The position numbers and the translations under genes are program-made. Shown in pieces: positions 1-32,162 of a stretch of DNA of 32,162 nt. Origin of the DNA: Cyanobacteria bacterium FACHB-63 (lineage in GTDB: Bacteria > Cyanobacteriota > Cyanobacteriia > Leptolyngbyales > Leptolyngbyaceae). Under the pieces are notes generated by a model, which searched no databases, was not told the origin of the DNA, and worked only from the letters and a program-made list of their open reading frames with translations. The stretch is taken from NCBI GenBank assembly GCA_014695255.1, contig JACJNX010000045.1, positions 1 through 32,162 of the forward strand, in the 5' to 3' direction. The number at the start of each line of letters is the position of its first letter. Position 1 is the first letter of the stretch.

Positions 1-80
1 ACGCTCACAACTTCCCGCTCGACTTGGCAGCCGGTGAAGCGGCTCCGGTTGCACTGTCTGCTCCTGCAATCAATGGCTAA
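1..80 (+). CDS. psbA: Photosystem II D1 protein, C-terminal end (partial)
   Basis: The first 80 bases encode the end of D1, the photosystem II reaction-centre subunit in the thylakoid membrane. The frame starts at base 3 and reads AHNFPLDLAAGEAAPVALSA followed by PAING and a stop. HNFPLDLA is the conserved D1 C-terminus whose last Ala carboxylate binds the Mn4Ca cluster. The residues after it form the extension removed by the CtpA protease in this family. The gene enters from the left edge, so start and regulation are not visible. A strong terminator follows 24 bp after the stop codon. Confidence 0.96.
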   Translation, partial: AHNFPLDLAAGEAAPVALSAPAING

Positions 81-103
81 TCGCTAGTGGTTTGAGCAAG
101 AGG

Positions 104-131
104 AAGCCCCCCGAAATCCGGGGGGCTTTTT
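104..131 (+). terminator. Rho-independent terminator of psbA
   Basis: A stem with six C (107-112) and six G (120-125), extended by AAG/CTT pairs, has a short loop and is followed by TTTTT. It lies 24 bp past the psbA stop. Confidence 0.93.
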
Positions 132-217
132 CACGTTTAAGTGGATTTCTATTGGGGCAGGTCAACTGAGGAACTTTGGCTTATCCTGGAAATCAGTGAT
201 CTGCAAATGTATTAAGA

Positions 218-1810
218 ATGTCTATTTCGTGGCAGCGATCGTTAGTTTTTGGCGGAATTGGCGCGACCCTCTCGCTCTGGATTCTAGAAAATTTGACGCA
301 TACTCTGGGAGACTGGCTTCCTGCGATCGTGATTGGAAGCGGAGTGGCTTGGGTGGCACTGAAATTTCAAAAAGATGACACTCCAAAAATTCGAGTTGAG
401 CCAGTCTCTCTGAATCGAGTGCAGAATGAGCTAGCTCAGGCGAAGGGCTTATTGGACTTGTTGGCGGTCGAGACTCAGGATTTAACAATCGATGGTAGCG
501 CTCAGCAACTCTCAGATCTGCGATCGCAGATCTATCAGATCACTTCAGACTTAAATCGCGAAGAAATTCGCTTTGCGGTTATGGGCGGAAAAGCCGTTGG
601 TAAAACGATGCTTGTCAATCTATTAGAATATCGCTGGGCGAACGAGGTTTCACAAAAGCTTGTAGTTCAAGATACGCCAGAATTATTTGCAGCTACTGAT
701 AGTGGAATTATTGCGGAAAGAGATGCTTGGAAACTTGCACGATCGGCAGATGTCGTTTTATTTGTGACCAATAGCGATTTAACCTCAACCGAATTTCAAG
801 CGATTCAACAAATTACTGCCGTCGGCAAACGATTAATTCTCCTATTTAATAAACAAGATCAGTATCTACCCGAAACGCAGCAAATGATCTTGAATCATCT
901 GCGCGATCGCATGTCAGGAATTCTTGCACCTCAAGATGTGATTGCGATCGCGACGAATCCGAAATCTCTAAAAATTCGGCAGCATCAATCAGATGGCACC
1001 TTCAAAGAATGGCTAGAAAAGCCAGAGCCGCAAATTTTGCCACTGCTCGATCGCTTGAATCAAATTCTCTTGCAGGAAGGACAGCAGCTCGTTTTAACAA
1101 GCTCACTCAGCAACGTTACCGCAGTTCAGGCTGAGGCGAAATCGGCACTGAATCGAGTGCGACGCGATCGAGCCACGCCCCGGATTGACCAAGCTCAGTG
1201 GGTTGTAGCAGGAACAACGTTTGCAAATCCTTTTCCAGCATTAGATCTACTTGCAACTGCGGCAATTAATGGGCAGATGGTGATGGATCTGAGTAACTTG
1301 TATCAGCGTAAATTTACGCTAGAGCAGGCGAAAACGGTTGCGACCACGATGGCAAGCGTGATGGTGAAGCTAGGATTGGTTGAAGTTTCGACGCAAGCGA
1401 TCGCCAGCATCCTTAAAACAAACGCTATTACCTTTGTTGCGGGTGGGCTCATTCAAGGGGTGAGTGCAGCTTACTTAACTCGAATGGCTGGATTAACTCT
1501 AATTGAGTATTTTGAGGACGAGCCGACTGGAGAAATTAAGCAGGATGTCCTGCAACGAATCATGCAAAAGGTGTTTGAGCAAAATCGCCGCCTGCCATTT
1601 CTACAAATGTTTGTGAAGCAAGCAGTCGATCAGCTAGTGAAACCAACCATTGCATCTTCTTCCCAAGTGCCGCCGCCTCTGGATGGATTACCAGTTCCTC
1701 AAGAAGAACCATTAGAGATTGGAGCAAAGCTAGAGGAAGACACAAAGCTTAAACCGCTTCAGCCTTTATCCATTCCTGAACCCGTAGCGATTCTGAATCA
1801 GGAAGCTTAG
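218..1810 (+). CDS. Membrane-associated GTPase with DUF697 domain
   Basis: A 530-residue protein with an N-terminal hydrophobic stretch (about 8-50), a Ras-like G domain and a C-terminal helical hydrophobic region of DUF697/YcjF type (about 310-470). The P-loop GGKAVGKT is at 123-130 and the G4 motif is NKQD at 211-214; a DTPELF segment near 152 sits where the G3 region is expected. Proteins of this type are widespread in cyanobacteria, probably at a membrane surface, with no firmly assigned role. The tail (about 480-530) is Pro/Glu-rich and probably disordered. The ATG at 218 is the first codon that keeps the hydrophobic segment, with no clear Shine-Dalgarno. Its stop overlaps the convergent pheA stop by 4 bp, so the two share a 3' end without a visible terminator. 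Confidence 0.85.
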   Translation: MSISWQRSLVFGGIGATLSLWILENLTHTLGDWLPAIVIGSGVAWVALKFQKDDTPKIRVEPVSLNRVQNELAQAKGLLDLLAVETQDLTIDGSAQQLSDLRSQIYQITSDLNREEIRFAVMGGKAVGKTMLVNLLEYRWANEVSQKLVVQDTPELFAATDSGIIAERDAWKLARSADVVLFVTNSDLTSTEFQAIQQITAVGKRLILLFNKQDQYLPETQQMILNHLRDRMSGILAPQDVIAIATNPKSLKIRQHQSDGTFKEWLEKPEPQILPLLDRLNQILLQEGQQLVLTSSLSNVTAVQAEAKSALNRVRRDRATPRIDQAQWVVAGTTFANPFPALDLLATAAINGQMVMDLSNLYQRKFTLEQAKTVATTMASVMVKLGLVEVSTQAIASILKTNAITFVAGGLIQGVSAAYLTRMAGLTLIEYFEDEPTGEIKQDVLQRIMQKVFEQNRRLPFLQMFVKQAVDQLVKPTIASSSQVPPPLDGLPVPQEEPLEIGAKLEEDTKLKPLQPLSIPEPVAILNQEA

Positions 1811-2649
1811 CCTGAGGGCAGAACGCTATAGCTGCCAAAAACCTTCAGTGTTTCTGTACAAGTTGTCAATTCAGCGAGTGCAGCTTGAATGGCACCTTGG
1901 CGAGTATCAGCTTCTAAATCGACGAAGAAAACGTAATCTCCTAGCGATCGCTTCGTCGGACGAGATTCAATTCGGCTCAAGTTAATTCCCCGCTCTGCAA
2001 AGATCTGAAGCGGTTTCAGTAGTACGCCAGGTTTGTTTGCACTCACACTAAAAGCGAGAGAAGTCCGGCTTCCACCAGGAGATTGATCAAGACTCAGAAC
2101 CAAAAAGCGAGTGCAATTTTCTGGATGATCATTAATCGGAGAGGCAAGAATCGGCAGACTATAAAGCTGTGCGGCTCTTTGCGAGGAAATTGCGGCGATC
2201 GTCTGGTCTTCGCCTAAATGCTGTAATGCTTCGGTGGTTGAGTTTGCGGCAATTAACTGAACATTGGGAAGATTGCGATCAAGCCAATTCTGACATTGAG
2301 CTAGAGCCTGGGGATGAGAGTAGACCGTTTGAATCTCATCTAGGCGCTCTGCAATCGAGAGCAGAGCATGGTTGATGGGCAGCACGATCGCGTGTTGAAT
2401 CTTGAGGGTATCGAGTCGCCAAAGGGCATCAAGCGTCATCGTCACGCTTCCTTCGATCGAGTTTTCAACTGGAACGACTGCAAAATGCGCTTGCTCTTTT
2501 GCCACCGCTTCTAAAGCCTGCGTGATGCTGGGATAGGAACAAAGAAACGCAGTTTCATTGCCTGTTTGAGTTAACCAGGTTAAATATTTCAGTGCAGCAG
2601 CTTCCGTGTAGGTTCCGTTCGGTCCTAGATGCGCGATCGTCTGTGTCAT
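1807..2649 (-). CDS. pheA: Prephenate dehydratase with ACT domain
   Basis: A 280-residue monofunctional prephenate dehydratase, converting prephenate to phenylpyruvate in phenylalanine synthesis in the cytosol. The N-terminus HLGPNGTYTEAAALKYL is the family signature. The VENSIEGSV segment (61-69) and the catalytic TRF triplet (180-182) are present. A C-terminal ACT domain (about 197-275) contains GVLL and ESRP (228-231), the two motifs that in this family bind Phe for feedback inhibition. No chorismate mutase domain is fused, as expected for this compact form. The ATG at 2649 opens directly on the conserved N-terminus. The gene is convergent with the GTPase gene and overlaps it by 4 bp. Confidence 0.95.
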   Translation of the reverse strand: MTQTIAHLGPNGTYTEAAALKYLTWLTQTGNETAFLCSYPSITQALEAVAKEQAHFAVVPVENSIEGSVTMTLDALWRLDTLKIQHAIVLPINHALLSIAERLDEIQTVYSHPQALAQCQNWLDRNLPNVQLIAANSTTEALQHLGEDQTIAAISSQRAAQLYSLPILASPINDHPENCTRFLVLSLDQSPGGSRTSLAFSVSANKPGVLLKPLQIFAERGINLSRIESRPTKRSLGDYVFFVDLEADTRQGAIQAALAELTTCTETLKVFGSYSVLPSG

Positions 2650-2816
2650 CGCCTGTTTTCCAAATTTAAATTCATTTCTATATTCTGCTGAGTTTTGTAA
2701 AACCGTAATCTTTCAGCTAACTAAATAGGTTTATATTTCAAAAGGTGAACATGGATTCCTGAAAAGGCTCTTAAAATTAGTTCATAATGTAAACTCCTTT
2801 GGATAACCATTCCCTG

Positions 2817-3389
2817 ATGGATACTCGGTTCTCTGCCTCGCTTGGCGTCGAAATTGTTGTTCCAGAGCAGCCTATTCATATTACAAATTATCTCCGGCAG
2901 CCTCAGCGAGTGGTGAATGCACTGGCAGCATCGAGTCAGATTGAGCTATTGGATGAAGAAATTTATCGGCTGAAGATGCGCCCATTAAGTTTTATGACGC
3001 TATCGATTCAGCCTGTCGTTGATATGCGAATTTGGGCAACTGAAACGGCGGCGATTAATTTACGATCGATTGCCTGCGAATTGCGCGGAATTGAGTATGA
3101 CCAGTTTTTACTCGACTTGCAGGGGCAGCTTTCTCCCTGTCAACAGCATGGCTTGACTTATTTGAGGGGACAGGCAGATTTAGCTGTTGAGGTTGAGCTT
3201 CCACCACCGTTTACCTTTATGCCTCGCCCCTTGATTGAAACGGCTGGAAATAGTTTGCTGCTGAGTGTTTTGTCCACCGTTAAGCAGCGTTTGCTCTACC
3301 AGTTGCTAGAAGACTACCGGAATTGGGTAGCGCTGCAAATGGAGACGAACACTCCAACTCATCCGATCGCGGTTAATCCTCTAAATTAA
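2817..3389 (+). CDS. DUF1997 family protein
   Basis: A soluble protein of 190 residues from the ATG at 2817; an in-frame TTG at 2799 would add six residues, and neither start has a good Shine-Dalgarno. The sequence matches the DUF1997 type shared by cyanobacteria and plastids: a beta-rich fold resembling lipid-binding START-like proteins, with LSIQPVVDM and a VEVELPPPF strand leading to a final helix (LLYQLLEDYRNWV). The function is unknown. The last 17 bp overlap the 3' end of rnhB on the other strand. Confidence 0.72.
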   Translation: MDTRFSASLGVEIVVPEQPIHITNYLRQPQRVVNALAASSQIELLDEEIYRLKMRPLSFMTLSIQPVVDMRIWATETAAINLRSIACELRGIEYDQFLLDLQGQLSPCQQHGLTYLRGQADLAVEVELPPPFTFMPRPLIETAGNSLLLSVLSTVKQRLLYQLLEDYRNWVALQMETNTPTHPIAVNPLN

Positions 3390-4014
3390 GCGCTAACTTC
3401 TGCATGGTTCGCTGAATTGGGGCATAGGTGCGACGATGATGAGACGTGATGCCGTAAGTTTCAATCGCTTCAAGATGCTGCTTGGTTCCATACCCGACAT
3501 TACGCTCCCAACCGTATTGAGGAAATCGTTTGGCGAGTCGCTGCATGAAGCGATCTCGCCGCACTTTTGCAACGATCGAAGCGCAAGCGATCGCATAACA
3601 AATTGCATCGCCATCGACGATCGCAGTGTGTAAACCAAGGTCAGCTTGCTTAATCGGACGACCATCAATCAACGCATGATCATAGGGCGCAATCCGAGAG
3701 AGCGCCCGCTGCATCGCGAGATAGGATGCCCGTAAAACATTGATTTGCTCAATTTCGCGAACCGTTGCGATTCCCACTCCAACGCTGACCGCGCTTGCTT
3801 TTATCTGATTAAATAAGCGCGATCGAGCTGATGCAGAGAGCAGTTTAGAATCTCGAACTCCCTCCAGCATTTTGCACTGAGGCGGGATGAGAACGGCAGC
3901 CGCAACGATCGGACCTGCGAGACAGCCTAAACCCGCTTCGTCTACACCTGCAACACGGAGCAGTCCTTGCTTCCACAAAGACTGCTCCGTTCCTAAGGTC
4001 GGATTCTGCGGCAC
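3373..4014 (-). CDS. rnhB: Ribonuclease HII with atypical GLG substrate motif
   Basis: Ribonuclease HII, 213 residues, cleaves RNA in RNA-DNA hybrids and 5' of single ribonucleotides in DNA. Likely catalytic acids are D25 and E26 (VDEAG), D117 (LIDGR) and D136 (DGDA), followed by the conserved [12 protein letters not shown] segment. The usual GRG motif after the first acids, which in family structures contacts the RNA-DNA junction, reads GLG (28-30) here. It starts at GTG (4014), one base after the rne stop, with a GGA six bases upstream, so it is almost certainly co-transcribed with rne. This rne-rnhB order is common in cyanobacteria. Confidence 0.92.
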
Positions 4015-4015
4015 G

Positions 4016-6136
4016 TTATTCCGTCACCGTTGCCGACGATCGCCGCCGTCTGCGTCTGATTGGGGTATCCTCTTCGGGTTCGGGCGCTGCCTCCGGTTCG
4101 GGCGCTTCAACTTCTGCCGCTTCAATCTCTACTGCAATCTCAGGTGCGTCTTCTTGAATCGGTGCTTCTACAAGCTGATTCGCAGATTCTTTATCCTCTG
4201 GAATTTCCGCTGTAGCGGCTTCCTCGGTTTGAACTGGAGCTTGAACTGCTTCAGGAGGAGGCGCTTCTCCGGGAAGTAGAACCGAAACGATCGCAGATTT
4301 CGGATTCTTAACTTCTTGATTTGACAGAATCAGCGGTGAAATTCCCATCCAGGCATAAACTTCCTGCTCGTCGGGAGTCATTTCGACATAAACGACTTCG
4401 GGCGGTTCAGCCGGAGTTTTGTTAAATCGATCGCGTCTCGAAGAACGATTGTTTCGCCGATCTTCATAGCGATTTTCACGCGGCGCTTCTTCAGGGGGCA
4501 CCTCAGCCACAGGTTCTGGCGTGTAGTCGGTCGATCGTGGAACTAGCGTCGGAGCAGGGGGCGAAAACCCATTGGGGCGGGTGCCGGATTCTTCCCAACG
4601 GCTCGGCTTGGTTGGAGTCTCGCGCACTGGAGCCTCACTGCGGGTAAACTCACGCGGCGCTTCTTCCCCGATTCGAGGACGACGGCGACGACTTCTTGCC
4701 GATCGACCCCGCTCTTGATAACTCGGATGATGCAGAAGCTCTAAATCTGATTCACCTGCATCGCCGTCTAAGTCATCGCCTTCCCAGAAAGCCTCGGTTG
4801 CAGGCGGTGCAAGTTCTCGTCGAGGCTCAGTCCGTCCTGAAGGAGCGTATCGAGCTGCAGGGCGCTGCTCTAGGCTTTCACCTTCTTCAGCAGCATCAAC
4901 TTCTCCAGGCAGGTGAACGACGTGCCCTAAACCGCCACAAGTGGGACAAGGACGACCAAACAATTCGTAGATGTTCTTTCCTTGCCGCTTCCGGGTCAGT
5001 TCGACGAGACCGAGTTCTGAGAGTTGAGAAATCTGCGGTTTCGCTTTGTCCGATCGCAGCGCTTTATTGAAATGCTCTAAAACCTGCAACTTGTCACGTC
5101 GCGACTCCATGTCGATGAAGTCTACGATAATCACGCCTGCAATATTTCTCAAGCGTAACTGTCGAGCAATTTCCGTTGCCGCTTCGCAGTTTGTCCAGAG
5201 TACAGTTTCTCTGGCGGTTGCCGATCGCGTAAACGAACCAGAGTTCACATCAATTACGGTCAGCGCTTCGGTGCGTTCGATGATGATATATCCACCGGAG
5301 GGCAGATCCACTCTCGGCTTCAGCGCTTCTCGAATAGCGGCATTGACGCGGAAATAATCGAGGATGGAAATGCGATCGCGATGATGATCGATCAGAATAC
5401 CCTGAGGTGCTTTTCCGCCGCCCCAGTTTAATAACTGCTGTTTAACCCGCTTTAATCCAGTGTGAGAATCGACAACGATCCGATTGACATCAGAACTATA
5501 AACATCCCGCAGAACTTTTTGAATAAAATCATCATCTCGGTTCAATAGGGCAGGCGCACGAGTTGAACCTGCTTCCTCCATAACGGCTTCCCACTGCCGT
5601 TGGAGCGCTTCTAAATCCTCCATAATGGCTTCTTCGGGCATTCCTTCGGCTTCGGTGCGAATGACGATTCCCATTCCAGCGGGTTTAATCAGAATCGCTA
5701 AAGCTCTCAGGCGGTTGCGTTCGTTCTCGTTGCGAATTCGACGCGACAAGTTTACGCCACGACCGTAGGGCATCAACACCAGATAGCGACCCGGCATCGA
5801 GATATTTCCGGTCAAGCGCGGACCTTTGTTTCCGGTCGGCTCTTTCATCACCTGGACGAGAACTTTTTGCTGCGGGGCAAGCAGTTCCGTGATTGATCCA
5901 GCCGATCGCTTGAGTCGCAAGGGTCCTAAATCCGAAACATGAATAAATCCGTTTCGTTCAGCGTCACCGATGTTGACAAATGCAGCATCAATTCCAGGTA
6001 AAACGTTCTCGACAATTCCTAAATAGATGTCGCTCACCTGATGACTTCCGGTGGCAACAATTAATTCTTGAATTTGATCTTCTGAAAATACAGCAGCGAT
6101 TCGATGCTGCTCAGCAATTACAATTTGCTTTGGCAT
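4016..6136 (-). CDS. rne: Ribonuclease E/G
   Basis: The main mRNA-processing endoribonuclease, 706 residues. In order: S1 domain (about 35-120), the 5'-sensor/RNase H-like core, catalytic aspartates D296 (VIDVNSG) and D339 (IIVDFIDM), and the zinc-link motif CPTC at 397-400. From about 415 the protein is acidic, Pro- and Arg-rich and probably disordered. Near the end it carries RRRRRRSSA (694-702), the nonapeptide known in cyanobacterial RNase E to recruit PNPase. It is shorter than E. coli RNase E and lacks that enzyme's long degradosome scaffold, as usual for cyanobacteria. A long leader precedes the ATG, and rnhB follows after one base. Confidence 0.96.
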
Positions 6137-6487
6137 TCAATTTCCTCAAATCTGGGAGGCGATCGAAGCTTTGAAGTTTCGCTTCTTTCGCAACGAAAAA
6201 ACAGGAGTGTGACCCCTCAAATCGCGTATCTAAAACGCAATCAGTCCGAGCAGTGTTCAGCGTGAGTGGTTCTGAAAAACCGACGATCTCAAACCGATCC
6301 TCACTCTGACGATAGACAGTCAACGAGTGAACTTCGATCAAACAGGCAGCGATCACAATTGTCCGCTGCATCTGGATGAAGAATAGCGAAAATCTGGCAA
6401 ACAGCCTGAGTAAGACTCTAAGACCAACACCCGACAGCATCTACGGGGATTCTTAGCTCACTACAGGCTGTGATGCAAAGCATTATA
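6137..6487 (-). promoter_or_regulatory. Probable rne promoter and long 5' leader
   Basis: On the minus strand a perfect TATAAT occupies 6482-6487; no convincing -35 lies 17 bp further up. If used, it gives a leader of roughly 340 nt before the rne ATG at 6136. An open frame of 109 codons (6440 down to 6111) crosses the leader but overlaps the start of rne and looks non-coding. Autoregulation through a long 5' UTR is known for RNase E genes in other bacteria; applying it here is inference. Confidence 0.45.
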
Positions 6488-6556
6488 ACGTGCGAATCTG
6501 CATCCGTACCAGTTTTGACGATTTGAATTTGAGGCGTGAAGTAAAAGAAAGTTTGA

Positions 6557-9118
6557 TTACGCCAAAAATAGCTGGGAGCGGTGAATCGTTAAAAGATGGA
6601 GTTCTTGTTCCGCCACCTGCTCAAGAATCTTAATCATCTGCTCTGGCTTTAATAACGTTCCATCGTTCTGGCAACTCCCGATGTACTGCAACGTGGCTTT
6701 TTCCGCAGTCGATTCAAGCAATTGCAGTGCAAATAAGCGATCGCGCACGTCTAACGGGTAGGTTTTCCCCGATTTTGTCGTTTGCTCTAGTAAAATTTCA
6801 GACTTTGCCAAGACCTGAGCGATCCAGGCTTGCCAATCTGCCTCGGTTTCGGCTGCCACTTCGAGCTGATACTCGGCTTTTTGCAGTAATACGGCTGCTG
6901 CGGGTTGTTGTGGATTGACTTCTTCAATCTCATAGATTGGAAGGTCTGCTGGAAGTTGAGCCGCGAGTTGATCGCGAAACTCTTCCACGTCCATCGATTG
7001 CGTTAATTCAAAATCGACGATTTCACCAGAGCTACTCACTCCGAGCGGTAGGGCACTAGCAGGGACAATTCGAGGCGAAGGGTGAAATCCACCTGTAAAC
7101 GTAATCGGGATCGAAGCACGACGGACGACACGATCGAACAATCGCATCATATCCAGATGGCTCAGTAATGCCATTTCGCCTTGTTTGCCCATCCGAACTC
7201 GTAATCGTTGCGCTCGTGTTTGGTTGGGCTGAAAGTGCCCCGAAAATTCAGGAATTTCAAGGGGTGGAACCACAATATTGTGTCCAAAATCGACCCCACA
7301 AACGCCGCAGTGAGAACAGCCTTCAAACGAGCAATCAGGAATGATCGCGGCTTCCAGCGCTTTTTGTAAATCCTCTTTCAGCCACTTTTTATCAATTCCG
7401 GTATCTAGGTGATCCCAAGGCAGAGGCGCATCGAGCGAAATCGATTCGTTTGCCTCGAAAATATTCCATTCCCCACTTTCGACTTGGCGATATTTCCAGG
7501 TTACGCCTGCTTCGTCGATCGCTTGTGTCCACGCGCCAAACGCTTTTTCTAGGCTCTCCCACCAAGAATCCATGCCTGCACCAAGCTCCCAAGCGCGTTG
7601 CACCACTGGCGCGAGTCGGCGATCGCCTCTACCGACAAAATCTTCCATCGCTGAAATCCGGGTGTCGGTGAAATTAATTTTTACGCCTTTGATCGATCGA
7701 AATGCGTCTCTCAGTAATGCTTGTTTGCGCTTAAATTCAGCCGTTGAGACCGAATGCCATTGAAACGGAGTATGGGGTTTTGGCGTGAAGTTAGAAATGG
7801 TGACGTTGAAATCTAACCGTCTGCGTCCTTGTTTCGTGCATTCTCGCCGCAGCCACCGAATCGTATCCGCAATTCCTAAAACGTCCGCATCGGTTTCACC
7901 GGGAAGCCCAATCATAAAGTACAGCTTGATTTTGTCCCAGCCCTGCTCGAAAGCCGTTTTCACGCCGCGCAGTAGCTCTTCATTGGTCAGCCCTTTGTTG
8001 ATAATGTCGCGCATCCGTTGGGTTCCGGCTTCTGGGGCGAAAGTAATCCCCATTTGACGAGTGCCGCCGATGATGTTGGCAATGTTTTCATCGAAGCGAT
8101 CGACCCGTTGACTCGGCAACGACAGCGAGATATTTTCTCCTTTTAATCGATTCTTGATTTCGACTCCGACCGCTGGCAGCGCTAGGTAATCGGAGCAACT
8201 CAGCGACAGCAGCGAGAATTCGTTATATCCGGTCGCCCTCATGCCCGTCTCGATCGCGTCTACCACCTGTTCAGGTTCGACATCTCGCGCTGGACGAGTC
8301 AGCATTCCCGGCTGGCAGAATCGGCACCCTCTGGTACAACCGCGCCGAATTTCGATCGTTAAGCGATCGTGGACGGTTTGCACATAGGGAACAAGCCCGA
8401 TCGAATACGCTGGAATCGGTGTGGCGACCCGTCGCAGAATCCGCTTGGGCACATCTGGGCGATTCGGATGCACCGAACCGTTTGGAGCCATCTCGTAAAA
8501 TCGCGGCACATAAACGCCAGGAACTTGGGCGAGATCCAGTAGCAGTTCTTCTCGGCTCAATCCTGCGGCTTTACCTTCTTCGACCACTAACCCGATTTCC
8601 GGTAAAAGCTCTTCTCCATCGCCCAAAGCAACAAAATCGAAAAAATCGGCGTAAGGCTCAGGGTTTGAAGTCGCAGTTTGTCCGCCTGCAAAAATCAGGG
8701 GATCAGCCTCCGAGCGTGCCTTCCAGGTCAGTGGAATTCCTGCAAGGTCGAGCATTTCAAGAATATTCGTCGCGCCGAGTTCGTAACTGAGGCTAAATCC
8801 AAGAATGTCGAAATCTGTTAATGGGCGGCGTGATTCCACCGCAAATAAAGGCGTTTTCGTTTCGCGTAGTTTCGCCGCAAGGTCAGGCGCAGGAAGATAG
8901 GCTCGATCGCACAACTGACGCGGCTGAGTGTTCAGAATGCTGTAAAGAATAATATGGCCGAGATTCGATGCCCCAACTTCATAGATTTCTGGGTAAGTCA
9001 ACACCCATCGCACCGTTGCGTTATTCCAGGGCTTGTGAACGGCTCCTAGCTCATTGCCAAGATATCGAGCCGGACGCAGAATATCTGTTGTCAAAAGAGC
9101 TTCTACTGCAACTGCCAC
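6557..9118 (-). CDS. Radical SAM protein fused to DUF2344 (TIGR03960-like)
   Basis: An 853-residue fusion. The N-terminal part has a B12-binding-like fold, then a radical SAM core with the cluster motif C261-x3-C265-x2-C268 in EIRRGCTRGCRFCQPG. A later cysteine group (CSFEGCSHCGVCG, near 610) precedes the C-terminal DUF2344 domain (RVRMGKQGEMALLSHLDMMR onwards). This matches the uncharacterised TIGR03960 + TIGR03936 pair, which in many bacteria sits beside an RNase E/G gene, as it does here next to rne. RNA or ribosome modification has been suggested from that context, but the reaction is unknown. It starts at GTG 9118 with an AAGG ribosome-binding site just upstream. Confidence 0.9.
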   Translation of the reverse strand: MAVAVEALLTTDILRPARYLGNELGAVHKPWNNATVRWVLTYPEIYEVGASNLGHIILYSILNTQPRQLCDRAYLPAPDLAAKLRETKTPLFAVESRRPLTDFDILGFSLSYELGATNILEMLDLAGIPLTWKARSEADPLIFAGGQTATSNPEPYADFFDFVALGDGEELLPEIGLVVEEGKAAGLSREELLLDLAQVPGVYVPRFYEMAPNGSVHPNRPDVPKRILRRVATPIPAYSIGLVPYVQTVHDRLTIEIRRGCTRGCRFCQPGMLTRPARDVEPEQVVDAIETGMRATGYNEFSLLSLSCSDYLALPAVGVEIKNRLKGENISLSLPSQRVDRFDENIANIIGGTRQMGITFAPEAGTQRMRDIINKGLTNEELLRGVKTAFEQGWDKIKLYFMIGLPGETDADVLGIADTIRWLRRECTKQGRRRLDFNVTISNFTPKPHTPFQWHSVSTAEFKRKQALLRDAFRSIKGVKINFTDTRISAMEDFVGRGDRRLAPVVQRAWELGAGMDSWWESLEKAFGAWTQAIDEAGVTWKYRQVESGEWNIFEANESISLDAPLPWDHLDTGIDKKWLKEDLQKALEAAIIPDCSFEGCSHCGVCGVDFGHNIVVPPLEIPEFSGHFQPNQTRAQRLRVRMGKQGEMALLSHLDMMRLFDRVVRRASIPITFTGGFHPSPRIVPASALPLGVSSSGEIVDFELTQSMDVEEFRDQLAAQLPADLPIYEIEEVNPQQPAAAVLLQKAEYQLEVAAETEADWQAWIAQVLAKSEILLEQTTKSGKTYPLDVRDRLFALQLLESTAEKATLQYIGSCQNDGTLLKPEQMIKILEQVAEQELHLLTIHRSQLFLA

Positions 9119-9203
9119 AATTCACCTTGCCTTTGTTGAACATACGAGCGATTTCTTAGTATATCGACGATCGCTTGATGCCTGTTCCAAAAGCAAGGCG
9201 CAT

Positions 9204-9539
9204 TTAAGCTCTTGTCCGTTCAAATGCAGCTACGTTCTCAAAAATCTCGAAGACGCGATCGAGCTGAGTTAGTTCAAACACAATTCGGACGGATACGGGA
9301 ACAGAACAAAGGCAGAACTGCTTTCGGTTTTCCTGGGCGAGGTTTAACGTTGAAACTAGCGTCATCAAACCTGCGCTATCCAACGACTCTACCTGGCTCA
9401 TATCGATTAATAGGGCGTTATTTTGCTCAGACAACATGGCAGTATGCAGTTGCTGTCGCAACTCTGCGGCATTTGCAGCATTCAGGGAGCCGCAAGGACG
9501 AATGATGGCAGCTTGGGGATGAACGAGCAAACTCTGCAT
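9204..9539 (-). CDS. STAS-domain anti-sigma factor antagonist-like protein
   Basis: A single STAS domain of 111 residues, similar to SpoIIAA/RsbV. The phosphorylatable serine is expected at S55 in the LDSAG motif (53-57), at the usual place after the third strand. Such proteins bind an anti-sigma kinase or act in partner-switching cascades. No kinase or phosphatase gene lies nearby, so the partner is unknown. It is transcribed in the same direction as the radical SAM gene, 85 bp upstream of that gene's start, and might be co-transcribed with it. Confidence 0.85.
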   Translation of the reverse strand: MQSLLVHPQAAIIRPCGSLNAANAAELRQQLHTAMLSEQNNALLIDMSQVESLDSAGLMTLVSTLNLAQENRKQFCLCSVPVSVRIVFELTQLDRVFEIFENVAAFERTRA

Positions 9540-9788
9540 AACTTTACGATCTCAAACACGATTTTCTTGTGAACGCTCTGACGATAACTGGACTCTCTCC
9601 ATAACAGCCAGAAAAGCGCTGAGATTTTGCAGAAACTTTATTCGATCGCGATGATTGTTTAAATTTTCCGGTGAAGGGTTATGTTAATAAACTGTAGAGA
9701 TTTATACAAACTTGTGCTTTTTCTGAGTTAGGCTGATTCTCTCACTGCTTTGGAGAATAGCCCTCTATAAGTATAAGAGCTAAGAAAT

Positions 9789-10178
9789 TTAGGATTCTTT
9801 ATTTCCAAATAGCTCTGGGCGTGCCTGCCAGATATCGCGAATAAATTGATGCAGATAACGATGAGAGAGCGGATTTTTATCTTTAAACTCTGCGCCAAGC
9901 CGAGCGAGTAGGGGTAATACTTCAACATCTAATGCTTCTTGAAATAAAGCGGCAGGACACATTAAATCAGAGCCATCCTGAAGGTTCTGCACCCTTAAAC
10001 GATCGTACTCCGTCCAACCTGCCCATTCTGGAGCCGTAACGAGTGCGATCGGTCTTACCCAACACAGGTGTCTTGTCTCCACGTACTGCACCACTTCGGC
10101 ATAGAGGCGCGATCGGTCGTGTTCGAGATAAACGATTTGGTAGGGTTGAAAATTAAACTGCTGAAAATCGTCAACCAT
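9789..10178 (-). CDS. Conserved cyanobacterial hypothetical protein
   Basis: A 129-residue soluble protein with no signal peptide or membrane segment. It is rich in aromatic residues (YQIVYLEHDRSRLYAEVVQY; WVRPIALVTAPEWAGW) and has a helical C-terminus (LARLGAEF, HQFIRDIWQARPELFG). I recognise the style of a small conserved cyanobacterial protein but no domain. It stands alone, divergent from clpS, with about 250 bp to the STAS gene downstream. The function is unknown. Confidence 0.6.
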   Translation of the reverse strand: MVDDFQQFNFQPYQIVYLEHDRSRLYAEVVQYVETRHLCWVRPIALVTAPEWAGWTEYDRLRVQNLQDGSDLMCPAALFQEALDVEVLPLLARLGAEFKDKNPLSHRYLHQFIRDIWQARPELFGNKES

Positions 10179-10480
10179 AGGGGTTGTAAGAATTGGATCA
10201 GACCAGCCTCAATTCTAAAATTTTGATTGAATAAACCGCTACTCGCTTCTAATTGATCGATTTGAAGCAATATGGCTAGAATGGAAGCGACGCGCATCGT
10301 GAAGAATCGCTAAGCTAGACACGAGTACGTCCGCGTGTGCCAAAGGCATCGCACATTTTTTTCTACCCGAATGCTGTACTGGACTGATGAGTCAGTTCAC
10401 TTGAAATCACGACGCTTAATCGGGTGGAAATCTTCTGTCCATACAACTGAACCCTAATCGTTAACGGAGAGGATAGAACT
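10179..10480. other. Divergent intergenic region upstream of clpS
   Basis: About 300 bp between the divergent hypothetical gene and clpS. It presumably holds both promoters, but I find no convincing -10/-35 pair. Just before clpS, GGAGAGG (about 10465-10471) is the ribosome-binding site. Confidence 0.4.
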
Positions 10481-10762
10481 GTGTCTGTTGAAACCATTGA
10501 AAAGCGTTCAACAACTCGAAAACTTGCGCCGCGCTATCGTGTTTTATTACATAACGACGATTACAACACGATGGAATATGTGGTGCAGGCGTTGATAGAA
10601 ACGGTTCCGAGTCTGACCCAGCCGCAAGCCGTCAATATCATGATGGAAACTCACAATAGTGGTGTAGGACTCGTGATTACTTGCGCTCAGGAACACGCAG
10701 AATTTTATAGCGAGACGCTGAAAATGAAAGGGTTGGATAGTACGATCGAGCCTGACGAATAA
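10481..10762 (+). CDS. clpS: ATP-dependent Clp protease adaptor ClpS
   Basis: ClpS, 93 residues, delivers N-degron substrates to the ClpAP-type protease (ClpCP in cyanobacteria). The substrate pocket motif HNDDYNTMEYVV corresponds to the E. coli NDDxxxMxFV segment that reads the N-terminal residue, and the later THNSG histidine is also in place. It starts with GTG at 10481 behind GGAGAGG. A short Ser/Thr/Arg-rich N-terminus precedes the core. The pocket Met is kept, so it looks like the canonical ClpS1 type. A CPBP protease follows after 12 bp and is probably co-transcribed. Confidence 0.94.
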   Translation: MSVETIEKRSTTRKLAPRYRVLLHNDDYNTMEYVVQALIETVPSLTQPQAVNIMMETHNSGVGLVITCAQEHAEFYSETLKMKGLDSTIEPDE

Positions 10763-10774
10763 TTCCAACGCCGC

Positions 10775-11599
10775 TTGAAAGTTAATTTTGCTGCTATTTC
10801 TCATCGCCCAACTCCGATTCGGATTGGGCTATTTGTGTTAATGCTGTTAGTGCTGTGGCTGCCGTTGAAACTTCCGATCGAGTGGGCAATCAGCGTGTTT
10901 TACGGTGTAACCGATGCGGCTCGAAATCTCGCTTCGATTTTGACGCTCGTTGTTCTGTATCTAGAATTTATTGTTTTAGTCAAATTCTGGGGGCGATTTG
11001 TTTATCGTGAGCCTTTGTTTAGAGCCTACGGCTTGAGACAGCCGCGCCAGAATCTCAGAAATTTTTTGCAGGGATTAGCGATCGGCTTTGGCAGTCTGTT
11101 TCTCCTGTTTGTGCTTGCAGGAATTCTGGGCTGGGTGCAATGGCAAGCTCCTTCGAGTCCCTTCCTGCGAATCGCTTTAGAAGGCGGCGTGATGGCGATC
11201 GCGATCGGGTTTGCCGAAGAATTACTATTTCGCGGATGGTTATTGAATGAACTCGATCGCGGATACTCGGCTAACGTCTCACTTTGCGCGAGTAGCATCT
11301 TCTTTGCGTTGGTACATGGAATTCGTCCTCAACTTCCAGCGCTGCTGATTCTGGGATTGATTTTGGTGTGGGGAAAACGAGCCACACAGGGACGGTTAGG
11401 ATGGTCGATTGGATTTCATGCAGGTTTAGTTTGGAGCTATTACCTAGTGAACGTTGGGCAGTTAATTGCAGCCTCGAATCGCGCTCCAGCCTGGGTGACG
11501 GGGATCGATCGCAATCCATTAGCCGGAATTATGGGAATCTTGGCGTTGAGTGTGATCGCGCTCTTGATGCGATCGGCAGCGTTGAAAGCTAGATTTTGA
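10775..11599 (+). CDS. CPBP family intramembrane metalloprotease
   Basis: A polytopic membrane protein of about 274 residues with the three CPBP (CAAX protease/bacteriocin-processing) motifs: EELLFR in FAEELLFRGWLL, FFALVHG, and HAGLVWSYYLVN. These supply the glutamates, histidines and Asn that bind the catalytic metal in the membrane in this family. The first transmembrane helix is RIGLFVLMLLVLWLP. The start is uncertain: the only in-frame start before that helix is TTG at 10775, without a clear Shine-Dalgarno, so translation may be coupled to clpS 12 bp upstream. Substrates in cyanobacteria are unknown. Confidence 0.85.
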   Translation: MKVNFAAISHRPTPIRIGLFVLMLLVLWLPLKLPIEWAISVFYGVTDAARNLASILTLVVLYLEFIVLVKFWGRFVYREPLFRAYGLRQPRQNLRNFLQGLAIGFGSLFLLFVLAGILGWVQWQAPSSPFLRIALEGGVMAIAIGFAEELLFRGWLLNELDRGYSANVSLCASSIFFALVHGIRPQLPALLILGLILVWGKRATQGRLGWSIGFHAGLVWSYYLVNVGQLIAASNRAPAWVTGIDRNPLAGIMGILALSVIALLMRSAALKARF

Positions 11600-11632
11600 T
11601 GAAGAATAAAAGAGGCGAGTTAGGTAAAAAGA

Positions 11633-12040
11633 ATGGGACAGTACGATCGCTTAATTCTGATGGCGGAAGATGAACTGACGCAGTACAGCACCGATGCCCG
11701 CAAAATCGAAAAGCTCCGCCAAAAAATTGGTTTATCCGTATCGGCAGCAGAGCAAAAACAGGTTAAAGAGCAACTTCTAGCGGACATCCCAACCGATCCA
11801 ATCAATAAACTGATCGAGGAGCAACGCCAAACCCTTGCCCTTCCGTTTTGGGGAATTGCGGGATTAGGCTTGCTGCTCGGAATTTCGATGTCGCAACCGC
11901 TCGATTTTATTGCCACGATCGCGGGGGGCGCGATCGCGTTTCAAGTTCAAAAAATCGGCTGGAGACTACAAGCAAAACGCCTCGTTTTAAAAACGCTGGA
12001 AGACATCGAAGAACGAGTTCGGAAGCCTGACTCGGTCTAA
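11633..12040 (+). CDS. Two-TM membrane protein with cytosolic coiled N-terminus
   Basis: A 135-residue hypothetical protein. The first ~65 residues are polar and helical (ARKIEKLRQKIGLSVSAAEQ), followed by two hydrophobic segments (LPFWGIAGLGLLLGISM and DFIATIAGGAIAFQVQKIGW) and a basic C-terminal helix (KRLVLKTLEDIEERVRK). This suggests a hairpin anchor with both ends in the cytosol. The ATG at 11633 has a weak upstream TTAGG. No family is recognised, though such proteins are common in cyanobacteria. Confidence 0.62.
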   Translation: MGQYDRLILMAEDELTQYSTDARKIEKLRQKIGLSVSAAEQKQVKEQLLADIPTDPINKLIEEQRQTLALPFWGIAGLGLLLGISMSQPLDFIATIAGGAIAFQVQKIGWRLQAKRLVLKTLEDIEERVRKPDSV

Positions 12041-12127
12041 TTTTCGCTGAGAACTCCGAATCGATTGGAGTTCTCAGATTCAAAAGACTAGACAATTTTT
12101 CAGCAGTTTGATACTATATTTAATCAC

Positions 12128-12199
12128 GGGCGATTAACTCAGTGGTAGAGTGCATCCTTGACAGGGATGAAGCCACAAGTTCGAATCTTGTATCGCCCA
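12128..12199 (+). tRNA. tRNA-Val(GAC)
   Basis: A complete cloverleaf: acceptor GGGCGAT (12128-12134) pairs with ATCGCCC (12192-12198), anticodon stem CATCC/GGATG, loop TTGACAG with anticodon GAC at 12160-12162, T stem ACAAG/CTTGT with loop TTCGAAT, discriminator A. CCA is not encoded. It lies 9 bp from the stop of the convergent manganese exporter gene. Confidence 0.95.
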
Positions 12200-12208
12200 T
12201 TTTACGGT

Positions 12209-12856
12209 TTACATGCCCTCGAACCAGGTCACGAGTGCGAACACGAAGAACAGAATTCCACCGACGAGCGTGACGGTGCGCTCTGAAATGTGCGAAGCAA
12301 TCAAGCGACCCCCGAAAACTGCGATCGCACAGCAAATTGCGTGACCCAAAATTGCTCCGATCGTGACGCCGATCACATTATTCGATGCAGCAAGCACCAT
12401 TGTATTGATCTGCGTTCGATCACCCCACTCTGCGATAAACGTCAAAGTAAACGCCTCTAGCGTGATCGCAAACGGCGTTTTTTTGCGAAGACTGGCTTCG
12501 GCTTGGGAAACCGCTTCGAGTGCTTCTCGTTCGGCATCAGAAGCACAGTCTACACTCGCAACTAACGACTTCTCGCGACACTCAACAGGCATTTTGCTGG
12601 CATCGAAAAGCATCTTAAGGCCGAACCCGATAAACAGGACGATCGTGCCCCAATAAATGAATTGTTTGGGGAGAAGTGCGGCAACATGACCCAAGAGCAC
12701 CGAGAGCAGCGTCATCGCCGCCAACGCTAGAATTGCTCCGGCAAACACATATCGGCGGGAATGACGCATCGCTAAACACATCGCGATAAAGAACGTCTTA
12801 TCACCCAACTCCGAAACGGTAATGAGCAACAAACCTGCTGTAAATGCCGTTAACAT
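12209..12856 (-). CDS. mnx: GDT1/UPF0016 (TMEM165-like) manganese exporter
   Basis: A 215-residue membrane protein made of two homologous halves, each with the signature E-x-G-D-K/R-T: E16-LGDKT in the first and E143-WGDRT in the second. This family moves Mn2+ (and Ca2+); the cyanobacterial members Mnx/SynPAM71 export Mn2+ from the cytoplasm to lumen or periplasm and protect photosynthetic cells from Mn excess. A polar loop of about 40 residues (88-128) joins the halves. The ATG at 12854-12856 follows AGAGGAG closely. The leader contains a manganese riboswitch, which independently supports the substrate. The symbol follows the Synechocystis name by family resemblance, not proven orthology. 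Confidence 0.9.
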   Translation of the reverse strand: MLTAFTAGLLLITVSELGDKTFFIAMCLAMRHSRRYVFAGAILALAAMTLLSVLLGHVAALLPKQFIYWGTIVLFIGFGLKMLFDASKMPVECREKSLVASVDCASDAEREALEAVSQAEASLRKKTPFAITLEAFTLTFIAEWGDRTQINTMVLAASNNVIGVTIGAILGHAICCAIAVFGGRLIASHISERTVTLVGGILFFVFALVTWFEGM

Positions 12857-12949
12857 AAGCTCCTCTCAGATCGTGCGTAGTGATGAACTGAGTGAGCTTG
12901 ATGCGAGGAAAAAAACGACTCCACCAAGCTCACAGCAGTCTGTGAACTT
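12857..12949 (-). promoter_or_regulatory. Riboswitch expression platform with SD-sequestering hairpin
   Basis: Four mutually complementary RNA segments on the minus strand: A = AAGUUCACAG (12940-12949), B = CUGUGAGCUUG (12925-12935), C = CAAGCUCACUCAG (12888-12900), D = CUGAGAGGAGCUU (12857-12869). D contains the Shine-Dalgarno. A:B forms a 10-bp hairpin, B:C a 9-bp perfect duplex, and C:D buries the Shine-Dalgarno. A:B plus C:D would be off; B:C would be on. A run of seven U lies at 12909-12915. Confidence 0.6.
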
Positions 12950-13068
12950 CGTGAAAGTCTCGCTTACAAAGGTACTGAAGATTCAGTGTGTCTTTGTCGC
13001 TTGAACCAGGCTCATCGCCAGTGTGTTGATTCAAGCGGGCTGAATAAATCAGCAGCTACTCCCCTTCA
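12947..13068 (-). promoter_or_regulatory. yybP-ykoY manganese riboswitch aptamer
   Basis: The minus strand carries the hallmark 5' segment GAAGGGGAGTAGC (ending upstream near 13067), a CTGA/TCAG stem, then TCAACACAC, a stem CGCTTGAA/TTCAAGCG, a stem ACAAAG/CTTTGT, and the hallmark 3' segment GCGAGACTTTCACG. GAAGG pairs with CTTTC to form P1. Both conserved ends resemble known Mn2+ riboswitches such as E. coli alx. It lies about 90 nt upstream of the manganese exporter start. This is a motif match by eye; a covariance-model hit would settle it. Confidence 0.85.
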
Positions 13069-13114
13069 AACTTTAGTAATTGTACCTGAGAAAGAGGTAA
13101 ATTCTGCATTTGTT

Positions 13115-13924
13115 TTACGATCGCTCCTGAGCAAGTTTTGCTTTCGCCTGCTGCCAAAACTGCTCTAGCTCTTCAAGCGAATACTCGGATAAAGGCCGAT
13201 CGACCACGTTCTCCATCTGAACTAAGCGCTGAATGAAGCGATCGTTTGTTCCCTGGAGTGCTTCAGCCGGATCAAGGTCTGTCCATCTGGCCAGATTAAT
13301 GATCGTAAATAGTAAATCTCCGAGTTCTGCTTGCTGGTTCGCTTTACTTTCGTGTTGAAGCGCGTACTGGAATTCGGCTAATTCTTCGTGAAACTTGTCC
13401 CAAACGCCATCGATCGAGTCCCATTCAAAGCCAGCTTTTGCGGCTTTTTGGGAAATTTTCATGCCTGCCATGAGAGGAGGGAGCGATCGAGCATATTTTC
13501 TCAGTTTGTCGCTTAATTTTGGTTCCTCCTGGCTTTCTGTCGCTTTGATTTTTTCCCAGTTCTGATGCACTTCGTCGATGCTTTGAACTTCGAGATTGTC
13601 AAATACGTGCGGATGACGACGAATCAGTTTTGCGGTGATGTTCTTGGCAACGGTAGTGAGATCAAATTGCTGCTGATCTTTTGCGACCTGCGCTTGAAGA
13701 ACTACTTGCAACAACAGATCACCGAGTTCGTCTGCGATCGCAACCTCGTCCTCACTGCGGAGCGCATCTACCACCTCGTAGGCTTCTTCAATTACATAGG
13801 GAATTAAGCTTTGCGGGGTTTGTGCTAAATCCCAAGGACAGCCTTTCTCTGGATCTCGCAGTTGGGCAACGACTTCGATTAACTGTTGCAGCGCTTCCAG
13901 CGTTTCAGACATTGAAGAATTCAT
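13115..13924 (-). CDS. mazG: Nucleoside triphosphate pyrophosphohydrolase MazG
   Basis: An all-alpha NTP pyrophosphohydrolase, about 270 residues, hydrolysing (d)NTPs to monophosphates; E. coli MazG is 263 residues. The first domain has the metal-binding EExxE...ExxD pattern (EEAYEVVDAL then ADELGDLLLQ). The second has EELAEFQYAL then AELGDLLFTI. The conserved GCPWD and P-Q-S-L motifs follow the N-terminus. The frame is open back to 13996, but that would overlap the next gene by 44 bp, so I chose the ATG at 13922-13924 (MNSSMSETLEAL); ATG 13912 is also possible. It probably clears aberrant nucleotides. Confidence 0.92.
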   Translation of the reverse strand: MNSSMSETLEALQQLIEVVAQLRDPEKGCPWDLAQTPQSLIPYVIEEAYEVVDALRSEDEVAIADELGDLLLQVVLQAQVAKDQQQFDLTTVAKNITAKLIRRHPHVFDNLEVQSIDEVHQNWEKIKATESQEEPKLSDKLRKYARSLPPLMAGMKISQKAAKAGFEWDSIDGVWDKFHEELAEFQYALQHESKANQQAELGDLLFTIINLARWTDLDPAEALQGTNDRFIQRLVQMENVVDRPLSEYSLEELEQFWQQAKAKLAQERS

Positions 13925-13952
13925 AAGACATCCCGGATTTTCACTCAATACT

Positions 13953-14501
13953 TTAGCGCTTTCGTCGCTTATTCCATCGTTTGATCGTAGACCCAACCCA
14001 ATCGCTCAAACTGTGGCTCATCGCACCGAGTTCTAGCCCGATCGTCAAGGCTAGACATTCGATCGAGGCTCTTTGAATTAATTGAATTGTTTGACCGAAA
14101 GTGGCTATCACTGAGGATTGTGCAGTTGCCTGCCAGTTAACGGTGTTGCCGAGAAGCTGTTGAGCAATCGCGCCGCTGACGATTGCCACGATCGCAAATA
14201 AAGCAAGCCAGATGCTGAGGTAAAAGATTCGTCCGATTGTGCCGATGATTGCACCGTGGGAAAAGATCGATCGATGCTTCAAACTCCGGCGATAAGGAAG
14301 CCAAATCCACCGCAAAACGCCCCAGCGCTTGTATTGCTGCGAATAGATATCTAAATCGGGTCCAAACATCAATCCAGCAAATAAAAACCCCCCTGAAACG
14401 AGCAGAGTGAGATTGCCACTTTGAGTTAGTCCGAAGGTTGTCGCGGCAACGATCGGTAAACTCCAGAGGGTAATGCTGTCATGGGTACGACCAGAAGGCA
14501 T
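13953..14501 (-). CDS. DUF2227 putative metal-binding membrane protein
   Basis: A 182-residue protein with the DUF2227 pattern: N-terminal MPSGRTHD, then GPDLDIYS, then LKHRSIFSHG, giving His and Asp residues that could bind a metal. Hydrophobic helices lie between them (LTLLVSGGFLFAGLMF; IWLALFAIVAIVSGAIA). The layout resembles YdjM-like membrane metal-dependent hydrolases, but no activity is known for this group. It sits upstream of mazG on the same strand with a 28-bp gap to the chosen mazG start, so they may be co-transcribed. Confidence 0.78.
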   Translation of the reverse strand: MPSGRTHDSITLWSLPIVAATTFGLTQSGNLTLLVSGGFLFAGLMFGPDLDIYSQQYKRWGVLRWIWLPYRRSLKHRSIFSHGAIIGTIGRIFYLSIWLALFAIVAIVSGAIAQQLLGNTVNWQATAQSSVIATFGQTIQLIQRASIECLALTIGLELGAMSHSLSDWVGSTIKRWNKRRKR

Positions 14502-14571
14502 TAGAAAAAATAAATCTAAATAAAATCGTAACTAGTTCTGAATTATCTGCTATATTATTTAAGCACTCATC

Positions 14572-14644
14572 GGGCGATTAGCTCAGTTGGTAGAGCGCCT
14601 CCCTTACAAGGAGGATGTCGGGGGTTCGAGCCCCTCATCGCCCA
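14572..14644 (+). tRNA. tRNA-Val(UAC)
   Basis: Acceptor GGGCGAT (14572-14578) pairs with ATCGCCC (14637-14643). Anticodon stem CCTCC/GGAGG, loop CTTACAA with anticodon TAC at 14605-14607; T arm GGGGGTTCGAGCCCC; discriminator A at 14644. CCA is not encoded. It shares its acceptor stem with the tRNA-Val(GAC) 2.4 kb upstream. Confidence 0.96.
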
Positions 14645-14830
14645 TCTAAAATCGATGCACGTTCGCACATTAAATGTTGCGGTTCGCGCTCCTTGCTTCT
14701 CAATTACTAACTCAACCGTTTATTGCGGTAGTTTGATAGCTTAGTGGTTGACAGAATCTCGCTTCATAACGCAGCAGTACGAGGGTCGATCGGAGATACA
14801 CTAATACAGTCTGTACGCGCTACCCCCCGA

Positions 14831-16159
14831 ATGAATTCGTTGACATCCGACCTGCTAATTATCCTGTTTCTGACGCTGGCAAACGGGCTATTTGTCATGT
14901 CTGAACTGGCGATTGTGTCTGCTCGCAAAATTCGCCTTCAGCAAAGCGCTAATCAAGGTGATGCCAAAGCGAGAGTCGCCCTGCATCTCGCGGAGCAGCC
15001 GAATAATTTTTTAGCGATCGTTCAAGTTGGGATTACATTAATTGGGATTGCGTCGGGTGCGTTCGGGGAACAAGCCTTAACTCGTCGGCTAGAACCCTTC
15101 TTCCAATCTGTGCCATTTCTTGCGGTATACAGTCAAGCCCTGGCTTTTGGGCTTGCAATTCTGAGTTTGACTTATCTCACGCTGATCGTCGGTGAACTCG
15201 TTCCAAAACGACTCGCACTCAACTCGCCTGAAGTGATTGCAACGTGGGCAGCCGTGCCGATGAGTTTGATGGCAAAAATAGCAGCCCCGATCGTCTATCT
15301 ACTCAGTACGTCTACCAATATTGCAGTGCGATTTCTGGGCATTCGTCCGTCCGATGACCCGCCTGTCACCGAAGAAGAAATCCGCGTGATGATCGAGCAA
15401 GGCACAGAGGCGGGAATGTTCGAGCAGGCAGAAGAAGACATCATGAAACGGGTGTTTCGGCTGGGCGATCGCCGCATTAGCTCCCTGATGACTCCACGTT
15501 TAGAAATTACCTGGATTGATTTAGAAGATCCGATCGACGAGATTCGCCGCCAGATGACAGAAAGCGCTCATGCTCGGTTTCCAGTTTGTCAAGGTGGATT
15601 AGATCACTTGCTCGGTGTGGTGCAAACGTATGATCTGCTCATCAAGCTAATGTCGGGTCAGCCACTTGAGTTTACCAATTCACTTCAGACTCCGGTGTTT
15701 GTGCCAGAAAGTACCCGCGCTCTGAAAGTGCTGGAATTGTTTAAGCAAACCGGGACTCAGATCGCATTTGTGGTCGATGAGTATGGCGTGATTCAGGGAT
15801 TGGTGACGCTGACGGATGTGTTGCAGGCGATCGTCGGAGACATTCCCACAGTTGAAGAGTTAGCAGAGCCGCAAGCCATTCAGCGCGAGGATGGTTCTTG
15901 GCTGCTGGATGGAATGCTGCCAATTTATCAATTCAAAGAGATTTTAGACCTTGAAGATCAAGAGCTTCCCGGAGAGCAACGCGGAAGCTATCAAACGTTG
16001 GGCGGTTTTGTGGTGATGTATTTGGGACGCATTCCCACCGCTGCGGATGCTTTCGAGTGGGAAACACTCCGATTTGAAGTAATGGATATGGACGGAAATC
16101 GCGTGGATAAAGTCTTGGTTGAGGCTGCCAAGCCTCGCGGAACAATGCAAGAGATTTGA
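14831..16159 (+). CDS. CNNM/CorC-HlyC family membrane protein with CBS domains
   Basis: From ATG 14831 the protein is 442 residues. Domains in order: DUF21/CNNM transmembrane region (LLIILFLTLANGLFVMSELA onwards, about 1-190), a CBS pair (MTPRLEITWIDL... and ...FVVDEYGVIQGLVTLTDVLQAIVG, about 215-345), and a C-terminal CorC/HlyC domain (LLDGMLPIYQFKEIL onwards). Members of this family export or sense Mg2+/Co2+, with CBS domains binding nucleotides; some are annotated as hemolysins without good reason. The frame is open back to a GTG at 14744, but the 29 extra residues do not look like a family N-terminus. Neither start has a clear Shine-Dalgarno. Confidence 0.9.
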   Translation: MNSLTSDLLIILFLTLANGLFVMSELAIVSARKIRLQQSANQGDAKARVALHLAEQPNNFLAIVQVGITLIGIASGAFGEQALTRRLEPFFQSVPFLAVYSQALAFGLAILSLTYLTLIVGELVPKRLALNSPEVIATWAAVPMSLMAKIAAPIVYLLSTSTNIAVRFLGIRPSDDPPVTEEEIRVMIEQGTEAGMFEQAEEDIMKRVFRLGDRRISSLMTPRLEITWIDLEDPIDEIRRQMTESAHARFPVCQGGLDHLLGVVQTYDLLIKLMSGQPLEFTNSLQTPVFVPESTRALKVLELFKQTGTQIAFVVDEYGVIQGLVTLTDVLQAIVGDIPTVEELAEPQAIQREDGSWLLDGMLPIYQFKEILDLEDQELPGEQRGSYQTLGGFVVMYLGRIPTAADAFEWETLRFEVMDMDGNRVDKVLVEAAKPRGTMQEI

Positions 16160-16161
16160 AC

Positions 16162-16485
16162 TTAACCTAAGAGCGCATGAATCGCTAACCAAATACAAGC
16201 AGGATTGCTACTGGTATGGCTCACACGATGCTTTTGGTGCGCCGGAATTAATAGATAATCTCCTGTTTTGAGGTCGATCGCACTCCCATTCTCATACATT
16301 AACTGTGCTTCACCCTGCAATAGCAATACCCATTCATCGCGGGGCTGATCGTACCATTCACCCTCCGCTGTGGTTTGTCCGGTTGAAATAATGCGTTCAA
16401 CTAATAGCTGACGGGTTTCGATCAATGGCTCAAATAGTTCTCGATCAAGCGATCGTTCCCCAATCTCAAAGATGTTTCTATTCAT
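16162..16485 (-). CDS. Small cupin domain protein
   Basis: A single cupin of about 107 residues from ATG 16485 (MNRNIFEIGERS). Motif 1 is represented by PRDEWVLLLQGEAQLMYE and motif 2 by LKTGDYLLIPAHQKHRVSHT. Usual motif 1 is G(x)5HxH(x)3-4E(x)6G; here the histidines are replaced (RDEW), so metal binding may be weaker or different. Alternative ATG 16512 adds nine residues. The function is unknown; such cupins often act in small-molecule metabolism or stress. It is convergent with the CBS protein gene, with 2 bp between stops. Confidence 0.78.
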   Translation of the reverse strand: MNRNIFEIGERSLDRELFEPLIETRQLLVERIISTGQTTAEGEWYDQPRDEWVLLLQGEAQLMYENGSAIDLKTGDYLLIPAHQKHRVSHTSSNPACIWLAIHALLG

Positions 16486-16682
16486 ACCTACCCCCGAATT
16501 GCTGCCATACAAGCGGAGCGACGGAATTTTAATAACTCGATCGCTTCGCTACACCCTGTATTTGTCCGTTCAAATTCGCTCAACATTTTCTAGGTCAAAA
16601 TCGTAATGACTATGATATAGTTGTCAAAGTTTCGTAATCTTAATTTACGAGTCCGCTACTCTTGCAAGGAGAATTAAATCCC

Positions 16683-17282
16683 ATGACCCAAGAAGGATGC
16701 TTGCGTGTCGGTCAGAGCGCACCCGATTTTGCTGCTACCGCCGTCATCGATCAAGAATTCAAAGACATTAAACTGTCTGACTATCGTGGCAAATACGTGG
16801 TGCTGTTCTTCTACCCGCTCGATTTTACCTTTGTTTGTCCGACGGAAATCACTGCATTTAGCGATCGCCACGAAGAGTTCAAAGCGATCGGCACTGAGAT
16901 CCTTGGAGTATCAGTTGATAGCGCTTTCTCGCACCTCGCTTGGATTCAAACCGATCGTAAATCGGGTGGTGTGGGCGACCTGAACTATCCGTTGGTTTCA
17001 GACATCAAGAAAGAAATCAGCACCGCTTACAACGTGCTTGATCCTGAACAAGGAATTGCACTGCGCGGTCTGTTCATCATCGACAAAGATGGTGTAATCC
17101 AGCACTCGACGATCAACAACTTGTCGTTTGGTCGCAGTGTGGATGAAACGCTGCGGACGCTGCAAGCGATTCAATACGTACAGTCTCACCCGGATGAAGT
17201 TTGCCCCGCAGGTTGGAAACCCGGCGATCAAACCATGAATCCTGATCCGGTGAAGTCGAAGGAATACTTCGCAGCAGTTTAA
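16683..17282 (+). CDS. Typical 2-Cys peroxiredoxin
   Basis: A 199-residue thiol peroxidase that reduces H2O2 and alkyl hydroperoxides, re-reduced by thioredoxin in cyanobacteria. The peroxidatic Cys52 lies in FVCPTE and the resolving Cys174 in EVCPAGW. The overoxidation-sensitivity motifs are present as GGVG (95-98, usually GGLG) and a C-terminal YF (195-196), so sulfinylation under high peroxide is plausible. The ATG at 16683 is preceded by AAGGAG (about 16667-16672); an upstream in-frame start at 16662 would precede this ribosome-binding site. A strong terminator follows 24 bp after the stop. Confidence 0.95.
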
Positions 17283-17306
17283 GACTTCTAAACAGGCTGA
17301 GTATTG

Positions 17307-17339
17307 CCCCCAAGATCAAGGTCTTGGGGGTTTTATTTT
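17307..17339 (+). terminator. Rho-independent terminator of the peroxiredoxin gene
   Basis: Stem CCCCCAAGA (17307-17315) / TCTTGGGGG (17322-17330), 6-base loop, followed by TTTTATTTT. Confidence 0.94.
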
Positions 17340-17434
17340 GGCAGATGCGATCGCCTCAAATAGCCTTCTTTTGATAGACGGCATTGCTAGATCAGGAGTT
17401 CTATAACGGTTGTGATGAGATCAAACCGATAGCA

Positions 17435-17815
17435 ATGACTGTAGAAGTTTTAAGAAAAAGTGATATGATGGCGCACTTACTTGATGCGCTGGATGCGGGT
17501 GAAGATATCGGACATTATGGGCGCTTGGTGTTTGCGATGATTGCGCGGCATTTCTTGTCAAAAGAAGAAGTGATTGAATATCTTCTGAGAGACAAAGACT
17601 GCGACGAAACCGAAGCAAAATCACTTTACGAGCAAGTTCAGGGTAAAGATTACAATCCGCCGAAGCGCGATCGTATTCTCGAATGGCAACAGCAACAAGA
17701 GTTTGCAATTTGCCCGAATTCCGATGATCCAGATGCTTGTAACGTCTACCGGAATTTAGAGTTTCCAGAGCATGTTTACGAACATATCTCAAGCTACTAC
17801 GCGCACAAGGCTTAG
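17435..17815 (+). CDS. Conserved cyanobacterial hypothetical protein
   Basis: About 126 residues from ATG 17435 (MTVEVLRKSDMMAHL); the frame is open back to a TTG at 17384, and neither start has a clear Shine-Dalgarno. The protein is acidic, soluble and mainly helical: a first helical part (LLDALDAGEDIGHYGRLVFA), a HFLSKEEVIEYLL helix pair, and a C-terminal part with two cysteines (ICPNSDDPDACNVYRN) and an aromatic tail. I do not recognise a domain. The two cysteines are nine residues apart and may bind metal or form a disulfide, but this is speculation. Confidence 0.65.
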   Translation: MTVEVLRKSDMMAHLLDALDAGEDIGHYGRLVFAMIARHFLSKEEVIEYLLRDKDCDETEAKSLYEQVQGKDYNPPKRDRILEWQQQQEFAICPNSDDPDACNVYRNLEFPEHVYEHISSYYAHKA

Positions 17816-17837
17816 TCAGTTGTTGGGAAGCCTCCCG

Positions 17838-17875
17838 ACTGCTTAAGACGGATCTATTATCCCGGCAGTCTTTTC
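17838..17875 (+). terminator. Probable terminator of the hypothetical gene
   Basis: GACTGC (17838-17843) pairs with GCAGTC (17866-17871), followed by TTTT; an inner CGGAT/ATCCCG can also pair. It lies 23 bp after the stop at 17815. Confidence 0.6.
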
Positions 17876-17877
17876 TG

Positions 17878-17965
17878 CCCTCACCCTCACCCTCTCCCTG
17901 GGGGAGAGGGAACAAGAAACTCTAACTCCCTTCTCCCCTAGGGAGAAGGGTTGGGGATGAGGGCG
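17878..17965. repeat. REP/MITE-like nested palindromic repeat
   Basis: An 88-bp element whose ends are inverted (GCCCTCACCC left, GGGATGAGGGC right). It contains two inner hairpins, CCCTCTCCC/GGGAGAGGG and CCCTTCTCCC/GGGAGAAGGG. This is the style of dispersed bacterial repetitive palindromes. It separates two convergent genes. Confidence 0.8.
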
Positions 17966-18015
17966 AACCGCTTGAAATGGAGACGAAGAAATGATTTCAG
18001 GAAAATGAATCAGCC

Positions 18016-19137
18016 CTAACCGCCCATACCCGGAATCAATCCGCCGCCTAGGCGTTTCAGTGCCCGATTCGCCACATCTGCATACCGCAGTTCACCACAC
18101 ATAATCTTGCCCAGTCGATCTGTTGCAGTCGGACGCTTCACCCCAACTTTGTAGCCAATTCCCGGCACCCGATAAAACAGATTCGCCAACCGCTGTGCCC
18201 AAACCATATCGCTGCCCCAATCACGCTGAATCGTTTCGGTGTATTGCGCCAACGCAGATCGGTCGCCATTCAACGACTGATCAATCGCTTCTGCTGCTTT
18301 CATGCCGCTATACATCGAAGGGCGAATCCCTTCAGCCGTCATTGGATCAACGATCGCAGCCGTTTCTCCAGCAAGCACGGCATTCTGAGTATGCAGGGTT
18401 TGATCGCCGTCCCAAAACACGATCGGATGCGTGTAAATTTGAGCGCCAGTGGTATTAAATCCCGCTTCCTTTGCGTACTTTGACAAAGCTGCATGAAAAT
18501 CGGTACGATCGTCCCCCCGAAATGAGGCGGTTCCAGCAGAAAACCCTTCTGCTTTCGGTAAATTCCAGATAAAGCCGTTTTTCAGCATTCCGAAATCGAA
18601 CTGCGCGGTATTACCGATCGCTTGCGGCGCTTCCATTACCGCACCCATGCGAGTCTTGCGCTCTTTGAAGCCGAGCCATTTCGCCATCGATCCTTTTGCA
18701 CCGTCAGCAGCAATAAGATATTGAGCTTCTAAGGTTCCAGCCGTTGTATTGACCTGCCAGTGAGTACCTTTAAATTCGATTCCTGTGACTGCGGTTGCAT
18801 CTTGAAGTTTTGCGCCTGCTTGCTGTGCCTGCTGCATCAAATACTCATCAAAGCGATCGCGCTGCACCATCCACATCGGTTCAGGTGTATTAAGCGTTGC
18901 ATCTACTGGATCGCCAAGTTTCCAGGTATAGCGAATCGAATTGACTTTACGCGAGATCACGGGGCTGAAATCGAAGTCAAACCATTGAGCGATCGCGGGC
19001 GAGACACCGCCGCTACAAGGTTTGTAACGAGGGAGCGCTTCTTTTTCCAGCACTAGAACAGAGCGTCCACGTTTGGCAAGATGATAGGCGGCAGTTCCTC
19101 CGGCGGGTCCTGCTCCGACAACAATACAGTCAAACAT
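18016..19137 (-). CDS. Geranylgeranyl reductase family FAD-dependent oxidoreductase
   Basis: A 373-residue flavoprotein. The N-terminal Rossmann motif is VVGAGPAGGTAAYHLA, followed by the acidic residue of the second strand (VLEKEA). The family segment PCSGGVSP and a later GETAAIVDPMTAEGIRPSMY (FAD ribityl contact, GD-type motif) fit the geranylgeranyl reductase/TIGR02032 superfamily. This is not the canonical ChlP N-terminus, so chlorophyll phytyl reduction should not be assumed; prenyl-chain or other lipid reduction is possible. ATG 19137 has GAGG upstream. It stands alone on the minus strand. Confidence 0.82.
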   Translation of the reverse strand: MFDCIVVGAGPAGGTAAYHLAKRGRSVLVLEKEALPRYKPCSGGVSPAIAQWFDFDFSPVISRKVNSIRYTWKLGDPVDATLNTPEPMWMVQRDRFDEYLMQQAQQAGAKLQDATAVTGIEFKGTHWQVNTTAGTLEAQYLIAADGAKGSMAKWLGFKERKTRMGAVMEAPQAIGNTAQFDFGMLKNGFIWNLPKAEGFSAGTASFRGDDRTDFHAALSKYAKEAGFNTTGAQIYTHPIVFWDGDQTLHTQNAVLAGETAAIVDPMTAEGIRPSMYSGMKAAEAIDQSLNGDRSALAQYTETIQRDWGSDMVWAQRLANLFYRVPGIGYKVGVKRPTATDRLGKIMCGELRYADVANRALKRLGGGLIPGMGG

Positions 19138-19622
19138 ATGCTGGGAACCTCACTCCTACATCAACGCTACATAGATTATTCAATCGTTCAGCTTGTAATC
19201 CGAACTGTTTCGGCAATTGGCAGAAATGCTCTGCTAGTGTACGTCAGATTCTAAAAAAAATCTGGTGTTTTCTCAGTCTAAAAGGACAATCATCATGAAT
19301 TATTTACAAATTCTTCGTTAAACTCTGTGAACTCACGCAATATTTAGACTAACTGGCTACTAACGGGCTAAGAGATCGTAAGTTCAACAGAATTGTTTTT
19401 AGCTCTCCAAATCTTCCCTAAGTAGAGAACTCGGAGAAATTCTTTTCTCCAAACCTAGGCAGTTCTCCACTTTCAAATTTCCCTAAAAACGGGGGGATTT
19501 AGAGGGCAGTCAACCGCTCAAATCGAAGCAGAAAAACTCATCAAACTCACGATGATGTAACGTGGAGTTGTCGATCGCAAATCCCCCGCAGAGACACTTC
19601 AACGAAACGCCTCTATCCAAAT
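19138..19622. other. 485-bp intergenic region with a nested inverted repeat
   Basis: No coding frame is apparent. A nested palindrome at 19422-19470 has outer arms GTAGAGAACT/AGTTCTCCAC (one mismatch) and inner arms GGAGAAA/TTTCTCC. It is followed by a C/G-rich imperfect repeat (ttCCCTaaaaacGGGGGG). The rest, including the upstream region of the flavoprotein gene, shows nothing I can name. Confidence 0.5.
19422..19470. repeat. Nested inverted repeat (cruciform-like)
   Basis: Outer arms 19422-19431 and 19461-19470 pair with one mismatch; inner arms 19433-19439 and 19444-19450 pair perfectly. No U-run follows on either strand, so it is not a typical terminator. It may be a remnant of a small dispersed repeat. 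Confidence 0.6.
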
Positions 19623-20972
19623 TTATCGCTCTAGCCAAGCCCGCATTTTACCCGGATTCAATAATCCATACGGATCAACTTTCTCCTTAAATTGAAGTTG
19701 CGCTAAATCCACCATTTTCATTCCACCATCTTCAATCAAATAGGTATGAGGATTGAAAATAAACGCCCCCTTCGACTCGTGATCTGCAATGATTTCATTC
19801 AGTCGTTCTTCAGTCGAATACCGCACTAATTGAAGTGCAGCAGGACGTGCTGTTCCTCCGACTCTCAAAAACTCCAAGTGCATCATGACTTCTTCGCCGT
19901 AGTGATGATACATCTCCTCTAAAAGCGTCAAATTCTTATCATCTGGAAACAGTGTTTGTAAATAAGTAATCGACGTATCTACACTGCGAGCATGAAGCGT
20001 TGTATGGTTCCAACTATATTCCCCTAAAGCCAATCCTTTTCCTGCATCTTCAGCGCTTTTCTGATAAGAAATCTCGCCGTTAAATTCTTTTACAAATTCA
20101 TTTAGCGGCTCTAAACAAGTCTCAGAAATAATCAAAAGCGCACAACTTTTTCCGCTTGGAATATAGCCTTTTAATGCCGCGAAATAGTTCGGAATCGGAT
20201 CAGCGCAAATGCACACCAATTTTTTGATCATGCCGTCCGCATCACTGAGAGACTGCCCAAATCGAGCCGCGCTCATAAAATCCGGAAAGGTCACAATCAC
20301 TTCTGCCCAAGGATAAGCAGGCGCAAGCGGAATCTCTAGTTCCGTGATAATTCCGTTCGTGCCATACGCATGAGCTACTTGATACACATCATCGCCGCGC
20401 AATTCCAGCACTCTTGGCTGATCTTCCATCGTCACCACTCGCACCGCAAGAAGATTGCCCCGATCGCGCAATTGTCCATAAGTCACCGAGCCAATCCCGC
20501 CGCTGCCGCCGCCGATAAACCCGCCGATCGTTGCAGTGCGGTAAGTTGACGGAGCCATGCGAATCTCCCAGCCGATCTCGCGGGTTTGCTTGTCGATCGC
20601 CGCTAATTTCGCGCCTGCCTCAACTCGCAGCAAACCAGGCTTCATCCATTTCACTGCGGTCATTCGAGTTAAATCCAGAATCACGCCGCCTTCGAGCGGA
20701 ATGCATTGCCCGTAGTTTCCGGTTCCCGCACCCCGCACCGTAAGCGGAACGCGATATCTCACACACGCTTGCGCCACTTGTAACACTTCTGCTTCATTCG
20801 CCGGACGCACTACCACATCGCCGAATTTGTCCTGCAACTGAGGCTGCAACACTGGGCTGAAATGATAATAGTCCTGCGAGAGTTTTGCGACTTGGGTTGG
20901 CTCTGTGATCAGATCCAGTCCTGCCAAGTCTGATAAAACCGATGCGATCGCGTTAGAAGTGGTGGTTGCCAT
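19623..20972 (-). CDS. FAD-binding oxidoreductase, GlcD-like
   Basis: A 449-residue flavoenzyme of the PCMH/VAO type (FAD_binding_4). The FAD-binding part includes VRPANEAEVLQVAQACVRY, PLTVRGAGTGNYGQ (pyrophosphate loop) and GFIGGGSGGIGSVTYGQLRD. The C-terminal part ends in FKEKVDPYGLLNPGKMRAWL, the usual ending of the glycolate oxidase GlcD/lactate dehydrogenase group. The substrate is probably a 2-hydroxy acid but cannot be fixed from sequence. ATG 20972 is preceded by GAGGACAGCAGG. A lone gene, downstream of the duplicated terminator. Confidence 0.85.
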   Translation of the reverse strand: MATTTSNAIASVLSDLAGLDLITEPTQVAKLSQDYYHFSPVLQPQLQDKFGDVVVRPANEAEVLQVAQACVRYRVPLTVRGAGTGNYGQCIPLEGGVILDLTRMTAVKWMKPGLLRVEAGAKLAAIDKQTREIGWEIRMAPSTYRTATIGGFIGGGSGGIGSVTYGQLRDRGNLLAVRVVTMEDQPRVLELRGDDVYQVAHAYGTNGIITELEIPLAPAYPWAEVIVTFPDFMSAARFGQSLSDADGMIKKLVCICADPIPNYFAALKGYIPSGKSCALLIISETCLEPLNEFVKEFNGEISYQKSAEDAGKGLALGEYSWNHTTLHARSVDTSITYLQTLFPDDKNLTLLEEMYHHYGEEVMMHLEFLRVGGTARPAALQLVRYSTEERLNEIIADHESKGAFIFNPHTYLIEDGGMKMVDLAQLQFKEKVDPYGLLNPGKMRAWLER

Positions 20973-21038
20973 CCTGCTGTCCTCATAGTCTTGTTTCTGA
21001 CTATAAAGGGATTTTTCACTTTCAACTGTACTTGCGAT

Positions 21039-21143
21039 CGCAAAATTCCTAATAAAAAACCCTGATCCGAAGACCAGGGTAAATAATCAGGGTGCATCTA
21101 CCATTCCACTATTCCTAAAGTCAGAGAGTCATCCGGAGAAATT
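21039..21143. repeat. 105-bp tandem direct repeat, left copy
   Basis: First of two adjacent 105-bp copies, about 88% identical by eye with mostly transitions between them. Each copy contains a minus-strand terminator hairpin. Confidence 0.92.
21051..21080 (-). terminator. Duplicated terminator, distal copy
   Basis: Minus strand: ACCCTGGTC, TTCG, GATCAGGGT (21059-21080), followed by TTTTTATT. The base pair at the stem foot changed from G-C to A-T relative to the proximal copy, keeping the stem intact. Confidence 0.93.
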
Positions 21144-21248
21144 CGCAAAATTTCTAATAAAAAGCCCTGATCCGAAGACCAGGGCAAATAATCAGGGTGC
21201 ATCTACCACTCCACTATTCCCAGAGTTAGGGAGTTGTCCGGAAGAATT
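21144..21248. repeat. 105-bp tandem direct repeat, right copy
   Basis: Second copy, overlapping the last two bases of the DASH cryptochrome stop codon, so it is the first one met by that transcript. Confidence 0.92.
21156..21185 (-). terminator. Terminator of the DASH cryptochrome gene, proximal copy
   Basis: Minus strand: GCCCTGGTC, tetraloop TTCG, GATCAGGGC (9-bp stem, 21164-21185), followed by TTTTTATT. An upstream CCCTGAT on the same strand could compete for the 3' arm. Confidence 0.94.
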
Positions 21249-22791
21249 AACGACTTTTTTGGGATTTAGATCGACGATTGCGCTCTTTCTGGGGAGCCTG
21301 CGACGATTTGCCGAATGCGGCGTTGTAGATTTTCTCGTTTGCTTCGGCAGATTTGAATAGATCAACGATTGGATTCGGATAATCCACGCCTAAGCGCACG
21401 TTAAATCGCTGCTGCTCCACAGGCAAAAGTTTCCAAGGCTCATGGACTTTAGCGGCAGGAACCTCTTTCAGCGCTGGAAGCCAATGTTTCACATAGGAGC
21501 CGTCCGGATCGTAGTCCTTCGATTGCTTAATGATGTTGAAGAACCGAAATCCTCGCGCATCATTTCCGACTCCTGCGGTGTAGTTCCAGTTGCCCCAATT
21601 GCTACAGACATCATAATCAATCAGTTGAGACTCGAACCATTCTGCGCCCCACTGCCAATTGATGCCCAGGTTCTTTGTCAGAAAGCTAGCGACGTTTTGC
21701 CGTCCTCGATTCGACATAAATCCAGTTGCGGCAATTTCCTGCATATTCGCATCCACGAGCGGAAAGCCCGTTTTTCCTTCGCGCCAGAGTTCAAATCGAT
21801 CGACATCTTCTTTCCAAGCGATCGGAATCCGCTGCAAGCCCGATCGATAAAAGATGCGATCGCCATGTTTCGCCACAATAAATCGAAAGTAATCGCGCCA
21901 CAGCAGTTCAAAAATTAGCCAGTAAGTTGAATCGTTCCGCACTCGCTTCGATTCATAGTCTTGAACCTGCGAATGAATATAGCGCGGCGACAAACAGCCC
22001 AACGCTAACCACGCTGAGAACTTAGAAGAGTAATCGGCTCCCAACATTCCGTTGCGCGTCTCTTTGTAAACCTTCAGCGCGTCTTGATTCCAGAAATACT
22101 CCTGAAGTCGAGCCTTTCCAGCCGTTTCGCCGCCCTTGTATGGAATCATGCCTCTTGGATCTGGTTCTGGTGCTTCCAGTCCAAACACACTCAGCGCGGG
22201 AATCTCACCCGGACTAATTTCCGGCAATTGCGGCAATCGTTCCGGAGTCGGAAACACTTCGTACACGGTTGAAGATTTCTCAACCTGCTTGCGGAAACTC
22301 GTAAACAGTTCTGGAGTTTCACTCATCTCAAATGGCAAGTCATCGCGATGATAAAGCGTATGTCCCCAAAATTCCTGGGTCGAAACGTTGATCGCCCTTA
22401 ACGCCTCACTCAAAGTCTTTTCAACTTCCGTTTCTTCGGAAGTAACTTCGTGATAGTAATAAACCGATTCAACACCCAATTCTTTAGCGATCGCCGGAAT
22501 CACTTCTTCGGCTTTCCCTTGCCGCGCAATCAAATCACTACCGAGCGATCGTAAATTCTCACGCAAATCCGCAACGCTTTCAATCAGAAACTGCGCCCGA
22601 ATTGCCCCAGTCTTGGGAAATCCATAGGGAGTCGTGCCAAACTGTCTCGGTTCAAAACAATAAACTGGAATAACACTTGCACCGGATCGAACTGCTTTGA
22701 CTAACGGTTCATGGTCATGAATCCGTAGATCATTGCGATACCAAATAATAATCCGCTTCTCTGCCACGATCGAGTCTTGTAAACGCTTCAC
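21247..22791 (-). CDS. Cryptochrome DASH / photolyase-family flavoprotein
   Basis: A photolyase-family protein of about 514 residues with N-terminal Rossmann domain (IIIWYRNDLRIHDHEPLVKA) and C-terminal FAD domain. The segment TGFMSNRGRQNVASFLTKNL followed by WEF-like and DVCSNWGNWNYTAGVGND residues is diagnostic of CRY-DASH, which repairs CPD lesions mainly in single-stranded DNA. A basic tail (RNRRSKSQKSR) may help nucleic-acid binding. The frame opens at TTG 22839, inside a hairpin; GTG 22791 or GTG 22767 (six residues before IIIWYRND) is more likely, and I cannot choose firmly. Two terminators follow directly. Confidence 0.92.
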   Translation of the reverse strand: MKRLQDSIVAEKRIIIWYRNDLRIHDHEPLVKAVRSGASVIPVYCFEPRQFGTTPYGFPKTGAIRAQFLIESVADLRENLRSLGSDLIARQGKAEEVIPAIAKELGVESVYYYHEVTSEETEVEKTLSEALRAINVSTQEFWGHTLYHRDDLPFEMSETPELFTSFRKQVEKSSTVYEVFPTPERLPQLPEISPGEIPALSVFGLEAPEPDPRGMIPYKGGETAGKARLQEYFWNQDALKVYKETRNGMLGADYSSKFSAWLALGCLSPRYIHSQVQDYESKRVRNDSTYWLIFELLWRDYFRFIVAKHGDRIFYRSGLQRIPIAWKEDVDRFELWREGKTGFPLVDANMQEIAATGFMSNRGRQNVASFLTKNLGINWQWGAEWFESQLIDYDVCSNWGNWNYTAGVGNDARGFRFFNIIKQSKDYDPDGSYVKHWLPALKEVPAAKVHEPWKLLPVEQQRFNVRLGVDYPNPIVDLFKSAEANEKIYNAAFGKSSQAPQKERNRRSKSQKSR

Positions 22792-22816
22792 GTCGATCGT
22801 AACGTTTCTAAACAAG

Positions 22817-22846
22817 AGCGCGATCGCCCAAATGGACAATCGCGCT
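22817..22846 (-). terminator. Possible weak terminator between yggT and the cryptochrome gene
   Basis: Minus strand AGCGCGAT (22839-22846) pairs with ATCGCGCT (22817-22824), followed by CTTGTTTAG. The U-run is poor, so partial read-through is likely. Confidence 0.4.
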
Positions 22847-22876
22847 TCTTATATCGGCTCCCTACTAACCGAAGCT

Positions 22877-23176
22877 TTAGCTGACAAACACAGGAATACT
22901 GGCTAACACCGAAGCTAAAAGACTTGGAATCAATTGCATCGCGAACTGAAGCACAAAAATCGCCAAGATTGCCGAAAAATCAATCCCACCTAACGGCGGA
23001 ATAATGCGGCGGAAGAGATTCAAATACGGATCAGTCAACTGGCTTAACACTGCGAAGGGCTGTTTATACCAATCGATATTCGGAAACCAACTAAGCAAGA
23101 TCCGGATAATCAGCAATGCAAAGTAAATTCCTAGAAACTGATTGATCGTTGTAATAAGCAAAATCGCTGGATTCAT
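22877..23176 (-). CDS. YggT family (YlmG/CCB3-like) membrane protein
   Basis: A 99-residue protein with two hydrophobic segments (LLITTINQFLGIYFALLIIR and FSAILAIFVLQFAMQLIPSL) around a conserved middle, SWFPNIDWYKQPFAVLSQLTDPYLNLFRRIIPPLGGIDFS. WF-P near the first helix and DPYLxxFRRIIPPxGGxDFS define YggT. Homologues act in cytochrome b6 assembly in chloroplasts (CCB3) or in cell division/nucleoid organisation (YlmG). The ATG at 23176 has AAAGGA immediately upstream. It lies between a glycine-zipper protein gene and the cryptochrome gene. Confidence 0.92.
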   Translation of the reverse strand: MNPAILLITTINQFLGIYFALLIIRILLSWFPNIDWYKQPFAVLSQLTDPYLNLFRRIIPPLGGIDFSAILAIFVLQFAMQLIPSLLASVLASIPVFVS

Positions 23177-23273
23177 ATCCTTTCCGTTTCCTTCTAATGT
23201 AGGGATCTATGATTCACTCTCAGAACAGTTTAAGCGATCTTTTTTGTTCTTGTACTCTTGCTGCGGAAGCACG

Positions 23274-23603
23274 TCATTCTTCTCGAATAATTTCTCGCGC
23301 TCCAGGCAAATCGTTCTCAATGGCGCGTCCGTTCACGTTACCTAACTGTTGGCGCACATCATCGATCGCATCATTTAACTGAGCAATTTTATCCTCTAAA
23401 CCTCGACGCGCTAGCTCAATATTTTGTTCAGTCGAGGGACGCATCCGGCGTTTTGGCTTAGGCAGTTCTGATTTAGCTTGAGTGTCTTCGGTTTCTTCTG
23501 CAAATCGTTGCGCGGTGACGACCGAGCCGATAATCCCGCCGACAATGCCACCGACGATCGCCCCCAGAACAAATCCACCAGAAAAATTATCTTGTTGACT
23601 CAT
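23274..23603 (-). CDS. Small membrane-anchored protein with glycine zipper
   Basis: 109 residues from ATG 23603 (MSQQDNFSGG), with GAGG 12 nt upstream; an earlier TTG at 23621 is less likely. The N-terminal helix GFVLGAIVGGIVGGIIGSVV has glycine-zipper spacing like YtxH-type proteins, followed by a basic linker (PKPKRRMRP) and a helical C-terminal part (LARRGLEDKIAQLNDAIDDV). It probably has one membrane helix with a cytosolic coiled tail. Similar small proteins are common in cyanobacteria; the function is unknown. Confidence 0.75.
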   Translation of the reverse strand: MSQQDNFSGGFVLGAIVGGIVGGIIGSVVTAQRFAEETEDTQAKSELPKPKRRMRPSTEQNIELARRGLEDKIAQLNDAIDDVRQQLGNVNGRAIENDLPGAREIIREE

Positions 23604-23649
23604 ACGGCGATCGTTCCTCAAACTCTATAGACTTCTATTGTATCGATCC

Positions 23650-24300
23650 TCAAGTGCCAAAGATACGATCGCCCGCATCTCCCAATCCCGGCACAATGAA
23701 TCCGCGATCGTTCAGCACTTCATCAATTCCCGCCGTGTAAATCGTCAAACTCGGATAAGCCGCACCTAATTTTTGCAGGGCAGGTGGAGCCGCAACAACC
23801 GCAACAATTCGCACAAATGCTGGATCGATTCCGCGCTGAATCAATTCTTCCATCGCTCGAATTGAACTTCCACCGGTCGCCAGCATCGGATCAACGATCA
23901 ACACTCGCGTTTGCGAATCAAAGCGATCGGGCAATTTATTCAAGTAGCAACTCGCTTCGAGCGTTTCTTCATTCCGCACCAGTCCCAAATGATAAATCGA
24001 TGCCAACGGCAGTAAAGACTGTGCGCCACTGAGCAAACCAAGACCCGCTCGCAGAATCGGCACAATCACGATCGGAACTTCAGAATCGACAAAGGTTGCC
24101 GGACAGGGAGCGAGAGGCGTGTTGATCGTGGTGTCGATCGTCGGCAACCATTCGCGCACTGCTTCGTAAGTGAGCCACCGTCCTAATTCTGTGATTGCAC
24201 TGCGAAATATCATTGAGGGTGTTTCAGTATTCCGAGCGACACCAAGCCAATGTTTGATCAGGGGATGGGGTGGAACATACACACGCAGTTGCGGACTCAT
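23650..24300 (-). CDS. upp: Uracil phosphoribosyltransferase
   Basis: 216 residues; salvages uracil with PRPP to UMP. The PRPP-binding loop VLIVDPMLATGGS is clear, and the uracil-specificity end YTAGIDEVLNDRGFIVPGLGDAGDR is the family signature. The N-terminus RVYVPPHPLIKHWLGVARN is also typical of the cyanobacterial/plant form. The ATG at 24298-24300 overlaps the stop of a 39-codon upstream ORF (ATGA overlap). This is the last clearly chromosomal gene before the putative mobile element. Confidence 0.94.
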   Translation of the reverse strand: MSPQLRVYVPPHPLIKHWLGVARNTETPSMIFRSAITELGRWLTYEAVREWLPTIDTTINTPLAPCPATFVDSEVPIVIVPILRAGLGLLSGAQSLLPLASIYHLGLVRNEETLEASCYLNKLPDRFDSQTRVLIVDPMLATGGSSIRAMEELIQRGIDPAFVRIVAVVAAPPALQKLGAAYPSLTIYTAGIDEVLNDRGFIVPGLGDAGDRIFGT

Positions 24301-24416
24301 AAGCGCTTATCTTGAATAATCTGAATCATCATACTCCTTACTGCTTCAATATTTTCGGTGATAGGTTGAAAAATTGCGCGATCGTCGCCGCTAATTTTAT
24401 TGAAATAATTTCTCAT
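24297..24416 (-). CDS. Possible small ORF coupled to upp
   Basis: A 39-codon open frame from ATG 24416 (MRNYFNKISGDDRAIF...) to a TGA that overlaps the upp ATG by four bases, the usual sign of translational coupling. It has no good Shine-Dalgarno and I recognise no family. It could be a genuine leader peptide gene, the 3' remnant of a gene cut by the neighbouring element, or chance. The -35 box of the recombinase promoter lies only 6 bp away on the other strand. Confidence 0.3.
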   Translation of the reverse strand: MRNYFNKISGDDRAIFQPITENIEAVRSMMIQIIQDKRL

Positions 24417-24421
24417 TAGTG

Positions 24422-24451
24422 TTGACAAAGTTTTTCAACAAGCCGTATAGT
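24422..24451 (+). promoter_or_regulatory. Promoter of the serine recombinase
   Basis: TTGACA (24422-24427), 18-bp spacer, TATAGT (24446-24451). A palindrome TCCTC-TCTA-GAGGA follows at 24466-24479 and could be an operator just downstream of the start point. Confidence 0.7.
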
Positions 24452-24483
24452 AACTTTCAGTGTTCTCCTCTCTAGAGGATCTT

Positions 24484-24535
24484 GCACGGTGCGGTCAGGC
24501 AGTCATCTTGTGATATGGTGCCGATCGTACCGTGC
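24484..24535. repeat. Inverted repeat before the recombinase (operator or att candidate)
   Basis: GCACGGT (24484-24490) and ACCGTGC (24529-24535) are perfect inverted copies 38 bp apart, just before the recombinase ATG. They could be an operator or part of a crossover site. Confidence 0.4.
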
Positions 24536-24548
24536 TTTCTGACTCTTC

Positions 24549-25976
24549 ATGACGACGGAATTTCACAACATTGGCTACGGCAGGATCAGCCAACTGGATT
24601 ACGGACGAAGAATCTCGCACACCGAGCTGGACGTTGCAGCGAAGCAGCAGAAGAGTCGCTTAGAGCGTGCTGGCTGTACGGAGATCTACTTTGATTTACA
24701 GCCGGGCAGCGATGATGACCGCCCGAACTTTGAACGCTTAATGAATCGAATGAAGGCGAAGGAGCGCGTCGACCGAGTGACCATCACTCGAGATGATCGA
24801 ATTACTCGCTCGCCGCAAATGACGCTCGATCTAATAGAAGTCTTTCTCAAGCAGAATATCGAGCTCGTAATTCTCGATATGGGCGACAATCCAATCGATT
24901 TAAGTAACCCTTACCAGTGGAAGCAGCGCGTCCAAGCAGGGCTCGATGCAGCGTTTGAAATTCGGATGTTGGGTATGCGAATTCGGCGCGGATATGAGTA
25001 TTTCCGTCAGATGCAGAAAGCGAATCCCGCCGTGCCGTTTGGGTATCGGCGCTCAGCAGCAGGCAAGTATGAAGCCGACCCGAATGAGTGGGAGATGGCG
25101 CAGACGATTGTTAAGACGTTCTTCGAGTGCCGATCGCTCAGTAAAACCAGTCTATTAATCAAGCAGCAGTACGGCAGAGATATCACCCGGACGACGCTGC
25201 GGCACTGGTTACGCAATCAGGTGTTACAGGGCAACACGCCGTATAAGTTCGATGAGAAAACGCGCGAACCGACTGAGATCGTGTACGGAACACATACGGA
25301 CATTCTGATTAGTCCGGAGCAGGCTCTATTAATTAATGAGATCTGTCGTGAGAATCGCAAGTTAGGCGGCAAGCGGCACAACATTCCGTATCCGCTAGGA
25401 AGTGGACTGTGCCGCTGTCGTAAGTGCGGCGCGACGATGGGTGTGAGGAAATTAATTAAATCAGAGCCGGACGAGTTGGTTTACACGCTGCGCTGTAACA
25501 GTAACTCCAAATCGGCTTCAATCTGTGACTTTGGGTCTGAGCCGCGCTCATTTACGATCGAGCCTCACGTGATTGCCGCTCTTACCGAGAAGGCAGCGAC
25601 GATTGCTGAGCTCGCGATTGGAGAAGTGAGGCGGCGTGAATCTCCCGAGTTAAGTGCCTTGCGAGCACAACGTTCGCAACTGCTGGCGATTCCTGGGAAT
25701 AATCCGGCGATTCTTGATGCGATAGAGAAAGTGGACGCTCAGATTAAATCTCTTGAAACGGCTGACGAGCAGACTCAGATTGTGACAAACTACGCCGGTG
25801 AGTCGTTCAGGTCGTTGAGTCATATTTACCGGATGCCTGAGTATTGGCAGAGATTAGACCCGGCGGTGAAGCGGCAGCTATTCAGGCAGTTCGCGGATGT
25901 CGTTTGGATTTCGGCTGTAAAGATTCCAGGGAGTCGACTGATGAATTATCGAGTTGAGGTTGTGCTCCGGTTCTGA
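24549..25976 (+). CDS. Large serine recombinase (XisF/integrase-like)
   Basis: 475 residues. The N-terminal catalytic domain has YGRIS (10-14) with probable nucleophile S14 and R12, RPNFERLM (58-65) and RDDRITRS (81-88) with the catalytic arginines. A recombinase domain follows (GYRR..., near 165-230). A zinc ribbon with Cys 288, 290, 293, 316 and 326 and a coiled-coil stretch (about 370-410) come next, the standard large-serine-recombinase order. Size and style resemble cyanobacterial XisF, which excises a DNA element. It lies at the putative left end of the element, so it probably integrates and excises it. ATG 24549 has no clear Shine-Dalgarno. Confidence 0.9.
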   Translation: MTTEFHNIGYGRISQLDYGRRISHTELDVAAKQQKSRLERAGCTEIYFDLQPGSDDDRPNFERLMNRMKAKERVDRVTITRDDRITRSPQMTLDLIEVFLKQNIELVILDMGDNPIDLSNPYQWKQRVQAGLDAAFEIRMLGMRIRRGYEYFRQMQKANPAVPFGYRRSAAGKYEADPNEWEMAQTIVKTFFECRSLSKTSLLIKQQYGRDITRTTLRHWLRNQVLQGNTPYKFDEKTREPTEIVYGTHTDILISPEQALLINEICRENRKLGGKRHNIPYPLGSGLCRCRKCGATMGVRKLIKSEPDELVYTLRCNSNSKSASICDFGSEPRSFTIEPHVIAALTEKAATIAELAIGEVRRRESPELSALRAQRSQLLAIPGNNPAILDAIEKVDAQIKSLETADEQTQIVTNYAGESFRSLSHIYRMPEYWQRLDPAVKRQLFRQFADVVWISAVKIPGSRLMNYRVEVVLRF

Positions 25977-25980
25977 GTGA

Positions 25981-26139
25981 GATCAGAGCGCGACGGTAAC
26001 AGCGCTCACACGGGATACCATCTCGCTGAGTTTCGCAGGTTTCACGTCCGAGAGTGACGGCGCGATCGAATTCAAGGGCAGTGTCGAGCAGGAGCTTACG
26101 GGTCGAATCTTCGAGCATGACTTTTCAGGTGGTGAATAA
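25981..26139 (+). pseudogene. Possible 3' remnant of a gene
   Basis: An open + frame of about 52 codons with no start codon, ending TAA at 26137-26139 four bases before a terminator. It reads like a beta-rich protein end (TISLSFAGFTSES, then DGAIEFKGSVEQEL, ending FSGGE). Placement of the stop against a terminator suggests the end of a former gene whose 5' part was lost. A minus-strand frame of 78 codons (26118 to 25882) overlaps the same bases and is the competing reading. Confidence 0.3.
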
Positions 26140-26142
26140 GAA

Positions 26143-26177
26143 AAAAGCCGCTCCCGGTTGACGGGTGAGCGGCTTTT
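26143..26177. terminator. Bidirectional terminator
   Basis: AAAAGCCGCTC (26143-26153) pairs with GAGCGGCTTTT (26167-26177). U-runs are present on both strands. Confidence 0.9.
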
Positions 26178-26356
26178 GTTTGTACGTGTTTGGAATGGAC
26201 GTGGGATTGAGTTAGTCTTTACCGAGTTCAAAGCATCTCAGTTGAACTTGACATACTTCAAAACTCCTAAAGAACTCAACAGACAACTACGATCGATCAC
26301 ACTCGATCGATCAGTCGAAACATCATAAGAAATATTGATCGTTAAACCAGTACCCA

Positions 26357-26390
26357 AACTTGGCAATAGCTTAGAATAACTTGGTATACT
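26357..26390 (+). promoter_or_regulatory. RHH gene promoter with direct-repeat operator
   Basis: Extended -10 TGGTATACT (TATACT at 26385-26390). AACTTGG occurs at 26357-26363 and again at 26378-26384, exactly 21 bp apart (two helical turns), covering the -35 region and abutting the -10. This suits autorepression by a ribbon-helix-helix protein. Confidence 0.6.
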
Positions 26391-26417
26391 GGATGTAATA
26401 CGTTTCGGGAATAAATC

Positions 26418-26651
26418 ATGCGAGTGAAGCAGAAAAATCAGAAGCGAGTGAAAGGTGTTCCTGTCCAGTGGGAAGAAGTCAAGGTTCAGAAAATGATTGG
26501 ACTGACACCGACCGTTTGGCAGCTAATCGATGCACGAGCCGCCGAACTCAACCTCAGCCGTTCTGAGCTAGTCGAGCGGACGTTTCGAGGCTTGATCACT
26601 TGGACAGAATTCGATAGCACACTCCTGAACAGCCAAGACAATCAATCATAG
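26418..26651 (+). CDS. Ribbon-helix-helix DNA-binding regulator (CopG-like)
   Basis: 77 residues. A basic N-terminus (KQKNQKRVKG) is followed by an RHH fold: strand KVQKMIGL (22-29), helix A TVWQLIDARAAEL (32-44), turn NLSRS, helix B SELVERTFRGLI (49-60). It probably dimerises and binds the paired AACTTGG repeats in its own promoter. Located directly before the replicase-like gene, it may control copy number or replication, as CopG does in the pMV158 plasmid family. Start ATG 26418 follows GGGA. Confidence 0.75.
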   Translation: MRVKQKNQKRVKGVPVQWEEVKVQKMIGLTPTVWQLIDARAAELNLSRSELVERTFRGLITWTEFDSTLLNSQDNQS

Positions 26652-26666
26652 ATTCGGGTCTAAAGC

Positions 26667-26696
26667 AAAAACCCCGCGAGCGGCAAACTCACAGGG
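26667..26696 (-). terminator. Minus-strand-specific terminator antisense to the rep leader
   Basis: Minus strand: CCCTGTGAG (26688-26696), loop TTTGCCG, CTCGCGGGG (26672-26680), with two G-U pairs, then TTTTTG. On the plus strand the G-U pairs become C-A mismatches and no U-run follows, so it works in one direction only. No minus-strand gene lies upstream of it, which points to an antisense RNA against the rep leader. Confidence 0.7.
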
Positions 26697-26699
26697 ATT

Positions 26700-26821
26700 T
26701 CAAATATCACAGACCAGTCACTTCATCGAATTTAGCTTGTACGCACTAGCTGAGTTCGCTACCCGAAAGGGTTTCAGCAACTGACCGATTACCTCAATTC
26801 CTCAATTACCTTAATTTTAAC
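26700..26821. ncRNA. Rep leader with possible antisense RNA
   Basis: Contains ACCC-GAAA-GGGT (26761-26772) inside an outer GCTGA/TCAGC stem (26750-26754/26774-26778) and three tandem copies of a CCTYAATT motif (26792-26816) right before the rep ATG, which lacks a Shine-Dalgarno. A minus-strand transcript ending at the neighbouring terminator would form the complementary stem-loop. I could not find a convincing minus-strand promoter, so this is a proposal. Confidence 0.35.
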
Positions 26822-29176
26822 ATGACTAACCTGGCGATTCCAGTCCAAGAGCCCGCTAAGCCAAGACTCGAGATTAAAGCTCCAACTAACTCGCTGGCAT
26901 TCCTGATCTATCAAGACCAGTCTGAGGCAGCACAGGAAGCCTTCAGGAAGCACAACGAGAAACGCAAGAGCGAACCGAAAAAGGAGCCCAAAGGTTACAT
27001 CCGCAAATTCGTTCCCGGCTCGAAGCTCGTCTTAGATATCATCGACCGCATCTCGACCGAGAAGAAGTTGAGCAAAGAAGCCCGTCGCCTATATTGTCAC
27101 CTCTTGCACTGCTCCAATCTGCTCGAAGTGGACGCTGAAGAGTACGTTGTGATCTCAGCAGATCTGGTTAATAAGGTATTAGGCAGTCCAGCCCATAACG
27201 AGCTGATCGAGTCGGGTCTGGTGGACTTCACCGCGGAGAAACCCTTAGACGGCAAGTGCCGCACCTATAAGATCCTCGATCAGCACGCAGACGAAATCTA
27301 TCAGGCGCAATACCAGAGCCTTCTAGAAGACGATCTCGATCCGATATACAACCTGGTGACTGGCAAGCAGGCGAAGTATCGCCCCTCTCAGCGGTACAAC
27401 ACCAGCCGCAACGAGATTCCAGATCTGCTGCTACGGTCGTACGACAACATCACTATCTGCGCGTTTAACAAGCGCCAGGTCAAGCGGCATTTTGCTGAGA
27501 CCTACCCAGAGATGCCAAAGCGAGGCTCGAAAGAGGCGCGGACGCTGCAAGTCGATAAGTATTGCTTCGATATGACGCGAGCGCAGGAGTGCCGCCGACT
27601 CTCAGGTGATATCTGGTGTTACCGTCCCAGCTTCGAGCCCCAGAGTACCGGTCGAATCACCGAGCGCGGCGGGTTTCAAAGCTGTACTACGGAAATGAAG
27701 CAAGCGGCATTCTACGGCATTCGTGATGTCTTCAACTTCGATATGCGATCGAGCCAGCCAAATCTGTTGATCATTCTGCTTGAGAGAGCAGGGCTCGATT
27801 CAAGCTGGCTGAGGGAGTACATCTCGAACAAAGACAACAAGTTTATCTATGCCGAGCGCGCCGGTCTTCTGGTTGGGGCTTGGAAGAAGTGTTTACTCGC
27901 AGCGATTATGGGCAGTCCCTTCCCAACCAAGAAGCAGCGAAACAACCCAGGAAACGGATATAGCAGCATTGCAGATTACGTCTGGGAAGCGGTCGCAGCC
28001 GATAAGGATGCAAAGTACCTAGTGACGCTTGGGAAGCTTCAGAAGGTGCTACAGCCGTTGCTTAAAGTGATGGCTCAGTGGCACAAGCTGCTGATCGAAG
28101 ACGCCAAACAAAATCCTTTCCAGGTAGGCAAGGAGTATTTCGTCCGTAACGAAGCGGGTTGCGTCTTCCCGCTGAAAGACTACCTGAACGAGCAAGGCGA
28201 GCTGATAAACAAGGAAGAACTGAAACGCCGCCTAGCAGCATTCCACCTGCAAGGCATGGAGGCTCTAATCGTTCACACGCTGACCGGGTTAGCCGAGGAA
28301 TTCGGCTTCCGCGTCCTGAGCAACCAGCACGACGGCTTGGTCGTACTAGGGCGCATACCCGACGCAGCGGTACAGCGGACACTCGAGATCACAGGAATCC
28401 CCACGGAGCGCGTCGCGTTCGACAAGAAGGATCTCTGCGACGAGCTACCCGATTGGCTACGGAACGAAACCGACACCGACACCGACATCGAAGCGGCGCT
28501 CAAGGCGCTTTTCAACGCAGAGAACCCCGGAAACCCCGGCGGACTGAAACCCAGCCAACCAACGGGAGAAGGAACAGGGGAAGAACAGGGAAGAAAGGCA
28601 CAGGAAAGAAGGAACAAAGAGGGAGAACCAAGGGAGAACAACCGGAAGAACGCCCAGGGAACAACCGCACAACACCCACCAAGCATTAGTACATCGTACA
28701 TAATGGCTACACCCCCCGCCACCACAGGGTTAGAACCCGATTCATTTTTTCGTTCAGGAAGTGGGCCCGCTTCTGGTGACAGCGCTGATGTGCTGCTGAA
28801 GGTCGAGGCGTTCGTGGGTGGAAGGGGGTACGTTTCTGTCCAAGATGTCGCGGCTGAACTTGGTCTCTCGGAGCGTAAAGCAGGCTCGGCTCTCAAACAA
28901 TTAGGTTGGGAACGCGGACGCAAGCGGATCAACAGTAAGCATGTGTGGTTCTACTTCGCGCCTCAACCGACCACAGAACAGGCTCCTGAGCCTCAGCCAG
29001 CAGCCTCGAAGCCCAAGGCTAAGTCAAAGGCTCAGCCCAAGCCCGCGCCTGCTCCTGAGCTTGCTGAGCCCGAATCAAAGTCCACTGGACTCGGTAACGA
29101 TGGCGGCGCGTTTCGGAGATTGATCGAGCAGGCGATGGCGATGAACGACTCTCAATCCGATCGAGCTAGCGCCTAG
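26822..29176 (+). CDS. Replicase-like protein with family-A polymerase palm
   Basis: 784 residues. N-terminal part (about 60-155) looks like a winged helix (SKEARRLYCHLLHCSN ... LIESGLVDF). The core (about 270-515) follows the order of family-A polymerases: TGR (276-278), motif A NFDMRSSQ (305-312, D307), a motif B-like GAWKKCLLAAIMG (352-364), a QG helix (LAAFHLQGMEALIVHTLTGL, 471-490) and motif C NQHDGL (501-506, D504). Both metal-binding aspartates are kept; the usual Glu after HD is Gly, and the motif B Tyr is Met. No 3'-5' exonuclease motifs are seen. A disordered linker (about 550-650) leads to a C-terminal winged helix (658-712) and an Ala/Pro/Lys-rich tail. It probably replicates the element, as a DNA polymerase or primase; an RNA polymerase role is not excluded. 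Confidence 0.7.
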   Translation: MTNLAIPVQEPAKPRLEIKAPTNSLAFLIYQDQSEAAQEAFRKHNEKRKSEPKKEPKGYIRKFVPGSKLVLDIIDRISTEKKLSKEARRLYCHLLHCSNLLEVDAEEYVVISADLVNKVLGSPAHNELIESGLVDFTAEKPLDGKCRTYKILDQHADEIYQAQYQSLLEDDLDPIYNLVTGKQAKYRPSQRYNTSRNEIPDLLLRSYDNITICAFNKRQVKRHFAETYPEMPKRGSKEARTLQVDKYCFDMTRAQECRRLSGDIWCYRPSFEPQSTGRITERGGFQSCTTEMKQAAFYGIRDVFNFDMRSSQPNLLIILLERAGLDSSWLREYISNKDNKFIYAERAGLLVGAWKKCLLAAIMGSPFPTKKQRNNPGNGYSSIADYVWEAVAADKDAKYLVTLGKLQKVLQPLLKVMAQWHKLLIEDAKQNPFQVGKEYFVRNEAGCVFPLKDYLNEQGELINKEELKRRLAAFHLQGMEALIVHTLTGLAEEFGFRVLSNQHDGLVVLGRIPDAAVQRTLEITGIPTERVAFDKKDLCDELPDWLRNETDTDTDIEAALKALFNAENPGNPGGLKPSQPTGEGTGEEQGRKAQERRNKEGEPRENNRKNAQGTTAQHPPSISTSYIMATPPATTGLEPDSFFRSGSGPASGDSADVLLKVEAFVGGRGYVSVQDVAAELGLSERKAGSALKQLGWERGRKRINSKHVWFYFAPQPTTEQAPEPQPAASKPKAKSKAQPKPAPAPELAEPESKSTGLGNDGGAFRRLIEQAMAMNDSQSDRASA

Positions 29177-29184
29177 CCGTCTAC

Positions 29185-29216
29185 GCGGCGCTGCGGCTGA
29201 TCTGCTGTGGCGCCGC
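29185..29216. repeat. GC-rich inverted repeat after rep
   Basis: GCGGCGC (29185-29191) and GCGCCGC (29210-29216), perfect arms with an 18-base loop and no U-run. It may be a weak terminator or an origin-associated structure. Confidence 0.45.
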
Positions 29217-29333
29217 TATTCCCAGCAAACTCTAAGGACAATATAAAGTCTGTACAAAGAAGTATGCGTGAAGGTCTTCGTTAGAAAAGACTACTGGTTA
29301 AGATCTCAGGGCTCTCAATTCACCTGTAAGTCA

Positions 29334-29702
29334 ATGCTCAAATTACTCATCCCGGTTGCTTTCTCTTGTCTGACCTCTTTTTCGTTCGTCTTGCCAGTCG
29401 GTGCTCAAACCAGTCCGCCTGGATTTCGAGTGACTGAAAACGCGATCAACATGGCGCGGCACTTTCTTGAAAAGTCCAACAACTTCACCAGTAAGCTCGA
29501 TGATGACCAAATCAGTCGCGCGCTCGAATTCTACTGTGAGGTGCGTTCCGGTGGTGTCAGGGATAGAGACTTTGAATTCATCACGTCTCAGCAGCTCGCA
29601 TTGACTATACCTCGCAATCGTCAGCAAGATTGGCGGCATTTCTTTGGAGTTGTAAGCACCACGGCGCAGGAGTTAGTTTGTCCAGAATACAGAGATCGCT
29701 AA
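29334..29702 (+). CDS. Small secreted protein, DUF732-like pattern
   Basis: From ATG 29334 the protein has 122 residues with a Sec signal peptide (MLKLLIPVAFSCLTSFSFVL) and probable cleavage after VGA. The frame is open back to GTG 29268, but that would bury the signal. The mature part has helices around ARHFLEKSNNF, ISRALEFYCEVRSG and FFGVVSTTAQELVCPEY, with one Cys in each of the last two. This spacing resembles small actinobacterial secreted DUF732 proteins, where the two Cys form a disulfide; the link is my inference. A TATAAA at 29242-29247 may be its promoter -10. The function is unknown. Confidence 0.6.
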   Translation: MLKLLIPVAFSCLTSFSFVLPVGAQTSPPGFRVTENAINMARHFLEKSNNFTSKLDDDQISRALEFYCEVRSGGVRDRDFEFITSQQLALTIPRNRQQDWRHFFGVVSTTAQELVCPEYRDR

Positions 29703-29711
29703 AACCTGTGA

Positions 29712-29837
29712 TCAGTCGTCTCATGCAACAAGCGTAAAACGATCAACCACGGCAAAAATATCGAGTGGTTCGAGCCCTATCGCGAACAAGGATTAGATGT
29801 AGTAGTTCACGCCATGAACGACGACAGATTGATCTAA
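29712..29837 (+). pseudogene. Possible gene fragment
   Basis: A start-less frame of about 41 codons reading ...NIEWFEPYREQGLDVVVHAM and ending NDDRLI-stop. The residue mix is protein-like, with codons unlike random sequence, but I recognise no family. It could be a decayed 3' end of an accessory gene. Confidence 0.25.
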
Positions 29838-29854
29838 TTGGTGCCAAATTAGCA

Positions 29855-29902
29855 ACCCTACCGCCTCCTCAAAAACCAGTAAAAACGGGGAGGCGGTGGG
29901 GT
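29855..29902 (+). terminator. Long GC-rich hairpin, probable terminator
   Basis: Arms ACCCTACCGCCTCC (29855-29868) and GGAGGCGGTGGGGT (29889-29902) make a 14-bp stem with one G-U pair and a 20-base A-rich loop, followed shortly by GTTTTCTT. It could also be an origin structure. Confidence 0.6.
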
Positions 29903-30084
29903 ATCGTTTTCTTGATATATCTACGTTTCAGCGGTGTTTGATCTCCTATGGGGTTAGGGATTTTGTCTTCGCCGCCGCCCCCCAAGACCAGCACGGTTAA
30001 CGAGAGCGGCGCGCCCCTTTCGCACACCTGCATCTACTCCTTTAGACGTAGAGTCGGTGATTATGCGTCACAAATCTACCGCCG

Positions 30085-30222
30085 ATGTATCGCCGTCTTT
30101 TGCTGATCGTTTTGCTGGCCGCGCTTCTGCTTGCAAGTATCGCCGGCTTCCGACTGCTTCAGAGGGTCGTATCCTCGCTCAATCCGGCCACCTTCATGCA
30201 GCCGCCGGATTACGATGTATAG
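30085..30222 (+). CDS. Small single-TM protein (45 residues)
   Basis: A short ORF starting MYRRLLLIVLLAALLLASIA and ending PPDYDV. A positively charged start leads into a strong hydrophobic helix (residues 5-20), then a basic/amphipathic middle (FRLLQRVVSSLNP) and an acidic end. This is the form of a membrane-inserted small protein or an uncleaved signal anchor. It has no clear Shine-Dalgarno, and its G+C is higher than its surroundings. No homology is recognised; small element-encoded membrane proteins include toxins, lysis and entry-exclusion proteins, but nothing here decides among them. Confidence 0.45.
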   Translation: MYRRLLLIVLLAALLLASIAGFRLLQRVVSSLNPATFMQPPDYDV

Positions 30223-30407
30223 CGCCCGCTAGATCGATCGAATCACGTAATGCTTGATCGATCAAGAACAGTCAAAAAGTACAATCAACTTTTTACTAGA
30301 ACTGGTAAAACGAAAGCCGCCCATGACAATGAGTCTAGGGCGGCTTTTTAATGGCTTAGCAGACCGAGCGGATTGAGGGCTCTAGGCGCGATCATCGCTG
30401 TACTCCG
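30223..30407. other. Intergenic region with GATCGATC repeats and terminator
   Basis: Contains GATCGATCGAATCA and GATCGATCAAGA (about 30233-30261), an imperfect inverted repeat TTTTACtagaactgGTAAAA (about 30290-30310) and the terminator at 30313-30349. No gene. Confidence 0.5.
30313..30349. terminator. Bidirectional terminator downstream of the second RHH gene
   Basis: AAAGCCGCCC (30313-30322) pairs with GGGCGGCTTT (30338-30347), followed by TT on + and by TTTCGTTTT on the minus strand. It serves the minus-strand RHH gene and any + transcript. Confidence 0.88.
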
Positions 30408-30650
30408 TTAATCTTCTGTGCTGAATTCCGCCTGGTAGCGGTCTACCAACGCTCGATACTCCTCAAGCTTCGTCGGATTTTCTAATTCCCAGCGATCCGA
30501 GCCTTCTCGGATGTAGCGCTCCAATTGCGCTGTGTCACTACGATCCTCAAGGACTGATATTGCTTTCAATCGCGCTAGAAGCTCGTAATTGATTTTGTAA
30601 TTGACCCGTTTCGCGGGCTTCTTTTGCCTACCCACTGTTGCAGTCGTCAT
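30408..30650 (-). CDS. Ribbon-helix-helix protein, second copy (plasmid regulator-like)
   Basis: 80 residues. RHH fold: strand KRVNYKIN (14-21), helix A ELLARLKAISVLED (23-36), helix B TAQLERYIREGS (40-51), then an acidic helical tail (KLEEYRALVDRYQAEFSTED). The strong Shine-Dalgarno AAGGAG lies just before ATG 30650. The upstream region has four degenerate AATCGTAT-type repeats (30671-30736) that this protein could bind. No toxin gene partner is seen next to it, so a plasmid-type repressor fits better than an antitoxin. Confidence 0.75.
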   Translation of the reverse strand: MTTATVGRQKKPAKRVNYKINYELLARLKAISVLEDRSDTAQLERYIREGSDRWELENPTKLEEYRALVDRYQAEFSTED

Positions 30651-30670
30651 CTAAGGACTCCTTTTTATTC

Positions 30671-30736
30671 AACCGTACATCTGTCAATATTACATACTAT
30701 TTTCTCAATCGTATATATTGTTATGTAATCGTATGT
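30671..30736. repeat. Four degenerate AATCGTAT-type direct repeats
   Basis: AACCGTACAT (30671), AATATTACAT (30686), AATCGTATAT (30707) and AATCGTATGT (30727); the last three are spaced 21 and 20 bp. They lie in an AT-rich divergent control region and may be RHH operators or iterons. Confidence 0.55.
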
Positions 30737-30743
30737 ACGCTAC

Positions 30744-30749
30744 TATAAA
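30744..30749 (+). promoter_or_regulatory. Possible -10 box of the downstream coiled-coil gene
   Basis: TATAAA at 30744-30749, with no well-spaced -35; the palindromes at 30759-30811 would lie in the leader. Confidence 0.35.
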
Positions 30750-30758
30750 ACTGAAGCA

Positions 30759-30811
30759 AAACCGAGAACTCGGTTTTAGAACCAGTTCTGAACCAGGTTG
30801 GAACTGGTTCG
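30759..30811. repeat. Palindrome cluster (operator or origin candidate)
   Basis: A perfect palindrome AAAACCGAG-AA-CTCGGTTTT (30759-30778) is followed by AACCAGTTC ... GAACTGGTT (9-bp arms, 12-bp spacer, about 30780-30809) with an interleaved GAACCAG ... CTGGTTC pair. CCAGGTT recurs at 30825. The density of overlapping inverted repeats is unusual for this window. Confidence 0.65.
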
Positions 30812-30882
30812 AACCTAGGCACAACCAGGTTTAGCTACAGGTGTAATTGAGACTCAAATCTTTGAAAACTGGAGGAAACTTT

Positions 30883-31647
30883 ATGACCAACAAAACGACT
30901 GTATCGCCCGATATGCCTGAGTTTGAGCGTTTGAAACTAGAGGAAACCAGAGAACGACTGATGAAAACTTACACCACACTCGATGGAACTGAAGTGAGTC
31001 TTGACGAAACTGGAATCGAACCCGAGAAAACCGCAGGAAAACCGGCGAGAGAACTGGACAAAACTGGAGTCACTTTTCCCGCCAGTTTTAACGATGTGGC
31101 TGAGGGAATGAAGCGGAACGGGTTCGTTTGTAACGGCAACACCTTGAAGGGATCTTGGATGAATAAGTACATCCGACCTGCCTATGAGGGTGTCGATTGC
31201 CCCGAGATCCAAGACGCGAAAGGTCGCGTTACCGAGTTCGGATTCGACGCGATTGGTGAAGTGATCGACCGCTGCATCCAAGGCGAGAATGGTCAGAAGA
31301 TCGCGGTCGAAACGCTGCGTGAGGAGTTACTCGAGCGGTACGGCGGGAAGCCGGTTAAAGACAGTCTGTCAATTGCTCAGCAAATTTTGGAAAAGGCGAA
31401 GAGCAAGCGGGATGAAGCCGAGCAAGCCAAGCAAACCTCGGCACTCGTCAAACAAGAAGCCAAATCACAGCTTGAATTGCTTCAAGAGGCGATTGAGGCT
31501 CTGAAAGAATCTCACGACGACGATGTGTCGATCATGGAGCTAACCGAGGAAGAAAAGGCTCGCATCATGCAGGAAGAACTAGCGAAGCATTTAGCCGCTG
31601 AGCAGTACCGGCAAGAAGTCAGGCAGCAACTAAAAAAGAACAAGTAA
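30883..31647 (+). CDS. Unknown coiled-coil accessory protein
   Basis: 254 residues from ATG 30883, which has GGAGG at a good distance; an upstream TTG-type start at 30847 would read through that site. The first 60 residues are acidic and rich in Glu/Thr. A compact middle domain (about 64-135: FNDVAEGMKRNGFVCNGNTL, SWMNKYIRPAYEG, FGFDAIGEVIDRCIQG) may be helix-turn-helix-like. From 160 on it is highly charged and coiled-coil-forming (ILEKAKSKRDEAEQAKQTSA, LLQEAIEALKESHDDD, KARIMQEELAKHLAAE) with a basic end. Context beside an RHH gene and repeats suggests a partition or replication helper, but this is only inference. Confidence 0.6.
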   Translation: MTNKTTVSPDMPEFERLKLEETRERLMKTYTTLDGTEVSLDETGIEPEKTAGKPARELDKTGVTFPASFNDVAEGMKRNGFVCNGNTLKGSWMNKYIRPAYEGVDCPEIQDAKGRVTEFGFDAIGEVIDRCIQGENGQKIAVETLREELLERYGGKPVKDSLSIAQQILEKAKSKRDEAEQAKQTSALVKQEAKSQLELLQEAIEALKESHDDDVSIMELTEEEKARIMQEELAKHLAAEQYRQEVRQQLKKNK

Positions 31648-31718
31648 CCGTCGCCTCGTTTCTAAAGCGACTACTGAGACAACTGTTTTATGCCTGCTGC
31701 TTTTTTCTGTGAAGTCCG

Positions 31719-31739
31719 CCCCGCTGTAACGCGGGGTTT
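31719..31739 (+). terminator. Probable terminator after the coiled-coil gene
   Basis: CCCCGC (31719-31724), loop TGTAAC, GCGGGG (31731-31736), followed by TTTCCT. The U-run is short. Confidence 0.6.
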
Positions 31740-31755
31740 CCTATTGGAGTTGCCA

Positions 31756-32162
31756 ATGCTCAAGTTGATCAAGTGCAACGTCTCTGAGACCACCTTGCTT
31801 CAATGGAAGCTCGCTTGGTACAAATCGCATTTGAGGAAGAATCTGGCAAGACCCGCGCCACTATATCGCGTAGCGTTTGATCGCCGTTTGCGCCAATTAG
31901 ATTGGTTAAGCGCGCTTATTTTCAACAGCCTCAGAGTTGGCTTGGAAATCACCGCCGCGGACAAGTTTGGATACACAAACCAGATCGATACTCACGTCTT
32001 CGTCCGAGTCTGGCGTGACCCAGTGGATCAGCATCGGCTCCATGTCTGGTTAAACGAGAGCTCCCTCTTGTTCTCGCTCTCTCAAGAATCAATTCCTGCT
32101 TTAGTCGAGACGATCCGTTCTGAGCTAAGCGAGGCTTTCGAGGGATGGGTTACTGAGTATAA
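31756..32162 (+). CDS. Open gene running off the right edge, unknown
   Basis: ATG 31756, with GGAG seven bases upstream, opens a frame with no stop to the last base (135 codons so far). It begins MLKLIKCNVSETTLLQWKLA and contains many aromatic and charged residues (WYKSHLRKNL, LDWLSALIFNSLRVGLEITA, VFVRVWRDPVDQHRLHVWLN, then ETIRSELSEAFEGWVTEY). It has alternating strand/helix character, no signal peptide and no membrane helix. I recognise no family. It follows the coiled-coil gene by about 110 bp with a terminator between. Confidence 0.6.
   Translation, partial: MLKLIKCNVSETTLLQWKLAWYKSHLRKNLARPAPLYRVAFDRRLRQLDWLSALIFNSLRVGLEITAADKFGYTNQIDTHVFVRVWRDPVDQHRLHVWLNESSLLFSLSQESIPALVETIRSELSEAFEGWVTEY

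Follow-up and report, generated by a model that had tools for sequence, protein, structure and literature searches.

Integrated element and predicted polymerase gene

The window, by which the whole stretch of DNA analysed is meant (32,162 nucleotides, contig JACJNX010000045.1 of Cyanobacteria bacterium FACHB-63), ends inside an integrated element. The presence of such an element, assumed in the initial annotation, was borne out by a left junction at position 24481 and by 14-bp direct repeats at both junctions. The left copy of the attachment core, CTCTCTAGAGGATC, occupies positions 24468-24481 on the + strand, and the right copy was found on another contig of the host genome (G000:C135:5563-5576), which carries the right half of the empty site. 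When positions 22877-24700 were aligned to seven genomes of the same genus, homology stopped at 24481 (query base 1605) in four of them and at query bases 1603 and 1602 in two more; in the seventh genome, G386, the alignment stopped at 1486, and bases 1522-1605 matched on another of its contigs. Four loci that were aligned directly all ended at 24481. The contig ends at 32162; 7.7 kb of the element lie here and at most 5.6 kb lie at the beginning of C135, and the middle of the element may be missing.

The first gene of the element (24549-25976, + strand) encodes an XisF-like large serine recombinase (Pfam Resolvase, 6e-17; Recombinase, 1.8e-5) and starts 67 bases inside the element from the junction. 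The recombinase scored 342.5 bits against the NCBIfam model XisF, below the cut-off of 375. The attachment site (24398-24481, and around 3050-3150 of locus L086) is conserved across cyanobacterial families and may be a gene for a small RNA that the element has interrupted. It has a sigma-70-like promoter (11/12), but 0.8 are expected by chance, and neither a terminator by scan nor an Rfam family was found at the site. By eye, the empty site shows a hairpin-like tail with a T-run. No helicase was recognised in the window genes that were scanned with Pfam. An 80-aa protein encoded at 30408-30650 (- strand) has a sub-threshold match to the antitoxin CcdA, and the scan of window genes brought up no partner toxin. 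A reading as a defence system was not supported: five window proteins had no match in PADLOC. Elsewhere in the window, the - strand carries NsiR1 (Rfam RF02399, a nitrogen-stress-induced RNA) twice in tandem, at 21052-21103 and 21156-21208; the pair sits in a 105-bp tandem repeat and adjoins a gene that by eye resembles photolyase/cryptochrome.

Positions 26822-29176 (+ strand) hold a single intact, unannotated open reading frame for a protein of 784 amino acids which, judged from the reading frame, its relatives, a structural model and a fold search, is a predicted TV-Pol-like family-A polymerase. The motif-bearing interval 27647-28351 corresponds to residues 276-510 of this protein. In the host genome the gene is single-copy, and the ordinary PolA is encoded by a separate gene elsewhere.

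Motifs of the predicted polymerase

All motifs read in the initial annotation lie where it had placed them, and its numbering of D307 and D504 is right. On the + strand these are TGR (residues 276-278; 27647-27655) with the beta-hairpin arginine R278; motif A, FDMRSSQ (residues 306-312; 27737-27757), with the predicted catalytic D307 and, at D+5, Q312 in the position of the sugar-gate Glu of Pol I; motif B in the fingers helix, KKCLLAAIMG (residues 355-364; 27884-27913), running from K355 to G364; a QG-E-A helix, QGMEA (residues 477-481; 28250-28264), which hhalign pairs with the Q-G/S helix of PolA; and motif C, NQHDGL (residues 501-506; 28322-28339), a strand-turn-strand with the predicted catalytic D504. 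A spacing similar to that of Pol I had also been claimed, which held for G478 and D504, 26 positions apart and thus about as claimed, but not for R278 and D307, where the distance is 29 and not 26. In T7 gp5 the Arg precedes the motif A Asp by 46 positions, and the Ser of its LQS precedes the motif C Asp by 39; with 29 against 46 positions, the R278-D307 spacing is therefore shorter than, and not similar to, that of T7 gp5.

By searches of Pfam, PHROGs, NCBIfam and PADLOC, the window protein matched no polymerase model, a weak helix-turn-helix (HTH) being the only hit, and searches of the PDB by sequence and by profile gave nothing useful. Seven family members gave chance-level matches or unnamed families in Pfam and PHROGs; PF00476 (DNA_pol_A) was not matched above its gathering score in any of the seven, and no nuclease domain was recognised in them by Pfam. 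As had been noted initially, no exonuclease domain was recognised in the 784-aa protein.

Predicted fold and kinship

A model of residues 77-545 was computed with AlphaFold2 from 12 sequences (pLDDT 84.7, pTM 0.82). Motif A is located at a strand end, strands 497-502 and 505-509 flank H503-D504, and D307 and D504 are both at strand ends or turns in the secondary structure of the model. The beta-hairpin is preceded by helices 201-209, 217-227 and 237-254, candidates for the two-helix coiled-coil thumb of TV-Pol. Foldseek returned 554 matches in the PDB at E <= 10, 96 of which were at E <= 0.001. The 50 matches listed (of 554) are all family-A DNA polymerases by title and include Pol I fragments, Taq, T7 gp5, Pol theta and the apicoplast polymerase as well as two chains titled just T7 replisome; among them the best E-value is 7e-6 and the query TM-scores are modest (0.33-0.45). 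In a viral fold library, uncharacterised Dickeya and Erwinia phage proteins are among the first ranks (best TM 0.60), phage PolAs and the replication proteins of the Zamilon and Qinghai Lake virophages follow further down, and the list also contains an origin-binding-domain protein of Pyramimonas orientalis virus, a giant-virus match, and, at rank 49, a protein called RNA polymerase.

A 20-row alignment, made of 17 family members and three diverged proteins (MAP_030 of Microcystis phage Ma-LMM01 and two Polaromonas plasmid proteins), was used for profile comparison. Its profile scored 29.4 against PolA (33 rows), with a maximum of 21.7 in 60 column shuffles (0/60 as high) and 20.0 for the reversed alignment, and the match was in register for GR, motif A, the fingers Lys, the Q-G/S helix and motif C. 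Against T7-type RNA polymerases (8 rows) the score was 23.8, and one of 60 shuffles was as high. With the 17 family rows alone, hhalign gave a weak match to PolA (P 0.033) and P 0.2 for the RNA polymerases. Run in global mode, hhalign aligned only the sequence ends in all four pairs of profiles. The kinship with PolA therefore rests on the model and the diverged intermediates, not on the sequences of the family alone. Taken with the family-A titles of all 50 PDB matches listed, the in-register profile match upholds the family-A-type palm proposed initially, for which the support is as good as a prediction can provide. With good confidence the protein is predicted to have a palm-fingers fold, in which D307 and D504 are the metal ligands and K355 is the fingers lysine, and to have no exonuclease.

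N- and C-terminal domains

Winged helices had been expected on both sides of the palm; the N-terminal one is supported as a predicted topology, and the C-terminal one corresponds to a sub-threshold match. In a model of residues 57-266 (pLDDT 78.3), residues 68-151 (27023-27274, + strand) have the winged-helix-like order H-H-strand-H-H-strand-strand. None of the PDB matches to this domain reached E <= 0.001. By their titles, the 50 listed are mostly winged-helix regulators, MarR-type and similar, and four are N-domain chains of plasmid replication initiators, namely 4pql A, 4pql B, 4pt7 and 5kbj (prob 0.57-0.87, E 0.1-0.33). The N-terminal winged helix is predicted, with good confidence, to stand in place of the N-terminal domains of Pol I. 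Origin binding by the window protein is plausible. At the other end of the protein, residues 669-694 (28826-28903, + strand) contain a weak HTH that matches Pfam HTH_36 with an E-value of 6e-4 and 19.9 bits, below the cut-off of 25. A tblastn search of 23 DNA sources turned up no relative of the C-terminal tail, and the HTH was seen in the window protein alone.

Conservation and selection

In the 20-row alignment D307, K355, H503, D504, G505, Q286 and E480 are invariant (20/20), Q477 and G478 are each present in 19 rows and R278 in 18, the exceptions being Gly in two Vibrio phage rows. The replacement of the HDE Glu and the motif B Tyr, also pointed out initially, extends through the family: HDG is found in 20/20 rows, and the O-helix Tyr position is taken by Met, Leu, Phe or Ile in 16 of the 17 family rows. 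The two Polaromonas plasmid proteins retain Tyr in motif B. A fingers Arg at -4 from K355 was found in 0/20 rows, MAP_030 and the Polaromonas proteins included. The residue at D+5 is Gln in all 17 family rows and His in all three diverged rows, and motif A reads D..[SA]SQ in the window family versus D..(N/K)CH in the Polaromonas and Ma-LMM01 proteins.

Codon changes among relatives are purifying. By a simple counting method, dN/dS was 0.117, 0.055 and 0.132 for three of four pairs of relatives, the 0.132 pair being near saturation (dS 3.1), and the fourth pair was saturated. Because of the invariant residues and the low dN/dS, we regard the motifs as those of a real protein family under constraint and not as chance motifs. 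In a tree of the 20 proteins the window protein is a long branch with no supported neighbours. The placement of the three diverged proteins on one side is weakly supported (76/78).

Relatives and their genomic contexts

Relatives are encoded by cyanobacterial prophages and plasmids and by large Vibrio and Erwinia phages, diverged ones by Polaromonas plasmids and Microcystis phage Ma-LMM01. Matches were found in 6 of 386 genomes of the phylum, the host genome included, with a single protein as query and likewise with a 12-row profile. The 72,556 plasmid records contained two, Calothrix NIES-4105 plasmid6 (13.7 kb) and Synechocystis B12 (33 kb), and the match in the latter spans two annotated pieces. 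From 50,697 phage records, one match was obtained with the window protein and 14 with a Vibrio phage protein as query; a cyanobacterial relative retrieved 26 at E <= 10, chiefly from Erwinia, Dickeya and Vibrio phages, some of which are surely due to chance at such a threshold. IMG/VR yielded eight loci and the GTDB contigs six, several of them being one sequence seen twice. On one IMG/VR contig (L016, 7920-9476) a stop splits the relative of the polymerase gene into two adjacent open frames. Further viral scans with the window, Vibrio phage and pH8NP1 proteins as queries revealed no relatives. In Ma-LMM01, MAP_030 adjoins transposase genes and is the sole match to the family HMM among 29 ORFs of >300 aa (99 kb of the 162-kb phage scanned); used as a query, it led to the two Polaromonas plasmid proteins, pH8NP1 and pW9NP1. 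The family HMM scores were 65.9 bits for MAP_030, 72.9 for pH8NP1 and 73.2 for pW9NP1 (about 66-76 overall).

Homologues of serine recombinases or tyrosine integrases are present in 12 of 23 DNA sources, six with each type, where the serine recombinases counted are relatives of those used as queries; a phage terminase was found in five of the 23 sources searched. In a survey of neighbours, 53 of 99 ORFs were scanned with Pfam, and one was a relative of the polymerase itself. Polymerases, DnaB and DnaG are absent from the 25 families listed of 118, in which DUF3987 and RuvB occur once each, and 19 neighbour proteins looked at singly comprised no replication gene. In phages L014 and L015 the gene is part of a replication block that also encodes a DnaG/TOPRIM-type protein, a DnaB-type helicase and a PolA bearing exonuclease and intein domains; the genes of L014 were scanned for domains and those of L015 match them. 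Both Polaromonas plasmids carry a gene annotated as RepA (Pfam RepA_C was tested for pH8NP1), and RepA is treated as the Rep in the description of the plasmids (PMC6015842). Because of the PolA, DnaB- and DnaG-like genes of L014 and L015 and the RepA of the Polaromonas plasmids, the polymerase need be neither the main polymerase nor the sole initiator.

As a side observation, the phage PolA of L014 (12759-15806), a few genes from the TV-Pol-like gene, has a match to an intein-splicing domain between its exonuclease and polymerase parts. The Calothrix plasmid (13.7 kb) has no recognisable Rep among seven further ORFs scanned with Pfam; one of the seven is HerA-like, just below the cut-off. A protein encoded there upstream of the polymerase (L003, 11550-12317) looks by eye like winged-helix repeats and recalls the C-terminal HTH of the window protein; it has no convincing family match and no sequence match.

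Comparison with known polymerases

A distinct replication system had been envisaged initially. It is not wholly distinct, as TV-Pols ("transposon-virus polymerases"), predicted primase-polymerases, were described by Iyer, Abhiman and Aravind in 2008 (PMC2579912), and the kind is already known, close to the TV-Pol group; what stands is that the branch differs in several features. It is marked by the predicted winged helix at the N-terminus, a Gln (residue 312) in the sugar-gate position, the lack of a fingers Arg and HDG instead of HDE. The features given as defining TV-Pols are a thumb of two helices, two Asp, an Arg in the hairpin and RxxxK in the fingers, and Ma-LMM01 is named, with no gene name, as the bearer of a TV-Pol-containing integrated element (PMC2579912). 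Because that phage is named, MAP_030 is very probably its TV-Pol. The window family resembles TV-Pols in its minimal family-A palm with two Asp (20/20) and a hairpin Arg (18/20), in having no nuclease and in being carried on elements that also encode serine recombinases, integrases or transposases or that have phage genes. Unlike in TV-Pols, RxxxK is absent from the fingers (Lys in 20/20, Arg at -4 in 0/20, in the register used here), the window protein has an N-terminal winged helix and no D5 helicase was recognised in the window. Since the Arg of RxxxK is absent in all 20 rows, the window protein is called TV-Pol-like here and is not filed as a TV-Pol member.

CCPol-MP is a family-A polymerase of SCCmec, a serine-recombinase element, and makes dNTP primers with its partner MP (PMC7581432, PMC10061031). 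Like CCPol-MP, a proven primase-polymerase that uses dNTPs, and like the PolA-SSB primases, the window protein has a predicted family-A palm and is encoded on an integrated element driven by a serine recombinase. Those of the published enzymes that have a full polymerase domain also retain a 3'-5' exonuclease, whole or in part, and are accompanied by a helicase and by the gene for an OB-fold partner. In contrast, the window protein has a winged helix, and neither an OB-fold partner nor a helicase was recognised in the window part of the element. A further likeness exists to the phage polymerase divPolA2, a family-A palm enzyme in which an unrelated globular domain at the N-terminus takes the place of the thumb and which occurs beside a regular polymerase (PMC11348598). 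Its representative AUR84708 gave no sequence match (0.4 and -2.1 bits). Literature searches, which covered open-licence papers, brought up work on TV-Pols, PolA-SSB primases and divPolA1/2 (PMC11348598, PMC11188092, PMC7824862), and none of the papers listed describes the present branch in its title or abstract.

With Pol I and T7 gp5 the window family has in common the predicted fold and the motif order GR, Q, motif A, Lys...Gly, Q-G/S helix and motif C, but it has no exonuclease, HDG and not HDE, Gln in place of the gate Glu and no Arg before the Lys. T7-like RNA polymerases share the palm fold and likewise have the fingers Lys...Gly; T7 RNA polymerase differs by Gly at D+5 and HDS in motif C, versus Gln/His and HDG, and by the weaker profile match. 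At D+5, T7 gp5 has Glu, as read in the alignment. The sugar-gate Glu of Pol I keeps out ribonucleotides, and a Gln, which has the same length, should still exclude ribose.

Function and significance

On balance we favour, with modest confidence, an element-encoded TV-Pol-like family-A polymerase, probably a primase-polymerase, that helps to replicate the excised element. The serine recombinase would excise the element as a circle, the polymerase would load on element DNA via its winged helix and would make or extend a primer with dNTPs, so helping to copy the element, and host proteins would supply the helicase and bulk synthesis. By analogy to CCPol-MP on SCCmec, which is a tested precedent, the most likely role of the window protein is priming of element DNA, its extension, or both.

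Instead of making primers or acting as a replicase, the enzyme could serve the element or phage in repair or gap filling, as an accessory polymerase of the sort proposed for divPolA2; we consider this rather unlikely. The presence of an ordinary PolA and of a DnaG-like gene next to it in L014 and L015 and the sporadic distribution (6/386 genomes of the phylum, including the host) would fit such a role, as would the reading of divPolA2 as a repair/gap-filling enzyme or as an RNA polymerase (PMC11348598), but on the small Calothrix plasmid no other replication gene was recognised among the seven ORFs scanned, and no nuclease domain was recognised in the polymerase.

It is unlikely that one polypeptide combines origin recognition through winged helices, synthesis of its own DNA primer and extension, with a family-A palm and a Gln sugar gate, and represents an unannotated replication-protein family across cyanobacterial plasmids, prophages and large phages. 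Less probable again is a single-protein replicase whose winged helices bind the origin of the element and whose palm starts synthesis there. The winged-helix order of the N-domain, the initiator N-domains 4pql, 4pt7 and 5kbj in its PDB list and the second, weak HTH at the C-terminus point in this direction, but the N-domain matches listed are mostly ordinary MarR-type and similar regulators, the C-terminal HTH is confined to the window protein, other Rep- or primase-like genes lie beside some relatives, and no iteron-like repeats were found in 24301-32162, where the one direct-repeat family is a 17-bp pair 976 bases apart. A T7-type single-subunit RNA polymerase, transcribing or RNA-priming element DNA, is very unlikely: hhalign pairs motif B with that of the T7 RNA polymerase profile, one viral fold match listed (rank 49) is called an RNA polymerase and T7-like enzymes share the palm, but shuffled profiles reached the RNA polymerase score in 1/60 cases versus 0/60 for PolA, 50/50 PDB matches listed are DNA polymerases, and Gly at D+5 with HDS stands against Gln in 17/17 with HDG.

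As putative primase-polymerases, the members of the family are compact candidates, some of them on small cyanobacterial replicons, for asking whether a family-A palm starts DNA without a partner, and they let the effect of Gln or His at the sugar gate be asked. For the Calothrix plasmid, in which no Rep was recognised among the scanned ORFs, the polymerase is a possible Rep. A role in replication would give a function to genes that are called hypothetical in plasmids and large phages.
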